DNA from: Candidatus Poribacteria bacterium
Lineage (GTDB): Bacteria > Poribacteria > WGA-4E > PCPOR2b
NCBI GenBank assembly: GCA_003635265.1
Contig: PYIZ01000043.1
Location: 1-64,000, forward strand
Direction: 5' to 3'
DNA: 64,000 nt
The notes beneath the pieces are model-generated. The model had not been told where the DNA came from, ran no database searches, and worked only from the letters and a program-made list of their open reading frames with translations. This document shows positions 1 to 64,000 of the stretch, one piece after another (position 1 is the first letter of the stretch; each line of letters opens with the position of its first letter). The position numbers were made by a program, and so were the translations under genes.

Positions 1-402
1 CCAGACGGGACCGCGTGCCTTAAACAAACTTTTATCAATGACCAAATCCGTTGAGTGAAACTGCTCAGACAAGTTGGCTGCGTACTGACCGATAAACAAT
101 ATAAGCGCCTCTATCCCTTCATATAATGCCTTATAACGACGGGCAATAGTGGTTCGATGCGGTGGTTGTTGCCACCCCAGTATTTGCAACACTTCTGGGT
201 GATTAGTGAGCCATCTCCATTGCGTTTTGAAGCCGTAGATGCCACGAAACTGCATCATCATGAAGAAGATGATAAACCAACGCGAGCAATAGGTTGATGA
301 CTTTGCTTGTTTGATACCTTGTTCAATACGGGCTTGCATAAACTGATCAAATAGCTGCATAATAAGACTGACATAATCGGTCAACATTGGACTTTGTGCC
401 AT
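1..402 (-). CDS. Transposase, N-terminal 134 codons (cut by window edge)
   Basis: The minus strand is open from an ATG at 402 to the left edge, 134 codons without a stop. A strong ribosome binding site (AGGAG) lies 7-8 bases upstream. The visible product begins MAQSPMLTDYVSLIMQLF and has an aromatic, basic N-terminal region. Near the edge is STDLVIDKSLFKARGPVW, which resembles the first catalytic Asp region of DDE transposases of the IS4/IS5 superfamily (family from memory, exact IS unknown). Only the N-terminal part is in the window, so intactness cannot be judged. The bases from about 420 to 480 between this gene and the next would hold the element's end, but I could not identify a terminal inverted repeat without the other end. 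Confidence 0.7.
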   Translation of the reverse strand, partial: MAQSPMLTDYVSLIMQLFDQFMQARIEQGIKQAKSSTYCSRWFIIFFMMMQFRGIYGFKTQWRWLTNHPEVLQILGWQQPPHRTTIARRYKALYEGIEALILFIGQYAANLSEQFHSTDLVIDKSLFKARGPVW

Positions 403-604
403 ATTGGGGCTCCTTTTGCTGTCATAACAATAGGAAACCCTAGTTGACTGATTATGTCAAATATATTGATGCACACCCCTCAATTAAATAGCCCAGCTCC
501 AAAAACTATACGATTGCACAATTGCCAAAAATGGAGTAAAATCTCTGCGTGATGTATCGAAGGATTTGAGCCATAATACTCTCAAGATAAAAAGGAAGCT
601 GCAT

Positions 605-1702
605 ATGAAGGATCAATTAAAAGTTGGCATTGTTGGCGCACGTAGAGGAGCCGGGCATATCCGCCCTTTCACAACCATCACAGAAACAGAGGTCACTGCA
701 ATCTGTGATCTGAACGAAGATACGCTCCATGAGGTCGGCGAGCAATTCGGGGTTCCGAAACGATTCACGGATTATGAAGATATGCTCGCAGATGATATTG
801 ATATCGTTGTGCTGGGGACACCCGAAAATCTGCATGTGTCGCAGTCTATTTCAGCGTTGGAGGCAGGAAAGCATGTGGTCAGCGAGGTAACAGCGGCAAC
901 CTCTATGGACCAGTGCTACGAGTTAGTCAGAGCAGTCCGACAAAGCAAAACGAAGTATATGATGGCGGAGAATAAGTGCTATTCACGATCGAGCATGTTA
1001 ATCGGAAACATGGTGCGTCAAGGCTTGTTCGGGGACATTTACTTTGGCGAGGGCGAATATCTCCACGACATCAAAGTGCTGCATCACGATAGCAGCGGCA
1101 ATCCAACTTGGCGATACTATTGGCAGGTAGGAATAAATCGGTGTAACTATGCGACACATAGCCTCGGTCCGGTGATGGACTGGTTCAACGAACGGGTTGT
1201 TTCGGTGTGTTGTCTTGGTACTGGTGTGCGTACCGACCCAGAACACGCTATGGAAGACACAGTGATGATGTTGTGCAAGACCGAGAGTGGTGCGCTGATT
1301 AAGATCCGGATTGATATGCTCTCCAACCGTCCGGCGAATTCATACCTGAGTTTGCAGGGGACGAAAGGTTGTTACGAAGGCACGCGGGGCTTAGGGGATG
1401 TAGAGAAGGTTTGGTTAGCGGATTACCATCAACAGGGAGAGTGGCAACCGCTCGCAGACTTTGAGGAGGAATTTCTACCGGAGAGTTGGAAAAATCCGCC
1501 GGAGGAAGCGGTGAAAGCTGGAGATGTGAGTGAGGAGTATTTTGAGATGCGCGGTTTTGTCGATAGCATCATTAACGACACCAAGCCGCCAATTGATGTG
1601 TATGACGCTATGGATTTGACAGTCCCAGGACTGGTTTCGGAGGAATCGATTGCGAACGGCGGAAAGCCCGTTGAAGTCCCCGATTTTCGGGAGATTGATT
1701 AA
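605..1702 (+). CDS. Gfo/Idh/MocA family oxidoreductase
   Basis: The product of 365 residues has an N-terminal Rossmann fold with the glycine motif VGIVGARRGAGH, followed by EVTAATS in the position of the conserved EKP-type motif, and a C-terminal alpha/beta domain. The family oxidises or reduces sugars, inositols and related polyols with NAD(P). Substrate cannot be told from sequence. I chose the ATG at 605 because AAGGAAG lies 8-10 bases upstream; an in-frame TTG at 566 adds 13 unlikely residues. The usual Lys of the EKP motif appears replaced (VVSEVTAAT rather than EKP), so catalysis may differ from classical members. It stands alone; the next gene is convergent. Confidence 0.85.
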   Translation: MKDQLKVGIVGARRGAGHIRPFTTITETEVTAICDLNEDTLHEVGEQFGVPKRFTDYEDMLADDIDIVVLGTPENLHVSQSISALEAGKHVVSEVTAATSMDQCYELVRAVRQSKTKYMMAENKCYSRSSMLIGNMVRQGLFGDIYFGEGEYLHDIKVLHHDSSGNPTWRYYWQVGINRCNYATHSLGPVMDWFNERVVSVCCLGTGVRTDPEHAMEDTVMMLCKTESGALIKIRIDMLSNRPANSYLSLQGTKGCYEGTRGLGDVEKVWLADYHQQGEWQPLADFEEEFLPESWKNPPEEAVKAGDVSEEYFEMRGFVDSIINDTKPPIDVYDAMDLTVPGLVSEESIANGGKPVEVPDFREID

Positions 1703-1704
1703 TC

Positions 1705-1735
1705 TGATGCGTGAGGCGTGAAACGTGAAAACCAT
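1705..1735. repeat. Short degenerate octamer repeat just after a stop codon
   Basis: Immediately downstream of the stop at 1702 are tandem variants of GCGTGAA (gatGCGTGAgGCGTGAaACGTGAA) followed by CATTGGTTCATTG. The same order of a CGTGA block followed by a TTCATTAG block is seen at 53228-53290. The TTCATTAG block alone recurs at 45457-45520 and 54565-54593. Confidence 0.5.
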
Positions 1736-1786
1736 TGGTTCATTGAGACAGGCGGGTTAGGAAGCCTGATCTACGTGAAAAAAACA

Positions 1787-1840
1787 AAGTTTTTGGCAAT
1801 TAGGGGTGGTGAAACCCCGTTCCTACGGTTTTTGTTGCAC
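1787..1840. repeat. Dispersed intergenic repeat, copy 1
   Basis: The block AAGTTTTTGGCA, then a hairpin (GGGGtggtgaaaCCCC), then CTACGGTTT and TTGCACT closely resembles 60155-60218. There the ends are kept but the hairpin sequence differs. It sits between two convergent genes. Confidence 0.5.
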
Positions 1841-1851
1841 TATTTCTCACC

Positions 1852-3261
1852 TCAGAAATTGAGCCTGAAACCGGCTTCAACCGAGGTTTTCTGAATTGGC
1901 TCAAAGTGGCTCTTACCCGCCGCATCTTCCACCCGCCGGAAACGATATTCGCGAAGAACCGCGACCTCAAACCTCGGAAAAATCTCATATCCAATTCGCA
2001 CGATAAATGCGGATTTACTATCAAGCCGGACGAGATCCTCGAAAAAACTCGGATCTTCGCTCCCATCTTTCTCTGGAAAACCGGGATCTGGCTCGCCGAT
2101 GTTACGTTTGAGATAGAATGCTCGGAACGATGTTCGTTCAACTATACCAGATTCCGTGATCCCAAGGTATAACTTTGGCTCCGTGTTGGTATAGTCCTCA
2201 AATGTCGCTACAAAATTGACCTGTGGAATCGGTCTCACAGCAATCATAGAGAAGTAACCTTGCCTTGCTTGGTCCGCATCAGCCTCATCCATGCCCAAGA
2301 AGTCAGGAGCAACACCTTTAGCAGCATCGTAGGTGTAGTCAAAAATGGTCGGGTAAAATTGTGCGCCAAAAATGCGGTACTCTACCTTAAAGAGAGCTTG
2401 CGAAAGCGACACACCGATTCCGATAGCATTTCCCATTGCAACATCAGTTACCTCATCAATTTCCTCCGCTTTTGTTTCCGGTTTTGTGTTTAAGGCAGCC
2501 ACATCATCGTATATGTCCAAGCGCAGCGACTTATTGTGAATAAGCGGAAACCCAATATCGACCCCCAATGCAATAAGCGGATCTCCGCTCGGGATCAGAC
2601 TCGGATCGGGATCGATGTCTGTTAGGTAGGTCCCACCCAATTCAAGACTGTTAAGGAGTGGTATACCACCCTCCTTCTGTTGTAGAGGACGGACAAACAT
2701 CCGCCCACCGAAAACAGTCGGTGCACTAATATCGTTAAGGATTGTTTCAACCCCAGCCTTTTTTGTCTCTGTACTGAGGTTCAGGCGTAAACCCCGGCGG
2801 TCATAGTTTGAATAGCCTGACATAATGAATCCGTGCCCGATAGTGGCGAAGTCCAACGCACCGAAACGGGTGTAAAACGACTCGCTGAGATGCCCATAAC
2901 GCACATAACGGACAAGCCGCAAGATGGTACTAATATCGTCCCATGTCTCGCCATCTTCAGCGAGGATTGTGTGTTCGCCCTCCTCAGAGGAACTGTAAAG
3001 TAGCACAAGACCGAGTCCAAATCCGACTTTACCGAGATCTATCTCCGGCTGCAGTTGAAACCGCAAGAACGGTTCGCCATTGATGAAGGTGAATCCAAAT
3101 CCTGAAAGTTCTCCCCTACTCAAAGCCATTTCTTCCGGACTCGGGGGGCCACCATACGACAGCGCTGTTTCGCCTGCAATTTCATTTTGACCATAGGTTG
3201 CCAAGGCAAAGCCCAATGATAGCATTCCAATCCAAGTGGCAACGCACTTGCTCCTGTTCAT
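1852..3261 (-). CDS. Predicted outer-membrane beta-barrel protein
   Basis: The product of 469 residues has a Sec signal peptide (MNRSKCVATWIGMLSLGFALA, cleavage near TYGQ). The remainder is rich in alternating polar and hydrophobic residues and ends in Phe (VEAGFRLNF), the typical C-terminal residue recognised in outer-membrane barrels. No family was recognised. I chose the ATG at 3261 because AGGAGA is 5 bases upstream; a TTG one codon earlier is less likely. It could be a porin or an autonomous barrel of unknown cargo. Confidence 0.7.
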   Translation of the reverse strand: MNRSKCVATWIGMLSLGFALATYGQNEIAGETALSYGGPPSPEEMALSRGELSGFGFTFINGEPFLRFQLQPEIDLGKVGFGLGLVLLYSSSEEGEHTILAEDGETWDDISTILRLVRYVRYGHLSESFYTRFGALDFATIGHGFIMSGYSNYDRRGLRLNLSTETKKAGVETILNDISAPTVFGGRMFVRPLQQKEGGIPLLNSLELGGTYLTDIDPDPSLIPSGDPLIALGVDIGFPLIHNKSLRLDIYDDVAALNTKPETKAEEIDEVTDVAMGNAIGIGVSLSQALFKVEYRIFGAQFYPTIFDYTYDAAKGVAPDFLGMDEADADQARQGYFSMIAVRPIPQVNFVATFEDYTNTEPKLYLGITESGIVERTSFRAFYLKRNIGEPDPGFPEKDGSEDPSFFEDLVRLDSKSAFIVRIGYEIFPRFEVAVLREYRFRRVEDAAGKSHFEPIQKTSVEAGFRLNF

Positions 3262-3343
3262 CAACTTCTCCTAAAAAATAATTTTAATATGAGTGCTTGT
3301 CCAAGTAGCCGCTTCTCTCCACCGATTTGTAGTGATACTCCTC

Positions 3344-3895
3344 TTATTCAAAGACGCGGAAAAGAATATCAAAAACCGGATGATCGTCAACGCGATGATT
3401 GAATTTATCCTGACACAGTGTTATCTTTCGACGTCCACTTTGGAACTTGAGGCGGATTTTAATTGTGGTACTCGGAATTAAGGCATCGAGGGCAAAAACC
3501 TCATAGAAGTCTTGTCGATCTTCCGGTTTGAGACTGATAGGGAGACTGTTGCGGAGTAAACTTGGAAAGAGCGCCGCGTGCGGCACTTGGTATAACTCAG
3601 TATCCTGCCACCTGTGCCCAATCTTCGCTTGGAACTGACACGCTTGAATTGTAATAGGCACCTGATCGCCCTCGTTATAGATACGACACGAAACGAGAAA
3701 CAGCAGATGGCCACCGCGTGTAATAAAGCAATTTGCCTGATTTGTTAGTAGCTCGACTCTGAGATGGCTTCCGCGTCGTCTTCGAGTGTGGATCTGCCTG
3801 CCAGCGCGGTCTGCGTAGAGGTCATAGATCCATTTAGAGGCAGCAAGTATAACGGCGATGATACTAAGAATGAGGGCAATTGTCGCATGATCCAT
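3344..3895 (-). CDS. Hypothetical membrane-anchored protein
   Basis: The product of 183 residues has one N-terminal transmembrane helix (about residues 5-24, ATIALILSIIAVILAASKWI). A basic stretch follows (RQIHTRRRRGSHLRVE) that should lie in the cytoplasm by the positive-inside rule, then a beta-rich soluble domain. I do not recognise the family. The ribosome binding site before the ATG is weak. It lies 62 bases beyond the start-proximal end of the DUF1854 gene on the same strand and may be the last gene of that transcript. Confidence 0.6.
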   Translation of the reverse strand: MDHATIALILSIIAVILAASKWIYDLYADRAGRQIHTRRRRGSHLRVELLTNQANCFITRGGHLLFLVSCRIYNEGDQVPITIQACQFQAKIGHRWQDTELYQVPHAALFPSLLRNSLPISLKPEDRQDFYEVFALDALIPSTTIKIRLKFQSGRRKITLCQDKFNHRVDDHPVFDILFRVFE

Positions 3896-3957
3896 TGATG
3901 ATTCAAAATTATGCTTACACGAAACGTAAGCCGCTCTTCCATTGCACGTTTTACACG

Positions 3958-4485
3958 TTAGATCTGTGTTTCAAGGAGGGTTATGCTCTTCGGATCTAGC
4001 CGATGATAATTATCAATTTCGTATCGATTGCCATCAATATCCTTAATCAGTATTCGTCCACCAGCCAGTGTGGTAATGTCATTCCGAGAACGCAGATCAA
4101 AAGAGACGGAGCCTACTTCAGTGTCGGCTTCCCACTCAGTGACACCGAACCGTCCTGCAATGAAGTGAATCTTCGTGATCTTCGGCATAAAATAACATTT
4201 TTTCAACTCTTCTGCAAGGATTGTCTGGTCCGCTTTTTTTAACTGACTTATGTCCTCAATTAAACCAAGCTCGTTTTTGTGGGTGTCAAGTAAACTGATA
4301 TATTGATTCGGTTGGGTCAGCGGAAACGTGCGCACCGGCTCAACAGGCGCATGAATGGAACCGTCTGGCAGCTCCGCTTCCAACTCCCCAAACTGGTTGC
4401 GGCTAATTTTCAAGAGTTTGGGATCAAGAAATTGGACCTCATCTTCGATCCGAATAGGTTGTTCCACCAAGTCTACTCCTTTCAT
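3958..4485 (-). CDS. DUF1854 family protein, partner of the adjacent ABC exporter
   Basis: The product of about 175 residues matches what I know of the DUF1854 family: a conserved core around GRFGVTEWEADTEVGSVSF and a C-terminal segment (DIDGNRYEIDNYHRLDPKS). It starts 9 bases after the stop of the ABC transporter gene and is surely co-transcribed. In proteobacteria the same pair (DUF1854 plus fused ABC exporter) is annotated as associated with cyanophycin metabolism; no cyanophycin genes are in this window. The start is uncertain: the ATG at 4485 has no clear ribosome site, while GTG at 4467 follows AAAGGAG. Confidence 0.8.
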   Translation of the reverse strand: MKGVDLVEQPIRIEDEVQFLDPKLLKISRNQFGELEAELPDGSIHAPVEPVRTFPLTQPNQYISLLDTHKNELGLIEDISQLKKADQTILAEELKKCYFMPKITKIHFIAGRFGVTEWEADTEVGSVSFDLRSRNDITTLAGGRILIKDIDGNRYEIDNYHRLDPKSITLLETQI

Positions 4486-4494
4486 ATTTCGTTG

Positions 4495-6861
4495 CTACCA
4501 CGCCCGAATCTTCGATAGCTCCGTCTGCTTGTCGCATAGGTTGGCATAAGTTCCACCTTTGGCAATCAGCTCTTCGTGTGTGCCAATCTCATCAATTTCC
4601 CCCTCTTTGAGGACGACCAAACGATTAGAATGTTTGAGTGTCGAAAGACGGTGTGCGATCGCGAAGACGGTTCGTCCTTGAATCAGCCGCCCCAACGCCT
4701 CTTGGATTCTTGATTCTGTCTCTGTATCAACTGACGAAGTGGCTTCATCAAGGATGAGAATGCGCGGATTTTTAAGGATAGCGCGAGCGATGGAAATTCG
4801 TTGACGTTCTCCACCAGAGACACGCACTCCCCTTTCACCAACCGTTGTGTCGTAACCATCGGGAAATTTAACGATAAAGTCGTGAGCGTTTGCGGCTTTA
4901 GCTGCCGCGACAATCTCTTGGCGACTTGCCCCCGGTTTTCCGTAGCCGATATTGTCGGCGACGGAGCCCTCAAACAGGAATGGCTCCTGCAGCACCACCC
5001 CGATCTGTCCTCGCAGGGATTTGAGTTCAATATCGCGGCTATCATACCCATCAATGAGAATTTCACCCTCGTTGGGATCGTAAAATCGGGTAACTAAATT
5101 GATGAGGGTGCTCTTGCCGGCACCACTGTGTCCGACGAGCCCGATCATCTCTCCCTGCTTGGCGGTAAAGCTGATGCCATTGATGGCGTTTTTCTCTCCA
5201 TCGTAAGAGAAGAAAACATCGCGAAATTCGACCTGCCCCCGCATATTTGGAAAATCAATAGCGTCTTTATGACTTGCAACGCTAGGAGGTGTATCAAGGA
5301 TCTCAAAGACCCGTTCAGCAGAGGTCGCGGCTCTCAGGAATCGACGGTTCATCTGAGCAAGCGTTCGAACGGGCTGTAAAAACTGGGTCATATAGGTCAT
5401 GAATAGTGTAATCTCACCAAGCGTTAATTCTCCATTTAGGATCTGACGTCCCCCGATCAACCAGATGAGCACTGTTCCAATATAGGTCAGGAAAGTCATA
5501 ATTGGCTGATAAAGGGTCCACAGTTTGGCGGCATTCATCTCTCCTTCAAAAACCTGATGAGTCTGTTCTTGAAAACGGTCGACCTCGTACTTCTCACGGG
5601 TAAACGCCTTAACAACCCGTATACCCGGAATCGTACTCGCCAAAATCGTGCTAATCCCAGCGTAGCGCCTCCACAGAACGTGGAAAACCTTGTGCATCTT
5701 GTGTCCAAAGTAGAATGAGAAGAGGACAATGAGAGGAATCGGAAGCAAGACCCAGAGTGCCAGCTGCCAACTATAGGCAAACATGATAATGCACATAAAA
5801 ACCAGCGCCATTGAATCGCCGATAATATCCTGCAACCCCTCAGCGATGAAGTCTCGCAGCCGCCCGACATCCTGAGTGATGCGTGACATCAGATTTCCTG
5901 TCTCCCGCTGTTGGTAGAAATCAAGGGAAAGGACACTCATATGCCTATAAGCATCATTCCGCAATGTCAGGGTGATACGCTGACCGACCCATGTCATCAT
6001 GTATCCTCGAACCGCTGAGAAAACTGCCGTGAAAACGTGCACTCCGAGCATCATAAGCACAATCGTCACCAACTGCCCAAATGCGCCCGGATCAACCGAC
6101 TGTCCTCCATCAATAGCGATCGTTGCGGGAATAAGAACGTTATCAATAAGCTGCTGACCCAGAATAGGAGGATAGACGCCTACCAGTCGTATGACCCCCA
6201 TGATTAGTAATGCCGGCACAAAAACCTTCAAAAATGGGACCACGTATTTTATTAGGCGAAAGAGCAATTTCCCCTTTTCAACGCAGTTCGGGCAGACATC
6301 AGACCACCGTGGGATCGGGCGTCCACAGGTTTCACATCGAATCTTGTTTTTGCCGGGATCAACATACTTCCGATGTCGCTTAGATTTGTCCGTTTCCTCC
6401 GGTTTGACCTTGTCAATTAACAATTCAATTTCTGGCGTTGCTTCGGCAAATTTGGGAACGAATCGCTTGGAGTAGCGAGCAATTTCAAATGCGCTGTCGG
6501 ACGTTCGCACTTTCATGAAGTTATTGCCGTGCAACTCTCGGATTTCGATCTGGTCAATGGTTTCAAGCGCTATGTTTTGGATTTCAGGTCCGGGCGCACC
6601 ATTTTGGTTAAAAGCGAGCAGGCGTTTTTCCGTCGCTAACACCCAATCCTTCCCATAAGTGCCGTCAAACTGTAAATCTGTGGAAATAGCAATTTTAATA
6701 TCTTCTTCTCGATCCAGTAAATCTTCAAGCTGCTCTTGGAGTTCTGCTGGTACTTCCTCTAGAATTGTCATCTCGACATCGGGCCGCCTAGCGTTACTCC
6801 TTCTACCGGCAGAACGAGCCATTCGATGTATGTCTCGTCTAGAAAATCCCCCACCGTGCAT
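4495..6861 (-). CDS. ABC exporter with N-terminal PH-like domain and zinc ribbon
   Basis: The product of 788 residues is a half-size exporter. In order it has a beta-rich PH-like region (about residues 30-140), a CxxC...CxxC zinc ribbon (CETCGRPIPRWSDVCPNC), six transmembrane helices of the exporter type, and a nucleotide-binding domain with Walker A GHSGAGKST, signature VSGGERQRIS, Walker B ILILDEATS and an H-loop His (IAHRLST). It would act as a homodimer. The ATG at 6861 follows a consensus AGGAGG by 6 bases; an upstream in-frame start would add 37 unsupported residues. The cytoplasmic N-terminal extension is unusual for exporters but is shared by relatives that pair with DUF1854 proteins. 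Substrate unknown. Confidence 0.85.
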   Translation of the reverse strand: MHGGGFSRRDIHRMARSAGRRSNARRPDVEMTILEEVPAELQEQLEDLLDREEDIKIAISTDLQFDGTYGKDWVLATEKRLLAFNQNGAPGPEIQNIALETIDQIEIRELHGNNFMKVRTSDSAFEIARYSKRFVPKFAEATPEIELLIDKVKPEETDKSKRHRKYVDPGKNKIRCETCGRPIPRWSDVCPNCVEKGKLLFRLIKYVVPFLKVFVPALLIMGVIRLVGVYPPILGQQLIDNVLIPATIAIDGGQSVDPGAFGQLVTIVLMMLGVHVFTAVFSAVRGYMMTWVGQRITLTLRNDAYRHMSVLSLDFYQQRETGNLMSRITQDVGRLRDFIAEGLQDIIGDSMALVFMCIIMFAYSWQLALWVLLPIPLIVLFSFYFGHKMHKVFHVLWRRYAGISTILASTIPGIRVVKAFTREKYEVDRFQEQTHQVFEGEMNAAKLWTLYQPIMTFLTYIGTVLIWLIGGRQILNGELTLGEITLFMTYMTQFLQPVRTLAQMNRRFLRAATSAERVFEILDTPPSVASHKDAIDFPNMRGQVEFRDVFFSYDGEKNAINGISFTAKQGEMIGLVGHSGAGKSTLINLVTRFYDPNEGEILIDGYDSRDIELKSLRGQIGVVLQEPFLFEGSVADNIGYGKPGASRQEIVAAAKAANAHDFIVKFPDGYDTTVGERGVRVSGGERQRISIARAILKNPRILILDEATSSVDTETESRIQEALGRLIQGRTVFAIAHRLSTLKHSNRLVVLKEGEIDEIGTHEELIAKGGTYANLCDKQTELSKIRAW

Positions 6862-7255
6862 AAAAAACCTCCTTGCTGAAGCCCACAAACGCAAACCGTA
6901 CCGACAAATTTGGACACGGTTCTTTTTGGACGACGAAACATAGAAAATGTTGAGGAGAAATTGGGGAAGCAATACGAAACAACAGGTAAAATCGGAAAGG
7001 ATTCAGAAAAGGGGAGAAAACTGAGTTTCGGCAAACAAGGGATACGATCGGAGGGAAGATCTGACCAACGTGGCTACGATTGCTGAAAGGGAAGGAAGAT
7101 TTCATTGAACAATCACCGACTCACGGTGCCATCAGGTGGTAGATCTTCGCCGGAACTCAAACGAGTCAATAGCACCGGAGCTTATGATTGCTTTGAAACA
7201 GGCGGCAACCTATGTTTCATGAATAATGAGGTTTGTCAGGAGGTATATAGTTGTA
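6862..7255. other. Intergenic stretch, nothing recognised
   Basis: These 394 bases separate the exporter start from the end of the lipoprotein gene on the same strand. I see the exporter's ribosome binding site near 6868, no convincing gene on either strand, and no clear terminator. The exporter promoter should be here but I could not single it out. Confidence 0.4.
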
Positions 7256-7999
7256 CTAGCAGCCGGTGGCGATAAATATGGCAACCCTCTGGACCAAATT
7301 ACCGCCCTTCGCCATTGACGAAAGGAACAGCATCGGCGCAGAAGATACGACGTAATGCGGGGTTGCGTTAATGACCAAATCCAATCGGTTGTCTCCATCC
7401 AGATCTCCCGCCCATAGCAGGGAGGGTATGGCACCATCTGTAGAACTATATGCGAGTAGTTCCTGCGATACCTGTCCGTTGGATAGTTCAAGGCTGTAGT
7501 TTTCGAGTGAAGTAAACCCGTTCGGTCCTACCTCCCCTTCGCCATAAACTGTCAAATGACTTTCGTTTTCGTCGCTGAATCCAAGGTTGAGGGACTTACC
7601 GGGACTCAAAACCGTCTGTTCAGTGGAAAGTGTCTTGATGGATTCTCTTTCGGAGGCATTTAAGCCTTTTATCAGAAAAAGCGGGCGCGTCTGTCCTTCC
7701 GCCGACACCACTTTTCCCGTCTTCTCTCCGGCATTGTCAACGAATGGGTCATAAACGGTTTCCACCGTAATTGTCGAAGGGATTAACGCGTACCCATCAG
7801 GCGTCGAATACAATCCCAGCCAGATTTCACCTGACTCTGCGGAGACCTCGTCGCCGTGAAACGCACCTACCTGCAAGAGTTGAATTTCAGATTCTACCGG
7901 TAATGCCTCTGATTGATTATAACAACCAAACATGACGCAACAGATCCAACCCGCCCAGAAAATAGACATTGTAATTGTGAATGACATACGAGATAACAT
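7256..7999 (-). CDS. Predicted lipoprotein with FG-GAP/VCBS-like motif
   Basis: The product of 247 residues has a hydrophobic N-terminal signal followed by a lipobox-like VMFGC (Cys near residue 26), so it is probably lipid-anchored. Near the C terminus GDLDGDNRLDLVIN is a calcium-binding DxDGDxxxD motif like those in FG-GAP or VCBS propeller repeats, but only one copy is present. The ATG at 7999 follows GGAGG by about 8 bases. No specific function recognised. Confidence 0.65.
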   Translation of the reverse strand: MLSRMSFTITMSIFWAGWICCVMFGCYNQSEALPVESEIQLLQVGAFHGDEVSAESGEIWLGLYSTPDGYALIPSTITVETVYDPFVDNAGEKTGKVVSAEGQTRPLFLIKGLNASERESIKTLSTEQTVLSPGKSLNLGFSDENESHLTVYGEGEVGPNGFTSLENYSLELSNGQVSQELLAYSSTDGAIPSLLWAGDLDGDNRLDLVINATPHYVVSSAPMLFLSSMAKGGNLVQRVAIFIATGC

Positions 8000-8244
8000 G
8001 ATTTTATTCCTCCATACCTCAACTTGTGTTTCAGATTATTAATTTTCAAAGGTTTCAAAACTATGTCATAATCCTGTTCAGCAAGACGCGTGCCAAAACT
8101 ATCAACCCCTTACGAGCAGGGGATTTTAGACTAGTTACAGACACAGAGAGGGAAAAGTGTCCCAGTTCAGTGACACTTAGAACAAAGGTACATGGGATGG
8201 TGTGTCTCTAAGCACACACATAGTCAGTCAAAAATTCTAAGGGG

Positions 8245-8273
8245 TTGAATTTTTGGAAGGTTCGTGCTATACT
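8245..8273 (+). promoter_or_regulatory. Sigma-70-like promoter for the NHL protein gene
   Basis: TTGAAT (8245-8250), 17 bases, TATACT (8268-8273), with the extended -10 TGC directly before it. Predicted start is about 8280, giving a leader of about 90 bases. The upstream part of this 370-base divergent gap also holds a perfect hairpin (AAGTGTC/GACACTT near 8155-8178). Confidence 0.6.
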
Positions 8274-8369
8274 GAGCATACACGATGAATGAACTGAATC
8301 AGATTAATATGCATATAAGTTTATGTATAAGTGCAATATACACTAAATCATTTGAAGGGATCTCATTCA

Positions 8370-10400
8370 ATGAAAAAATGGCTTGTTCTTTTGCTGCTTG
8401 TCGCTGCTCTGTGTGTGTGGAAGGCAGACGAAATATTTGCTGTGGGTTTTTTGAAGTTTGAGCGGGAGTTCAGTGGGAAAGGCTCAACGGACGGATTTTT
8501 TAGCAAGAATATTCATGTGGGATTTGATGACACAGGCACTATTTATGTCAGCGATGCAGATAACCGGCTCGTCCAGAAATTGTCACCAACAGGTGATTTC
8601 ATTATGCAAATTCCGAAAGAAAAAACTGTGGACAGCATACTCAGAAAGCCGGGTGATGTCGCTGTCGATGAAGGTGGAAACATCTACGTTGTTGATCAGG
8701 CTGTACCTCATCATATCCCGGAAACTGCTGATCCCCGACTCTATTGGTTTGGTCCCTGTGTTTACAAGTTCAATCGAGATGGCACACTAATGCACACCTA
8801 CGTTGTCGATGCGGTCGACGTACGTCCCAAAGTGGTTCTGCCTACTCGCTTGATGATTGACGAGGATGGCAAAACGGCGTTCGCCTATCAACCGAGGAAC
8901 TATGATCGGTCAGTTCGCATTGATGTGAATAGCCAAAACCAACTATATGTGCTAGATGCGAAAAACGCAAAGGTTCACAAATTTGGTGCGGATGGTGAGA
9001 AATTAATCGCGTTTGGCAGATACGGTGCTAGCGACGGCGAGTTTGACACCGATGCCTCGGACATTGAAATTGACGCCGAAGGGAACGTATTAATTGCAGA
9101 CACGGGCAATCACCGTGTGGTCAAGTTTAACGCGGACGGGGAGTTTATATTGAAATTTGGGGTGAAGGGACGTAACGAAGGAGAATTTGTCAAGCCTATC
9201 GCCGTCGTTGCTTTGGCAACGGGTGAAATTTTGGTGAAAGATAAGAGCCAGTTCAAACGGTTTTTGGGCAGCCCACTCGCAAACTTCCTAGATGTTGTTT
9301 CACCGTCCGGACAGGGGCTTGCTGATGTTTATTCAACCGGCACAGGACTTGTCAATTCGGTCATCGATACCACGCGTCCACGCTCCGCGTCTCTTAACCC
9401 CAATTCGCAGTCGTCAGATCTGGCTATCCTACATCGGCGGATTCGTCTGCTTGAGGAAGCAGAATATCGTCGTTACCTCAACGACTATCTCGATGAAGAA
9501 GATGAGCAAGACGAGAACAAAAAGGAGGAAGCGGAAGATCTAAAGATTAAAGAGATTCGCGAGACAATCTATCACAACGTCATTGCGCGTGTACAGCGAT
9601 TTGGTAGTAACGGAAAATATAGGGGACGTGTGGTTTATGAAGTGGATAGACAGAGCGCGGAAGATCACGATCTCGCTTTCCTTACCTTAGATCCTCTCGG
9701 CCACATTTACCTTCGCGACGGAAGTGATTTAATCATTCGTCAATATTCCATTGAAGGCTTTACGATTAAGCCGTCGCACATGAACGCAGTTTATAATACT
9801 CGGGCACGCAACCGCGATCATGACTTCATCGAAGATTACGAGGATATCGACGCTGACGCAGACGTTGATGAGAAATTGAATCTGTTACAGTTGGACAATT
9901 CCTTCTTTTGGACATATAACCTCTCGGAAAGTTGGAATCTAACCCTTGCAGATGTCTTCACCTATGGAGAGCAGGATGAACGCTATTTAACCCCTCCGAA
10001 AGAGGAAGATAGCTACGACTATGAAACCCAAGCGTTGACAAACACCGTCGTTGCAAATCTAAAATTTATCACAAATTCCAATGCCTACCACTACAAGGAA
10101 TTCAATCTTTATGCTGAACGGATTGATGGTACAACAGACCTCTATCAACAGGCACTCTTCCCAAATCTGAACCGCCAACGTCAGGAGGGAGAGGGGGATG
10201 CGAGTTCTACAGCCTTTGGGATGAATTGGGATGTATTTACGGATGTCAATCTGTGGTTGGAATATACAGATTTGAATCCGGCGAACACCAGCCGTAATTT
10301 TGTACGTCGTTATTTCGATGCTTCTGGTAATCTCTACGAAGTCTTTGCCAGCAGTAATCGGGCAAGACAGTTCGTGGGTGAATTGACGCTTAAGTTTTAG
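8370..10400 (+). CDS. NHL-repeat beta-propeller fused to a predicted outer-membrane barrel
   Basis: The product of 676 residues has a Sec signal peptide (MKKWLVLLLLVAALCVW), then NHL repeats to about residue 290 (for example ILIADTGNHRVVKFNADGEF and GNIYVVDQ). A charged, coiled-coil-like segment follows (EEAEYRRYLNDYLDEEDEQ). The last 200 residues are aromatic and polar and end in Phe (FVGELTLKF), as in outer-membrane barrels. NHL propellers bind proteins, RNA or small ligands in other systems; here the propeller would be periplasmic or surface-exposed. I chose the ATG at 8370, preceded by GAAGGGA; an upstream GTG at 8331 would put 13 residues before the signal peptide. Confidence 0.7.
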   Translation: MKKWLVLLLLVAALCVWKADEIFAVGFLKFEREFSGKGSTDGFFSKNIHVGFDDTGTIYVSDADNRLVQKLSPTGDFIMQIPKEKTVDSILRKPGDVAVDEGGNIYVVDQAVPHHIPETADPRLYWFGPCVYKFNRDGTLMHTYVVDAVDVRPKVVLPTRLMIDEDGKTAFAYQPRNYDRSVRIDVNSQNQLYVLDAKNAKVHKFGADGEKLIAFGRYGASDGEFDTDASDIEIDAEGNVLIADTGNHRVVKFNADGEFILKFGVKGRNEGEFVKPIAVVALATGEILVKDKSQFKRFLGSPLANFLDVVSPSGQGLADVYSTGTGLVNSVIDTTRPRSASLNPNSQSSDLAILHRRIRLLEEAEYRRYLNDYLDEEDEQDENKKEEAEDLKIKEIRETIYHNVIARVQRFGSNGKYRGRVVYEVDRQSAEDHDLAFLTLDPLGHIYLRDGSDLIIRQYSIEGFTIKPSHMNAVYNTRARNRDHDFIEDYEDIDADADVDEKLNLLQLDNSFFWTYNLSESWNLTLADVFTYGEQDERYLTPPKEEDSYDYETQALTNTVVANLKFITNSNAYHYKEFNLYAERIDGTTDLYQQALFPNLNRQRQEGEGDASSTAFGMNWDVFTDVNLWLEYTDLNPANTSRNFVRRYFDASGNLYEVFASSNRARQFVGELTLKF

Positions 10401-10423
10401 GCGCTGACTGAGAGAGGAATATC

Positions 10424-11185
10424 ATGGACACACGAACCGACTTTGATTTCAAGCGGGGGAAATACATGCCGGTTTTTCCAAAAGCTAGCGGCAAACCGAC
10501 GTCTAATATCGAAGGTTACCCCTCGGAGGACGACCAACCCATGTCCGCAACGGGATTTCATGGCGTACAGATTACGACACTCAGCGATCAACTCAAGCGT
10601 TACTTTGGGAGTGATAATCGCGTTTACATCGGTGTTGACAGTTTTGTCTATTATCAAGAGGGGGATCGTCGGAAATTTGTAGCACCCGATATTTACGTCG
10701 TCTACGGCGCCGAGTCGTTTCCAGAAAGGCGAAGTTTTTACACCTGGGCGGAAGGGGCGGCACCTGTCGTGGTGTTTGAGTTTCTTTCCGAATCCACAGC
10801 GGCCCACGACCGGGGCGACAAAATCAGACAATACTTAGTTGAGATTGAGGTTGATGAGTATTTTATTCATCAACCCGAAGGTGCTAAGTCCCCGGAGTTT
10901 CGTGGATGGTGCCGAAGTCCATCCGGTGCAATTGAGGAAATCCAACCCGATGCACAAGGAGGGTTGTTCAGCCACGCTTTGAATATGTGGCTCCGCTGGG
11001 AGTATCAACCGGTAAGTGAAGTCAGATTGTTACGTCCCTATCTGCCGGATGGCACGCCTATTCCTACCTCCGACGAATTGAAATCAATGGCTGAAAGTGA
11101 AAAACAACGCCGACAACAACTTGAATCTGAATTAGAACAACTCCGTGCGGAAATGGCCACCCTGCGAGGTGAATCCCCCAAATAA
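10424..11185 (+). CDS. Uma2 family (DUF820) restriction-endonuclease-like protein
   Basis: The product of 253 residues shows the Uma2 fold features: VAPDIYVVYGAESFPERRSF around the conserved PD motif, VVVFEFLSESTAAHDRGDK with the ExxS/T nuclease-like core, and EYFIHQPEG. The last 35 residues are a predicted coiled coil (AESEKQRRQQLESELEQLR). Uma2 proteins are abundant in cyanobacteria and some uncultured phyla; their biological role is not established. It starts 23 bases after the previous gene and may be co-transcribed with it. Confidence 0.85.
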   Translation: MDTRTDFDFKRGKYMPVFPKASGKPTSNIEGYPSEDDQPMSATGFHGVQITTLSDQLKRYFGSDNRVYIGVDSFVYYQEGDRRKFVAPDIYVVYGAESFPERRSFYTWAEGAAPVVVFEFLSESTAAHDRGDKIRQYLVEIEVDEYFIHQPEGAKSPEFRGWCRSPSGAIEEIQPDAQGGLFSHALNMWLRWEYQPVSEVRLLRPYLPDGTPIPTSDELKSMAESEKQRRQQLESELEQLRAEMATLRGESPK

Positions 11186-11291
11186 GTTTAAACAAAGACA
11201 TCTAAGATTGATTTTTAAAAGAACAGGCTGAAAATCCTCTGTTTTTCAATCATCAGCCAACAATCCAAAACTCTCCCTCCTAGAAATTTGT

Positions 11292-11320
11292 TTGACTTTA
11301 CCCACGAATCTTGTTACACT
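11292..11320 (+). promoter_or_regulatory. Sigma-70-like promoter for the cyclase-family gene
   Basis: TTGACT (11292-11297), 17 bases, TACACT (11315-11320). The predicted leader is about 136 bases and contains a short GC-rich hairpin (CCCGtgaaGCGGG near 11328). The rest of the 11186-11462 gap shows nothing else clear. Confidence 0.55.
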
Positions 11321-11462
11321 GACTCCCCCGTGAAGCGGGTGTGTCTTTCAACCGATCAAACGACAACTGAAAGGCATAACCCGTATCAAATCAATCAACT
11401 TCTTCTATGGCGAATGTTACTCTAATAGATCAAGAATTCCCTCAAACAAAAGGAGAAAAACA

Positions 11463-12425
11463 ATGTCTCACAAACGCAAAAACGTCGTTAAATTTTTCGC
11501 AATCTCATGTTCGGTGGTATTACTAATCGCCCTAACAGCAACTTGGACACTGACGGAGGAATCCAACTGGTATCCCTCCAAATGGGGAAAAGATGATCAG
11601 CGTGGCGCAGCAAACCTGCTAACAGCGACAAAGGTTTTGGAAGCTGTTAGCCTGATTAAGGAAGGAAAAGTCTACCAACTCGGTCGGGTTTACGAAGCGG
11701 GAATGCCGCTGTTTGGGACACGCCACTATAGTTTGTTGATCCCTCAAACCGGCAGCACCGAGCATAAAAACAAGATCACGTGGCATGATGAAATCGTCAG
11801 TGGCGAAATTGGACAGATTGGCACTCAATTTGACGGATTGGGACACATCGGTATCGGTGATCTTTATTACAACGGAAACAATCGACTCGACTTTGCCAAG
11901 CCCGATGGGTTGAAGAAACTGGGTGTGGAGAATGTCGGTGTCTTCGTTACCCGCGGGGTGCTCATTGACGTTGCCGGATATAAAGGCGTTGAACATCTGG
12001 AGGGCGGCTACGAAATCACGGTTGAAGATATAGAGGGCGCGTTAAAAAAGCAAGGCGTGGAGATACGTCCGGGCGATGTGGTTCTCACTCATACCGGGTG
12101 GGGTAAATTCTGGATGACGGACAATGAACACTATAACGGATCCGAGCCAGGTATCGGTATGGAGGCGGGCAAGTATTTGGTTGAGAAACAGATTGTTATG
12201 GCGGGTGCGGATAACTGGGCAATCGAAGTAATCCCGAATCCTGACGAATCGGTTTTTGCCCCTGTTCACCAACTGTTCATCGCCAAAAATGGCATCTATA
12301 ACATTGAGAATCTGATTACTGCAGAACTGGCAGCGGATAAGGTCTACGAGTTCGCCTTTATCTTCTCCCCGCTGAGACTGAAGGGTGGTACCGGCTCTCC
12401 GGGCAACCCGATTGCGATTCGTTAA
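11463..12425 (+). CDS. Cyclase family protein (kynurenine formamidase-like fold), exported or anchored
   Basis: The product of 320 residues has an N-terminal hydrophobic segment (residues about 10-28, VVKFFAISCSVVLLIALTAT) and a cyclase-family domain (PF04199). The classical metal motif HxGTHxDxPxH appears as QIGTQFDGLGH, with both first His replaced by Gln and Pro by Leu; the Asp and last His are kept. Variants of this kind occur in one branch of the family, so it may still hydrolyse an amide or lactone, but this is not certain. RBS AAAGGAGAAAAACA precedes the ATG. The next gene follows after 48 bases. Confidence 0.8.
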   Translation: MSHKRKNVVKFFAISCSVVLLIALTATWTLTEESNWYPSKWGKDDQRGAANLLTATKVLEAVSLIKEGKVYQLGRVYEAGMPLFGTRHYSLLIPQTGSTEHKNKITWHDEIVSGEIGQIGTQFDGLGHIGIGDLYYNGNNRLDFAKPDGLKKLGVENVGVFVTRGVLIDVAGYKGVEHLEGGYEITVEDIEGALKKQGVEIRPGDVVLTHTGWGKFWMTDNEHYNGSEPGIGMEAGKYLVEKQIVMAGADNWAIEVIPNPDESVFAPVHQLFIAKNGIYNIENLITAELAADKVYEFAFIFSPLRLKGGTGSPGNPIAIR

Positions 12426-12473
12426 GTTGGATTTCGGCTATTTTCTTGTAATGGTTTAGAGGAGAAAGCCACG

Positions 12474-13934
12474 ATGACACGCTTGAATGTGGCGACGCTA
12501 GTCCTTGGCTTGTTAGCTATTCTTGCCGGTCTCATAACGACACCTTCAGACGGTGATTCTGAAGAATCAGAATTGGAAAAGGGCACCAGTGCCTTCCTCA
12601 AAGTGGATGATTATGAGAACGCATTAAAATTGGTTGAGGGTTTTATCTTAGAGAACCCGGAAAAACCGATTGGGCATGCCATGTTGGTGAGAGTCCTTGC
12701 TGCAAATGGGCAGACCGAGAAAGCAATCAAAGCATATTATCAGTTTTATAAGCTGGGTGAAACCCTCTCTGGAGAACTGCTAGGTGAACTACTGCTTGGT
12801 GCTCTCAACGATGATAGCTCGGAGGTACGAGCGGGTGCTACCTCTGTGTTGGGGGAATTGGGAGACAACCGTGCTGTTCCTGTGCTGATAAATCTCCTCA
12901 ACGATAACGATAGCGAGGTCGTACTGTATGCCGCAATAGCATTGGGAAAATTGGGGGATAAAAGTGCGGTGCCCCATTTGGTAAACGTCCTCAACCATGA
13001 CTGGGACGAGGTACAGAAGGCGGCAGCAAAAGCGTTGGGAAGATTAGGGGATAAAAGTGCGGTGCCCCATTTGATAAAGATTCTTGATGATGATAATCGT
13101 TGGGTACAATCGAAGGCTGCAGAAACGTTAGGAGAGTTGGGCGATAAAAGTGCGATCCCGGCTTTAATAAACGCTCTCAACGATATTGTCTGGGTACGCC
13201 TAGCTTCCGCAGGAGCGTTGGTAAAGTTGGGAGATAAGCGCGGTGAGTCCGTTTTGATTGACTCCCTCAACCATGATAATAGCGCCATACGGCGGACTGC
13301 TGCAAAAGTATTGGACAAATTGGGGGATGGACGTGGTGTACCTGTTTTGATTAACGCTCTAAACCATGATTATATCACGGTACGAATGAATGCCGCAGGC
13401 GTTTTGGGAGAGTTTGGAGATAAGCGTGCGGTGCCCGCTTTGATAAACGCTCTCAGCGATGACGATATCACGGTACGATGGGCCGCTGCAGGAGCGTTGG
13501 GAAAGTTAGGAGATAACAGCGCCGTTGACCCTTTGATAAGCACTCTTAACGATAAAAATATCTTTGCCGTAGAAGCGTTGGGAAAATTGGGAGATGAGCG
13601 TGCGGTGCCCGCTTTGATAAATGCTCTCAACGATGACAATATCACGGTACGATGGGTTATCGCAGAAGCGTTGGCAAAGTTGGGGGACAAGCGCGGCATC
13701 CCTGTTTTAATAAACACGGTCAACCATGGCGAAGGCGTGCCACGATGGGATCCTGTAGACGAGACCTTGGTAGTATGGAATGCGGCGACAGTGTTAGGTG
13801 AATTGGGGGATAAAAGTGCGATTCCTGGACTAATCGAAATTATCGGAGATGATAATCAGGACATGTACTTCAAGTTCGAGGCAATGAAGGCACTGGTGAA
13901 GTTAAGCCAATCGACATCACAGACAGGGGAATGA
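12474..13934 (+). CDS. HEAT-repeat (PBS lyase-like) protein, exported
   Basis: The product of 486 residues has an N-terminal hydrophobic signal or anchor (VATLVLGLLAILAGLI), a TPR-like helical hairpin (about residues 35-90), and then around eleven HEAT repeats of about 31 residues with the pattern GDKSAVPxLIxxLNDDxxxVRxxAAxALGKL. The repeats are also similar at the DNA level, pointing to recent tandem expansion. Such scaffolds bind proteins; no catalytic motif is visible. RBS AGAGGAG precedes the ATG. Its stop is 3 bases before the next start, so the two are probably co-translated. Confidence 0.85.
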   Translation: MTRLNVATLVLGLLAILAGLITTPSDGDSEESELEKGTSAFLKVDDYENALKLVEGFILENPEKPIGHAMLVRVLAANGQTEKAIKAYYQFYKLGETLSGELLGELLLGALNDDSSEVRAGATSVLGELGDNRAVPVLINLLNDNDSEVVLYAAIALGKLGDKSAVPHLVNVLNHDWDEVQKAAAKALGRLGDKSAVPHLIKILDDDNRWVQSKAAETLGELGDKSAIPALINALNDIVWVRLASAGALVKLGDKRGESVLIDSLNHDNSAIRRTAAKVLDKLGDGRGVPVLINALNHDYITVRMNAAGVLGEFGDKRAVPALINALSDDDITVRWAAAGALGKLGDNSAVDPLISTLNDKNIFAVEALGKLGDERAVPALINALNDDNITVRWVIAEALAKLGDKRGIPVLINTVNHGEGVPRWDPVDETLVVWNAATVLGELGDKSAIPGLIEIIGDDNQDMYFKFEAMKALVKLSQSTSQTGE

Positions 13935-13937
13935 GGT

Positions 13938-15017
13938 ATGTCCAAAACGAAATACCGCGTCGGAATTATCGGTTGTGGCAGCATTGGGGCGCGTTATGCA
14001 AGGGCGTTTCAACAACTCGGTGACCGTGCAGAGGTTGTTGCTGCCTGTGACATCTTCAAAGAGAAGGTGAACGCGCTTGTCGAGCAATTTGAGATTCCGT
14101 CGGCGTACACGGACATGCAACAGATGTTAAGCAAAGAAGTGCTTGATATCGTCGGTGTGACAACGCATAACCGGGAGCATGTCGAGCCGACAATTGCAGC
14201 GGCGGAAGCAGGGGCTAAAGCAATCCTCTGCGAGAAGCCGATGGCGTTGAACATGCGGGACGCAGACCGGGTGATCGAAGCGTGTGAGCGATCTGGAACG
14301 AAGTTGGCGATTGACCACACCATGCGGTTTGAACCGAATTGGCGGCGTGCCAAGCAGATGGTGGATGACGGTGTAATTGGTAAACTTCTACATATCGAGG
14401 TTCAGAATTACGGCGATACCAGTACGTTACTGCACAACGCGACGCACAGTTGCGACTCCATTCGATGGTTCGGTGGAGATCCGGAGTGGGTCATTGCTAC
14501 TGTTAACCGGAGCAATGAACGCGAACGGGTTATGAGTTTTTTCGGCCTCAACGATGGTGTCACCGCACTGTTCATGACTGGCGGACACTGGGATTACCGG
14601 CTGGATGGCTGTTTTATCCTTGAGGGAAGCGAAGGGAAGATAGAGGTTCGTCCCCACCGCGGTTGGCAACCGTTGATTCGGCTTTGGAAGAAAGACAAGG
14701 GCTTAGGAGACTTCCGTGAGGGAGAGCAGATTGAGGCGATAGGCAGCGAACTCATTGGGGATTTGACAGGAGATGTCCCGAGCGAAGGCGCATGGGAAAT
14801 GGTGGCTTGCCTCGACGAGAATAGAGAGAGTGTCTCCAGTGGATACGATGGTCGCATCGCTTTAGAAATGTGTCTCGCCGCCTACGAATCGGAACGACTC
14901 GGTCGATCCAAAATCAAGTTTCCATTACCTCAAAAAGAATCTCCCCTTGAGTTGATGCTCCAAAGTGGACAGCTTCCATACATCCCTGCAAGAGAATACG
15001 GAGGGGAGTTGGCTTAA
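13938..15017 (+). CDS. Gfo/Idh/MocA family oxidoreductase
   Basis: The product of 359 residues has the nucleotide-binding motif VGIIGCGSIGARYA and the catalytic-type motif CEKPMAL (EKP, about residue 98), followed by the typical C-terminal domain. NAD(P)-dependent sugar or polyol dehydrogenase by family; substrate unknown. It starts 3 bases after the HEAT protein stop with GAGGT upstream, so the pair is likely one transcript, an uncommon pairing. Confidence 0.88.
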   Translation: MSKTKYRVGIIGCGSIGARYARAFQQLGDRAEVVAACDIFKEKVNALVEQFEIPSAYTDMQQMLSKEVLDIVGVTTHNREHVEPTIAAAEAGAKAILCEKPMALNMRDADRVIEACERSGTKLAIDHTMRFEPNWRRAKQMVDDGVIGKLLHIEVQNYGDTSTLLHNATHSCDSIRWFGGDPEWVIATVNRSNERERVMSFFGLNDGVTALFMTGGHWDYRLDGCFILEGSEGKIEVRPHRGWQPLIRLWKKDKGLGDFREGEQIEAIGSELIGDLTGDVPSEGAWEMVACLDENRESVSSGYDGRIALEMCLAAYESERLGRSKIKFPLPQKESPLELMLQSGQLPYIPAREYGGELA

Positions 15018-15138
15018 ACTTTTCTTCTTAAAATCTTTCCCACTGTAATCTTTGTTTCCTGAACGGCGTTTTATGCTGCGTTAGATTTCAATTCTATTGG
15101 TGCAGCAACTATCCCATATTCGTGAAGGAGATCCTACC

Positions 15139-16167
15139 ATGTTTTTGTTCAGGGGACAGCACCTGTTGCCTCTGTTTATTGCAATCCCCCTTTTCCTAAT
15201 CCTAGGGTGTAGTGAAAGCGATCGTGACGAGAATTTCGCCCCAAGGATTTCCGTCTTCAAGGTAGAATCCGAGATTGTTGAACCGGGCACCCCCGTCGAC
15301 ATCAAGTTTGAAGCCACCGACGTCAATGGCGATAGACTGTCTGTTGAATGGCGTGCGAACGGTGGTACGATTCGTGGTGACGATCGCGGTGCGACTTGGA
15401 TTGCTCCCGAAGAGGAACGAAAATACGTGATTGAAGTCACCGTGAGCGACGGAAGGAAATCGACCACAAGCATCAAGAACATACGTGTGTGGCGAACCCG
15501 TCCGGGGGACTACTACCCACTTGCTGTTGGCAATATATGGCACTATCGCGACAATGAAGGAAATCGAGTTATCTTTGAAATTGTTGACACAATCGATATC
15601 CAAGTCACCAGTGATCGGACGGTGAAAAGTTACGTCTTACAGAAATCGAGCCCTGACGAGGGGTTGGAAGGCATTCTCAATTTCTCTTACCTAGGTCAAG
15701 AAATCGAAAATGGCGTTGTCAAAGGAATCTTGCAGCATGCACAGAATATTACCTCCGGCACGGAAGATACAATCCTATTCTCACCGTTTTTACCGCTTTA
15801 CAATTTTCCACTCATCCCGGGGGAGGAATGGCAAATAAATTTTCAGGCAAAGTTGACCCCTGAACTATTTCCAATCGGTGGTGGTGCAGATGAGTTTGAG
15901 GTACTTGCAGAGGAAACCATGACGGTTCCGGCGGGTACATTTGAGAATGTATTTCAGGTACAAGAGACATTTAAGTGGAGTATTTTCGATCATCCCCTCG
16001 ACATAACGGTCGCACAAAAATGGCTTGCTCCCAATGTCGGCATCATCAAATTCACTCAATCTCAAACCCGTGACGATATTACCGTTGATGTTGAGTTTGA
16101 ACTCGAGTCCTTTGAATTGGTGGACGAACAAACCCCGCATTTAGCGATTAGAAACGAGCTCTTTTAA
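15139..16167 (+). CDS. Predicted lipoprotein with Ig/PKD-like domain
   Basis: The product of 342 residues has a signal peptide ending in a lipobox (LFLILGC, Cys about residue 21). Residues about 35-120 resemble an Ig-like or PKD domain (PGTPVDIKFEATDVNGDRLS, RKYVIEVTVSDGRKS). The rest is beta-rich (GDYYPLAVGNIWHYRDNEGN), similar to periplasmic proteins of unknown function. The ATG at 15139 follows GAAGGAGATC. Its last 27 bases overlap the tail of the convergent GNAT gene. Confidence 0.7.
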   Translation: MFLFRGQHLLPLFIAIPLFLILGCSESDRDENFAPRISVFKVESEIVEPGTPVDIKFEATDVNGDRLSVEWRANGGTIRGDDRGATWIAPEEERKYVIEVTVSDGRKSTTSIKNIRVWRTRPGDYYPLAVGNIWHYRDNEGNRVIFEIVDTIDIQVTSDRTVKSYVLQKSSPDEGLEGILNFSYLGQEIENGVVKGILQHAQNITSGTEDTILFSPFLPLYNFPLIPGEEWQINFQAKLTPELFPIGGGADEFEVLAEETMTVPAGTFENVFQVQETFKWSIFDHPLDITVAQKWLAPNVGIIKFTQSQTRDDITVDVEFELESFELVDEQTPHLAIRNELF

Positions 16168-16992
16168 GGGTGCCAATAGTTTCGCCGTGAGATAGGGGCT
16201 GGATCCCTCCCTAATTACATCAGGATTCCGAACAGGCGATGTCTCACCGTCATCGTGGTCTGGAATCGACTCGGCAGATCTAACGTCTTCCCAGACTTCG
16301 CGGTGCATCTCCATACGATAGCACTCCACCGCCCCGTGACGCCCTTGGTCAATGCACTCCAATCCGCACTTCTCGAAACAGAGCAGGGCAGCGTAATTAT
16401 CAACACCGACTTGAAGCTCAAAAGTATCCACACCGAGATGTTCAAATGCCAAGTCGATTGCCTGCTGCACCGCCTCTGTGCCATACCCCTGATAACGACA
16501 ATCGGGTCGAATAACAATAAACTCAAGTGTTGCGACCTTCTCATCCTCAACGGTGCATCTAATTAGCATAAAACCAACCAGTTCACCGGTTGGCAGATCA
16601 ACTGAAAGGGGATGCACACCTTTGTCGGCAAGCCAACGATTCCAATTGTCGACGTAAGCGTGGAACGGTATGAATTCAGTACGCAATCGATCACGAAGAG
16701 TAGGCTCATTTGTCCAACCCCAAATGCGCCGTAAATCTCGCTCCTCAGTTGTTCTCAGTACTAGGATGCCGCCGTAAAGCTTTTCTAGCTCGCGTAGTTG
16801 AGCACGCAGGATCGCCAACTGATCTGTATATGAATCCGCTTGTCCCGCTGCAGTGCCAATCAGGCGCTGATTCGGCTGATCAATGAACTCAGACTGCTTC
16901 AGTCGATTCTGAAAATAGGTAAGTTTCTGCTCATTTTTTTCAATAATTCGTCTCAATTTGTCAATCACTTGCCGTCCACTATCGCTTCGCAC
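16141..16992 (-). CDS. GNAT family N-acetyltransferase with N-terminal coiled coil
   Basis: The product of 283 residues starts with a helical, probably coiled-coil region (about residues 10-90, KLRRIIEKNEQKLTYFQNRL). A GNAT domain follows, with the acetyl-CoA loop CRYQGYGTEA and the following NYAALLCFEKCGLE. It resembles RimJ/RimL-type acetyltransferases; the substrate is unknown. I chose GTG at 16992 because GAGGAGA lies 7 bases upstream. This start overlaps the end of rsgA by 14 bases, so the two genes are translationally coupled. An ATG at 17010 is possible but has no ribosome site. Confidence 0.75.
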   Translation of the reverse strand: MRSDSGRQVIDKLRRIIEKNEQKLTYFQNRLKQSEFIDQPNQRLIGTAAGQADSYTDQLAILRAQLRELEKLYGGILVLRTTEERDLRRIWGWTNEPTLRDRLRTEFIPFHAYVDNWNRWLADKGVHPLSVDLPTGELVGFMLIRCTVEDEKVATLEFIVIRPDCRYQGYGTEAVQQAIDLAFEHLGVDTFELQVGVDNYAALLCFEKCGLECIDQGRHGAVECYRMEMHREVWEDVRSAESIPDHDDGETSPVRNPDVIREGSSPYLTAKLLAPLKELVSNR

Positions 16993-17980
16993 GTTTATGT
17001 CTCCTCTCATACCGTTTTCGCTCTTTCTTCGGTCCTTCACGCTCGAACCTTCCTGCACTAAATCCCGATATGCGTAAGTAGCTATCGTAGCGCAACTCGC
17101 TAATCTCTCCAGACTCGACAGCACTTTTAACCGCACACCCCGGCTCATGTTGATGGGTGCACGCTGCAAATTTGCATTCAGGAATGTAAGGACGCATTTC
17201 GGGGAAATAGATGTCTAGTCCCTGTTCATCATCAATCTCAAACAAGCCGAGTGTGCGGATGCCCGGTGTGTCTGCAACAAACCCACCAAAATGGAGTGGC
17301 AAAAGGGCAACCTCCGTTGTGGTGTGCTGTCCCTTGTGCATCCGTTCATCAACATCGCCGACACGTAGCTGCAAGCCCGGTTGAATCTCGTTGAGTAGTG
17401 ATGATTTGCCAACGCCAGACGATCCGACGATAGCGGAAATCCGATCCTTCATCACTGTACGCATTTCGTCAATTCCAGCACCCGTTACAATACTGGTGTA
17501 GATCACATCGTAACCGATCCCTTCGTACAGTGCCATTTGTGCTTTTAATTTTTCCAGTTTGACCAAGTCAATTTTGTTGATACAGATTATGGGCAACATC
17601 CCCGATGCCTCCGCTGTCACGAGAAATCGATCCAACATGCGCAATTTGAGTTGAGGGTTTCGTGCCGCAAAGATGACTAGCAGAAGATCGAGGTTGGCTA
17701 CAATGACCTGCGGCAATTTGTTTACGCGCGTACGGCCGAATTGGGTCTCGCGCGGAAGAATTTCCTCAATATAACCCACCGCCGCTTTCGACCCTGAACG
17801 AGAAATTTGCACCCGATCGCCAACAGAGACGAGGTCCACGTAGGGTAGTTCTTTCGTTTCTGCACGCTCCCGTCTATCCGCCTCAATAATGTGATGTCGT
17901 AATGAACAGTGGTAGAGTTGGCCCCCTATTTGGACATCATAAACCCCACCGTGTGCTCTGATAACAATTCCTTCAGCCAT
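16979..17980 (-). CDS. rsgA: Ribosome small-subunit-dependent GTPase RsgA
   Basis: The product of 333 residues is a circularly permuted GTPase. The N-terminal OB domain is followed by G4 (NKID, 135-138), G1 (GSSGVGKSS, 186-194) and G3 (DTPG, 237-240), in that permuted order, and by the C-terminal zinc site (Cys269, Cys274, His276, Cys282). It helps late maturation of the 30S subunit. The ATG at 17980 is preceded by GAGG. A basic tail (KKERKRYERRHKRAKR) could contact rRNA. Directly upstream lie a terminator and a small peptide gene (see 18004-18170), which suggests leader control. Confidence 0.95.
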   Translation of the reverse strand: MAEGIVIRAHGGVYDVQIGGQLYHCSLRHHIIEADRRERAETKELPYVDLVSVGDRVQISRSGSKAAVGYIEEILPRETQFGRTRVNKLPQVIVANLDLLLVIFAARNPQLKLRMLDRFLVTAEASGMLPIICINKIDLVKLEKLKAQMALYEGIGYDVIYTSIVTGAGIDEMRTVMKDRISAIVGSSGVGKSSLLNEIQPGLQLRVGDVDERMHKGQHTTTEVALLPLHFGGFVADTPGIRTLGLFEIDDEQGLDIYFPEMRPYIPECKFAACTHQHEPGCAVKSAVESGEISELRYDSYLRISGFSAGRFEREGPKKERKRYERRHKRAKR

Positions 17981-18003
17981 AAAATAGAACCTCACAAGGT
18001 AAA

Positions 18004-18042
18004 ATAAAAAAGCCCGCAAGGAAACTCATCCTTACGGGCTTT
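18004..18042 (-). terminator. Intrinsic terminator just ahead of rsgA
   Basis: A 12-bp stem (AGCCCGTAAGGA / TCCTTGCGGGCT on the minus strand, one G-T pair) with a 6-base loop is followed by TTTTTTATTTT on the minus strand. It lies between the small peptide gene at 18066-18170 and the rsgA start at 17980, so it either ends a separate small transcript or works as an attenuator for rsgA. Confidence 0.85.
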
Positions 18043-18065
18043 CCGACACTACACCAAACGAGATT

Positions 18066-18170
18066 TTAAGTAGCCGTTCCTCCCAGTCCGAAACTCAGAT
18101 GGGCAGAGTCAAGACGAGTTCCCTGATTATTCAATATACTATAATTGATCTGTTTAAGTACTTCTTGCAT
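18066..18170 (-). CDS. Candidate 34-residue peptide gene upstream of rsgA
   Basis: The ATG at 18170 is preceded by AGGTGG at good spacing and opens 34 codons. The peptide begins MQEVLKQINYSILNNQ and ends LDSAHLSFGLGGTAT. A terminator follows after 24 bases, and rsgA starts 85 bases after the stop. I do not recognise the peptide. It could be a leader peptide, a small secreted or modified peptide, or chance. The clean ribosome site, gene-like codons and matched terminator argue against chance. No radical-SAM or lanthipeptide-type enzyme is nearby. Confidence 0.5.
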   Translation of the reverse strand: MQEVLKQINYSILNNQGTRLDSAHLSFGLGGTAT

Positions 18171-18398
18171 GACTTTGCACCACCTTTCTATATTATTTGA
18201 TTGAGTTGCTATCTATATCTAACGCCTATTTCTAATCGAAGTTACAACTCCACCTAATTGTAACACACTTAAACCCCAACCTCAAGTAAAACTTCAATCA
18301 ATTTTGAACCATTCAGATATCTTCCCAACAAGGGTCGATGCTGACTATCAATTTTTATGCCAACTAGTCTCAATCGCCCCTTACACCCATGAATTCAC

Positions 18399-18427
18399 TT
18401 GTCATCACAGGTTGAATTTGCTATAAT
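18399..18427 (+). promoter_or_regulatory. Near-consensus promoter for the LPS gene string
   Basis: TTGTCA (18399-18404), 17 bases, TATAAT (18422-18427), with TGC as extended -10. The expected transcription start is about 18434, only about 4 bases before the ATG at 18438, so the mRNA may be nearly leaderless. Confidence 0.8.
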
Positions 18428-18437
18428 AGGGACAGGT

Positions 18438-19322
18438 ATGTGGCGCACTCTGAAAGATTATTGTTACGCATTTACGGCAAAATGTATAGGTCAGTGTATT
18501 GCTCGGCTGCCTCGTAAACTCGCTTTATTCATAGGCGTTTATCTTGCTACAGCCGTTTTTTTGTTGTCCCATCGCGAAAAGGATAAGGCGTACAGGCATC
18601 TAGCACAGAGCCTTGGGATGGGTCAACCGATAGCAGGTAGGCTTGTCCGACGCTCCTTCCAGAACATCGGTAAGAACTTGATGGAATTTATGCAGCTGCC
18701 TCGTATGTCTCCTGAGACGCTCCATCGGCTTGTTACCCTTGAGGGAAGAGAACATATTGATAAGGCACTGGCTCAAGGCAGAGGCGCGATCATCCTGACG
18801 GCTCATTTTGGCAATTGGGAACTTCTCGGTGCTAGCATCCTTGCACATGGCTATACAATCCGTGGGATTACCCGTGAGCTGCGATCCAAACGTTTAGACG
18901 CCATTGTTAGCAGCTATCGAGAAAAGGTTGGATGGCAAGGTATAGACCGAGATCGAGCGGTTCGTGAAGTATTACGCTGTCTCAATCGAAATGAACTGAT
19001 CGCTATTCTTGCAGATGTGGACACCCGTACGCGCGGGATCTTCGTTGATTTTTTCGGGAAACCTGCCTACACACCTTATAGCCCGGTAGCTTTCGCGCTT
19101 AAGACAGGGGCTGCGATTTTGCCAACTTTTATTGTCCGTCAACCGGACAATTCACATCGTGCTATTATTGAAGCCCCACTGATTCTACAACAGAGTGGAG
19201 ACAAAGAAGCAGATCTCTTGGTCAACACGCAGCAGTTCACAAAAGTCATTGAATCTTATATTCGACGCTACCCGGAACAGTGGATCTGGATGCATGAACG
19301 CTGGAAAACACAACCTGAATAA
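18438..19322 (+). CDS. LpxL/HtrB-like lipid A acyltransferase
   Basis: The product of 294 residues has an N-terminal hydrophobic helix (about residues 28-45) and the acyltransferase motif HFGNWE (His123-Glu128), the HxxxxD/E catalytic box of lysophospholipid/lipid A acyltransferases, followed by conserved GKPAYTPYSPVAFALKTGA. It would add a secondary acyl chain to lipid A at the inner membrane. The ATG at 18438 lies about 4 bases after the predicted transcript start. It overlaps the next gene by 29 bases. Together with lptC, lptA and lptB downstream it shows that the organism makes an LPS-type outer membrane. Confidence 0.88.
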   Translation: MWRTLKDYCYAFTAKCIGQCIARLPRKLALFIGVYLATAVFLLSHREKDKAYRHLAQSLGMGQPIAGRLVRRSFQNIGKNLMEFMQLPRMSPETLHRLVTLEGREHIDKALAQGRGAIILTAHFGNWELLGASILAHGYTIRGITRELRSKRLDAIVSSYREKVGWQGIDRDRAVREVLRCLNRNELIAILADVDTRTRGIFVDFFGKPAYTPYSPVAFALKTGAAILPTFIVRQPDNSHRAIIEAPLILQQSGDKEADLLVNTQQFTKVIESYIRRYPEQWIWMHERWKTQPE

Positions 19323-19875
19323 CCGACACTTACATATCACATTTCAAGTATTCTTCCTTTTGGTAGCTTTTGGTCTATTCACCTTTGGCTGTGATAAAGT
19401 AGACGAAGAACCGACAGAACCGGTCCAAGAAACACCTCAACAGATACTGTATACCTTTTCCACCCAACACGCGGACGGGGGTGTTACGCGGTGGATACTT
19501 GTCGCTGAGGAGGCAACATTCCTGAAAGAGATTGTGGAGATGAAAAAGCCAAGGGTCCAGATCTTTGAGGAGGGTGAGTGGGCAATAACAATAACAGGCG
19601 ATCGGGGCGAGCTTATCGAGTCAAGCAATGATATTCATATTTTTGAGAATGTTGTTGGAAAGAGCCCAGATGGGTTCCTCTACACCGATGAACTTCACTG
19701 GCGAAACAGTGATGGCAAGCTGTTTGCACCGAATATCTCTACGATTGTGCGAGGTGATTCAACAATGGTCGGTCAAGAACTGGAAGGCGATCCGACCCTC
19801 GAAGTGGTTATAATGAAAAATGTCCAATCTAAAATTTATCCAAAGGATGAGAAATTTAATGCAACTGAGAATTAA
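19294..19875 (+). CDS. lptC: LPS export protein LptC (predicted lipoprotein form)
   Basis: The product of about 193 residues has an N-terminal hydrophobic segment ending in FTFGC, a lipobox-like site where classical LptC has a plain membrane anchor. The body fits the LptC beta-jellyroll (ARGEL-like GDRGELIESSNDIHIFENVV and TDELHWRNSDGKLFAP). LptC passes LPS from the LptB2FG transporter to LptA in the periplasm. Assignment rests on weak sequence features plus position before lptA-lptB. The start at 19294 is tentative; the gene overlaps both neighbours. Confidence 0.8.
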   Translation: MNAGKHNLNNRHLHITFQVFFLLVAFGLFTFGCDKVDEEPTEPVQETPQQILYTFSTQHADGGVTRWILVAEEATFLKEIVEMKKPRVQIFEEGEWAITITGDRGELIESSNDIHIFENVVGKSPDGFLYTDELHWRNSDGKLFAPNISTIVRGDSTMVGQELEGDPTLEVVIMKNVQSKIYPKDEKFNATEN

Positions 19876-20542
19876 TTTTATAACAATTCCGAAACCTACC
19901 GTGGCTTTACTTTGGGCAGTTGGCTTGCTCCTTAGTGTTTTTTTGTTCAACAACTATGCGTACCCAGTCGATGAACAAGAGACCTCCCTACCGCAACAGG
20001 AAGAAATGAGTGATGAAACGCTCTCAGACTCAGAAGATGAGGTTATCGATGTAAGACACGCAGATCGTTTCGAGCAACGTGAAAAAGACGGGGTGACAAT
20101 TTTTACGGGTAACGTTCAAATCGAAAGACCCAACGGCTTCCTGAATGCTGACAAAGTGACTATTCATGAAAACGTCGAAACGAATACAACTGAAAGAACC
20201 GTTGCGGAAGGAAACGTCGAACTTCGAGACGGGGATATTTTCGTCACGTGTGCTTACGCGAACTTGAACCACCTCACCGATATTATATACTTTCACGATG
20301 ATGTCGTTGTTCTCCAAAATGAGGATCGGTTGGAAGCGGATAAATTTTGGTATAACCGGCGTACTGGCGAACGCTCCGGAGAAGGCAATATAAAAGTTCG
20401 GTTCCGTGTGAAGTCTCAAAAGGAACCTGAGACGGAGTTAGAAGAAAAAGAGGCAAAGCCACAAGAAGAAGCAGAATCACAAGAAGAAGAGGCGGTTTCA
20501 CAAGAGGAGGCAGAAAGCAGTGGCAGTCCTTCAAACCCATGA
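19859..20542 (+). CDS. lptA: LPS transport periplasmic protein LptA (OstA-like)
   Basis: The product of about 227 residues has a signal peptide (PTVALLWAVGLLLSVFLF). An OstA/LptA jellyroll follows, with the repeating pattern FEQREKDGVTIFTGNVQIER and NATVAEGN-like segments (TTERTVAEGNVELRDGDI, DRLEADKFWYNRRTGERSGE). It bridges LPS between LptC and LptD. The C-terminal 40 residues are an unusual Glu/Gln-rich acidic repeat (KPQEEAESQEEEAVSQEE). It overlaps lptC by 17 bases and lptB by 23. Start choices at 19820, 19847 and 19859 are all in frame; I took the one with AAAGGA upstream. Confidence 0.85.
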   Translation: MQLRINFITIPKPTVALLWAVGLLLSVFLFNNYAYPVDEQETSLPQQEEMSDETLSDSEDEVIDVRHADRFEQREKDGVTIFTGNVQIERPNGFLNADKVTIHENVETNTTERTVAEGNVELRDGDIFVTCAYANLNHLTDIIYFHDDVVVLQNEDRLEADKFWYNRRTGERSGEGNIKVRFRVKSQKEPETELEEKEAKPQEEAESQEEEAVSQEEAESSGSPSNP

Positions 20543-21263
20543 ACTTGTTAAAAGTTACACAAGACGTGGCCCCATCGTTGTTAATCGAGTCAGCCTTGAA
20601 GTTGAGACAGGGGAAATTGTCGGTTTGCTGGGACCGAATGGTGCGGGCAAGTCAACGACATTTTATATGGTTGTCGGGCTGATCCGCCCCAATACAGGGC
20701 AGATTATCTATGATGATGAGGACATCACATTTCTGCCGATGTATAAACGTGCACGACGGGGTATCGGTTATCTCGCCCAAGAGACCTCTATCTTTCGGAA
20801 GCTGACGGTTAGACAGAACATCGAAGCCATCTTGGAGGTGCGCGATATTCCCAAAAGGGAGCGTGGGGAACAAAGTAAACAACTGATGGAAGAACTTGGT
20901 ATTTCTGAGTTAGCAGATCGTAAGGCATACACCCTTTCGGGTGGCGAATGTCGTCGTGCTGAAATCGCCAGAGCCTTGGCAGCGTCTCCGTCTTTTATTT
21001 TGTTAGATGAACCATTTTCAGGTATAGATCCGATTGCAGTTCAAGACATTAAACAGCTCATTTTGCACTTACGCGATAGAGATCTTGGCGTCTTAATCAC
21101 AGACCACAATGCCTCGGAAATGTTAGGCATCGTTGACCGTGCTTATTTAATTACTGACGGAAAAATCACATTAAGCGGTACTCCAGAAGCACTTGTTGAG
21201 AGTGAGATCGCTAGGGAACAGTACTTGGGACATAATTTTGAACTGCGGCGGTCTCGAATATAA
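20520..21263 (+). CDS. lptB: LPS export ABC transporter ATPase LptB
   Basis: The product of 247 residues is a typical LptB: Walker A GPNGAGKST, Q-loop AQETSIF, signature TLSGGECRRAEIARAL, Walker B FILLDEPFSGIDP and switch His (TDHN). It powers LPS extraction with LptF and LptG, which are not in the window. The GTG start at 20520 follows AGAGGAGG by 9 bases and lies inside the end of lptA, so translation is coupled. Confidence 0.95.
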   Translation: MAVLQTHELVKSYTRRGPIVVNRVSLEVETGEIVGLLGPNGAGKSTTFYMVVGLIRPNTGQIIYDDEDITFLPMYKRARRGIGYLAQETSIFRKLTVRQNIEAILEVRDIPKRERGEQSKQLMEELGISELADRKAYTLSGGECRRAEIARALAASPSFILLDEPFSGIDPIAVQDIKQLILHLRDRDLGVLITDHNASEMLGIVDRAYLITDGKITLSGTPEALVESEIAREQYLGHNFELRRSRI

Positions 21264-21288
21264 CATAGTCATTTGAGGAGATTAAGCC

Positions 21289-22995
21289 ATGAACGTTGGA
21301 ATGAGACAAACCGCGAGCTTACAGCATCGGCTGGTCATGACGCCCAAGCTGCAGCAAGCGATTCAGGTACTTCTGATGTCACGGCTGGATCTGAAGCAGC
21401 ATTTGAGTCAGCAGTTGGAGCAAAATCCGCTCTTAGAGGAAATATCGGAGGATGATGAGCTTGAGGAAATTCTCAATATAGAAAAACTCGATCCAGATAC
21501 CCAATGGAATGAACCCGAAGAAATTATCGATCGTGAGGATAAAGAGCCAGATTTTGACTGGAAGGACTTTCTCGATGACTCCTTCCATCGGGGTGAAAGT
21601 GGAGAGTTTGAGCATTGGGAAAACAACGAAGATCAACGTTCCTCCGATATCGCATGTTTCCAGTCGCTGCACGATTTTCTGATGGACCAACTCAGTGTCG
21701 CACCTTTCTCGGAAATGGATCGGAGAATCGGTGAGCAGATTATTGGCAATCTTGATGATAACGGTCAGTTGCGGACCGGTCCTCTGTTCGATATAAATCC
21801 ATTGTTCCAAAGCCATTTAGATAATAGGGTACTTTCAGAATACCTGCGAAACGCGATCGAAAAAGGGCTGCGTAAGGAATTTGAAAACGACGAAATTGCG
21901 CTTTCTCAAAATGCGACCATTACTGTGAAGTCAGAAGATAGCTGTTGGCTGATAGCCGATGCAGCGGGTGAACAAACCTATACAGTCAACAAGGAAGATG
22001 GTCAACTCAATGTCTACAACATCACCCTCGAAGATATTGCAGTCGCTGTCGGTTGCGACGTGGACGAGGTAGAAGCTGTCTTACACTTTATCCACAACAA
22101 TTTTGAGCCTATCGGAATCGCTTATCGAACCATCCCGGAAACTCTGATTACACAGATGAGAGCTGCACAAATTGAGAAGCCACTCGCAGAAATGGTTATC
22201 AAGCACCACTGGGCGGATTTAACGGATAATCATCTCCAGCGTATCGCCCAAGGACTTGGGGTGCAAATTAGTGAAATTGTAGAAGCGCGGGAACTCATTG
22301 GCACCTTAGATCCCTATCCGGGGCGTCACTTCTCTGACCCAAGAGATCCAAGAGCACCTGAAACAATCATCCCCGATGTTACAATTGAAAAAATTGACGG
22401 GGAATACCGAGTTATCACTAATGACGACGGTATGCCTCGACTACGTTTGAACCCGGTTTATGTTGATTGGATGATGAACGGCAACAAAAGTCTAGATGCC
22501 AATACGAAGGAGTGGCTAGAGGTTCGCAGAACTCAGGCAAGGGATTTGTTACAAAGTATTGTGCAGCGTCGCCAAACGATTGCAAGGGTAACCGAAGCAA
22601 TCTTTGAAGTACAGGCGGATTTCTTGGAGCAAGGAGTTGAGGGACTTAAACCGTTGGTATTAAAGCAGATAGCAGATATGGCGGGTGTCCATGAGTCAAC
22701 AGTCAGCCGGGTCACGTCGAATAAGTACGTTGAAACACCTCAAGGTATCTACAGGCTGAAATACTTTTTCAGCGGTGAACTTCCCACGGATTCCGGATCA
22801 AATGTTGCTGCAACCACAGTCAAAGAGAAGATTAAGGACATGATTGAGAATGAGGACGCAGCGAAACCGTTGAGTGATAAGGCAATTTCTGATGCCTTGG
22901 AAGCGCAAGGGATCCATACGGCAAGACGAACCGTTGCCAAATATCGTGAGGAACTTAATATCTTACCATCTCCTAAAAGGAAACGGAAATGGTAG
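21289..22995 (+). CDS. rpoN: RNA polymerase sigma-54 factor RpoN with an inserted segment
   Basis: The product of 568 residues has region I (LQHRLVMTPKLQQAIQVLLM and QNPLLEE), an acidic region II, the core-binding domain, and the C-terminal DNA-binding part with HESTVSRVTSNKYVETPQG and the RpoN box ARRTVAKYRE (545-554). Usual length is about 430-500; the extra length is an insertion of about 80 residues (162-243) between IIGNLDDNGQL and YNITLEDIAVAVG. RBS AGGAGA is 7 bases before the ATG. It lies directly after lptB, as in many Gram-negative bacteria. Confidence 0.95.
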   Translation: MNVGMRQTASLQHRLVMTPKLQQAIQVLLMSRLDLKQHLSQQLEQNPLLEEISEDDELEEILNIEKLDPDTQWNEPEEIIDREDKEPDFDWKDFLDDSFHRGESGEFEHWENNEDQRSSDIACFQSLHDFLMDQLSVAPFSEMDRRIGEQIIGNLDDNGQLRTGPLFDINPLFQSHLDNRVLSEYLRNAIEKGLRKEFENDEIALSQNATITVKSEDSCWLIADAAGEQTYTVNKEDGQLNVYNITLEDIAVAVGCDVDEVEAVLHFIHNNFEPIGIAYRTIPETLITQMRAAQIEKPLAEMVIKHHWADLTDNHLQRIAQGLGVQISEIVEARELIGTLDPYPGRHFSDPRDPRAPETIIPDVTIEKIDGEYRVITNDDGMPRLRLNPVYVDWMMNGNKSLDANTKEWLEVRRTQARDLLQSIVQRRQTIARVTEAIFEVQADFLEQGVEGLKPLVLKQIADMAGVHESTVSRVTSNKYVETPQGIYRLKYFFSGELPTDSGSNVAATTVKEKIKDMIENEDAAKPLSDKAISDALEAQGIHTARRTVAKYREELNILPSPKRKRKW

Positions 22996-23071
22996 GCAAT
23001 TGAGATTTGCCGATCTGTAATGAATCGGCAGTCGCCAATGCAGCATTAATTCAAAGAAGGGAGTCTAAGGT

Positions 23072-23641
23072 ATGCAAATCCATCTTACGAGTCGTCACTT
23101 TGAAATTACAGATGATATTAAAACTTACATTGTGAAGCGTGCTAAGAAGATAGAAGCGATTTTTAGCCCTGTTATCGACTTTCAGGTGGTTATGGAGGTG
23201 GAGAAAAGCCGTTACCGAACAGAAATTACGCTTGCTACACGAAAAGCAACCTTCCATGCCCAAGGTGAAACGCACGATGTTTTCTCATCGCTAGACGACG
23301 TAATAGACAAAATTGAGACACAGATTCGCCGGCATAAAGAGCGAATCAAGGATCGGCGACAGCGTTTGCCTCGGCGTGAGGTCGCAATGCAGTTAAGCGG
23401 TAATGGAAACAACACGTTGGCAGAATCCGATACGGATGATTCATCAAATATGCTGGACCCTCACTTCAGGGCTCCCGAAAAATTCGCTTCTAAGCCGATG
23501 AGCGTAGGAGAAGCTGTGATGCAGCTTCGGACTTCTGGAGATACCTTGCTGCTTTTCTTAAACGCACAGACGGATCAGGTCAACGTTGTATATGAAGATG
23601 ATAACGGTGAATATGGATGGGTTGAACCTCAATTTGTCTAG
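23072..23641 (+). CDS. hpf: Ribosome hibernation promoting factor, long form
   Basis: The product of 189 residues has the N-terminal S30AE domain (MQIHLTSRHFEITDDIKTYI, about residues 1-105) and the C-terminal dimerisation domain (KPMSVGEAVMQLRTSGDTLL, about 132-189) that defines the long form able to form 100S ribosome dimers alone. A variable linker joins them. RBS AAGGGAG precedes the ATG. Position after rpoN is conserved in many bacteria. Confidence 0.93.
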   Translation: MQIHLTSRHFEITDDIKTYIVKRAKKIEAIFSPVIDFQVVMEVEKSRYRTEITLATRKATFHAQGETHDVFSSLDDVIDKIETQIRRHKERIKDRRQRLPRREVAMQLSGNGNNTLAESDTDDSSNMLDPHFRAPEKFASKPMSVGEAVMQLRTSGDTLLLFLNAQTDQVNVVYEDDNGEYGWVEPQFV

Positions 23642-23705
23642 AGGTGGTCGGGAGAGGTATTTCACTGAACGATAGTCTAAGTTGCGCCAATTCACCAAAA
23701 TCTTA

Positions 23706-23742
23706 TCAGTGGAAGTCCCGTCCTTTAGGGCGGGGTAACTGA
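23706..23742. repeat. Perfect-looking hairpin resembling an IS200/IS605-type end
   Basis: TCAGT, GGAAGT, then CCCGTCC-TTTA-GGGCGGG, then GTA and ACTGA. The inner stem is 7 bp with one G-T pair and the outer one 5 bp. The sequence AGTCCCGTCCTTTAGGGCGG is of the type found at the ends of IS200/IS605 elements (from memory). No transposase or tnpB lies near, so it would be a solo end, a small passenger element, or the terminator of hpf (no T tract follows). Confidence 0.45.
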
Positions 23743-23865
23743 CATATACTTGGTACGATTTTCCTCCGGGCGTAACCTGTCCCAATCTATTTGGCGGCAG
23801 CTCCCTACTCTCTTTTAAGTTGCCACACTGATTAGATTAGATTAATCCACCAAAGGAACAGTTGA

Positions 23866-24885
23866 ATGCCAGACCATATAATGACGGTGCGTCAGCTAAT
23901 TAAATATGCCGGTTATGAGCTACAACTTGAAGTTGCAGCTGGACATGATGGACTAGATCGTGCACTCAAAACGGCGGAATCGAATCGTCCGGGGCTCGCC
24001 CTGTGTGGACATTACGATCACTTTGGACATGAACGGGTTCAAATTCTAGGGCATGGTGAAATTTCATATATAGAAAACCTTCCTATTATAGATCAAGCTG
24101 CAGTATTGCAGAAATTTCTCTCATACGATCTCCCATGCGTGATCGTTACAAATAACCTGCCAGCCCCTTCAGAACTTGTCACCATTGCTAATCATACAAA
24201 TATACCAATTCTGACCACTCGGCTATCATCTGCCGTTTGCACAACCCGGTTGCTGTTGTTCCTTGAAGATGAATTTGGGCCCTCAGAATATGTTCACGGG
24301 AACTTGGTTGATGTGTTCGGGGTTGGGGTTTTAATCCTCGGCGAAAGTGGAATCGGCAAAAGCGAATGTGCCTTGGAACTCCTCCAGCGGGGACATCGCC
24401 TCATTGCAGACGACACTGTTCTTTTGAAACGGGTATCTGGCCACCGCGTTTTCGGGATGCGTGTCCAACCGATGAAGCATTACATGGAGGTCCGGGGGTT
24501 AGGGATTGTCGATGTCATTGGACTCTTTGGGGTCACCGCGGTCGGCGATCGCACACAGGTTGAGTTGGTCGTAACACTGGAACATTGGGACGAAAACAAA
24601 GTGTACAACCGAACGGGGCTTGATGAAGAAGTATACAGTTTTCATAATGAACGGATACCATACCTCGTCATTCCTGTGGCGCCCGGACGAAATATCTCAA
24701 ACCTGATCGAAGCTGCAGCGATGAACCTCTGGGGACAAAAGTTGGGGTTCCACGCAGCAAAAGAACTTAATGAAACTCTCATTTCAGATATGGCAGAGCA
24801 GAGCGACGAAACCGCGCTTGACGAATGGCAGCACACAACGCTTCATCGTGAAATTTTGGAGCCAACAAAATCAAAGGTAAACTAA
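23866..24885 (+). CDS. hprK: HPr kinase/phosphorylase
   Basis: The product of 339 residues has the HprK N-terminal domain and the C-terminal kinase domain. Visible motifs are the catalytic His in YVHGNLVDV (about 144), the P-loop GESGIGKSE (159-167) and the signature MEVRGLGIVDVIGLFG. It phosphorylates and dephosphorylates Ser46 of HPr. RBS AAAGGAACAGTTGA precedes the ATG. The next gene is its substrate HPr, 30 bases downstream. A 224-base gap with the hairpin above separates it from hpf. Confidence 0.95.
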   Translation: MPDHIMTVRQLIKYAGYELQLEVAAGHDGLDRALKTAESNRPGLALCGHYDHFGHERVQILGHGEISYIENLPIIDQAAVLQKFLSYDLPCVIVTNNLPAPSELVTIANHTNIPILTTRLSSAVCTTRLLLFLEDEFGPSEYVHGNLVDVFGVGVLILGESGIGKSECALELLQRGHRLIADDTVLLKRVSGHRVFGMRVQPMKHYMEVRGLGIVDVIGLFGVTAVGDRTQVELVVTLEHWDENKVYNRTGLDEEVYSFHNERIPYLVIPVAPGRNISNLIEAAAMNLWGQKLGFHAAKELNETLISDMAEQSDETALDEWQHTTLHREILEPTKSKVN

Positions 24886-24915
24886 CAGCCGCGTCAGCCG
24901 AGAAGGAAGATAGTT

Positions 24916-25185
24916 ATGATTGAACAATTGGTGACAATCCGCAATGCGCTCGGTTTGCATGCCCGTCCCGCCGGCGTGTTGTCTCAAGCGGCAAATCAAT
25001 TCTCTTCCAGCATCTACATCCAAAAAGGGCTGATGAAAGTCAATGCGAAAAGTATCATGGGAATCATGATGCTAGCAGCGAGCCACGGCACTCAACTTAC
25101 GATTCGGGCAGAAGGTCCCGATGAAGAAGAAGCTATTGAAGCTCTATCGAAATTGGTTGAAAGCGGCTTCGATGAGACGGGCTAA
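24916..25185 (+). CDS. ptsH: Phosphocarrier protein HPr
   Basis: The product of 89 residues has His15 in GLHARPAG, the site phosphorylated by enzyme I, and Ser46 in NAKSIMGI, the HprK site. Both sites are intact. No enzyme I or sugar permease gene is in the window. With hprK next to it and rpoN/hpf upstream, a regulatory rather than sugar-transport role is likely, as in many Gram-negative bacteria with an incomplete PTS. Confidence 0.95.
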   Translation: MIEQLVTIRNALGLHARPAGVLSQAANQFSSSIYIQKGLMKVNAKSIMGIMMLAASHGTQLTIRAEGPDEEEAIEALSKLVESGFDETG

Positions 25186-25240
25186 AATGTCTCCAATGGG
25201 ATTGCATTCCAACCTAGTCAACTTAAATTAGGAGGCTCAC

Positions 25241-26065
25241 ATGACACAGGAAGAGAGATACCTATTTGACCTGCACGGATATTTGGTACTGCGCGGGGTG
25301 CTGTCCTCCGATATACATCGGCGACTCAACGAAACGATAGACTATCTTGAAACGCTCAATGATAATCAGACCGCAGCCCTAGGCGCCGAACGGAAATATC
25401 GCGCCTCGGACAACGTCTATGCCCAGACGGGTGTTCCGTCAGAAGGCGGCTTAGGGGATTATGACTGTCAGGTGCTCTGCTACGGTGGTCCCTTTGAGGA
25501 ACTCATTGACCTGCCCCAGACACTTCAATACATTGAGGAAATGATCGGTGAGCCAGCCCGGCTTGATGCAGCCAGCTTTATGTCGCGGAACAGCGGAGGG
25601 GCGTTTCGGTTCCATCACGGTTATGCGGAGTTACTGCCTTATAGCGAATATGCTTTCCGAGATGGCGCATTCAAGTGCGTGAGCGTGAAAATTGGGTATG
25701 CGTTGACGGATGTTGATGTCGAAGACGGTTGTTTTGCTGTTATCCCCGGAAGCCACAAGAGCAACTTCACTAACCCGCTCGTGGGGCAGATTCCGGATCC
25801 CACCCATCCACTTGTGCAGCCGTTGCCGTGTAAAGCTGGTGATGCCATCATCTTCTCCGAAGACCTATCCCACGGGGCTGTAGAGAACCACCGTTCAAAG
25901 GTACGGCGGACACTGTTTTATTCGTATGCACCCGCGTTTCACTGCACTTGGCACGGTTTGGCAATGACTGCGGAAGGTTTTGAGCAGCGTGCAACCCCGC
26001 GTCGGCTCGAACTTATTCAAGGACCTGCCCCGTTCGCTCATGCGTCCGAAGCCGATGTCCGCTAA
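25241..26065 (+). CDS. Phytanoyl-CoA dioxygenase (PhyH) family protein with HxG site
   Basis: The product of 274 residues fits the PhyH family of Fe(II)/2-oxoglutarate oxygenases: LTDVDVEDGCFAVIPGSHKS, the distal His211 in EDLSHGAVENH and Arg222/223 for 2-oxoglutarate. The proximal metal motif, HxD/E in most members, reads HHG (125-127) in AFRFHHGYAE. Loss of the carboxylate is known from Fe/2OG halogenases of this superfamily, but HxG is also usual in one uncharacterised PhyH branch. RBS TAGGAGG precedes the ATG. It lies 55 bases after ptsH and could be transcribed from it. Confidence 0.85.
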   Translation: MTQEERYLFDLHGYLVLRGVLSSDIHRRLNETIDYLETLNDNQTAALGAERKYRASDNVYAQTGVPSEGGLGDYDCQVLCYGGPFEELIDLPQTLQYIEEMIGEPARLDAASFMSRNSGGAFRFHHGYAELLPYSEYAFRDGAFKCVSVKIGYALTDVDVEDGCFAVIPGSHKSNFTNPLVGQIPDPTHPLVQPLPCKAGDAIIFSEDLSHGAVENHRSKVRRTLFYSYAPAFHCTWHGLAMTAEGFEQRATPRRLELIQGPAPFAHASEADVR

Positions 26066-26124
26066 TATCAGTCTCAATGAGTTGAAAACGGACATAATTC
26101 TTGAAAAATCAGTAGGTGAGTCCC

Positions 26125-26961
26125 ATGAAACAAGCCACAGAAGAAGATGTTTTTGACCTGCAGATTGGTCTTGGTGAGTCCGAAACCTCTGTTGAAGATA
26201 AGCATTTCTTTGATACGGCTGGCTACCTAGTGCTAGAGGACCTCCTGAATCCCGACCAGATCTCGCAGGCACAGGATACACTGTCAAGGATTAAGGCGAC
26301 AATACCGAAAAATATAACGCTATTGCCAGACAGTCCCTATGGCTGCGAATTGGTCAACATTATTGAAGCAGAGAGCACCGCTGAGGATGCTATGGCACTG
26401 CCCCGTGTCCTCGATTATGTGCAGGAATTCATTTGGGGTCGCCAATACCGTCTCGTCGGCTCACGGGCAATACTCAGAACACCGGGAAAGGGCAGCCGAC
26501 TTAGCCAAGGGGGCGATGCTGATCCGAGACGCTATGCCCGCTACCGCTGTTTTGGAGATGGTCAATTCCGTTGCCTGATGATTACATGCCTTATTGCGCT
26601 GACTGACACCACCGATGGGGATGGAGCGTTCTGCGCAATCCCTGCCAGCCACAAAGCTAGCCTTCCACACCCCTATGAGAATACGGATCTGAACGCAATT
26701 GCGCCGCTGCAGAATATACCGCTGCGTGCTGGATCGGGTGTCCTGTTCACCGAAAACCTCTCTCACGCGTTCCAACCGACAATTCGCGAAAAAGATGTGT
26801 GGTTGTCTTACCAGTACGGTCCTTCGTACATGGTCAATTGGCCCCGCTGCGAACCATCAACTGACCTGCTAGCGCGGACCGCCGCTGATCCCGCCAAATC
26901 GCACCTGTTGTTAGAACCGTACTACCACCCCATCGGTTCACAGAAAAAACAGACGATGTAG
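26125..26961 (+). CDS. Phytanoyl-CoA dioxygenase family protein lacking the proximal His
   Basis: The product of 278 residues is a paralogue of the preceding protein: FLVLEDL-like N-terminal region, LTDTTDGDGAFCAIPASHKA, distal His214 in ENLSHAFQPT. At the place of the first metal His it has SQGG (127-130). Thus two of three metal ligands of the canonical site are missing and it may not bind iron in the normal way. I chose the ATG at 26125, downstream of TAGGTGAG; an ATG 9 bases upstream is also possible. Confidence 0.75.
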   Translation: MKQATEEDVFDLQIGLGESETSVEDKHFFDTAGYLVLEDLLNPDQISQAQDTLSRIKATIPKNITLLPDSPYGCELVNIIEAESTAEDAMALPRVLDYVQEFIWGRQYRLVGSRAILRTPGKGSRLSQGGDADPRRYARYRCFGDGQFRCLMITCLIALTDTTDGDGAFCAIPASHKASLPHPYENTDLNAIAPLQNIPLRAGSGVLFTENLSHAFQPTIREKDVWLSYQYGPSYMVNWPRCEPSTDLLARTAADPAKSHLLLEPYYHPIGSQKKQTM

Positions 26962-27000
26962 TTAATGCAAATTGCCACCCAAAGTACCAGCAGAGTTTTA

Positions 27001-28017
27001 TCAGATGCGCCCGGCAGTAAAATCTTCCAGTCGAATAACTTCGCCGCCACGTGCAGCCGACGCATTCGCACCGAGCACCGCTGCCAGACTATTCATACTA
27101 GTAGCATAAGAACTTCGCATCATACTTGGATCGCTAGATCGCACAGCTTTAACAAAAGCCTGTGCTTGCAAGGTAAAAGCGTTGTGGCTTTCCATTGTTT
27201 CCCAGACCGTCTCACCATTCTCGACAACCTCTTGCGCCGACCACTCCATCAATGAATCATCGCTGACTAGCATAACCTGCCCCCGTGAAACGCTCACATT
27301 GGTCAGTACCCGCGAAACACTCACATTGGCCGTTATGCCGCTAGTGAAGCGGTAATTGACGTTGTACACATGCGGCATGTTCATCGGTTCGGGTCCTTCG
27401 CCGGGTTTCCGGTCAACATAGAAGGCAGACACGGCTTCGATGTCTCCCAAGAAGTAGCGCAGCAGATCTACCGTGTGAATCGTGTTCTCAACGAATGAAC
27501 CGCCGCATAACTCGAAGCGACTAGTCCAGTAGCGGATCGGACTGCCACTGTAGAGGCGCTGCACCAAGGCGTGTCGCAAGGTACGTTCCTGCAATCTCCG
27601 ACATACCTCTTCCGCCGACGGATAATAGCGACTCATAAAGCCGACTTGGGAGACAACGCCCGATTTTCGGATAGCGGTCTCAAACCGAACAGCTTGTGCC
27701 ATATCGAGCGTCTGTGGTTTCTCGACAAAGATAGAAAATCCCTTGTCCGCCGCAATAGGGATTTCGTCTGTGTGAAGTGTTGGCGGAATACAGAGATAGA
27801 TTGCGTCGAGGTCTTCTTTGTCCAACATTTCATGGTGGTCGGTGTAGACCGCCTGTGCCCCGAAGGTTGTGGCTTGTGTCTTTGCAGTCTCTTCATTGAT
27901 ATCACAGAATGCCTGCAAAGTGACCTCGCCAGCTTCGACCAACGGTGCAAGACCTGGCAAGTGTGCCCGGGTGGGGATATGACCAAGACCAATAAATCCC
28001 AAACGGATAGGTTTCAT
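27001..28017 (-). CDS. Gfo/Idh/MocA family oxidoreductase
   Basis: The product of 338 residues has LGFIGLGHIPTRAHL as nucleotide-binding motif and FVEKPQTLD as the EKP motif, followed by a C-terminal domain with GSFVENTIHTVDLLRYFLG. The His of that segment is in the usual catalytic position. The ATG at 28017 lies 11 bases after GGAGG. It is divergently transcribed from the next Gfo/Idh gene and convergent with the PhyH pair. Confidence 0.87.
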   Translation of the reverse strand: MKPIRLGFIGLGHIPTRAHLPGLAPLVEAGEVTLQAFCDINEETAKTQATTFGAQAVYTDHHEMLDKEDLDAIYLCIPPTLHTDEIPIAADKGFSIFVEKPQTLDMAQAVRFETAIRKSGVVSQVGFMSRYYPSAEEVCRRLQERTLRHALVQRLYSGSPIRYWTSRFELCGGSFVENTIHTVDLLRYFLGDIEAVSAFYVDRKPGEGPEPMNMPHVYNVNYRFTSGITANVSVSRVLTNVSVSRGQVMLVSDDSLMEWSAQEVVENGETVWETMESHNAFTLQAQAFVKAVRSSDPSMMRSSYATSMNSLAAVLGANASAARGGEVIRLEDFTAGRI

Positions 28018-28063
28018 GGTGATATATGCCTCCATTCCTAAAAAATGTTATAATGACATGATG

Positions 28064-28093
28064 AGAATACCACATCTCAGCGGTAAGTATCAA
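28064..28093 (-). promoter_or_regulatory. Sigma-70-like promoter for the minus-strand Gfo/Idh gene
   Basis: On the minus strand TTGATA (28093-28088), 18 bases, TATTCT (28069-28064), about 46 bases before the start codon at 28017. Confidence 0.5.
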
Positions 28094-28222
28094 GTGTGAT
28101 ATGAGTTGACAAATTAATCCGTTGTGGATGATAATTGGTTATAGTCATCTTCGTGGAAATCAGAATTGTTTTGGGAGGCTGTAAAATTGTGCTGGATTTG
28201 GAGATTTCTGTGCGACCTATTT

Positions 28223-28253
28223 TTGAATTATCCTGCTACAATTATGCTATAAT
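28223..28253 (+). promoter_or_regulatory. Extended -10 promoter for the plus-strand Gfo/Idh gene
   Basis: TTGAAT (28223-28228), 19 bases, TATAAT (28248-28253) directly preceded by TGC, an extended -10. A second possible promoter with TTGACA at 28106 and GATAAT at 28130 (18-base spacer) lies upstream. Both fall in the 365-base divergent gap; no other gene is visible there. Confidence 0.6.
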
Positions 28254-28382
28254 ATTTTGATTAGAAGCAGGAGCTTACGTCTAAGATTGGTACTTTTGTA
28301 GCCGGTATTGTACGGCTCTTGGCATCTTTTTCACCGTTCGCATCTCGACTTAAAAATTCAATGTCTGTCAAAAGGAGAAAAC

Positions 28383-29489
28383 ATGAAGGATTTATACCGT
28401 GTCGCTATTATCGGCACAGGTCGTATGGGCGGCCTAATTGAGGATGAACTCACCGTTAACCAATTTTCGAGCCCTTATGGCCACTTCAGTGCCTACACCG
28501 CTATTGAGCAGACCGAGGTGGTGGCTGTTGCCAATCGCGGAGAGGAACGTCTGAAACGGTTCACCGATCGGTTCGGCATTACCAACACCTATCTCGATTA
28601 TCGCGAGATGATTGAGCGAGAAAAGCCGGATATCGTGAGCGTGACCACGCCCTCATTCGCACGCGCTGAACCGATTATCTTTGCGGCAGAACACGGGGTA
28701 CACGGGATATATTCCGAAAAGGGATTGTGTGCCTCGCTGGCAGAAGCCGATCGCATTGCCGATGCGTGTAAGGCAAATAACGTCGCCTTCAACTGGGGTG
28801 CGATGCGCCGACACCATGACGGCTACATTCGGATGCGTGACGCCATTGCCCAAGGAGATATCGGTGAACCTCAATATGCGGTGATGTCCAGCTACACCGA
28901 TATAATCAAGCACCACCCACATACCCTAGACTTGGTATCCATGTTGCTTGGCGATCCAATGCCAATCTGGGTGGAGGGACGTCTTGTGCAGCGGGGTGAG
29001 CCGTTGGCTGCAAACGCGGATCAACGTCCCCGTGCGTACCCGGAGTATGACTCGGACGGACACTGTTTTGTGCCACCCGCTGGGGAAGAAATTGCCGACC
29101 CCATGGTCGGATTCTTCCGGATTGGCTATGAAAACGACACAGAAGGCATTTTTCTACCCCTATCTGGACCATTCAACATTGATGTACACGGAACCGACGG
29201 GCACGCCTACGCATGGGACAATGGCGATGTTTTCTGCATTCGTCGCAGCGCAAAGGGCGGATCTGCCGTTGAGGAGCAGCTCATCAAACCGACCGGCGAA
29301 AGCCCCACCGTGTGCACGATCCGCAACATTATTCGTGAGATTGAAACGGGTGAGCGCACCACTGGCAATATCGACATAACGATGCAATCGGTGGAGGCGC
29401 AATTTGGTATCGCGCATTCGCACCTGCAAGGGGGAGCTCGCGTGGCATTACCCGTTGCGGATCGAACCCTTTACATCCCCGGCGGCTGA
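28383..29489 (+). CDS. Gfo/Idh/MocA family oxidoreductase
   Basis: The product of 368 residues has VAIIGTGRMGG as nucleotide-binding motif. At the EKP position it reads YSEKGLCA, with Glu-Lys kept and Pro replaced by Gly. The C-terminal domain contains MSSYTDIIKHHPHTLDLVSM, with His residues in the usual catalytic region. The ATG at 28383 follows AAAGGAGA. Gene order suggests it is followed in the same transcript by the DUF1080 gene, 127 bases on. That gap holds a small inverted repeat (TTATCCC/GGGATAA near 29518-29546). Confidence 0.85.
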   Translation: MKDLYRVAIIGTGRMGGLIEDELTVNQFSSPYGHFSAYTAIEQTEVVAVANRGEERLKRFTDRFGITNTYLDYREMIEREKPDIVSVTTPSFARAEPIIFAAEHGVHGIYSEKGLCASLAEADRIADACKANNVAFNWGAMRRHHDGYIRMRDAIAQGDIGEPQYAVMSSYTDIIKHHPHTLDLVSMLLGDPMPIWVEGRLVQRGEPLAANADQRPRAYPEYDSDGHCFVPPAGEEIADPMVGFFRIGYENDTEGIFLPLSGPFNIDVHGTDGHAYAWDNGDVFCIRRSAKGGSAVEEQLIKPTGESPTVCTIRNIIREIETGERTTGNIDITMQSVEAQFGIAHSHLQGGARVALPVADRTLYIPGG

Positions 29490-29616
29490 TAACTGATGCT
29501 AAGGAAATAGACAAAGTTATCCCGCTTTCACAATTTGGGATAAGTGAAGGTCAACCTGTTGACTGGAGCGAAACCCAATAGATGTAATCAAATCAATTAC
29601 AAAGGAGATAGCATTT

Positions 29617-30150
29617 ATGGCAAACGAATCAATTCAACTTTTTAATGGCATCGATCTCACAGGTTGGCAGATGCGGCATCCAGATCAAGAACACAAGTGG
29701 GTCGTCCACGACGGTATTCTCGATAATACTGATAAAGGTGTGGATATCATGACGAACCAAGAGTTCGGCGACTTTGAACTGCATATCGAGTATCTGGTGC
29801 CAGCAGATAGCAACAGTGGTATTTACCTCCGGGGTCGATATGAGATTCAGATTTTAGACAGCCTTGGGAAGACCTACTCATATCCAGCGGAGAATGGTGC
29901 CCTTTATAATCAAAAGCATGTAGATGTCGAAGCGAGTAAGCCGGCAGGAGAATGGCAAACGGTGGATGCAACACTCAAGGGCATGAGCCTGACAGTAGTC
30001 CTAAATGGGGTCAAGATCCACGATAACGTGACGATCGAAGGACCGACAGGTGGACAACTCGATGATGACAATCCACCGACGGGTCCCCTGATGTTGCAAG
30101 GCGACCATGGTCCCGTTCAATTCCGCAACATTCGGATTCGGGAACTGTAA
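29617..30150 (+). CDS. DUF1080 (3-keto-disaccharide hydrolase-type) protein
   Basis: The product of 177 residues is a single concanavalin-like jellyroll of the DUF1080 family: LFNGIDLTGWQMR at the start, DFELHIEYLVPADSNSGIYL and RGRYEIQILDSLG in the middle, and a Gly-rich end. Characterised DUF1080 proteins cleave 3-keto-glycosides formed by Gfo/Idh-type dehydrogenases, so the neighbouring Gfo/Idh gene is a plausible partner. There is no signal peptide, so it is cytoplasmic unless exported otherwise. RBS AAAGGAGA precedes the ATG. Confidence 0.88.
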   Translation: MANESIQLFNGIDLTGWQMRHPDQEHKWVVHDGILDNTDKGVDIMTNQEFGDFELHIEYLVPADSNSGIYLRGRYEIQILDSLGKTYSYPAENGALYNQKHVDVEASKPAGEWQTVDATLKGMSLTVVLNGVKIHDNVTIEGPTGGQLDDDNPPTGPLMLQGDHGPVQFRNIRIREL

Positions 30151-30255
30151 CAACCGATATGAATAAACGGCTCAAACCCAACCCGCTATTCATCATGTTT
30201 TCTAACAGGGGGCGTACTCAGTTTTTTGAACCATTTCCCTACAACAGGAGCATAA

Positions 30256-31266
<1,011 letters not shown>

Positions 31267-31291
31267 TTCGGAAACTCTTAACCATTTGTGA

Positions 31292-31696
31292 AGTAGCAAT
31301 TTTGCAGACGACTATATCACCAAGCCATTTAGTCCACGGGAAGTTATGCTGAGAGTCCGCGCCGCGCTGCGTCGCGCACCTACCGTTGCGCGCAGCAGAC
31401 CTGCAGACCAAATTCAGATTGATGACTTAAAGATTGATCTGGACAGACACCAAGTATTTAGCGATGGCAGCATTATTGATTTGACTACCACAGAGTTCAA
31501 AATCCTTTCTTTATTTGCGCATTCCCCGGGACGTGTCTTCACGCGCAGTATTCTGATGGCTGCGGTTTGGGGGCAAGAGTATTACGGCATTGAGCGCACG
31601 ATGGATACCCATGTAAGTCGCTTGCGTCGCAAGTTGGGACAGTTCGGAGAACGGATTGAGACGGTGCACGGCGTCGGCTATCGACTCAAGGAGTAA
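31292..31696 (+). pseudogene. Truncated PhoB/OmpR-type response regulator (DNA-binding domain only)
   Basis: A frame open from the stop at 31289 encodes only the last residues of a receiver domain (ADDYITKPFSPREV, including the conserved Lys-Pro) and a complete winged-helix domain (LTTTEFKILSLFAHSPGRVF, DTHVSRLRRKLGQF, GVGYRLKE). The phosphorylatable Asp and about 100 residues of receiver are missing, and no kinase gene is present. An ATG at 31346 could make a 116-residue DNA-binding protein but has no proper ribosome site. The position beside the phosphate operon suggests a former phoB. I call it a remnant, though a residual DNA-binding function is possible. Confidence 0.75.
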
Positions 31697-31736
31697 CAGA
31701 ACACAAGTATCAAACTATTAGCTGAATAAAAGATTA

Positions 31737-31775
31737 CAAAAGCCCGGCAAGTAAATTCTCGCCGGGCTTTTTTGT
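31737..31775 (+). terminator. Intrinsic terminator
   Basis: An 8-bp stem AGCCCGGC (31741-31748) and GCCGGGCT (31761-31768) is followed by TTTTTTG. It closes the fbp/response-regulator region ahead of the phosphate operon and may work in both directions. Confidence 0.85.
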
Positions 31776-31906
31776 TTCTATATAAAAACTAATTAAATCC
31801 CGACCGCACATCGACGGAGCAGTACCCTCCATTGGAGGTGTTTATGAAGTTTTTCTTAGTCCCAGTTAAATTTCCTTTTTGGGACATGCTTCATGGCACG
31901 CTTTTG

Positions 31907-31937
31907 TGTGACAAATTTGTGACATTTATGGTATATT
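31907..31937 (+). promoter_or_regulatory. Candidate Pho box and -10 for the phosphate operon
   Basis: Two exact copies of TGTGACA start at 31907 and 31918, an 11-base period with an AT-rich spacer, as in PhoB boxes. A -10 TATATT lies at 31932-31937, at the distance expected when the box replaces the -35. The leader to the porin start is about 65 bases. Confidence 0.6.
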
Positions 31938-32006
31938 TTAGATTAAGTAGTCTTACACGGTTTACCGAAATGTCATTGCACAAAAATGTTACCAAATGGA
32001 GGTACA

Positions 32007-33041
32007 ATGAAGAGATATTTTCTACGCGGCATTTTGCCTTTTGTGTGTTTATTGTTGAGTAACCCCACCGCTTTGTGGGGAGATGCGGGCAAGATTAGTG
32101 GCTACTTCTTTGGCGATTATTACTACGTGTTGAAATCCCATAACACTGAACTTGAGGAACGGAATGGATTCCAGTATCGGCGCGTCTACTTCGATTACGA
32201 CAGGAATTTGTCGGACGCATTTTCCACAAAGTTTCGGTTCGAGATGAATGGCCCAGCATTTCCCACAGAGCGCAAGAAAACCGAGCCATTTCTCAAAAAC
32301 GGCTATCTGAGATGGAAGAAACCCGAATGGCGGACGAATGTTTATGTGGGCTTAACCGGTAACCCAACTTGGAAGAATGTTGAAAGGGTCTGGGGCTATC
32401 GCTCCGTTGCAAAATCGCTGCTTCACATGCACAAAATGGGCAACGGCTCTGATTTTGGTATAGCCCTACAAGGTGATGCCGACAAATCAAAGAAAGTCAG
32501 CTATCACCTGATATTCGCAAACGGTACGAGCACAAGCGGAGAAATTGATAGCAATAAGAAGATCGCTTTTTCGCTTGCAGCTAGGCCCCTTACAGGTTTT
32601 ATCGTTGAAGGATATGCCGATTTTGAGAATGCGGTGGATCGGGGCAGATGGTACACATTACAAGGTTTGCTCGGCTATCAAAGTGAACAATTTCGGGTCG
32701 GCGTTCAACTTGCCAATCAGACGCGGGAGCAGGAAGGCAAGGACGACCTTAACATTTTAGCGACCTCGATGTTCAGCGCGGTGCAATTGCTCGAAAAGAA
32801 GCTATGGGCTTTTGCTCGGTTTGATCGCTTGTTCGATCCAAGCCCCGCTCCGAACAGCGGTTATATCCATTTTGATGACACAGCAGCGCCGAATATGATC
32901 GTTGCCGGACTGGATTGGACACCATTCGAGGCATTTCACATCATGCCCAATCTTGTCTATGTCTTTTACGATGAACCGGATAAAGGCGCCAAATCTGATG
33001 CAACGATTATGCCGCGTGTGACGGCATTCTTTAGGTTCTAG
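32007..33041 (+). CDS. Predicted outer-membrane porin, first gene of the phosphate operon
   Basis: The product of 344 residues has a signal peptide (MKRYFLRGILPFVCLLLS, cleavage near ALWGDA), begins its mature part with GKISGYFFGDYYYVLKSH and ends in Phe (MPRVTAFFRF), as outer-membrane barrels do. It could admit phosphate or phosphate esters, by analogy with the OprO/OprP type, but sequence similarity to those is not obvious. The ATG at 32007 follows GGAGG. It is directly behind the Pho-box-like promoter and ahead of phoU-pst. Confidence 0.75.
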   Translation: MKRYFLRGILPFVCLLLSNPTALWGDAGKISGYFFGDYYYVLKSHNTELEERNGFQYRRVYFDYDRNLSDAFSTKFRFEMNGPAFPTERKKTEPFLKNGYLRWKKPEWRTNVYVGLTGNPTWKNVERVWGYRSVAKSLLHMHKMGNGSDFGIALQGDADKSKKVSYHLIFANGTSTSGEIDSNKKIAFSLAARPLTGFIVEGYADFENAVDRGRWYTLQGLLGYQSEQFRVGVQLANQTREQEGKDDLNILATSMFSAVQLLEKKLWAFARFDRLFDPSPAPNSGYIHFDDTAAPNMIVAGLDWTPFEAFHIMPNLVYVFYDEPDKGAKSDATIMPRVTAFFRF

Positions 33042-33133
33042 CAATGGTTGTTTTATTCTATTTGTCCCTCAGATGATGCACTGCCATGTATCATGACAAG
33101 CGCTGGAATCTGACAAAATTGGAGGGGACACGT

Positions 33134-34261
33134 ATGCAATCTCACTTAGAAGAAAACATGCAGCAGGACATGGATCTAATCCGCAGCAATGTAATCGAGA
33201 TGGGCAAATTAGTTGAGCAAGCGTTAGAGACCTGTCTGGGTGCGATTGAGCATAATGATCGGCAGTCGGCTTATGTTGTGATCTTAAGGGACCGGCATAT
33301 CGATGAGTTAGAGGAGACGCTAGAATCACTTTGCCAGAGGTTCCTGATTAAACATCTGCCCGTCGCGACTCAAATGCGTTTTGTTTATTCGGTCATCAAA
33401 ATCAACACCGAATTGGAGCGTGTCGGTGATTATGCGAAAGCGATGGCTCGGCGATTTTTGACTGTCAGCGACCTGGGGGCACAAGCCTCCCATCCCAAGC
33501 TCATCGACATTGCCAACCTTGCAATTCCGTTCCTCCGCAACGCTTTGGACGCCTTCAGTGAAGGCGATGCTGAATTGGCAAAGGCAACGAGGGAAAGGGA
33601 AAAAGAACGGGCGATAGACAACCTGCGCTACGAAATTCATAGTGACTTAATCCAATTGCATAGCAATGGCGAATTGCCCTCAGAGGCACTGGTGCCACTG
33701 GTGACGATTGTCAGTTGCTTAGAGCGTGTAGCGAATCAGGCAAGCAATATCTGCGAAGAGGTTTTGTATATGTGCACCGGTGAAGATCTGAGGCATGACT
33801 ACCAGCAGGTGTTGCGCATACTTTTCGTCGCCGAGCACGATGCGTGCCGAGGACAGATGGCAGTCGGTATCGGCAATGCACTCGAATCACATAGGATACG
33901 GTTCAGCAGCGCTGGCGTGGCGTCCCAACCGCTGGATCGAAAGACCGTGCAATTCATGACGGAACAAGGGATTGACATCTCTGGTCAGACATCCAAATAT
34001 TTGAGCCAGATTTTAGATCTCAAAGATTACGCAATCATTGTATCGCTCTCTGAAGAAGCGGAAAGATCCATCCCGTCGTTGCCGTCGAGACCGGTGCGTA
34101 TTAGTTGGGAAGTGCCGGATCCATCAAAGCTTGAAGGAGCTGAAGCGGAACTTCAAGCCGCATACCAAAACACATTTCAATTTTTAGACACGCACATCCG
34201 AGAATTGGTTCAAGCAATTCTCGGTGATGATATTGAGAAGGAAAAGGAAACTGATGTTTAA
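33134..34261 (+). CDS. phoU: PhoU fused to an inactive arsenate-reductase-like domain
   Basis: The product of 375 residues has PhoU (about 1-215) with both three-helix repeats and the metal-binding motifs (NTELERVGDYA, 91-101; CLERVANQASNICEE, about 195-209). A domain of the ArsC/low-molecular-weight phosphatase fold follows (about 227-375: SSAGVASQPLDRKTVQFM, GIDISGQTSKYLSQI, WEVPDPSKLEGAEAE). The phosphate-binding loop that should be CxxxxxR reads AEHDACR (233-239): the catalytic Cys is Ala, while the Arg is kept. The second redox Cys is also gone. It may bind phosphate without catalysis. The ATG at 33134 follows GGAGGGG. Confidence 0.85.
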   Translation: MQSHLEENMQQDMDLIRSNVIEMGKLVEQALETCLGAIEHNDRQSAYVVILRDRHIDELEETLESLCQRFLIKHLPVATQMRFVYSVIKINTELERVGDYAKAMARRFLTVSDLGAQASHPKLIDIANLAIPFLRNALDAFSEGDAELAKATREREKERAIDNLRYEIHSDLIQLHSNGELPSEALVPLVTIVSCLERVANQASNICEEVLYMCTGEDLRHDYQQVLRILFVAEHDACRGQMAVGIGNALESHRIRFSSAGVASQPLDRKTVQFMTEQGIDISGQTSKYLSQILDLKDYAIIVSLSEEAERSIPSLPSRPVRISWEVPDPSKLEGAEAELQAAYQNTFQFLDTHIRELVQAILGDDIEKEKETDV

Positions 34262-35138
34262 TAAAGTGTTGTGCGCTATCGTTGCGGTAGCGTTCTGTCT
34301 ATTTTCAAATGGTTGTACAAAGAAAGATGAGACTAGTGAGAAGTTCGTGATTCAGAACGCGGGTTCTGATACGATGGTCAATCTCGCACAGGCGTGGGCA
34401 GAGGCGTATGCTACCGTCGAATCCAATGTGTCCCTTGAAGTTTCCGGCGGTGGTTCGGGAACCGGCATCGCTGCGTTGGTTAGCGGCACCGTAGACATCG
34501 CGAATTGTAGCCGTCAAATGACCCCGGCGGAAACTGAACGGGTGACGGAGAGTACCGGCGAGGCGCCGAAAGAGTTCATCGTTGGGTATGATGCGCTCGC
34601 TGTTTACGTTCACAAGGACAACCCACTGGCTGAAGTCTCCATAGAGCAACTCGCTAGCATCTACGGAGAAGATGGAGACATAACTGAATGGTCTCAACTT
34701 GGGATCGATAACAGCGAGTGCGCTAATGACGAGATTATTCGGGTAAGCCGACAATCGAATTCTGGGACATTCGTTTATTTCCGTTCAGCAGTTCTTGGCA
34801 AGAATCGCGACTATAAACTCGGCTCAAGAGATCTACACGGTTCTAAGGATGTTGTTGAACTTGTTGCACATACACCGTGTGCAATCGGTTATAGCGGTAT
34901 GGGGTACGCCACAGAAGAGGTGAAGATGCTCAAAATTGCAAAAACTGCTGGTGATATCGCCTATGGTCCCACCGCCCAAGGTGTGCTTGATGGTACATAT
35001 CCGATAGCAAGACCCTTGTATATGTATTCGCTCGGAACGCCAGAACCGCAGGAACAGGCTTACCTAGATTGGATCTTCTCGCCCACAGGACGGGGGATTG
35101 TTGAGAAAACAGGCTATGTGCCCGTCGGACAGAAGTGA
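34254..35138 (+). CDS. pstS: Phosphate-binding lipoprotein PstS
   Basis: The product of 294 residues has a signal peptide ending in the lipobox FSNGC and the phosphate-binding features of the PstS family: NAGSDTMVNLAQAWAEAY, VSGGGSGTGIAALVSGTVDI, SRQSNSGTFVYFR. The start overlaps the phoU stop by 8 bases with AGGAAAAGGAAA upstream, so translation is coupled. It delivers periplasmic phosphate to PstCA. Confidence 0.95.
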   Translation: MFNKVLCAIVAVAFCLFSNGCTKKDETSEKFVIQNAGSDTMVNLAQAWAEAYATVESNVSLEVSGGGSGTGIAALVSGTVDIANCSRQMTPAETERVTESTGEAPKEFIVGYDALAVYVHKDNPLAEVSIEQLASIYGEDGDITEWSQLGIDNSECANDEIIRVSRQSNSGTFVYFRSAVLGKNRDYKLGSRDLHGSKDVVELVAHTPCAIGYSGMGYATEEVKMLKIAKTAGDIAYGPTAQGVLDGTYPIARPLYMYSLGTPEPQEQAYLDWIFSPTGRGIVEKTGYVPVGQK

Positions 35139-35157
35139 GCCTGGATTCCCATTAATT

Positions 35158-36066
35158 ATGCGAACAATCGTGAATGTTTTTCACCAACTGGGACGTTGGT
35201 GTGAGCCAGTTATTGAAGTAATTATTCGCCTGTGCGGTATCAGCGCAATTATCTTCGTCTTTGGCATATTCTTTTTCGTTTTTCGGGAAGGGATGGGGTT
35301 TTTCTTTGGCGGCTTGGACATCGTTGAATTTCTCACAAGCCCCGAATGGTATCCCACCTCTGTGAGTAATAAACGTTACGGCGTCTTAGCATTGATCGCC
35401 GGTACGTTTAGCGTGACAGCCTTAGCGATGATTATCGCTGTGCCGTTTGGGCTTGGGGCAGCTATTTTCGTATCTGAATTTTGCGGACCAAAACTGAAGG
35501 AGACTCTCAAAATCGTCATCGAGTTACTCGCGGCGATTCCCTCCGTTGTGTGGGGTTTCATCGGCTTAACGGTGATGAACGCACTGATTATCGAACTGTT
35601 CAACGTGCCGATCGGTTTAACAATGCTAAACGGTGGCATCATTCTGGCGTTGATGAGCGTCCCCATCATCGTCTCTATCGGTGAAGACGCGCTCAAAGCA
35701 GTTCCGGATTCGTATCGAGAAGCGGCTGAAGCACTCGGGGCAACACGATGGCAAGTGGTTTATCGTGTGTTGCTGCCTACAGCGAAGAATGGGCTGCTTG
35801 CAGCGGTATTACTGGGTGTTGGTCGCGCCGTGGGTGAAACTATGGCGGTGCTGATGACAACAGGCCACGCGGTAAACATCCCAAATAGTCCTTTCGACTC
35901 CGTCCGCACACTGACCGCCACGATCGCAGCCGAGCTGGGTGAGGCAGCGGTGGGAAGTGATCACTATCGTGTGTTATTTATCATAGGTGTTTTATTATTT
36001 ACAATTACATTTGTCGTAAACTTTGTCACTGACCTTGTGATTAAAGGTATCCGCGAAAAGGCGTAG
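35158..36066 (+). CDS. pstC: Phosphate ABC transporter permease PstC
   Basis: The product of about 302 residues has six predicted transmembrane helices and the permease EAA-type loop (YREAAEALGATRWQVVYRVLLP). AIPSVVWGFIGL and RAVGETMAVLMTTGHA are typical of PstC. The ribosome site at 35158 is weak. The gene lies 19 bases after pstS. Confidence 0.95.
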   Translation: MRTIVNVFHQLGRWCEPVIEVIIRLCGISAIIFVFGIFFFVFREGMGFFFGGLDIVEFLTSPEWYPTSVSNKRYGVLALIAGTFSVTALAMIIAVPFGLGAAIFVSEFCGPKLKETLKIVIELLAAIPSVVWGFIGLTVMNALIIELFNVPIGLTMLNGGIILALMSVPIIVSIGEDALKAVPDSYREAAEALGATRWQVVYRVLLPTAKNGLLAAVLLGVGRAVGETMAVLMTTGHAVNIPNSPFDSVRTLTATIAAELGEAAVGSDHYRVLFIIGVLLFTITFVVNFVTDLVIKGIREKA

Positions 36067-36085
36067 CGTTCATCCGAGAAATTAC

Positions 36086-37027
36086 ATGGCTACAGATATA
36101 AATTCCTCCCCCACCTCTCCAGAAATCGTCGCTCCCCAATTGATGTTCACCGCAACCGATCAGAGTCGTAAAAAACAACTGATGGAGAATATCGCTCGCG
36201 GTATCTTCTTCGTGATGACGCTGTTGATGATCTTGCCGCTTGTCCTCATCGTTGTCTATCTATTTGTCAAGGCGGCACCAATCCTGTCCCTAGAGTTTTT
36301 CTTCACGAATCCTGCACAGGGGATGAGAGCCGGCGGTATATGGGCACCGCTGCTTGGAACGATTTATATCGTGATAATTTCGCTGCTCGTTTCCGCACCG
36401 ATTGGTGTGTTGGCAGCAGTATATCTGAACGAATATGCCCGTGAAAGCTGGTTCACCCGAATAATCAACCTTGCAGTGGTCAATCTCGCTGGCGTGCCGA
36501 GTATCGTTCACGCGCTTTTTGGCGTGGGTGCCTTTGTATATTTTGCAAGGATGGGACGTTCCGTTCTAGCCGCCTCGCTCACATTGGCGATCATGACGCT
36601 GCCGGTTATCATTGCAAGCACGAAGGAGGCACTCGGTGCTGTTCCGATGGCGTTCCGGGAAGCGTGTTGGAATACGGGGGCGACACGATGGCAAACGATT
36701 CGTGGTATCGTCCTGCCAAATTCGATCAGCGGTATATTGACCGGAGTAATTTTACAGGTGTCACGGGCGGCAGGCGAGACTGCGCCCATTATGTTTACCG
36801 GAGCAGTATTTTATAAGGCAATCTCTGAAGGGGATGTTCTCGCCTACGGTCTGCTCGATCGGTTTATGGCACTATCAATGCACCTGTATCAACTTTCGAC
36901 GCAAGTGCCGGGGGTTCCCGAAGCCTTGGAGTACGGCACAGCTGTCGTGCTTTTGGGCGCTGTATTGATGGTGAACGCGCTGGCGATTGTGCTGCGTGTG
37001 TACCTGCGATCTCGAAAGCGGTGGTAG
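36086..37027 (+). CDS. pstA: Phosphate ABC transporter permease PstA
   Basis: The product of 313 residues has six predicted helices and the loop FREACWNTGATRWQTIRGIVLP. AGVPSIVHALFGVGAFVYF and RAAGETAPIMFTGAVF are typical of PstA. An extra N-terminal cytoplasmic stretch of about 40 polar residues precedes helix 1. It follows pstC by 19 bases. Confidence 0.95.
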   Translation: MATDINSSPTSPEIVAPQLMFTATDQSRKKQLMENIARGIFFVMTLLMILPLVLIVVYLFVKAAPILSLEFFFTNPAQGMRAGGIWAPLLGTIYIVIISLLVSAPIGVLAAVYLNEYARESWFTRIINLAVVNLAGVPSIVHALFGVGAFVYFARMGRSVLAASLTLAIMTLPVIIASTKEALGAVPMAFREACWNTGATRWQTIRGIVLPNSISGILTGVILQVSRAAGETAPIMFTGAVFYKAISEGDVLAYGLLDRFMALSMHLYQLSTQVPGVPEALEYGTAVVLLGAVLMVNALAIVLRVYLRSRKRW

Positions 37028-37064
37028 GATTCAGATCTAAAATCCGTGGCAACGCCCCATGAAT

Positions 37065-37168
37065 CCCCGACTTGTCGGGACGGGCGGGCAACGACAGTAA
37101 ATCCATAAGTTTGTAGCAGGATGATTTATCGCCCGTGATAACGCGCAATGAATTGCGCTACTACAAAC
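37065..37168. repeat. Repeat-filled gap between pstA and the first pstB
   Basis: The gap contains CCCGAC-TT-GTCGGG (37066-37079), a perfect inner palindrome GCGCAAT-ga-ATTGCGC (37143-37158), and flanking GTTTGTAG (37109-37116) and CTACAAAC (37161-37168) as an inverted pair. Together the last three would fold into one 60-base structure like a small palindromic mobile repeat inside the operon. Confidence 0.6.
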
Positions 37169-37206
37169 CGAAATGTGTAACTCCTATTACGGTAAGATTT
37201 AAGACA

Positions 37207-37980
37207 TTGGCACTGATATCTAACTCTACAAAGAAAATTGAAATCGCCGATCTCACAGTCCGATACGGAGAGATGGAAGCACTCAAGGGAATTTCTTTCG
37301 ATGTATATGAGAATGAAATACTTGGAGTTATCGGTCCGGCGCAATCTGGCAAAACAACGCTGTTGAAAACTATCAACCGTACGATTGAACTGGAGCCAAG
37401 TGCACAGGTCAGCGGTTTGGTGAAAATCGACGGCACGGATGTGAAAAGCGTCAAAAACGTCAACCAACTGCGCCGACGAATTGGGATGGTTTTCCCGCTG
37501 CCGGTCGGTTTGCCGTTGTCGATCTACGATAATGTTGCTTTCGCACCTCGGACTGCGGGCATTCACAATCGAAGTGAGTTGGACGAAATTGTCGAACGTT
37601 GTCTACAACAGGCAGCACTTTGGGATGAGGTTAAAGACCGACTCAATAGTCTCGGTACAAAGCTGTCGGGGGGACAGCAGCAGCGCTTGACCATTGCTCG
37701 TGCGCTCTCACACCAACCTGAAATCCTCTGTCTCGACGAATTTTCGATTGCCGTCGATCCGGTGACGACAATGCGAATTGAGGATATCCTCAAAGAATTA
37801 CAATCGCAAATCACCATTATCCTTGTCACCAATCTGGTTCAACAAGCGCGTCGTTTGGCAAATCGCACCGCTTTTATATTCGAGAGCGAGCTAATCGAAA
37901 TCGACGACAACGATGTCATTTTCTCAGACTCACCGGCGAACAGACTAACCTACGACTATGTGAATGGAAATTTTGGATGA
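37207..37980 (+). CDS. pstB: PstB-like ATPase 1, signature intact but Q-loop and H-loop lost
   Basis: The product of about 257 residues (numbered from TTG 37207) is a phosphate ATPase with Walker A GPAQSGKT (43-50), intact signature LSGGQQQR (153-160) and Walker B ILCLDE (173-178, then Phe instead of Pro). The Q-loop Gln is Pro (MVFPLPVG, 97) and the switch His is Asn (LVTNLVQQ, 209). The start is uncertain: the frame is open further upstream, but that DNA is repeat sequence. It overlaps the second pstB by 4 bases. It would pair with that protein to form one complete ATP site. Confidence 0.85.
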   Translation: MALISNSTKKIEIADLTVRYGEMEALKGISFDVYENEILGVIGPAQSGKTTLLKTINRTIELEPSAQVSGLVKIDGTDVKSVKNVNQLRRRIGMVFPLPVGLPLSIYDNVAFAPRTAGIHNRSELDEIVERCLQQAALWDEVKDRLNSLGTKLSGGQQQRLTIARALSHQPEILCLDEFSIAVDPVTTMRIEDILKELQSQITIILVTNLVQQARRLANRTAFIFESELIEIDDNDVIFSDSPANRLTYDYVNGNFG

Positions 37981-38753
37981 GCGCAGACAAAAGACATAGC
38001 ATCGAAACCCGTCAACTTAATCTGTGGTATGGTAACTTTCAGGCACTCATCAATGTGAGTGTGAAGATTATTGACGGTATGATAACCGGGCTTATTGGTC
38101 CCTCTGGATGTGGCAAAACCACATTGCTGCGCTGTTTCAACCGCGTGAATGAACGGTACGGCAACGTCACGACGACCGGGGAGGTTGAAATTCTCGGTAA
38201 AAACATCTACGATGAAGATGTTTCACTACCGGAACTTCGCAAAAACGTCGGTATGGTATTTCAGCGTCCGAATCCCTTACCAATCTCGGTTTACGAGAAT
38301 ATTATTTTCGGTCTGCGTGTCCATTCCGAAACTCGCATACGGAAAAAATCGGAAACTGACGAAATCGTCGAAGCGGCGTTAAGGGAGGTCTTCCTGTGGG
38401 ACGATTTGAAAGACCAACTGAAGGTAAGGGCAACCACCCTACAGCTTGAACAGCAGCAAAAGTTGTGCATAGCCCGGCTGCTGCCGCTGAAACCGCGGGT
38501 GATTTTGATGGATGAACCGTGTTCTGCCCTTGACGCCAAAGGGACACGAGCGGTTGAAGAATTGATGTTGGAACTCGCGGGACACTACACCATTCTAATT
38601 GTCACACACAACATGGCGCAGGCACGCCGTGTGAGCGATGAATGTATCTTCATGCTGCTCGGTGAGATTATCGAGCACAGCCGCACTGAAGATCTGTTCC
38701 TTACGCCCCAGAACGAAAAAACGGCGGACTATATCGAAGGTCGATACGGATAA
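37977..38753 (+). CDS. pstB: PstB-like ATPase 2, signature lost
   Basis: The product of 258 residues has Walker A GPSGCGKTT (41-49), Q-loop Gln96 (VGMVFQRPNPLPIS), Walker B VILMDEPCSALD (175-186) and switch His211 (IVTHNMAQARRVS). The ABC signature, LSGGQQQR in PstB, reads LQLEQQQK (155-162). Alone, a homodimer would have no proper signature at either ATP site. The ATG overlaps the TGA of the first pstB (ATGA), so production is coupled one to one. Ends the phosphate operon; the next gene is convergent 5 bases away. Confidence 0.9.
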   Translation: MSADKRHSIETRQLNLWYGNFQALINVSVKIIDGMITGLIGPSGCGKTTLLRCFNRVNERYGNVTTTGEVEILGKNIYDEDVSLPELRKNVGMVFQRPNPLPISVYENIIFGLRVHSETRIRKKSETDEIVEAALREVFLWDDLKDQLKVRATTLQLEQQQKLCIARLLPLKPRVILMDEPCSALDAKGTRAVEELMLELAGHYTILIVTHNMAQARRVSDECIFMLLGEIIEHSRTEDLFLTPQNEKTADYIEGRYG

Positions 38754-38758
38754 CCAAC

Positions 38759-39385
38759 CTAGTATACGTCCGAACCTTTCAGCGGAAGCGGTGCAATCCA
38801 GATATTGCGATACTTCACCGGGTTGCCGTGGTCTTGTAGTCGCAAGGGTCCCGGTTCTGCGGCATCGTCGTCCGTCGCCCCACCTGTAGCACCCTGTACT
38901 TCGACATTATTCTGTATCACAATTCCGTTCTGGAGCACGGTCACACGTGCGTTTTCTTCTATCTCTCCCGACTCACCCACGCGAGCGGCACGGAATATCG
39001 CGTCGTATGTTTGCCATTCAAGTGGCGGTTTGCACGCGTTCACCAACGATGCAGATTGGTTGTAAATTGCTCCGCAGTCTCCCATGCCCGGCACATCAAT
39101 CCCGTAGGAATCCAACACTTGAATTTCATATCGCCCCTGAAGGAATACTCCGCTATTTCCCTTTGCTTGCCCCGTTGCATCGGGCATATCGGGTGTCATG
39201 AACTCCAAGTGAAGTAAAAAATCGGTAAACTTCTCCCGACTCACGATGTCACCCTCGCCGGCGGTCACCGTCATCGCACCGTCGGCGACCTCCCAAGCCG
39301 GTGTCCCTCCATCAAGTTTCGTCCAGTTGCTGAGATCTGTTCCATCAAAAAGAATAACTGCCGTGTCCAGTGGTGTTTGCATCAT
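38759..39385 (-). CDS. DUF1080 (3-keto-disaccharide hydrolase-type) protein
   Basis: The product of about 208 residues is a DUF1080 jellyroll: LFDGTDLSNWTKLDGGTPAW, DFLLHLEFMTPD and GVFLQGRYEIQVLDSYG. It shares the overall pattern of the gene at 29617 but is longer in the middle. No signal peptide. The ATG at 39385 (or 39382) follows GGGAGAG. Upstream is a leader RNA with its own promoter and terminator (39405-39626), so expression may depend on read-through. Confidence 0.87.
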   Translation of the reverse strand: MMQTPLDTAVILFDGTDLSNWTKLDGGTPAWEVADGAMTVTAGEGDIVSREKFTDFLLHLEFMTPDMPDATGQAKGNSGVFLQGRYEIQVLDSYGIDVPGMGDCGAIYNQSASLVNACKPPLEWQTYDAIFRAARVGESGEIEENARVTVLQNGIVIQNNVEVQGATGGATDDDAAEPGPLRLQDHGNPVKYRNIWIAPLPLKGSDVY

Positions 39386-39404
39386 CAATTACTCTCCCTT
39401 TCGT

Positions 39405-39441
39405 GAAAATAAAAAAGCAGGGCTAAAAAATCAGCCCTGCT
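39405..39441 (-). terminator. Intrinsic terminator or attenuator ahead of the DUF1080 gene
   Basis: On the minus strand a 9-bp perfect stem AGCAGGGCT (39441-39433) / AGCCCTGCT (39424-39416) with an 8-base loop, then TTTTTTATTTT. It lies only 20 bases before the DUF1080 start codon. Confidence 0.85.
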
Positions 39442-39591
39442 CTGCATCTAAGTTTGAGATCAAGGGAAGAACCGTCTCCTAAGAGAAAGCTCCCTTGATA
39501 GGGGAAGCACTGTCTCCTAAAAGACAGCACCTCCCTTGATCATTCCACTAGATGGTAACAAGAATGATCACCTCCTTTCATTTCAAAGGAT
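39405..39591 (-). ncRNA. Structured leader or small RNA with tandem hairpins
   Basis: From a strong promoter (39626-39598) the minus strand would give an RNA of about 185 bases. In order it carries GAAAGGAGGTGATC (39579-39566), a full complement of the usual 16S rRNA 3' tail; a perfect 9-bp stem TGATCATTC/GAATGATCA; two tandem related hairpins (about 39535-39455), each with AAGGGAG at the 5' side, TTAGGAGA in the loop and CTTCCC at the 3' side; and the terminator above. A 14-codon frame starting at TTG 39561 (stop at 39517) is correctly spaced from the ribosome-binding sequence. It is either an attenuated leader of the DUF1080 gene or an independent small RNA. Confidence 0.6.
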
Positions 39592-39597
39592 ATAGAT

Positions 39598-39626
39598 AGC
39601 ATAGCACACGCTGAAAACTTTGTCAA
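39598..39626 (-). promoter_or_regulatory. Strong promoter of the leader RNA
   Basis: On the minus strand TTGACA (39626-39621), exactly 17 bases, TATGCT (39603-39598), with TGC just before the -10. Consensus -35 and extended -10. Confidence 0.8.
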
Positions 39627-39664
39627 CAATAAAAACAGGAAGCGCATCAAGGTGAAAATTTATG

Positions 39665-39694
39665 TTGCATTTATTTTTTTAAGAGCGCTATAAT
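39665..39694 (+). promoter_or_regulatory. Sigma-70-like promoter for the LamG gene
   Basis: TTGCAT (39665-39670), 18 bases, TATAAT (39689-39694). The leader to the ATG at 39912 is about 210 bases and contains the inverted-repeat element at 39704-39810. Confidence 0.6.
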
Positions 39695-39703
39695 AGATGA
39701 TAT

Positions 39704-39810
39704 AGGAATTACGCAGTCGATATGCAGGGCACGTAGACCTACGGTATCCTTTGAGTCCTGAATCTGGTGTAGGATAAGAGGTCGTGGGCTCCTCCCATTG
39801 CGTAAGTCCT
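39704..39810. mobile_element. Candidate miniature inverted-repeat element, 107 bp
   Basis: AGGAATTACGCA (39704-39715) and TGCGTAAGTCCT (39799-39810) form 12-bp terminal inverted repeats with one mismatch. There is no gene between them. It is inserted between a promoter and the LamG gene. The size and ends fit a MITE; no clear target duplication was seen. Confidence 0.55.
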
Positions 39811-39911
39811 GAAATAGGTACGTCTATATTTGTTGCTAATCCGGTTGGGTTAGAAGTAGATAACAAGGGTTATAACTGCAAGCGTCCTAGCCAAGAAAAG
39901 GAGTATACCAA

Positions 39912-40742
39912 ATGAGATTAGGATTGATTCTAGCATGTATCGGTCTAATTGGAATTGGTGTTATTTTAACAAGCACAAGTGATGCAGCTTCGGTTGCAGA
40001 CGAAGGTGTGGTGGGAATGTGGCTCTTTGACGAAGGTAACGGCGAGAAAATTAACGACTCCTCTGGTCTTGCCAATGACGGACAACTACTTTTTGCAGGA
40101 AAATCAAAATGGGTCGACGGAAAGTTCGGCAAGGCACTGGAGTTTGATGGTGATCAGGCTTTCGTTGAGATGGCTACCCCGACAAATACAGGCAGAGAGG
40201 GACACACCATCTCATTGTGGGTGAAGCCGGCTGGTCTACAGAAAGATTTTACCGTCCTCATGAGTAATCATAATCCAATCCCTCAGGGATTTAGCATCCA
40301 ACAAAGGGCTGCGGAACTTAACAATTTCTTCCACGGTCTGGTAGTTGCAGATGCATGGCAGGGACCTCCTTTTGCTGTACGCCCCGCAACCCAACTTACC
40401 GCAGATTCGTGGCAGCATCTTGTACTCGTTAGAGATGGTAGAAGGGGTGTGTTGACACACTGGCTAAATGGACAACCAACTGCGGGGTACCCAATTTTGA
40501 AAGGTGCACAAACGAAGTCCGACGATAATCTTCGTGTTGGTAACACCGCAGCGGTGAAACATGCGGCTTGGGCGGCAAATCGGGAATTCAAAGGAGCTGT
40601 AGACGAAGTGATAATTTTTAATAGGCCCTTAACTATAGATGAGATCCTAATTCTCGGAGAAAAATCGGCAGAAGATGCGCTTGCTGTTTCACCTAAAGGC
40701 AGGCTGGCTACAACCTGGGGACGGCTTAAATCCCGAGACTAA
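39912..40742 (+). CDS. Secreted LamG-domain (concanavalin-like) protein with C-terminal tag
   Basis: The product of 276 residues has a signal peptide (MRLGLILACIGLIGIGVILT), a LamG/laminin-G-3-type jellyroll from about residue 30 to 245 (GMWLFDEGNGEKINDSSG, GREGHTISLWVKPAG, GAVDEVIIFNRPLTIDEI) and a short C-terminal segment, LAVSPKGRLATTWGRLKSRD. The same terminal segment is found on the Kelch protein at 51162-52241, so it is likely a sorting or anchoring tag. The domain probably binds or modifies glycans. RBS AAAAGGAG precedes the ATG. Confidence 0.85.
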   Translation: MRLGLILACIGLIGIGVILTSTSDAASVADEGVVGMWLFDEGNGEKINDSSGLANDGQLLFAGKSKWVDGKFGKALEFDGDQAFVEMATPTNTGREGHTISLWVKPAGLQKDFTVLMSNHNPIPQGFSIQQRAAELNNFFHGLVVADAWQGPPFAVRPATQLTADSWQHLVLVRDGRRGVLTHWLNGQPTAGYPILKGAQTKSDDNLRVGNTAAVKHAAWAANREFKGAVDEVIIFNRPLTIDEILILGEKSAEDALAVSPKGRLATTWGRLKSRD

Positions 40743-40809
40743 CTCCAACCAATTAAGTGAACTAAGCTCAACAACAAACGTTCACTTTCCTATCCTCTAC
40801 TCAGCAAAA

Positions 40810-40859
40810 AGAGGGAGGAAGTGTTTTTCTATTCTTTCCTTTCAACGCTTCCTCCCTCT
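40810..40859. repeat. Long perfect inverted repeat before the amidohydrolase gene
   Basis: AGAGGGAGGAAG (40810-40821) and CTTCCTCCCTCT (40848-40859) form a perfect 12-bp stem with a 26-base loop. The ribosome site of the next gene begins within 5 bases of it. No T tract follows, so it is not a typical terminator. It may control translation or be a repeat. Confidence 0.5.
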
Positions 40860-40874
40860 CTCCGAGGAAACCTC

Positions 40875-41639
40875 ATGGCACAACTGAACTTTTTCGATTG
40901 TAACACCTATATCGGCAGACAACGGAAACCCTCGCCACTAGCGTTCCATACTGTCGAAGGATTGCTAGCAGAGATGGATTACTTGGGCATTGATGAAGCC
41001 GTCGTATATCATGCGACTGGTGGTAATGGCAGCCTGATGCAAGCCATCAAGGGCCACGATCGGCTCCACGGTTGTTGGGTATACCCGCTGCACCATTATC
41101 CAAGTATGCCTGAACCCATCAAGGTGGTCGAGGATATGTTGGATCAAGGGGTGAAAATCACGCGGCTGTTACCCTCCTTTTACCATGCTAATCTCGTGGC
41201 GGACTGGGCATGTGGCAAGCTGTTTTCTGCTTTTGAAGCCTATCGGACACCGGTGTTTCTGACCGACTCAGATTTGGGAAAGTTTCCAGACGAAACACGC
41301 CCCAGTTACTCAGCACAGAATATCTACGATATCTGTCAACGCCACCCCCAAATGCCCTTAGTCATCATGCGTCTGAACTTTTCGGCCATGAATATTATCC
41401 ATCCCCTTATGAACCAGTGCCCCAATCTGCACGTAGAGATTTCTTACTATACTCCACACCAAGGCGTGGAACATTTAGTTCATCATTTTGGTCCAGAACG
41501 CATCTTGTTCGGGACAGGTATGCCATATAATGGACCGGGGGTCGCTTTGGGGCTAATGCGGTATTCGGAGCTAACAGACGAAGCACGCGCTTTGATTGCT
41601 GGTGGAAATCTGCGGCGCCTCATGGCAGAGGTAGGTTAA
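40875..41639 (+). CDS. Amidohydrolase-2 family metal-dependent hydrolase
   Basis: The product of about 254 residues is a TIM-barrel protein of the amidohydrolase-2 (PF04909) type. It has the C-terminal signature RILFGTGMPYNGPG and GGNLRRLM, but the N-terminal HxH metal motif is replaced (FFDCNTYIGRQ), so metal binding may differ. It is followed 20 bases later by a second member. RBS GAGGAAA precedes the ATG at 40875. First gene of the cluster that ends about 50.9 kb. Confidence 0.8.
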   Translation: MAQLNFFDCNTYIGRQRKPSPLAFHTVEGLLAEMDYLGIDEAVVYHATGGNGSLMQAIKGHDRLHGCWVYPLHHYPSMPEPIKVVEDMLDQGVKITRLLPSFYHANLVADWACGKLFSAFEAYRTPVFLTDSDLGKFPDETRPSYSAQNIYDICQRHPQMPLVIMRLNFSAMNIIHPLMNQCPNLHVEISYYTPHQGVEHLVHHFGPERILFGTGMPYNGPGVALGLMRYSELTDEARALIAGGNLRRLMAEVG

Positions 41640-41658
41640 AAAGAAAGGAATGATGTCA

Positions 41659-42435
41659 ATGATCCGTTCATCAAGTTGGATCCGAGATTGCGTGGATGCT
41701 GGTCAACCTCTCAATGATGTTCTTATCATTGACGGGTTGACATCCGTACACCTTCCATTTCTCAAGGTGATGGATCGTCTAGGAGTTGATAAAGCATGTG
41801 TTCAAGGCAGCCCAGATGTTATTTTACCCGTTATACAAGAGTACCCTGATCGCTTCATCGGCATGTGTCGGGTTGATCCCAATTACCCCGATGAGGTACT
41901 GCCTACGCTGGAACGCAGCTTTAACGGTGGGATGCTCGCCATTAAGCTTCACCCCGCTGCTCATACCGAATACTATCCGATCGACGGTCCAAACTATAGA
42001 CCTGTTTTTGAGTTTGCTGCAGCACACCAAGCCCCTATCATCATCCACTCTGGTCCGCGAACTGAAGTAGATCTGCGGTTGAACCGTCCTTATCTGATTG
42101 CTGCGGTCGCTCAATGGTATCCAAATGTAAACTTCATTGTCTCCCACTGTGGTGCTTACGATGCTAAGGAGACGTGGGAAGCAATGGATGAAGCCATCGA
42201 AGTCACCAACGCCAACTCCAATATCTATCTCAATTTCAACACTTTGGGACGTTACTATGGAGTACTTGAATATCTGGTGCAGAATGTGGGAGTTGACCGG
42301 ATACTCTTTGGTTCTGATGAACCCCAACACTCACTGTTAGCAGAGGTCGGGCATGTTGCCTACGCCAAAATCAGCGATAGTGATAAGGAACAGATCTTCG
42401 GTCTCAACATGGCACGATTGTTGAATATGGAGTAG
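41659..42435 (+). CDS. Amidohydrolase-2 family protein, paralogue of the previous
   Basis: The product of about 258 residues has IKLHPAAHTEYYP, IIIHSGPRTEVD and RILFGSDEPQHS, three motifs of PF04909 barrels (metal or general-base His, active-site Asp). As in its neighbour the first HxH motif is not visible (IIDGLTSVHLPF). The start at 41659 is chosen for spacing from AAAGGAA; ATG codons at 41650 and 41653 are alternatives. The two adjacent barrels could form a heteromer. Confidence 0.8.
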   Translation: MIRSSSWIRDCVDAGQPLNDVLIIDGLTSVHLPFLKVMDRLGVDKACVQGSPDVILPVIQEYPDRFIGMCRVDPNYPDEVLPTLERSFNGGMLAIKLHPAAHTEYYPIDGPNYRPVFEFAAAHQAPIIIHSGPRTEVDLRLNRPYLIAAVAQWYPNVNFIVSHCGAYDAKETWEAMDEAIEVTNANSNIYLNFNTLGRYYGVLEYLVQNVGVDRILFGSDEPQHSLLAEVGHVAYAKISDSDKEQIFGLNMARLLNME

Positions 42436-42444
42436 GAGGTAAAT

Positions 42445-43482
42445 ATGGCAATCGGCTGGGGTGTCATTGGCTGTGGACGGATTGCTAATGGGCGTGCCAT
42501 TCCGGAAGGTATTATGGTTGCGGAGAACGCGCGGCTTGTTGGCGTTTGTGATCTTCTTAGAGATCGCGCCCAAGCAACTGCCGATACATTTGGCGGAAAA
42601 GTTTATCAGGATACAGCGGCGTTGTTGTCAGATTCTGCCATTGATGCAGTGTACATCGCTGCCCCGCCTGCAACCCACGCAGACCTCACCATCAGCGCAG
42701 CCAAAAACGGCAAACATGTGCTGTGCCAGAAGCCAATCGCTCTGAACGCCCATCAGGGGGAGGAGATGGTTCGTGTTTGCCACGAACAAAATGTCGTACT
42801 TGGTATCGGTTTCATGATGCGGTATCATGCATGCCATCAAAAAATGCGTGATCTGATTCGAGATGGTGCTATAGGCAAACTGGTAGCTGCACGCGTCCGT
42901 TACTCCGTTTGGGCACCTCCCGTTGATACCAACGAGGACTTCGGAACTTGGATACACGATCCGAAGATTGCTGGTGGGGGTTCCATGATGGATATGGGCG
43001 TCCATACCATCGATCTGATGTCGATGATGGTGGGACGCATCACAGAAGTTTGTAGCTTCTGCGATACGCTCGTACATGGCTATGAGGTAGAGGATACCGC
43101 TTCCATCCTGTTCAAATTCGACAATGGAACGCAGGGAATTATGGAGTGCTATATGAGTGTACCGAACTTCCCCGGGCGCAGATTGCTAGAGGTATACGGA
43201 AGCGAAGGGATGCTGGTCGCAGAGAACACAATCTTTCAATTGCCGACGGGAAACCTATGGTACTACAAACGCACAGCCGACGGACTCGTGGAATCCGAAG
43301 CTGAGGCGATTGAGTATACTCCGGAAAACATGTATTTGCGTGAGATCCAGCTTTTTTCCGAAGCGGTGGAAAGCGGTAGTGGATATCAGATCCCAGGCGA
43401 AGAAGGGCTATATGTGCAACGGGTGGTTGATGCCATCTATCGCTCTTCCGCAGAACGACGTGTCATTGCGCTGGACAACTGA
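42445..43482 (+). CDS. Gfo/Idh/MocA family oxidoreductase
   Basis: The product of 345 residues has WGVIGCGRIANGRAIP as nucleotide-binding motif, then CQKPIALN (Glu of EKP replaced by Gln, Lys kept). The C-terminal domain contains GGSMMDMGVHTIDLMSMM with the catalytic-type Asp and His. It is most like inositol or sugar dehydrogenases. RBS TAGGAGG is 5 bases before the ATG, 9 bases after the previous stop. Confidence 0.88.
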   Translation: MAIGWGVIGCGRIANGRAIPEGIMVAENARLVGVCDLLRDRAQATADTFGGKVYQDTAALLSDSAIDAVYIAAPPATHADLTISAAKNGKHVLCQKPIALNAHQGEEMVRVCHEQNVVLGIGFMMRYHACHQKMRDLIRDGAIGKLVAARVRYSVWAPPVDTNEDFGTWIHDPKIAGGGSMMDMGVHTIDLMSMMVGRITEVCSFCDTLVHGYEVEDTASILFKFDNGTQGIMECYMSVPNFPGRRLLEVYGSEGMLVAENTIFQLPTGNLWYYKRTADGLVESEAEAIEYTPENMYLREIQLFSEAVESGSGYQIPGEEGLYVQRVVDAIYRSSAERRVIALDN

Positions 43483-43697
43483 ACAAGGAGAAGAAACTTT
43501 TATCTCGATCTATCGGGAGAGAAATGAGAGAACGGGCAGACGTGGAAGCGAGGGAGCGTGGAAGCGTATTAAATCCTCATCCCTTGCTCCCTTACACACT
43601 CGCTCCCTCCCACACCCGTTGTTTCACTTTTCCATTTTCCAACTCAATCTCTTCGAATCTTCCAGCCCTTATCCGGCAATCATAAAAGGAGAAAACA

Positions 43698-45449
43698 ATG
43701 AAGCTTACTGGTGGCGAAGCGATTGTCCGGTGCTTGGAAAGCCAAGGAGTTGAATACGTCTTTGGTATGGCTGGGCACGGAAATCTTTCATTTCTGGATG
43801 CACTGGTTGATTCTAACATCAAGTTCCTTTCTGTACCTCATGAACAGATCGCGACCCATGCGGCAGATGCCTATTTCCGAGTAACTCACAAACCGGCTGT
43901 CATATCAACAACGGTTGGTCCCGGTGCAACAAACACCATCACAGGGGTAGCTGATGCTTTGCTGGATAGCTCAGCGATGGTCATTATTTGTGGAGGGGTT
44001 CCGAGTTTCTACAGCGGCACAGATGCCCTCCAAGAGTTCGGCACACATCACGACGATGAACAATTTGAGCTATTTAAGCCGATCACCAAACGGGCTTGGA
44101 AGGTAGCACATGCCAAGCTCTTGCCTCATGTGGTGTCCCGTGCTTTCAACTACGCTCTAACCGGGAACCCTGGTCCCGTGATGATTCATGTACCGTTGGA
44201 TTTCTATTCACAAAGTATGGATTATGACATACGCGACATAACAGCCCATCGGACAACAAGCGCCCGAGTGCTGGCGGATCCAGAGGAGGTTGATCGTTCC
44301 CTGAAGTTGTTGCTCAAAGCCGAACGACCGCTGATCTACGCTGGAAATGGGGTGTTATTAAGCCAAGCGACAGCAGCGCTCACAGCACTGGCTGAGTATC
44401 TTCAAATCCCTGTGGCAACCACCATGAGCGGTCAAGGCGCGATTAGCGGCGAACATCCATTAGCGGCAGGTTTTACTGGTACGGTTGGAACACCAGTTTC
44501 AAACCGAATGGCACACGAAGCCGACGTTATTCTGGCAATAGGTACGCGAATGCCAGAAATGGATTGTAACTCTTGGAAACACCAGCATTTCTTCGCCATC
44601 CCACCCGCGAAACTTATTCATGTAGACATTGACCCACATCAAATCGGTAAAATCTTCCCGGTAGAAGTTGGCGTTGTCGGTGATGCCGAGGCAACCCTCA
44701 AGCAATTCTTGGAAGCGGCAGAAGCGACAACACGGGCCCGTCAGCCCTCTGATTGGGTCAAAAGTATGCAGCAACAGCGCGAAGTGTGGTGGGCAGAATT
44801 ACATGCTGCTGAAGGTTCAAATGACACGCCCATCGCTGTGGAAAGGCTCTTGGGTGATATTCAGCAGGTCTTGCCACCGGAAGGGATCTTTATTAGCGGA
44901 GTGGGGGTGCGGCATGCTGTGGGGCAGCATATGCGTTTTACACGTCCCATGACGCATGTCGTCGGTAGCGGATATGGGACAATGGGACAGGAAGTGCCAG
45001 CCGCTTTGGGTGCAAAGCTAGGCAACCCCGATGTCCCCGTTGTTGCTGCGGTGGGTGATGGTGCATTCCGATCCACTATGCAGACGCTCCTACCTGCTGT
45101 GGAGTACGGGATCAGTCCGGTATGGGTCGTACAGAATAACTATTCATTTAATATCATCTCCCTTTATCAAAAACGTCACTGGGAGCGCCTCATTGGCACC
45201 GAGTTTAAAATAGAAGCAGAAGACAAACCCTATAATCCGGATTTTGCTGCACTTGCCCGTGCGTTCGGGGCAGAGGGCAAGCGGGTTGAACGTCCTGAAG
45301 ATCTGAAGCCAGCCCTAGAAGAAGCGATTGAGTCAGACCGTCCCTATGTGCTAGATGTGATCATTACGCAGAAACCGCGCATTCGCGCAAATGGTTATTG
45401 GGTGGTCAACGATATTATCAGTCCCCAGTGGGAAGGCGATCCCGTCTAA
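43698..45449 (+). CDS. ThDP-dependent enzyme, acetolactate-synthase-like
   Basis: The product of 583 residues has the N-terminal Pyr domain with the ThDP-activating Glu49 (VPHEQIATHAADAYF), a central domain, and the PP domain with the ThDP/Mg motif from GDGAFRS (about 453) to VQNNYSF (about 480). Size and architecture fit the acetolactate synthase/sulfoacetaldehyde acetyltransferase group. It is shorter than IolD. In this cluster it may make or break a carbon-carbon bond of a sugar or cyclitol. The 215-base gap before it contains degenerate heptamers (GGAAGCG / CGCTCCC types) and the ribosome site AAAGGAG. Confidence 0.85.
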   Translation: MKLTGGEAIVRCLESQGVEYVFGMAGHGNLSFLDALVDSNIKFLSVPHEQIATHAADAYFRVTHKPAVISTTVGPGATNTITGVADALLDSSAMVIICGGVPSFYSGTDALQEFGTHHDDEQFELFKPITKRAWKVAHAKLLPHVVSRAFNYALTGNPGPVMIHVPLDFYSQSMDYDIRDITAHRTTSARVLADPEEVDRSLKLLLKAERPLIYAGNGVLLSQATAALTALAEYLQIPVATTMSGQGAISGEHPLAAGFTGTVGTPVSNRMAHEADVILAIGTRMPEMDCNSWKHQHFFAIPPAKLIHVDIDPHQIGKIFPVEVGVVGDAEATLKQFLEAAEATTRARQPSDWVKSMQQQREVWWAELHAAEGSNDTPIAVERLLGDIQQVLPPEGIFISGVGVRHAVGQHMRFTRPMTHVVGSGYGTMGQEVPAALGAKLGNPDVPVVAAVGDGAFRSTMQTLLPAVEYGISPVWVVQNNYSFNIISLYQKRHWERLIGTEFKIEAEDKPYNPDFAALARAFGAEGKRVERPEDLKPALEEAIESDRPYVLDVIITQKPRIRANGYWVVNDIISPQWEGDPV

Positions 45450-45456
45450 CCTGTTT

Positions 45457-45520
45457 GGTTCATTAGTACATTGGTCCACTAGTATATTGGTTTATGAAGG
45501 AACTGATGAACTAATGCACC
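45457..45520. repeat. Degenerate octamer repeat after the ThDP gene
   Basis: Successive octamers TTCATTAG, TACATTGG, TCCACTAG, TATATTGG follow, then the inverse GAACTGATGAACTAATG. The unit is related to repeats at 1705, 53228 and 54565. GTTCATTAGT and ACTGATGAAC can pair (one mismatch) into a hairpin just beyond the stop codon at 45449. Confidence 0.55.
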
Positions 45521-45546
45521 CCTGAACGCTTGTAGGAGGGAGATAT

Positions 45547-46263
45547 ATGCGAGTGCTTGCTATCGCCGCTCACCCCGACGATTTGGAAACTGCTTGTGCA
45601 GGGACACTAGCCAAGTATGCGTTGGCTGGTCACACAGTGATTATGTGCAATCTGTGCGATGGCGCCCTCGGTGGCAACATTCCGAAGGCGGAATTAGCTA
45701 CTCTCCGTCGCACAGAAGCGGAGGCATCAGCAGCCATCATTGGGGCTGAGTATATCCCACCCGTGTTTGAGGATCTGGATATCTATCCAGACAAGATTTC
45801 CCGTCAGAAGGTGGCTGAAGTAATCAGGCAGGCACGTCCGGACATTATCATTACCCATCCACCGGTAGATTATGCGCCAGATCATGTTGCTGCGAGCCAG
45901 TTAGTTTTTGATGCTTCCTTCCTCGCCACTCTGCCTAACTATGAAAGCGACACAGGCACCGAAGTCCATCCATCGTTGGGACCTGTCTTTTACATGGAAT
46001 CTTTCGGCGGCCATGAATTTCAACCTACTATCTGGGTTGACATCACTCAGACCTTTGAGTTAAAGAAGCAGATGCTCGAAAGCCACGAAAGCCAAGTAAA
46101 ATGGCTAAAAGAATGGCGTGGAACAGATCTTGTCGCCCGGATGGAGGTGCAATCTCGCTATCGGGGGATGCAGTGCGGGGTTCAATATGCTGAAGCCTTC
46201 CACGCCCTGTACGCTGCCAGACGTGTGCCAGCGCATGACTTACTTCCGATAGGAGGATCATAG
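45547..46263 (+). CDS. PIG-L family deacetylase
   Basis: The product of 238 residues has the zinc motif AAHPDDLE (residues 7-14) and THPPVDYAPDHVAAS with further ligands, as in LmbE/PIG-L N-acetylglucosaminyl deacetylases such as MshB and BshB. It would remove an N-acetyl group from an amino sugar or cyclitol conjugate. RBS TAGGAGGGAG precedes the ATG. It is immediately followed (1 base) by the isomerase gene. Confidence 0.88.
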   Translation: MRVLAIAAHPDDLETACAGTLAKYALAGHTVIMCNLCDGALGGNIPKAELATLRRTEAEASAAIIGAEYIPPVFEDLDIYPDKISRQKVAEVIRQARPDIIITHPPVDYAPDHVAASQLVFDASFLATLPNYESDTGTEVHPSLGPVFYMESFGGHEFQPTIWVDITQTFELKKQMLESHESQVKWLKEWRGTDLVARMEVQSRYRGMQCGVQYAEAFHALYAARRVPAHDLLPIGGS

Positions 46264-46264
46264 C

Positions 46265-47128
46265 ATGTCCAAGAAACTGAAAGTTGCAATCACCGCTTGG
46301 GAATTCCCTTGGCTCAGTATTGATGAGATTTGTCAGAAAGCGCGTGACTACGGACTAGAGTACATAGATTGCATTGCCCCTCCGCGGGACACCTTGCCTG
46401 ACTTCAAGCGAGCGTTAGATAAGTACGGTATACGTCCCAGCGCCATCGGAGGTACAGCCAAGGGTGGATCTATTAAGATGAATGCTAGCACACAAGCTGA
46501 CATCCCTGAACTACACGGTAATTTTATTGAAGCAATTGAGACTGCAGCTGAACTAGGTGCTCCCTACGTCATCAGTTATTACGGCGGTAATCTTGCCTAC
46601 GATGCCAAAGCCTCCATGCAGCGTTATCGGCGTAACATGCAGCCTGTCATGGAAGCCGCCGAAAAGCATAATGTAACAATCATCATTGAGACAGAATATA
46701 ATCAGGTTGAAACCGATGTGACTCGCACGGCGGATGGCACGTTGGATTTGGCTGAGTTTATGGATTCCGTACACTTTCAGGTGAACTTCGATCCGTGTAA
46801 TCTGTTCATCGCAGGCGAGGAGGGTTTTCCTTACGCCTACGATGTGCTAAAGCCCTATATCCGCCATGTCCATCTGAAAGATGCGACAAAGTATGATCCG
46901 GCGCGTCATGGTCGTAAGTACCGCAAAGATCTACAAACGGATGCGCGTGGCAGCTGGATCTGTGTAGCACTCGGACAAGGGGGACTTAACATGGAGGGAC
47001 TCCTCAAGCGGCTTCAGGAGGACAACTATGAGGGAATCATGGCAATCGAGTTGCACACGCTGCGAGAGTTGACTGAAAGAGTCTTTGACGACAGTATCCA
47101 GTATCTGAAAGATCACGGGGTGCTGTAA
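46265..47128 (+). CDS. Sugar phosphate isomerase/epimerase (xylose isomerase-like TIM barrel)
   Basis: The product of 287 residues fits the AP-endonuclease-2/xylose isomerase-like barrel (PF01261). Motifs are IIETEYNQVETD, NFDPCNLFIAGEE and HVHLKDATKYDP, with Glu, Asp and His ligands, and MAIELHT at the end. Relatives include IolE/IolI and hydroxypyruvate isomerase. RBS TAGGAGG is 8 bases before the ATG. Confidence 0.85.
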   Translation: MSKKLKVAITAWEFPWLSIDEICQKARDYGLEYIDCIAPPRDTLPDFKRALDKYGIRPSAIGGTAKGGSIKMNASTQADIPELHGNFIEAIETAAELGAPYVISYYGGNLAYDAKASMQRYRRNMQPVMEAAEKHNVTIIIETEYNQVETDVTRTADGTLDLAEFMDSVHFQVNFDPCNLFIAGEEGFPYAYDVLKPYIRHVHLKDATKYDPARHGRKYRKDLQTDARGSWICVALGQGGLNMEGLLKRLQEDNYEGIMAIELHTLRELTERVFDDSIQYLKDHGVL

Positions 47129-47170
47129 CGTTTCACTCCCGATTTCAAAAGGATAAAGGACGTATCCATC

Positions 47171-48439
47171 ATGAGCAAAGAACAGTCAGGTTCAAGTCGT
47201 AGTGGTTTCCGGGCGGCATATCGCCCACCTGAAGGCGTCAGCTACAAGGTTAAAAACTCCTACTTCGGTAGTGAGTATGACGAGGAAGAATACCAAGCCG
47301 TCCTAGAGGCGATGCAGCAGGAGTGGTTGACCAATGGACCCCAAACTGCCGCTTTCGAGGAAGAATTTGCTGCTTATACCGGTACTCAGTACGCCTTTGC
47401 CACTAGCAACTGCACTGCAGCACTGCATATCGGCACTGACCTGATGCGTCTGAATCCGGAGGATGAGGTCATCACGACGCCGATTACCTTTATCGCAACA
47501 TCACAGCCAATCTTGGCACGCGGTGCGAAGGTGGTTTTCGCTGATGTGAATGCGCGGACATTTAACATCGATCCTGCAAGCATCGCCGAACAGATTACCG
47601 ATCGTACGCGGGCGATTTTTCTGGTCCATGACGGCGGCCATCCGTGCGACATGGACCCAATTATGGCGCTTGCCCACAAGCACAATTTGTTGGTGTTGGA
47701 AGACGCCGCCAGAGCCGTGGGCGCAGAATATAAGGGACGCAAGGTCGGATCTTTTGGTGATATTGGTACGTTCAGCTTCCATTCCATTAAGAACATGACC
47801 ACCTTGGGTGAGGGCGGGATGCTTACAACCAACCGAGACGACTATGCCTCCATAACGCCGATGCTCCGGTCTATGGGAGTCAAATACTTCTTTGAGTTTG
47901 AAGAGGATGAACTACCTGATGATGAGACCATCCGCAACTTCTCCTTCGATGTCGTCGAACCAGCAGGCGTTATCCCACGGAACAATCGAATGAATGAGTC
48001 GCAAGCGGCGGTGGGGCGGGTCCAGCTGCGCAAGTTGGAGAGTCTGAACAAGCGGCGGCGCGATGCTGCTCACTACCTGACCGAACGACTGGAGGAGATT
48101 GACGAAATTACGCCGCCCTACGAAGATCCGGATTGCAAGCATGTCTTCCACCTCTACAACATTCTGTTTGATGGATCCAAATTCGGTGCGACCTTGCCCG
48201 ATTTTCGCCATATCTTGAATCATGAAGAAGGGATCCAAACGGCTCCCGGTTGCAACATGCCGAACTATCTACACCAGATCTACCGTGTGCGCGGTTACCA
48301 ACGCGGTCTATGCCCTATAGCAGAACGAGTCCACGAGGCATCTGTGGGGCTGCCTATGTATCCGCGTCTCACCCAAGATGATCTAGATACTATCGTGGCT
48401 GCGGTTAAATCCGCGGTCTATAAGCTAAAACATCGCTAG
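47171..48439 (+). CDS. DegT/DnrJ/EryC1/StrS aminotransferase
   Basis: The product of 422 residues is a PLP-dependent sugar aminotransferase. TNGPQTAAFEEEFAAYTGTQ is at the start, FATSNCTAALHI binds the cofactor phosphate, and Lys207 lies in SFHSIKNMTTLGEGG. The family aminates nucleotide-linked keto-sugars or cyclitols; some members act on free aminocyclitol precursors. RBS weak. The short N-terminal extension of about 25 residues is unusual. Its presence beside Gfo/Idh, PIG-L and isomerase genes suggests amino-sugar or aminocyclitol chemistry. Confidence 0.9.
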   Translation: MSKEQSGSSRSGFRAAYRPPEGVSYKVKNSYFGSEYDEEEYQAVLEAMQQEWLTNGPQTAAFEEEFAAYTGTQYAFATSNCTAALHIGTDLMRLNPEDEVITTPITFIATSQPILARGAKVVFADVNARTFNIDPASIAEQITDRTRAIFLVHDGGHPCDMDPIMALAHKHNLLVLEDAARAVGAEYKGRKVGSFGDIGTFSFHSIKNMTTLGEGGMLTTNRDDYASITPMLRSMGVKYFFEFEEDELPDDETIRNFSFDVVEPAGVIPRNNRMNESQAAVGRVQLRKLESLNKRRRDAAHYLTERLEEIDEITPPYEDPDCKHVFHLYNILFDGSKFGATLPDFRHILNHEEGIQTAPGCNMPNYLHQIYRVRGYQRGLCPIAERVHEASVGLPMYPRLTQDDLDTIVAAVKSAVYKLKHR

Positions 48440-48450
48440 GAGAGCCTGCT

Positions 48451-48906
48451 GTGAGTCATATAGACATACAAGCCATCGCCCATCTTGGGATTCCGGTGAG
48501 CGATATAGATCAATCCCTTCAGTTCTATCATGAAGCGCTCGGACTGGAGATTATATCCGTTCGTGAGGTGTCAGGTGAACGCATATCGGCTGGGGTACAG
48601 GTGCCGGATGCTCAGATTAAGATTGCTTTGCTTGAAGCAGGGAATGCCAGATTGGAGCTACTCCAGTACCTTAGTCCCGTTGGGGTGCCATTTGACCGTC
48701 AGAATAACGATGTCGGTGCAACCCATATTGCCTTGAACGTAGCAGATCTCCAAGCAACCTATGACCGACTACAAGCGTTAGGCGTCCCTTGTAATACAGC
48801 GCCTTTTCCAAGTAGTTATCCAGAAGGCTGGGGGTGGTTTTACGCTCGTGATCCGGACGGCATTACAGTGGAATTTAATGGTCCTCTGAACTGTGGTTTA
48901 ATCTAG
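48451..48906 (+). CDS. VOC family (glyoxalase-like) protein
   Basis: The product of 151 residues resembles methylmalonyl-CoA epimerase and related VOC proteins: IAHLGIPVSDIDQSLQFYHE, ELLQYLSPVG, HIALNVADLQATYDRLQALG and a final metal Glu in DPDGITVEFNGP. Two beta-alpha-beta-beta-beta modules are visible. The GTG start follows AGGAGAG. Function in the cluster unknown, but a metal-dependent isomerisation or cleavage is plausible. Confidence 0.85.
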   Translation: MSHIDIQAIAHLGIPVSDIDQSLQFYHEALGLEIISVREVSGERISAGVQVPDAQIKIALLEAGNARLELLQYLSPVGVPFDRQNNDVGATHIALNVADLQATYDRLQALGVPCNTAPFPSSYPEGWGWFYARDPDGITVEFNGPLNCGLI

Positions 48907-48963
48907 GCAATTGGCTAGAGAAGAAAATATGGTTGCTATCTTTAAGTAGCTAAACAATAGATA

Positions 48964-50913
48964 ATGGAAAGCAAAAGTCCAAAGTTCCCTTGGCGGCCGG
49001 TACTTATTGCGATTATCTGGATACCATTCAATAGTTACTGGATTGCCTATCAAGAGGTCGCTTGGTATGCACGATTAACTTATGTTTCCCCTTTTCCCAA
49101 TGTAATTTTTATAATCTTCTTGTTGGCAGCGTTCAATGCGATTTTTACGCGTTCTTCAAAAACAGCGTTGACTCACGGTGAGCTATTGATTATTTATATC
49201 ATGCTCTCCGTCGCATCGGCGATCTCAAACAATATCATGCTCGCCGAAGTCATTCCATCGTTTGGATATGCTTATTGGTTTGCGACGCCGGAAAATGAAT
49301 GGAAGGATATCCTTTGGAAGTATTTGCCAGATTGGCTTACGGTCAACGATAGAGATGTATTGACAGGATATTACAAGGGAGACTCATCGCTTTATGATAT
49401 ACACACGCTTCAAGTGTGGCTCGCTCCGATAATCGCATGGGGTAGTTTTACTTTTGTGCTAGTTTTCGTCATGCTGTGTATAACCGTTGTTTTGCGACGG
49501 CAATGGACAGAGCATGAGCGATTGACATATCCCATAACTCGCTTGCCCCTAGAGATGGCAGACGCAAAATCGGGATTTTTTCGCAATCGCCTGATGTGGA
49601 TCGGATTTGCTATAGCAGGAGCTATTTCTCTTATCAATGGTCTAAATATTTTATATCCTGCGTTTCCTCAGATACCGATAACGCGTCAGAATATTGGTTC
49701 CTTCACAGATAGACCGTGGGATGCCATGGGAAATACATATACCGCATTCTACCCGTTTATCATAGGCATCGGGTTTCTCATGCCGTTGGACCTGTCTTTT
49801 TCCTGTTGGTTTTTCTTTCTTTTTCGGAACTTCGTTAAAATATTAATCAGTGTTTTTGGACTATCTAATATTCCCGGCATCCCGTTTTTCAAGCAACAGG
49901 AATTTGGTTCAGTACTTGGACTTTGTGTCGCTGCAATTTGGATCGGTAAAAGATTTTTTGCGCGTGTGTTGATCGGTGTATTCCGCCCCGATAGAATCGG
50001 GATTCAAAGCAACAGACGCACTGCAGATGATTCAAATGAACCGATGCCTTACCGCCAAGCAATTGTGGGTATTGTTGTCGGTTGCATTTTTCTCGTTGTA
50101 TTCTCAGTTCAGATTGGAATGTCCATTTGGCCGGCGTTGAGTTTTTTTGTCATATACTACGCCGTTTCTGTGACAATAACGCGCGTGCGTGCGGAATTGG
50201 GATTTCCTGTTCACGCGTTTGAGTATCTTCGGGTTTCTGAAGATTTGCCGAATACCTTAGGTTCGCGCCGGTTTAGTCCGGGGGATCTGACGGGTTTTGC
50301 ACTGTATACTTGGTTTAATAGAGCTTATGCTAGCCATCCGATGCCGCACCAACTGGAGGGATTCAAGCTAACAGATGATACACCAATAATAAGACGAAAG
50401 CAGCTTTCTATATTGATTATGGTTGCTGTTTTCTTCGGTATCCTTGCTTGTTTCTGGGCTTATCTGGATATTTATCACAGGCATGGCGCTATGTCAGGAT
50501 TTGGTGATTGGCCCAACGCATGGTACGGTGCTTGGACCTACCAAGCGCTAGCCCGTTGGCTCACCAATCTCTCAGACATAAAGTATGGTGAAATCGCTTT
50601 TATAGGTGTCGGCGCGATATCCGTTTTCTTTTTGACGCTGATGCGATTGTGGTTCATCTGGTGGCCCTTTCACCCGTTGGGATACATCATGTCCCTCGGG
50701 CATTGGATTCAGTTTCTCTGGCTCTGTTTAATGATTAGCTCCATCACGAAATGGATTATCCTTAAATATGGTGGTCCTCAACTCTATCGCCGGGCTTCAT
50801 ATTTTTTCCTCGGATTGGTCCTTGGCGATTTCGTTATCGGCAGCCTGTGGTTGATATATGGAACATTATTTAACACAACCGTATATGTGTTTTTCCCCGG
50901 TAGTCCGGTATAG
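48964..50913 (+). CDS. Polytopic membrane protein (DUF6785/DUF6784-type)
   Basis: The product of 649 residues has about 14 predicted transmembrane segments and large charged loops. The start (FPWRPVLIAIIWIPFNSYWI) and the WIGKR, GFPVHAFEYLRV and WFNRAYASHP segments fit a family that I know mainly as DUF6785/DUF6784 from uncultured bacteria; no function is established. A transport role for the compound handled by the upstream cluster is an inference. At 49985-50015 it contains the palindromic insert described below. The ribosome site is weak. Confidence 0.7.
   Translation: MESKSPKFPWRPVLIAIIWIPFNSYWIAYQEVAWYARLTYVSPFPNVIFIIFLLAAFNAIFTRSSKTALTHGELLIIYIMLSVASAISNNIMLAEVIPSFGYAYWFATPENEWKDILWKYLPDWLTVNDRDVLTGYYKGDSSLYDIHTLQVWLAPIIAWGSFTFVLVFVMLCITVVLRRQWTEHERLTYPITRLPLEMADAKSGFFRNRLMWIGFAIAGAISLINGLNILYPAFPQIPITRQNIGSFTDRPWDAMGNTYTAFYPFIIGIGFLMPLDLSFSCWFFFLFRNFVKILISVFGLSNIPGIPFFKQQEFGSVLGLCVAAIWIGKRFFARVLIGVFRPDRIGIQSNRRTADDSNEPMPYRQAIVGIVVGCIFLVVFSVQIGMSIWPALSFFVIYYAVSVTITRVRAELGFPVHAFEYLRVSEDLPNTLGSRRFSPGDLTGFALYTWFNRAYASHPMPHQLEGFKLTDDTPIIRRKQLSILIMVAVFFGILACFWAYLDIYHRHGAMSGFGDWPNAWYGAWTYQALARWLTNLSDIKYGEIAFIGVGAISVFFLTLMRLWFIWWPFHPLGYIMSLGHWIQFLWLCLMISSITKWIILKYGGPQLYRRASYFFLGLVLGDFVIGSLWLIYGTLFNTTVYVFFPGSPV
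49985..50015. repeat. 31-bp palindromic element inside the membrane protein gene
   Basis: GCCCCGATAGAATCGGG followed by ATTCAAAGCAACAG. It differs by only 2 of 31 bases from 55021-55051, which lies in an unrelated gene in the other reading direction. Here it is read as RPDRIGIQSNR. Confidence 0.75.
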
Positions 50914-51051
50914 TTTGCACCCATTACTAAGCGGCCTCATGGAAAATTTCTAGTATGATAGTGGATTTTTGAGGAAACACTCCCTATCTGAAAGGAGGAT
51001 GTGTCGTGACAACGAATATCAGAAGAATACAGGTCGAAGCCTCTCAGTTTG

Positions 51052-51140
51052 TCCCGATAAATCGAGGATCCTCGCTATGCAAAGCGAAATCTCCCGATAT
51101 ATCGGGATCCTCGGAACGGGACTCGTCACGCGGGACTTGC
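51052..51140. repeat. Palindromic repeats before the Kelch gene
   Basis: The stretch holds CGAGGATCCTCG (51063-51074), TCCCGATATATCGGGA (51092-51107, perfect 16-bp palindrome) and CACGCGGGACTTG (51127-51139). The CCCGAT/ATCGGG core is shared with the elements at 49985 and 55021, and CGCGGGACTTG recurs near 62838. They separate a strong ribosome site (AAAGGAGG, 50991) and its GTG at 51006 from the true start of the Kelch gene. Confidence 0.55.
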
Positions 51141-51161
51141 AAGATCGGAAAGGTTTGTACC

Positions 51162-52241
51162 ATGAAACACATTGTGTACGGGATATTCATCGGATTGCTA
51201 CTAGGTGGGGTATTTGGCTCTTCAACCGTTAGTTTCGCCGGAAAATGGGAACCGAAAGCGAACATGCATGTCGGAAGATATGCTCTCGCCACTAGTGTGG
51301 TGAATGGAAAGGTTTATGCTATTGGAGGACAAGATAATAGCCCCCAAATCCAGCCACCTGTGGAGGAATTTGACCCCGTAGCGAACACGTGGACCCAAAA
51401 AAGTAGAATACCTGTGGGCAGATTTCTGTTATCCGCCAGCACAGTAGGGGAAAAGATTTATGTGATTGGGGGGTTTGATGGTCTCGATGCCTTCGCACGG
51501 GTGGATGAGTATGATCCTAAGACAGACACATGGACGCAGAAGGCAGACATGCCAACGCCGCGATTGGGGTTAACCACCGTCACGGTAAGGAAAAAGATTT
51601 ATGCCATTGGAGGCGCAGACGCGGATATGATTCCGTCTGGGGCAGTTGAGGTTTATGATCCCGCGACGGACACCTGGGCGGCAAAAGCTAATATGCCAAA
51701 TCCGAGATGGAACTTATCCTCCGCCGCGGTGCTCGGAACGATTTATGTCTTCGGTGGGTGCTCAGAAGACACCGATAGGAAAGGGTCTAAACTAGTGGAG
51801 GCGTATGAACCAATCGCAGACATATGGACGCGGAAAGCGGATCTATGGTTGGATATTAATGGGACAGCCGCTAGTGCTGTCGGTAATGGGATGATCTATG
51901 TCTTTGGGGGCCAGAAATGGGAGGGAAGACTGGAAAAAGGTGGCGTTAAGGCAGCAGGAAAGTGGACAATTTATAAAACGGTATTAGAATATGACCGAAC
52001 AAAGAACAGATGGAGAATGGTGGAGGAAATGCCAACTGAAAGGTGGGGATTAGGAACTGGTGTTGTGGATGGAAAGATTTATGCCGTTGGTGGTTGGCCC
52101 AGAAGGATAGACTGGTGGGCTAACCGAGAAAAGACAGAAGAATATACTCCCGACGGTTGGCCCTTTCCTGCAAACCTCCTATCTGTTTCTCCTCGTGGTA
52201 AGCTCACTACGACATGGGGCGAGATTAAACATCGTCAGTGA
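51162..52241 (+). CDS. Secreted Kelch-repeat beta-propeller protein with C-terminal tag
   Basis: The product of 359 residues has a signal peptide (MKHIVYGIFIGLLLGGVFG) and six Kelch blades (VVNGKVYAIGGQDN, EFDPVANTWTQKS, TVGEKIYVIGGFDG, EVYDPATDTWAAKANMP). A short C-terminal segment (LLSVSPRGKLTTTWGEIK) matches that of the LamG protein. Function of the propeller unknown. A GTG at 51006 with a perfect ribosome site is in frame but adds 52 residues read through repeat DNA; I prefer 51162. Confidence 0.85.
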   Translation: MKHIVYGIFIGLLLGGVFGSSTVSFAGKWEPKANMHVGRYALATSVVNGKVYAIGGQDNSPQIQPPVEEFDPVANTWTQKSRIPVGRFLLSASTVGEKIYVIGGFDGLDAFARVDEYDPKTDTWTQKADMPTPRLGLTTVTVRKKIYAIGGADADMIPSGAVEVYDPATDTWAAKANMPNPRWNLSSAAVLGTIYVFGGCSEDTDRKGSKLVEAYEPIADIWTRKADLWLDINGTAASAVGNGMIYVFGGQKWEGRLEKGGVKAAGKWTIYKTVLEYDRTKNRWRMVEEMPTERWGLGTGVVDGKIYAVGGWPRRIDWWANREKTEEYTPDGWPFPANLLSVSPRGKLTTTWGEIKHRQ

Positions 52242-52376
52242 GGAATCTGATTCATACAAAGGTGACATGGTAATTGGAGCGGTAGGTTCACTACGTGAAT
52301 CTATTATGCCCTGTAAAATATGTAGAATTCTGTTTAAGTACACAACAGCTAGCGTTCAAATCAATAGGAGGATATC

Positions 52377-53225
52377 ATGCCTTACAAACTTAGACCCGAC
52401 AAAATGTATATGATGCCAACACACTTTGGTCCAAGCATGGGACCGAGGCAGGGACCGTGTGGACGTAAATTCGAGTGCAAGGACAGCCCAAAGTCAACGT
52501 CCGTATCGGTCAGCTTCTTGACGAATCGTGAACAACTTGAGGAATTTTTGCCTGAACGTTTTGAGGTCGGTGCAGAGCCGGTTGTCAGTGTTTCTGCGTC
52601 CTATATGACGGAGATTGAGTGGTTGGCAGGTCGTGGATACAATGTCCTCGGCGTCAGCTTTCCCGCCACCTTCAACGGGGAACGTGATCGCGCCGAAGGC
52701 GGACTGCTGACAGTGCTTTGGGAAAACCTGTGCGATCCAATCCTCACGGGTCGTGAGCAGTTGGGCTTCTCCAAAATCTATTGCGAGCTTCCGGAGCCGG
52801 TTGCGCTTCGCGGAGACACGCACTGCATCGCTAGTTGGCTCGGCTTCAAGTTCATGGATATGAAACTGACGAACATGGAACAGGTGACACTGGATCCAAA
52901 CCCTGCACCGGCAGCAGCACCCCCAGATGATGGTGTGCTGCGGGGGACCTTGCACTATAAATATATGCCCCGAACCGGGGAATGGGGACAAGGCGATGTG
53001 GGATATGCCGTACTCACACCGGCAGAGGGAAGCAACAGCGTTACCCAAGAGCTATGGCGCGGTGAGGGAACAGTGGAGTTTCACAAAGCACGATGGGAAG
53101 ACCTACCGACCCAGTATCACATAGTCAACGCCTTTCATGAGTTAGAAATCAAGGAATACCGCGGTGCAACCATCTCTAAGAGCGTTGGCGGCAAAGATCT
53201 CAGCGATCAACAAATTCTTCAGTAA
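52377..53225 (+). CDS. Acetoacetate decarboxylase family protein
   Basis: The product of 282 residues fits the acetoacetate decarboxylase fold. Schiff-base Lys133 lies in TGREQLGFSKIYCELPEP, with upstream PERFEVGAEPVVSVSASYM. Family members decarboxylate or act as aldolase-dehydratases on beta-keto acids. RBS ATAGGAGG precedes the ATG. An isolated gene; no CoA-transferase nearby. Confidence 0.85.
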   Translation: MPYKLRPDKMYMMPTHFGPSMGPRQGPCGRKFECKDSPKSTSVSVSFLTNREQLEEFLPERFEVGAEPVVSVSASYMTEIEWLAGRGYNVLGVSFPATFNGERDRAEGGLLTVLWENLCDPILTGREQLGFSKIYCELPEPVALRGDTHCIASWLGFKFMDMKLTNMEQVTLDPNPAPAAAPPDDGVLRGTLHYKYMPRTGEWGQGDVGYAVLTPAEGSNSVTQELWRGEGTVEFHKARWEDLPTQYHIVNAFHELEIKEYRGATISKSVGGKDLSDQQILQ

Positions 53226-53227
53226 AA

Positions 53228-53290
53228 TGAAACGTGATGCGTGAAATGGTCATTAGTTTATTAATGAACTAATGTACTAATGAACTAAAT
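53228..53290. repeat. Degenerate octamer repeat after the acetoacetate decarboxylase-like gene
   Basis: GAAACGTGATGCGTGAAATGG is followed by TCATTAGTTTATTAATGAAC and then ATGTACTA, ATGAACTA. CATTAGTT and AACTAATG pair as a perfect 8-bp stem. It starts 2 bases after the stop codon. Confidence 0.6.
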
Positions 53291-53366
53291 CTGTTGCACG
53301 GTTTTTTTATATGAGCGCAACTATGTAATGTACTTTCAAAGCCCCTAGAAAAACTGGAGGCAAGCT

Positions 53367-54356
53367 ATGGAATATCGTCCGTTTGGTCAAACAGGATTAC
53401 AGGTCTCGGCGATTGGGTTTGGTTGCTGGGAGATGGGAGGCGGTTACGGTTCCATTGAGGAATCGGAGGTCATCAAGGCAATTCACCGCGCCCTAGACCT
53501 TGGAATCAACTGCTTTGACACCGCCGAAGGCTACGGTAAGGGCAGGTCTGAAGAGTTGTTGTCAAAAGCGTTGGGTAACCGACGAAAAGACGTTATCGTC
53601 GTGACCAAGTTCGGCGTAGCTTACGATGATCGCCCGAAAGGGAGGGACAGTCGGAGATCCACGGCGCACGCTGCGATTGATCGGAGCCTGAAGGCACTGA
53701 ACACCGATTATGTTGATGTGTACCTCGTTCATTGGCCCGACCGCACAACTCCCTTCGATGAAACAATGCGGGCGCTGGAGGAACTTGTCCAACAGGGAAA
53801 GGTGCGGCATGTCGGACTATCGAATTTTACGCTTGATGAAATCAAGACATGTATGTCAATGCGTCGGGTTGAGGTCTTACAGTATAGCTGTAATCTTTTC
53901 GATCGACGCATGCCAAGATGGATCTTCCCCTATGCCGAAGAGAACGGAATCGGCGTCATGACATACGGCTCGCTCGCCTACGGTCTACTGACAGGTGCAT
54001 TTACCGAGGAAACCACATTTGAGGAAGGGGATTGGCGACGCACTGGAGGCTGGGATATGTCGCTGAGGCTGTTCATGCCGGAGGTTTTCAAGCGCAACGT
54101 TCAAGCGGTCAATGAACTCAAACCGATCGCAGAACGACTTGGGAAAAAACTCCCCCACCTCGCACTCAATTGGACGCATTCCAATCCGGGCGTCAGTGTG
54201 TCGCTTGTTGGCGCAAGGCGCGCCTCCGAGGTTGAGGACAATATGGGAGCAGTTGGCTGGCAGTTGGGGGACGACGTGCGGGCTGAAATCGATCAGGTCT
54301 TCGCCGAATACGAAATCGACACCGCGCCTAACAAGTGGGTGGAACGGGTCGATTAA
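53367..54356 (+). CDS. Aldo/keto reductase
   Basis: The product of 329 residues is an AKR barrel. The catalytic tetrad is visible: Asp51, Tyr56 (DTAEGYGKGR), Lys81 (VVTKFG) and His122 (VHWPDR). It would reduce an aldehyde or ketone with NADPH; the VxxGxx-type sequence is closest to AKR proteins of the YghZ/general-stress group. RBS CTGGAGG precedes the ATG. The following gene is convergent. Confidence 0.93.
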   Translation: MEYRPFGQTGLQVSAIGFGCWEMGGGYGSIEESEVIKAIHRALDLGINCFDTAEGYGKGRSEELLSKALGNRRKDVIVVTKFGVAYDDRPKGRDSRRSTAHAAIDRSLKALNTDYVDVYLVHWPDRTTPFDETMRALEELVQQGKVRHVGLSNFTLDEIKTCMSMRRVEVLQYSCNLFDRRMPRWIFPYAEENGIGVMTYGSLAYGLLTGAFTEETTFEEGDWRRTGGWDMSLRLFMPEVFKRNVQAVNELKPIAERLGKKLPHLALNWTHSNPGVSVSLVGARRASEVEDNMGAVGWQLGDDVRAEIDQVFAEYEIDTAPNKWVERVD

Positions 54357-54424
54357 TTCATAGATCTGGAAACTCGATTTATAGGCGTGCAGAGATTGGA
54401 CATACTACTGTTCGATAGTATGGC

Positions 54425-54519
54425 GTTGGGTTTCACTCTATTAGTGAGGGATTAATCAGAATCGCTATACAATTCAAGTGTAATGCTTGATATTTCTCAT
54501 TGATTGCGTTCAACCCAAC
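54425..54519. repeat. Inverted GTTGGGTT repeat between two convergent genes
   Basis: GTTGGGTTTCACTC (from 54425) and AACCCAAC (54512-54519, in GCGTTCAACCCAACC) form an inverted pair with about 80 bases between. The two halves resemble a short hairpin repeat known from several bacterial genomes (memory), here apparently split by extra DNA. Confidence 0.45.
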
Positions 54520-54564
54520 CTACTTACTCCCAAAACGGAGACTTTGAGCATTCAACTCATTAGC

Positions 54565-54593
54565 CTTACAACCAATGAACTAATGAACTAATT
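54565..54593. repeat. Octamer repeat after the LRR protein gene
   Basis: CAATGAACTAATGAACTAAT. On the minus strand it reads ATTAGTTCATTAGTTCATTG directly after the stop codon of the large gene at 54594-58889. It is the same unit as at 45457 and 53228. Confidence 0.55.
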
Positions 54594-57500
54594 TTACTTG
54601 AGTATTAGCATCCGCCGCGTCGCTGTGAAGTCTCCGGCTGTCAGCGTGTAAAAATAGAGACCACTGGCGACAAACTCACCAAGCTGATTCCGTCCGTCCC
54701 AATAGGCTGCACGGCTGCGACTCTGATACATACCCGCCGCCTGATGCCCTACCACTAAACGTCGAATCACCTGCCCATTCATATCATAGATTGTCAACAT
54801 TACCTCTGTCGGCTCTGATAACTGATACGGTATCCACGTCTCTGGGTTAAACGGGTTTGGGTAGTTTGCCAATAACGCAGTCTCTTCAGGTATCAACGAG
54901 GCTAGCAAATTTTGAAGATTCTCAATACCCTGTTTGAAAGCAAGCGAACCGTCATCTTCCAACCGTGCCTGTGCAATCCATGCCTCTACCGTCGCAGGAT
55001 CTAGCCTCTCTGCTTCGATCGCCCCGATAAGATCGGGATTCAAAGCAACAGGTGCGGCCGGTGCTATAGTGCTGCCAATTTTTCGTGCCACGAGGACGAT
55101 GTCGAGGATGCTGACAACGCCATCACGGTTGAGATCCACCGGTGAGTTGGCGGGCACTCTGTTTCCCAGCTGCTGTGCAATGAGAACCAAGTCTAGAATA
55201 CTAATCCTTCCATCTCTATTCACATCTCCAGTTGCCAGTTGTTCCTCCACAGTGATGTGAATTTGCTGAGGTCCCGCGGAGATGTGCTGCCCGGTGATAG
55301 CGGCGAACTCAAAGTTCTGCAGTGATAACTCTGTTTCACCGACGGATTTCGCCTTGAACGTTACCTGAAGCAGAGTGCCGGTGCCGGTCACACCTTGGCT
55401 AGACAGCCGCGCTGCACTGAGTTGCGTGATCTTACCCGCTGCGTTGTCAATGCTGCCACCCTGAAAGAAGGTCGTTCCACCGTCCATTTTCAGGAAATCG
55501 CCTTCGTTTACATCAATGGCTTCAAGGGCAGCAGGATCGAAGGCAATATCAAACTGCCAACCTGCAAAGTCGATAACATTTTCCGCATGGATATTGAGAG
55601 TAAAGGTATCGCCCGTATGAATTGGCGTCCGAGAAAAAGTGTATCCCACACCGGTGGTTGCTACTGTATATTCCGTGCCAAGCTTAAACCCAAACTCGCC
55701 GTTATGAATCCTACCACCTAGCTCAACTGCGACTAATAGGATATTTTTTCCCGCCCTAAGCGTGACCGGGGCAAAATCGGTGTAACCACCAGACCCAAAA
55801 ATTTGGAAATTATTGTAAACCAGCGTCCCGTTAAGCCAAACCCTTAGCCCATCGTCGGCACCGACGTGCAACGTTGTCTCCTGTTCCCGTGGCGAATATA
55901 AGAATACAGTACCGTAGATAACCCCGGAAAAAGGGGAAGCAGGAAGTTGTAGCATATCGCCGATGTTATTTTGTACCCCAGACGGGAGTTTGTCGGAGAC
56001 CCACACCTCATCGCCAACAAGCTTTCCCACCGTCGCTCCATTGGTAGCAACGGCTAATTCTGTCACCGTACCCCCACTCACGTCTGATAGCACGTCCACA
56101 CCGTGTTTCAGGCCTGTGTCCGGCAAAAGCACCCATAACCACGGTCCCTCTATATTTGGACCCCCGTCTTTGGGAATCCCCGGATTGCCGGACCAAAAGA
56201 CTTTTATCTTCTTGCGTAACTCCTCCAAAGGTGAAAGGTCAGAAATGTTGTTGCGATCAACCGCTAGCCATGTTAAGTTGGTTAAGTTCGCAATCGGCGA
56301 TACATCCGATATATCGTTGTTATCAAGTCTTAGCCATTTCAAGTTCGTTAATCCCGCAAGCGGGGATACATCCGATATGTCGTTATTCTCAAGACCCAGA
56401 CGGGTTAGTCCGGTTAATCCCACAATAGGCGATATATTCGATACTTCTTCGCCGGCAAGATACAGTTCTTTCAAACCGGTTAATCCTACAAGGGGCGTAA
56501 GGTCGGATATATTCCCACCACAAAAATTTATAATCTCCAGTTTTGTTAATCCCGCAAGGGGCGATAAATCGGATATGGAGTGCCCCCATGAACTAATCCT
56601 TTTCAGATTGACTAATCCTGCAACCGGCGATATGTTGGATACGTTGTCGCTCTGGGAGAATCCTAAAGACTCTAGGTTGATTAATCCTCTAAGCGGCGAC
56701 AGATCGGATACGTTGTTATCCGAAAAATCTATAGTCCTCAAGTTAATTAATCCTGCTATCGGTGACAAGTCAGATATATTGTTACCGGAGAACGTTAAAT
56801 AGTCCAAATTGATTAATTCAGCGATTGGCGAGAGGTCAGATACCATGTTGTCGCGAAACGACGTGCTAGTGAGATTTCTTAAGCCCTTGTAGGGCGATAT
56901 ATCGGATATGCGGTTGTTATTAAGCCTTAAATCCCGCACATTGATTAATCCAGCAATTGGTGATAAATCGGAAATCTCATTGTTTGCAAGTTTTAACAAC
57001 GTTGCATTTGTTGCAAACTGAAGTCCTGTCAAATCTTGGATACCTCTGTTCCGTGCATCGAGGTCTCTCAGCCTTTCCATCTCCTCCACAGTAATCGGGG
57101 CATTGGGGCTTTTGCCAAGTGCCTCTGCAATCGCGGCACGGAGGTTCGAGTCTGGGATATGAACACCCCCGCCCGGTAGCAGATCCGGCTGCGATGGACT
57201 GTCAACTTGAGACTCAGGGAAATCCAGCGCAAATATCACATCATCAAAACCTTCAGTCCAGGCGTCCCGTTTCATACTCCCATTCGCACTGTCTAACACC
57301 AATAATCCCAAGTTCTGTAGCCCCACATTTTCACGTATTTTCTCTTGGAAGACTTCGGTTTCTAAACCAACTACAGCGGCGGCATACGCAGCGTCCACAG
57401 GTTCCTGAAACACCTCATGGAAACGGGATATCGGTTCAATGTCGTCAACCGCACCGCCTGTCTCCGCCAATGCTTCCTTGTATGTATCCATATCTCCCTG

Positions 57501-58889
57501 CAAGAGCGCGTCCATCTTTGACTGTTCGACGTATAGTCTCAGTGCATGTGCCTTATTATACGCTGGGGTCGCATTACTCTCTATTACTGAACGCACCTCG
57601 TCCTCAAAGGTCTTCATTCCCTCTGTATGACAACCGAAGCAGGAGAGCCCATTACGCACCGTTGGGTCGCTCGCTGCAGGATTGGATACAATGTTTATCG
57701 GTGCTTCGTCTAAACGAAAGCCGGACGCATTGGTAACGTAGTAGGCTTGTAACCCGTTGGGAAGATTAAAGATAACCTCTCCACCATCATGGGTGAAATC
57801 AAGGGGATGGGTAAAGATGTTCTGTGTGCCAACACTTCCAGCAAAATCGTAACTCTTCCAATAAGCCCCATAACGAGAGGTGTGTCGCTCTATTACCCGA
57901 TTGTTATTAGATACACCTGAATTGTTGGTGCCTGCTCGCCAGACATCAACCCCCGGTGCATTGGTGATATTGCGTACCACATCAACCTCTAATCGCTCCT
58001 CTAATTCTCTATCTGTCAATGGGAGAGAGAGTAGGTCATGGTAGAGTGGAGGTAAAGATGCCTGTCCAACAAACCAATCGACATGAATAGATGGTATATC
58101 AGCCCTCACCTCCCCCTGTAGCCGGGTCAGTTGTTCCTTCAGTGCGGTCTGTGCCGGTGCATCAAATGAGATGTGATAGGGATACTCTGCTTCTATCTTC
58201 GTCCAGCTATCATTGACGTCCCACTCGTAGTGTCTGAGGTCGATATAGAAGATAGTTTCTTGCAGGTCAATGGGTTGTGGGTTGGTGACTGTAACTCTCC
58301 ATGAGAGGCTGTTGACCAGTTTGGAGAGTCCTTTGCGGTACTCTTGGAGTTTCCCCACAGACTCCCCTGCGTTATAGAGATGTGTCATTGTGAAGTAACG
58401 GGCATAGGCACGATCAAAGGGTGTGAGTGACATCAGGTGGGCTTCAATGGTATTGAGTATTTCAGCAGGAGAGATGAAGTCGCTGTCGGTTGTAGGGGCT
58501 GCTGCCCAATCGGGTGCACCGGCTAATATCCAGTTTGTCACTGTTTCAATCTGTGAATCGGGTAAAGGGGGACCTCCCAGTGGCATGAGTTGTCCGCCTT
58601 CTCCAAGAAGCCGCTTATACAACCTAGAAGCTTCTGGGTTTCCCGGAACAACGGGACCGTTTTCTGTAATGAGTGCGTTGTGTTCCATTAAGAGAGTCTC
58701 TTTATAAGCACCATCAGGACCATGACAGTTGAAGCAGCTCCGCTCAAAGATAGCGTAGGTGTCTAGGGCAATCTGTTGTTGGGGGTGTACATTTTGAAGC
58801 CCAGCGATTAGCATCAATAGAACGATGAGTTTGATGCGGTGCCGCTTATACATTCCAATCAAATTGGGGGCTAAATGATGTTTCAACAT
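54594..58889 (-). CDS. Giant secreted protein: cytochrome-c-like, LRR, cohesin, dockerin, FlgD-like
   Basis: The product of 1431 residues has a signal peptide, then a Planctomycete-type cytochrome c domain with CFNCHG (52-57) and LMPLGG as probable axial Met region. A region of unknown fold follows, ending in a second haem motif CFGCHT (417-422). Next come about 14 internalin-like leucine-rich repeats (about 573-905, LINLRTIDFSDNNVSDLSPL), a beta-rich domain, a cohesin-like domain (about 1078-1213), and a dockerin with two calcium loops (GDVNRDGRISILD, VDLNRDGVVSILD, about 1218-1275). The end is a FlgD-like Ig (NPFNPETWIPYQLSEP, ending TATRRMLILK). It would be surface-exposed and carry haem. 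The ATG follows AGGAGATA. A palindromic repeat lies in frame at 55021-55051. Confidence 0.85.
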   Translation of the reverse strand: MLKHHLAPNLIGMYKRHRIKLIVLLMLIAGLQNVHPQQQIALDTYAIFERSCFNCHGPDGAYKETLLMEHNALITENGPVVPGNPEASRLYKRLLGEGGQLMPLGGPPLPDSQIETVTNWILAGAPDWAAAPTTDSDFISPAEILNTIEAHLMSLTPFDRAYARYFTMTHLYNAGESVGKLQEYRKGLSKLVNSLSWRVTVTNPQPIDLQETIFYIDLRHYEWDVNDSWTKIEAEYPYHISFDAPAQTALKEQLTRLQGEVRADIPSIHVDWFVGQASLPPLYHDLLSLPLTDRELEERLEVDVVRNITNAPGVDVWRAGTNNSGVSNNNRVIERHTSRYGAYWKSYDFAGSVGTQNIFTHPLDFTHDGGEVIFNLPNGLQAYYVTNASGFRLDEAPINIVSNPAASDPTVRNGLSCFGCHTEGMKTFEDEVRSVIESNATPAYNKAHALRLYVEQSKMDALLQGDMDTYKEALAETGGAVDDIEPISRFHEVFQEPVDAAYAAAVVGLETEVFQEKIRENVGLQNLGLLVLDSANGSMKRDAWTEGFDDVIFALDFPESQVDSPSQPDLLPGGGVHIPDSNLRAAIAEALGKSPNAPITVEEMERLRDLDARNRGIQDLTGLQFATNATLLKLANNEISDLSPIAGLINVRDLRLNNNRISDISPYKGLRNLTSTSFRDNMVSDLSPIAELINLDYLTFSGNNISDLSPIAGLINLRTIDFSDNNVSDLSPLRGLINLESLGFSQSDNVSNISPVAGLVNLKRISSWGHSISDLSPLAGLTKLEIINFCGGNISDLTPLVGLTGLKELYLAGEEVSNISPIVGLTGLTRLGLENNDISDVSPLAGLTNLKWLRLDNNDISDVSPIANLTNLTWLAVDRNNISDLSPLEELRKKIKVFWSGNPGIPKDGGPNIEGPWLWVLLPDTGLKHGVDVLSDVSGGTVTELAVATNGATVGKLVGDEVWVSDKLPSGVQNNIGDMLQLPASPFSGVIYGTVFLYSPREQETTLHVGADDGLRVWLNGTLVYNNFQIFGSGGYTDFAPVTLRAGKNILLVAVELGGRIHNGEFGFKLGTEYTVATTGVGYTFSRTPIHTGDTFTLNIHAENVIDFAGWQFDIAFDPAALEAIDVNEGDFLKMDGGTTFFQGGSIDNAAGKITQLSAARLSSQGVTGTGTLLQVTFKAKSVGETELSLQNFEFAAITGQHISAGPQQIHITVEEQLATGDVNRDGRISILDLVLIAQQLGNRVPANSPVDLNRDGVVSILDIVLVARKIGSTIAPAAPVALNPDLIGAIEAERLDPATVEAWIAQARLEDDGSLAFKQGIENLQNLLASLIPEETALLANYPNPFNPETWIPYQLSEPTEVMLTIYDMNGQVIRRLVVGHQAAGMYQSRSRAAYWDGRNQLGEFVASGLYFYTLTAGDFTATRRMLILK
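55021..55051. repeat. 31-bp palindromic element inside the LRR/dockerin gene
   Basis: GCCCCGATAAGATCGGG followed by ATTCAAAGCAACAG. It is the near-identical partner of 49985-50015 and is read here on the minus strand as VALNPDLIGAI, in the linker after the dockerin. Confidence 0.75.
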
Positions 58890-58977
58890 AAAGAGTATCT
58901 CCTGATATGCTAGTTTGTAACGGTTGATCTGTTTTCGCTATAGGTGACAACTTGCGTTATCTGTAATTTCTTCTGAT

Positions 58978-60102
58978 TCAATCAAAGAATCCGAATTCTT
59001 CCCTGAAGTTATTTTTAAGCAGATCCTCATTCAAGGTGACCCCCAGTCCGGGAAGATTCGGCACATCAATGTGACCTTCTTCAATTAAAGGTCCTTCATT
59101 AATGATACCTGCCCAAAAGGCATTGTCCAAGTGATGGAATTCCAAAACAAGGAAGTTAGGCACAGCCGCCATCACATGACAATTTGCAACAGTCTGGACA
59201 GGACTGCCGATATTGTGCGGGGCGATGGGGATGTAGTACATATCCGCTAGGTCCGCGATGCGCCTTCCCTCTAACAGGCCTCCCGCCTTTGCCATATCCG
59301 GCGAAATAATGTCTGCTGCCTGGGTTTCGATTAGGTCTCGGAAGCCAAATCGGGTGTAGAAATTCTCGCCGGTGCAGATCGGTGTACGCGTGGATTTTGT
59401 TACCCCTTCCATCGCTGCTATGTTTTCAGGTGGGATGGGATCTTCCAACCAGAGTAGATCGAGATCCTCAAAGGCGTGTGCGACCTTCAGAATATCCACC
59501 GGGGCGTAAAACCAGTGGGCATCTATCGCGAGGTCGGTGTTAGAATCTAAGCTTTCGCGGACAGCGGTTACCACCTCGACATAGTGGGCGATGTCATCGT
59601 TGCTGATACAGCGATTGTATCGGTCCCGGCGGGACGGGAGCGGGTCAATGTCAAACTTGATAGCGGTAAAGCCTCGTGCTTCAACTTCCTGCGCTTTGGC
59701 TGCATACGCTTCGGGGGTCTCTGTTTCGCCGGCATGACAATCATTATAAATCCGTATCTTATCACGAAACTTGCCTCCCAGTAGCTGCCAAATCGGAACG
59801 CCAGCCGCCTGTCCGGTGATGTCCCACAACGCACTTTCTATCCCGCTGATAGCACTCATCACGGCACCTTGATAAAAGCCGGAAGCGGACATAGCACTCA
59901 TCATATCGCGGAATAATTTATCGACGTTACGTGGGTCTTGACCGATTAACGGTCGCGTCAACCGTTCGTCTACAGCGATTTGATGAACCCCTGCCCCGTG
60001 GTAGGCTTCCCCGATGCCGGTGATGCCTGCATCGGTCTTGACTTTAATCAGCACCCAGCCGGTAGGTTTCAACAGGACTGAACCGATATGCGTTATTTTC
60101 AT
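58978..60102 (-). CDS. Enolase-superfamily sugar acid dehydratase (mandelate racemase/galactonate dehydratase type)
   Basis: The product of 374 residues has the N-terminal cap, then the barrel with the metal Asp in DAHWF and Glu in LEDPIP. The third metal ligand lies in CTGENF and the general base His in APHNIGSP, preceded by the segment AIKFDIDPL. The His and the lack of a KxK base suggest a D-galactonate- or rhamnonate-type dehydratase. Exact substrate unknown. The ATG at 60102 follows AAGGAG. Confidence 0.88.
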   Translation of the reverse strand: MKITHIGSVLLKPTGWVLIKVKTDAGITGIGEAYHGAGVHQIAVDERLTRPLIGQDPRNVDKLFRDMMSAMSASGFYQGAVMSAISGIESALWDITGQAAGVPIWQLLGGKFRDKIRIYNDCHAGETETPEAYAAKAQEVEARGFTAIKFDIDPLPSRRDRYNRCISNDDIAHYVEVVTAVRESLDSNTDLAIDAHWFYAPVDILKVAHAFEDLDLLWLEDPIPPENIAAMEGVTKSTRTPICTGENFYTRFGFRDLIETQAADIISPDMAKAGGLLEGRRIADLADMYYIPIAPHNIGSPVQTVANCHVMAAVPNFLVLEFHHLDNAFWAGIINEGPLIEEGHIDVPNLPGLGVTLNEDLLKNNFREEFGFFD

Positions 60103-60154
60103 CAAAAACTCCTTCAGGTGATGGCTCACGTTAAAAAAGCGTACAACAGAAACT

Positions 60155-60218
60155 AAGTTTTTGGCACGGACGGGCGGGGCAAGATGCCCTGCTTACGGTT
60201 TCTTTCGGTATTTTGCAC
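60155..60218. repeat. Dispersed intergenic repeat, copy 2
   Basis: AAGTTTTTGGCA, a GC-rich hairpin (GGGCggggcaagatGCCC), CTTACGGTTT and TTGCACTTTCT. It matches 1787-1840 at its ends. It lies between the dehydratase start and the end of the glutamate-type dehydrogenase gene. Confidence 0.5.
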
Positions 60219-60244
60219 TTTCTTTTTACATGAGCCCAAGTGGT

Positions 60245-61660
60245 TCATGGAAAGATGCCTAATTCCATATAGGATGTCGCGATTATGTTAATCGCATTGA
60301 TAAACGCAGCCGTTCTCAAGTCAATTTCTTCTCTGTTCTGCTTTTGGGTTTCCCGAATCTGATTATATGCAACAATCATTGTATCTTCAAGCCCGGAGTT
60401 GACTAAATCCACTTCATCCGGCCCATGTGCTAACTGTTGCATCTCCGCTTGGGTAAGTTCCTTCCCCGTTATCTTCTCAATTACCTTTAGCATATTTGTA
60501 TGGACACTCTCCTCAAACCGTTTTCCCAACCGTCCAAATCGCACATGTGAAAGGTTTCTAAGCCATTCAAAATAGGAAACTGTTACGCCACCCGCATTCA
60601 GGTAAGTATCGGGAATAATCATCACGCCTCTTTTGCTAAGGGACTCATTCGCTTCAAAAGTGGTGGGACCGTTCGCGGCTTCGGCGATAATTTTGGCTTT
60701 AATCCGGTCGGCGTTTTCATGGGTAATCTGATTTTCAAGTGCCGCTGGAATCAGTATATCGCATTCCAACTCAAGAACGTCGGCAGGATTCTGGAGTGTG
60801 ATTGCACCGGGAAAGTTGAGGATTGATCCCGTTTCATTGCGATGCGAGAAAACTTTTTCTACATCTAACCCCTTGGGATTGTGAATAGCACCAGTCTGTT
60901 CCGCTATGCCAACGATAAGAGCGCCGCCTTCCTGCAAAAATTTCGCCGCATGATAGCCAACGTTGCCGAACCCTTGCACGGCAATCGACTGCCCCGCCAA
61001 GCCCGGCTGCAGACCGAGCGATTTCATATCTTCAGCAGAACGACACACCTCTTGAAGTCCGAAGTAAACCCCTTGACCCGTCGCTTCCTGTCTCCCATGC
61101 ACTCCCTCCTCGGCGATTGGCTTTCCAGTAACGCACGCGGCCACATCTAGTTTTTCAGGCGTCATTGTCTTATACGTGTCCAGAATCCATGCCATTTCGC
61201 GTTCCCCTGTACCGAAATCCGGCGCGGGAACATCTATCCCCGGTCCGATGAAATTTTTCTGAATCAATTCGTAGGTATAACGACGTGTGATGCGCTCCAA
61301 CTCACTCGGAGAATATTGTTTGCGGTCAATCTGCACCCCACCTTTTGCCCCGCCGAAGGGTACATCAACGATGGCGCATTTGTACGTCATCAACGCCGCA
61401 AGCGCCATCACTTCATCCTCATTCACCAAGGTACTGTAACGGATTCCCCCTTTTGTTGGGAGTTTGTGGTGACTATGTTCCGCTCGCCAAGCGTGAATTG
61501 TCTCGATTGTTCCATCGTCCTTTTTGATCGGGAACGTCATGTGATAAACGCTATTGCAAATTTTAATCTGCTGTAGGAGACCGTCGGAATGTTTGGTAAA
61601 CTGCGCCGCTTTATCAAAGTTTAAGTTGACCTGTTCAAAAAAAGGAATCATGGTTGCCAC
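60245..61660 (-). CDS. gdhA: Glu/Leu/Phe/Val dehydrogenase
   Basis: The product of 471 residues has the catalytic Lys region [11 protein letters not shown] and [13 protein letters not shown], then the NAD(P) fold ([19 protein letters not shown]). It interconverts glutamate and 2-oxoglutarate, or a branched amino acid, by family. It is about 50 residues longer than the typical 420; the extra length is spread through the N-terminal part and the end. The GTG at 61660 follows AGGAGG by 7 bases; an ATG three codons on is badly spaced. The gene symbol is by function only. Confidence 0.88.
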
Positions 61661-61717
61661 CGCGTATCCTCCTGTCTAATCATCTTAGAATAGCAACGTT
61701 CCGTTTCACAAACAAAA

Positions 61718-62824
61718 TCAGCCAAGAGATGAGTTTAACTCGATTCGCCGTCCGGTACGAGAAGATGCGTAGCTAGCGTCGATAATCTGCATCATCCGAT
61801 AGGCATCGTGGATGCTGACCGTTGTCTTATCCCCTTGACGGATCGCACGAACAAATTCAGCAACAAACTCGAAACCCCACTGGTCCGCATATACCGGGCG
61901 TTCTGCGATTTTCATGCTGAATTGTCGCTCCGGTGCAGTTTCCCAACCCGGTGCGATGCTGTTAAGGGTGAAGTTGCCCTCGCCGGTAGGCTGCCACGTA
62001 GCAGCACCGAGCGTTCCTCGAAGTCCAAAGTAGGTATCGTTTCGTGGACCAGCACCGGACAGTAGATAGCCCATGTGCAAGCAGGCGTGAACACCATTGT
62101 CAAACTCCAGTGCAACCGTCGCCACATCTTCCAAGCCTTCCTCAATATAGCCTATCCCCCGTCCGCAGAGTGCCGTCACCGATTTCACCTCCGTATTACT
62201 GAAAAAACGGAACAGTGTCAGCCAGTGACCGCCTTCCATGTGCAGGATACCGCCGCCTTCACTCTCGCTTCGATACATCCAGAAATCCGGTTCACGAAGA
62301 CCCGGCTTCACCTGAACCGTGACGAGACGTGCCTCCATATCCACCAACCGTCCGATCGCACCGGCATCAATGAGACGTTTCATTTCGATTGGCACGGGAT
62401 GATGGGGCCAGGGGTAGCCCACCTGCGTTACTAACTTTTTGTTGGCAACGACATCGCAGAGTTCTCGCATATCTGCGGCAGTGCGCGCAGCCTGTTTTTC
62501 AATGAAGAGATGTTTACCTGACTCCGCTAGACGCAATGCCGCGGGAGTCGCTTCATTGGGCGGCAGCATAATGACAGCAAAGTCGAAATCCTCATTTGTC
62601 ATCAAGTTGTCGAGATCAGTGTAGATGCGGGCCTCCGGATCGACGTGGCGAATTTCGTCTAGCGCCTCCGCCTGATCCGGTGAGGATTCGCAGTACGCTA
62701 CAATCTCAACATCTTCCTGCGCTTCGAACGACTTGAGCAGACCGTGGTTTTTATCGGGGTGTAGGCTGCCGGCGTGGATGTGGAGACCAACCACCACGGC
62801 TTTAAGGGGCATTTTCCGATTCAT
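61718..62824 (-). CDS. Gfo/Idh/MocA family oxidoreductase
   Basis: The product of 368 residues has a less typical N terminus (AVVVGLHIHAGSLHPDKN in place of GxGxxG) and FIEKQAAR at the EKP position. The C-terminal domain contains HMEGGHWLTLFRFFSNTEV with a His in the usual catalytic place. By family an NAD(P) sugar-type dehydrogenase; the divergent glycine loop makes cofactor binding less certain. The ATG at 62824 follows AAGGATG. Confidence 0.82.
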   Translation of the reverse strand: MNRKMPLKAVVVGLHIHAGSLHPDKNHGLLKSFEAQEDVEIVAYCESSPDQAEALDEIRHVDPEARIYTDLDNLMTNEDFDFAVIMLPPNEATPAALRLAESGKHLFIEKQAARTAADMRELCDVVANKKLVTQVGYPWPHHPVPIEMKRLIDAGAIGRLVDMEARLVTVQVKPGLREPDFWMYRSESEGGGILHMEGGHWLTLFRFFSNTEVKSVTALCGRGIGYIEEGLEDVATVALEFDNGVHACLHMGYLLSGAGPRNDTYFGLRGTLGAATWQPTGEGNFTLNSIAPGWETAPERQFSMKIAERPVYADQWGFEFVAEFVRAIRQGDKTTVSIHDAYRMMQIIDASYASSRTGRRIELNSSLG

Positions 62825-62898
62825 TGAGCATCCTTGCTACGCGGGACTTGTGTGGGCATTTATTTCGTATTTTCCAAAAAAAAATAAATCATTAAAGG

Positions 62899-64000
62899 CT
62901 AGTCACGTTTCGTCAACGTCCTTTCCGCTTCTTTGTAAATCGGGGCATAAATTTTATCACGGGGAACGCAACCGGCAGCAAATTGCCCAAGTGGATTGGC
63001 TTTTGCGCGCATCAACGCGGTACAGTAACTGACCGCAACACAGACCTTTTTCCTGACCATCTCTCCACCTTCAATCGTATCCCGCGCATAGTCGGGATAT
63101 GCTAATGCGCCACGTCCCACCGCAACGAAACTCACACGCCCATCTCGAACATTCGCCTCGGCGGCGTTGACCAAGTATTGCTGTAGCCAACTGTAGCCGG
63201 TGCCGACAACTGGTAGGCCTGGGTACGCACCCTGAATTTCTCCCGTCAGTCGGATATGCCGATCAACACCGATGAGAGGGTGCTCGGGGGTTTCGTAACC
63301 ATCGATTGGTGGGCGCTCAAACGGACGACCGATATGTGGGTTGAAATACGGACTTCCTGTGGTGACGTTAACCAATTTGACTCCAAGTTCCTTGAGCATT
63401 CCGACTAGTTTGATTGGTTCAGTCATATCCGGTTGTGGCGGACTGTTTTCATCGACACCGAAACCGTAAAGATACGGCGTGGGGATGTCCCGTGGAATCC
63501 CTACCGTCGTCTCCGGATCCTCCATATATGCCACACCGTCGTAGACGTTCAGTCGAGTGGCAAGGATGAGACCATCTCCAACTTCCGCCCGGATCTTGCC
63601 GACGATGTTACGGATAAACCGGGTGCGGTTCTCGAAGCTGCCGCCGTACTTTCCTTCCCGCGTCTTGGCTGCCAAAAGTTCGGAGAGTAAATAGGTGTGA
63701 CACTGCTTGAGGTCAACGAAGTCGAACCCTGTTTTCCATGCCAACTTTGCGGCTTCCACAAAGATATCCTCCTGACGCTCCAGATAATCATCGCTTAGAA
63801 CGGGGTAGTCATCAGGGATGGGAATTTTGTTTTTCTTGTCGATTAGTGTGACTTTGTCAACAACAGGGTGGCGAAAAGCGATTAACGGTTTCTGATAGCT
63901 ATACCGCCCCGAGTGGGTCAGCTGCATTCCAACGATAATCTCTTCGTTGGGACCGAATTCCTCTCGGTGGGCGTTGCGCGTTAAGTTGAGTATCGATTCC
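62899..64000 (-). CDS. NADH:flavin oxidoreductase (Old Yellow Enzyme family), cut by window edge
   Basis: The frame is open from the right edge down to the stop at 62899, at least 367 codons, with the start outside the window. The visible part includes VGMQLTHSGRYS, the OYE segment KYGGSFENRTRFI, a conserved FMN region (VSFVAVGRGALAYPDYARD) and a Cys-rich end (VCVAVSYCTAL, FAAGCVPRDKIYAP) that could bind an iron-sulphur cluster as in 2,4-dienoyl-CoA reductase-like members. Product is FMN-dependent; substrate unknown. The N-terminal part is missing only because of the window. Confidence 0.9.
   Translation of the reverse strand, partial: ESILNLTRNAHREEFGPNEEIIVGMQLTHSGRYSYQKPLIAFRHPVVDKVTLIDKKNKIPIPDDYPVLSDDYLERQEDIFVEAAKLAWKTGFDFVDLKQCHTYLLSELLAAKTREGKYGGSFENRTRFIRNIVGKIRAEVGDGLILATRLNVYDGVAYMEDPETTVGIPRDIPTPYLYGFGVDENSPPQPDMTEPIKLVGMLKELGVKLVNVTTGSPYFNPHIGRPFERPPIDGYETPEHPLIGVDRHIRLTGEIQGAYPGLPVVGTGYSWLQQYLVNAAEANVRDGRVSFVAVGRGALAYPDYARDTIEGGEMVRKKVCVAVSYCTALMRAKANPLGQFAAGCVPRDKIYAPIYKEAERTLTKRD

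Follow-up and report, generated by a model that had tools for sequence, protein, structure and literature searches.

Paired PstB ATPases with complementary ATP-site losses point to an asymmetric variant of the Pst phosphate importer

The phosphate importer PstSCAB of Escherichia coli works with a homodimer of the ATPase PstB. Two adjacent pstB genes in one pst operon are known from Firmicutes (Enterococcus faecalis pstB1/pstB2; Bacillus subtilis PstBA/PstBB), and the B. subtilis proteins were modelled as the two nucleotide-binding domains (NBDs) of one transporter (PMC11466899). In E. faecalis, both PstB proteins carry canonical motifs and yet are unequal, an excess of PstB2 being sufficient (PMC12096839), so tandem pstB genes alone do not prove a heterodimer. 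According to the abstract of that paper, no published study had addressed how much each of the tandem pstB paralogues contributes. TM287/288, BmrCD, TAP, CFTR, and Pdr5 combine a consensus composite ATP site with a degenerate one, and the functional origin of this pattern was called 'still enigmatic' in a review (PMC7756269). No description of complementary degenerate PstB proteins was found in searches of an open-access library.

The window, i.e., the whole stretch of DNA analyzed here (64,000 nt, Candidatus Poribacteria), contains a pst operon in the order phoU-pstS-pstC-pstA-pstB1-pstB2, with all genes adjacent and on the + strand (Table 1). PstS, PstC, PstA, and PhoU all scored over the curated family cut-offs, and their family membership indicates phosphate as the probable substrate. 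Both ATPases have the PstB fold and the pst operon context. Their best family was TIGR00972, and both missed its equivalog cut-off (343.2 bits), a shortfall that counts against the reading preferred below; the next TIGR00972 match in the same genome reached 230.4 bits. PstB1 (257 aa) was read from a TTG start, which is uncertain, the open frame extending back to a GTG at 37135, and PstB2 has 258 aa. The PhoU fusion has Ala at what we take, from the low-molecular-weight phosphatase motif, to be the nucleophile Cys position in 6/6 aligned genus members.

Table 1. Features of the pst locus in the window and the basis on which they were assigned
Feature	Position	Strand	Basis and remarks
ORF upstream of the PhoU fusion	31986-33041	+	No Pfam or NCBIfam match
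PhoU fused to a low-molecular-weight phosphatase/arsenate-reductase-like domain	33086..34261	+	TIGR02135, 148.2 bits (cut-off 130.25); LMWPc, 40.2 bits
PstS phosphate-binding protein	34224..35138	+	TIGR02136, 227.9 bits (cut-off 206.6); GTG start listed, exact start uncertain
PstC permease	35098..36066	+	TIGR02138, 285.9 bits (cut-off 196.45); TTG start listed, exact start uncertain
PstA permease	36086..37027	+	TIGR00974, 258.5 bits (cut-off 193.45)
PstA coupling-helix (EAA) motif REACWNTG	36656..36679	+	Altered, in step with PstB1
PstB1 ABC ATPase	37207..37980	+	TIGR00972, 278.3 bits; LSGGQ kept, Q-loop Gln and switch His lost
PstB1 Walker A, GPAQSGKTT	37333..37359	+	Alignment; intact
PstB1 Pro97 in place of Q-loop Gln	37495..37497	+	Alignment; Gln absent in 161/161 other pairs
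PstB1 signature LSGGQ (residues 153-157)	37663..37677	+	Alignment; intact; [LI]SGGQ in 161/161 other pairs
PstB1 Walker B, ILCLDE	37723..37740	+	Alignment; catalytic Glu kept; DE in 161/161 other pairs
PstB1 Asn209 in place of switch His	37831..37833	+	Alignment; Asn in 161/161 other pairs
ATGA overlap of pstB1 stop and pstB2 start	37977..37980	+	Read in the sequence
PstB2 ABC ATPase	37977..38753	+	TIGR00972, 325.3 bits; Gln and His kept, signature LQLEQ
PstB2 Walker A, GPSGCGKTT	38097..38123	+	Alignment; intact
PstB2 Q-loop Gln96	38262..38264	+	Alignment
PstB2 signature LQLEQ (residues 155-159)	38439..38453	+	Glu at the second Gly of LSGGQ; acidic in 161/161 other pairs
PstB2 Walker B, VILMDE	38499..38516	+	Alignment; intact
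PstB2 switch His211	38607..38609	+	Alignment

Motif columns were assigned by aligning PstB1 with PstB2 and each of them with the PstB chain of PDB 9k3x (E. coli PstSCAB by title), which recovered the same columns. An earlier note on this DNA had described PstB1 as keeping LSGGQQQR with Pro97 replacing the Q-loop Gln and Asn209 replacing the switch His, and PstB2 as keeping Walker A/B, Gln96, and His211 with the signature LQLEQQQK; the alignments, that with E. coli PstB included, bore out both descriptions. Neither protein holds the complete canonical motif set expected of a chain capable of working as a homodimer, nor are both chains canonical as in the Firmicutes type of tandem pair. The losses are complementary, leaving exactly one complete composite site in a heterodimer, both in the window and in the 161 further pairs described below. 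AlphaFold single-chain models had a mean pLDDT of 90.4 for PstB1 (nearest fold, E. coli PstB 9k3s/9k3x) and 92.4 for PstB2 (nearest fold, E. coli PstB), and neither protein has a decayed fold as predicted by these models.

Relatives were searched in 58 genomes (the window's own and 57 others), and both proteins were found in 51 of them: that of the window, five of the same genus, and 45 of the same order. The two motif patterns, whose co-occurrence the earlier note had proposed to check, were together in 51/51 pair genomes: PstB1 always had Pro at the Q-loop position, Asn at that of the switch His, and an intact LSGGQQQRL, and PstB2 always had Gln, LQLEQQQKL, and His. The same note had held that canonical motifs in the pairs of close relatives would speak against its reading; the opposite was found, the complementary pattern being invariant in these 51 genomes and recurring in other phyla. 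The five same-genus genomes were 88-97% identical to the window in PstB1 and 92-97% in PstB2, with dN/dS of 0.033-0.095 and 0.033-0.064, respectively (PstA, 0.038-0.086; PstC, 0.021-0.043); a more distant dN/dS comparison was saturated and gave no dS. Three same-family or same-order relatives had a single, fully canonical PstB, and 4/58 genomes had no PstB match at E <= 1e-50. One same-genus genome, G001 (single contig, 98% complete), had the pair and no other match to either protein at E <= 1e-50. A sample of 84 genomes of the phylum contained the PstB2 type in 65, only canonical PstB in eight, and no match at E <= 1e-75 in 11; it added 14 pair genomes, 13 with complete adjacent pairs and one with a PstB2 fragment at a contig end.

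Contigs of named genomes were scanned with PstB2, and the best 80 loci among the matches listed were read. A degenerate-signature PstB2 was present in 11 of these, and a PstB1 type without Gln and His lay directly upstream in 10/10 that had upstream DNA (Poribacteria, Holophagales, Binatia, Accumulibacter, Acidobacteria, Ignavibacteriae, WOR-1, 'Deltaproteobacterium', a planctomycete, and an unclassified bacterium); the eleventh, from Elusimicrobiota, was on a contig without upstream DNA. The 'Deltaproteobacterium' locus was labelled Myxococcota in the tree set. The WOR-1 locus (L130) holds a single canonical PstB and a complementary degenerate pair in one gene cluster. PstB was canonical in the other 69 of the best 80 listed loci, including tandem pairs in Ammoniphilus and Companilactobacillus. 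Phylum samples were searched with profiles, and matches were obtained in 38/294 genomes of Planctomycetota (E <= 1e-114), 53/247 of Acidobacteriota, and 67/349 of Pseudomonadota; the best 30 loci of each were read, and pairs made up 29/30, 30/30, and 22/30 of them, respectively, the remainder being canonical. With the PstB1 profile, pairs were found in 27/30 best loci of Planctomycetota (the other three were ended by contig ends), in 12/20 best loci of an Ignavibacteriota/Bacteroidota sample, and in 0/12 best loci of Bacillota, where all were canonical (179/249 genomes matched). Since only the top matches of each sample were read, these counts are not to be taken as frequencies per phylum.

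The pooled set comprised 161 distinct adjacent pairs outside the window, with loci of identical sequence counted once: 62 from Poribacteria, 30 from Planctomycetota, 28 from Acidobacteriota, 21 from Pseudomonadota, 11 from Ignavibacteriota/Bacteroidota, and nine from the named scan. They span Poribacteria, Planctomycetota, Acidobacteriota, Pseudomonadota, Binatota, Ignavibacteriota/Bacteroidota, Myxococcota, and WOR-1, by labels that may include binning errors where the contigs are from MAGs. The Q-loop Gln position of PstB1 was Pro in 133 pairs, Ala in 25, and Ser in three, with the switch His replaced by Asn and [LI]SGGQ and the Walker B DE kept in 161/161; PstB2 kept Gln, His, and DE in 161/161, and its second signature Gly was Glu in 158 and Asp in three. 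The Walker A Lys was kept throughout, save in one PstB1 where that stretch was unreadable.

Since the B1 and B2 types were called partly by these same residues, partial losses, gene order, and unpaired halves are the informative, non-circular facts. Beside 109 distinct canonical sequences, partial losses were seen only in a third Poribacterial paralogue (His lost, Gln often lost, third signature residue changed) and in one divergent Acidobacteriota gene (L303); one remaining odd row was a contig-end fragment. The filter for the pooled set left out PstB1-like rows without SGGQ, i.e., the third Poribacterial paralogue. The two types are neighbors, in the order B1-B2. Seven rows were unpaired, five of them at contig ends and two being the halves from one genome (G029), and no genome in the pooled set had one half alone except where a contig ends. 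In G029, PstB1 and PstB2 are on different contigs: PstB1 is followed by 4.2 kb without PstB2 or an ORF resembling the other loci, and PstB2 is near the end of its contig. This departure from adjacency is a rearrangement or an assembly fault; unless the latter, adjacency is not absolute, which is a point against the preferred reading. The ATGA overlap had been taken earlier to fit a fixed 1:1 ratio. It is present in the window and, from match coordinates, in G001 and three other same-genus genomes, while the spacing is about 0.1 kb and about 1.4 kb in two genomes elsewhere; the overlap is thus not general (within the coordinates compared, it was confined to the genus), and the argument carries little weight.

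In a tree of 79 PstB proteins, the B1-type and the B2-type proteins each formed one clade extending across phyla. After removal of 59 motif columns, support was 100/97 for the B1 type (20 rows) and 97/93 for the B2 type (21 rows), and a sister relation of the two types, i.e., one duplication, was not rejected (p-AU of 0.549). The Holophagales, Binatia, and Accumulibacter loci encode PstS, PstC, and PstA that are 54-64% identical to those of the window; in three same-family or same-order genomes with canonical PstB, the identity is only 24-40%. The whole pst operon has likely been transferred between phyla.

The coupling helix of PstA varies together with PstB1. The PstA EAA motif was of a W type (mostly REACW) in 128 pairs, all with Pro at the PstB1 Q-loop position, and of a V type in 24, all with Ala or Ser there; it was different in one pair, which departs from this lockstep (L370), and unreadable in eight. 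The 152 concordant cases are not independent, because the two PstA states follow two clades. Canonical neighbors had a normal PstA EAA motif, with small residues at both positions, in 88/88 distinct cases. The coupling motif of PstC was normal in the window (REAAEALG) and in 102/102 rows from paired loci (duplicates included). In exporters, the Q-loop makes contact with the intracellular loop of the membrane domains (PMC7756269). PstA, with its changed helix, therefore probably sits on PstB1, and PstC on PstB2. From the covarying helix one obtains a rule, open to testing, on which ATPase each permease contacts.

Taken together, PstB1 and PstB2 very probably serve a phosphate importer as an obligate heterodimer in which one ATP site is canonical and the other degenerate, as the earlier note had suggested, and the invariance of the complementary pattern in relatives and several other phyla argues for it. 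The two proteins would pair under PstC/PstA. Site I would consist of Walker A/B, the Q-loop Gln, and the switch His of PstB2 with the LSGGQ of PstB1, and would be canonical and hydrolyze ATP. Site II would consist of Walker A/B of PstB1, without Gln and His, facing the acidic signature of PstB2, and would be degenerate. The Q-loop Gln, the switch His, and the signature motif all contact the gamma-phosphate of ATP; with these three contacts lost or reversed, site II may bind nucleotide via the intact Walker A of PstB1 and should not complete a normal cycle. The pair would be needed because a homodimer of either protein would hold two defective sites, and one ATP would be hydrolyzed per cycle. 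Since the Walker B Glu is kept, the degenerate site seems to be disabled by lost gamma-phosphate contacts, not by a lost catalytic base. In CFTR, residue 551 corresponds to the second LSGGQ Gly and belongs to the catalytic site; the acid of PstB2 would lie in the degenerate site. With the disease variant G551D, CFTR fails to open or does so poorly (PMC7013518). Because both proteins retain Walker A, Walker B, and the catalytic Glu, some ATP turnover could occur at site II, which counts against the reading. Motifs alone can also mislead, as E. coli DppD has functional-looking motifs and yet bound no ATP analogue without DppA; in DppBCDF, motif completeness and nucleotide binding need not agree (PMC12136057).

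Recent decay, pseudogenes, or a sequencing error in one genome would account for the broken motifs and for nothing else; this explanation is ruled out for all practical purposes by 161 further distinct invariant pairs and dN/dS of 0.03-0.10. The pattern is real, occurs widely, and is both conserved and under purifying selection. It is quite unlikely that the two proteins form separate homodimers, or that one homodimer works and the other protein is an accessory or regulator, as the genetics of E. faecalis suggests there. Some ABC proteins with non-canonical signatures can retain activity, and E. faecalis PstB2 in excess replaces PstB1 (PMC12096839). Set against this, either homodimer would here carry two defective sites, and the complementary losses were not found singly in pst loci except in the third Poribacterial paralogue.

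It is very unlikely that both composite sites hydrolyze ATP and the substitutions only tune the kinetics. The Walker B Asp-Glu intact in both proteins of 161/161 pairs and the near-universal Walker A Lys would agree with two active sites, but three elements, the Q-loop Gln, the switch His, and the signature Gly, are missing from site II together, and an acid would come to lie close to the gamma-phosphate there. The degenerate site of Pdr5 shows a similar combination of changes (PMC7756269), and that of CFTR keeps ATP unhydrolyzed (PMC5626490). A role of the complex mainly as a phosphate sensor for PhoU signaling, with the degenerate site as a nucleotide- or PhoU-responsive switch instead of a part of the pump, is quite unlikely. 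It would suit the PhoU match near the pair in the window and in 6/10 other-phylum loci viewed, as well as the further PstB match over the family cut-off in 7/9 other-phylum pair genomes, a protein (motifs read in G091 only) that could do the bulk uptake. Against a mainly sensory role, a complete PstS-PstC-PstA set accompanies the pair, and no other PstB match was obtained in G001 (E <= 1e-50) or in G085 and G089 (E <= 1e-65; completeness of both unstated), so in these three genomes phosphate import would fall to the pair unless some other type of transporter takes it on.

An asymmetric form of the Pst importer is thus the best reading of the locus, the mechanism being a strong inference from sequence. 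More tentatively, and on balance doubtfully, the pairs may represent a widespread, undescribed importer class that would use roughly one ATP for each phosphate, at one catalytic site, and employ a second, gamma-phosphate-blind site as a nucleotide-state switch (e.g., reading ADP/ATP or the PhoU state), PstA being connected to the half that switches and PstC to the half that drives transport. The features of such a switch site would be the fixed acidic signature, the missing Gln and His, and the intact Walker A/B. The pairs bear on two old questions, namely how many ATPs are used per substrate in ABC importers and why many ABC proteins keep one degenerate site. Because the two halves are separate genes, each ATP site can be changed alone.

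Compared with E. coli PstSCAB (PDB 9k3x, 9k3s), the locus has the same operon composition, PstS, PstC, and PstA families over cut-off, and the PstB fold, but two ATPases with complementary losses and an altered PstA coupling helix instead of one canonical PstB. It shares two adjacent pstB genes with the Firmicutes operons and differs in motifs, which are canonical in the E. faecalis proteins (PMC12096839) and in two tandem loci of the scan (L146 and L149), whose rows fell outside the B1 and B2 clades. Assignment to the Firmicutes type was rejected on the canonical motifs of these two loci and of the best 12 Bacillota loci. TM287/288, BmrCD, TAP, CFTR, and Pdr5 have exporter or channel folds, whereas the Pst pair serves an importer that has a binding protein. 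In those exporter-type proteins, the degenerate site frequently, not universally, has a changed Walker B Glu, this being the second most frequent change in the human ones (PMC7756269); PstB1 keeps this Glu, and the pattern therefore differs from the usual exporter one. The closest published signature met was LNVEQ in the degenerate site (NBD2) of yeast Pdr5 (PMC7756269), and its resemblance to LQLEQ of PstB2 is taken as convergence. The earlier note named heterodimeric exporters as users of the asymmetric design; the design is not confined to exporters, as degenerate sites were also noted in the fused-NBD importers RbsA and NupO (PMC11466899). These resemble the Pst pair as importers with one apparently degenerate ATP site, and differ in being single fused polypeptides of another importer class, with losses that include the second Walker A and, in NupO, also Walker B (PMC11466899). 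Single canonical PstB, canonical tandem PstB, and complementary degenerate PstB form a matched set within one transporter family.

In the Poribacteria of family f3, pstB1-pstB2 was followed by another PstA-like permease, the second in the cluster, together with a third PstB, likewise degenerate, and a PhoU, giving a cluster with three ATPases and three permeases in total. The third PstB had Asn in place of the switch His in 44 of 44 cases and a changed third signature residue, and its Q-loop residue varied. A third PstB-like ATPase also followed the pair in one Acidobacteriota locus, L303 (Q-loop Thr, signature LTTSM, switch Asn). In family f3, pstA and pstB1 were separated by a gap of ~0.7 to 2.4 kb, and ORFs similar to the one inside the gap of L101 were found in 43 other loci. 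L101 holds the PstB1 of the Poribacteria relative G029, in which PstB2 was on a separate contig (L100) and no ORF resembling other pst loci was found within 4.2 kb downstream of PstB1. The split is either a rearrangement or an assembly fault.

Positions of pst-associated features (coordinates within each stretch)
Feature	Stretch	Position
Extra PstA-like permease, third PstB, and PhoU (example)	L078	6104-8442
Extra PstA-like permease, third PstB, and PhoU (example)	L082	1989-4340
pstA-pstB1 gap (example)	L079	3792-4541
pstA-pstB1 gap (example)	L082	5968-8401
ORF inside pstA-pstB1 gap	L101	3148-3984
Strongly divergent third PstB-like ATPase, Acidobacteriota	L303	600-1484
PhoU fused to LMWP/ArsC-like domain	window	33086-34261
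PhoU match, Accumulibacter	L126	1076-2179
Canonical PstB-PhoU and PstSCAB1B2-PhoU, WOR-1	L130	103-6421

In the PhoU fusion, the alignment placed Ala (VAEHDACRG) at the expected nucleophile Cys position, which we took to be that of the LMWP motif, in all six of the genus members aligned. The fused domain would be a conserved pseudo-phosphatase, perhaps acting as a phosphate or anion sensor. The PhoU match in Accumulibacter extended over residues 19-354.

A pair 72-73% identical to that of the window, with the signature LLLEQ, was present in a genome of another phylum (G1235, from the Ignavibacteriota/Bacteroidota sample; locus L384), representing either a recent transfer or a misbinned contig. 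In WOR-1, a canonical PstB and a PhoU were located immediately upstream of the complete PstSCAB1B2-PhoU set, and the locus provides a side-by-side natural control for the canonical PstB versus the PstB1/PstB2 set.
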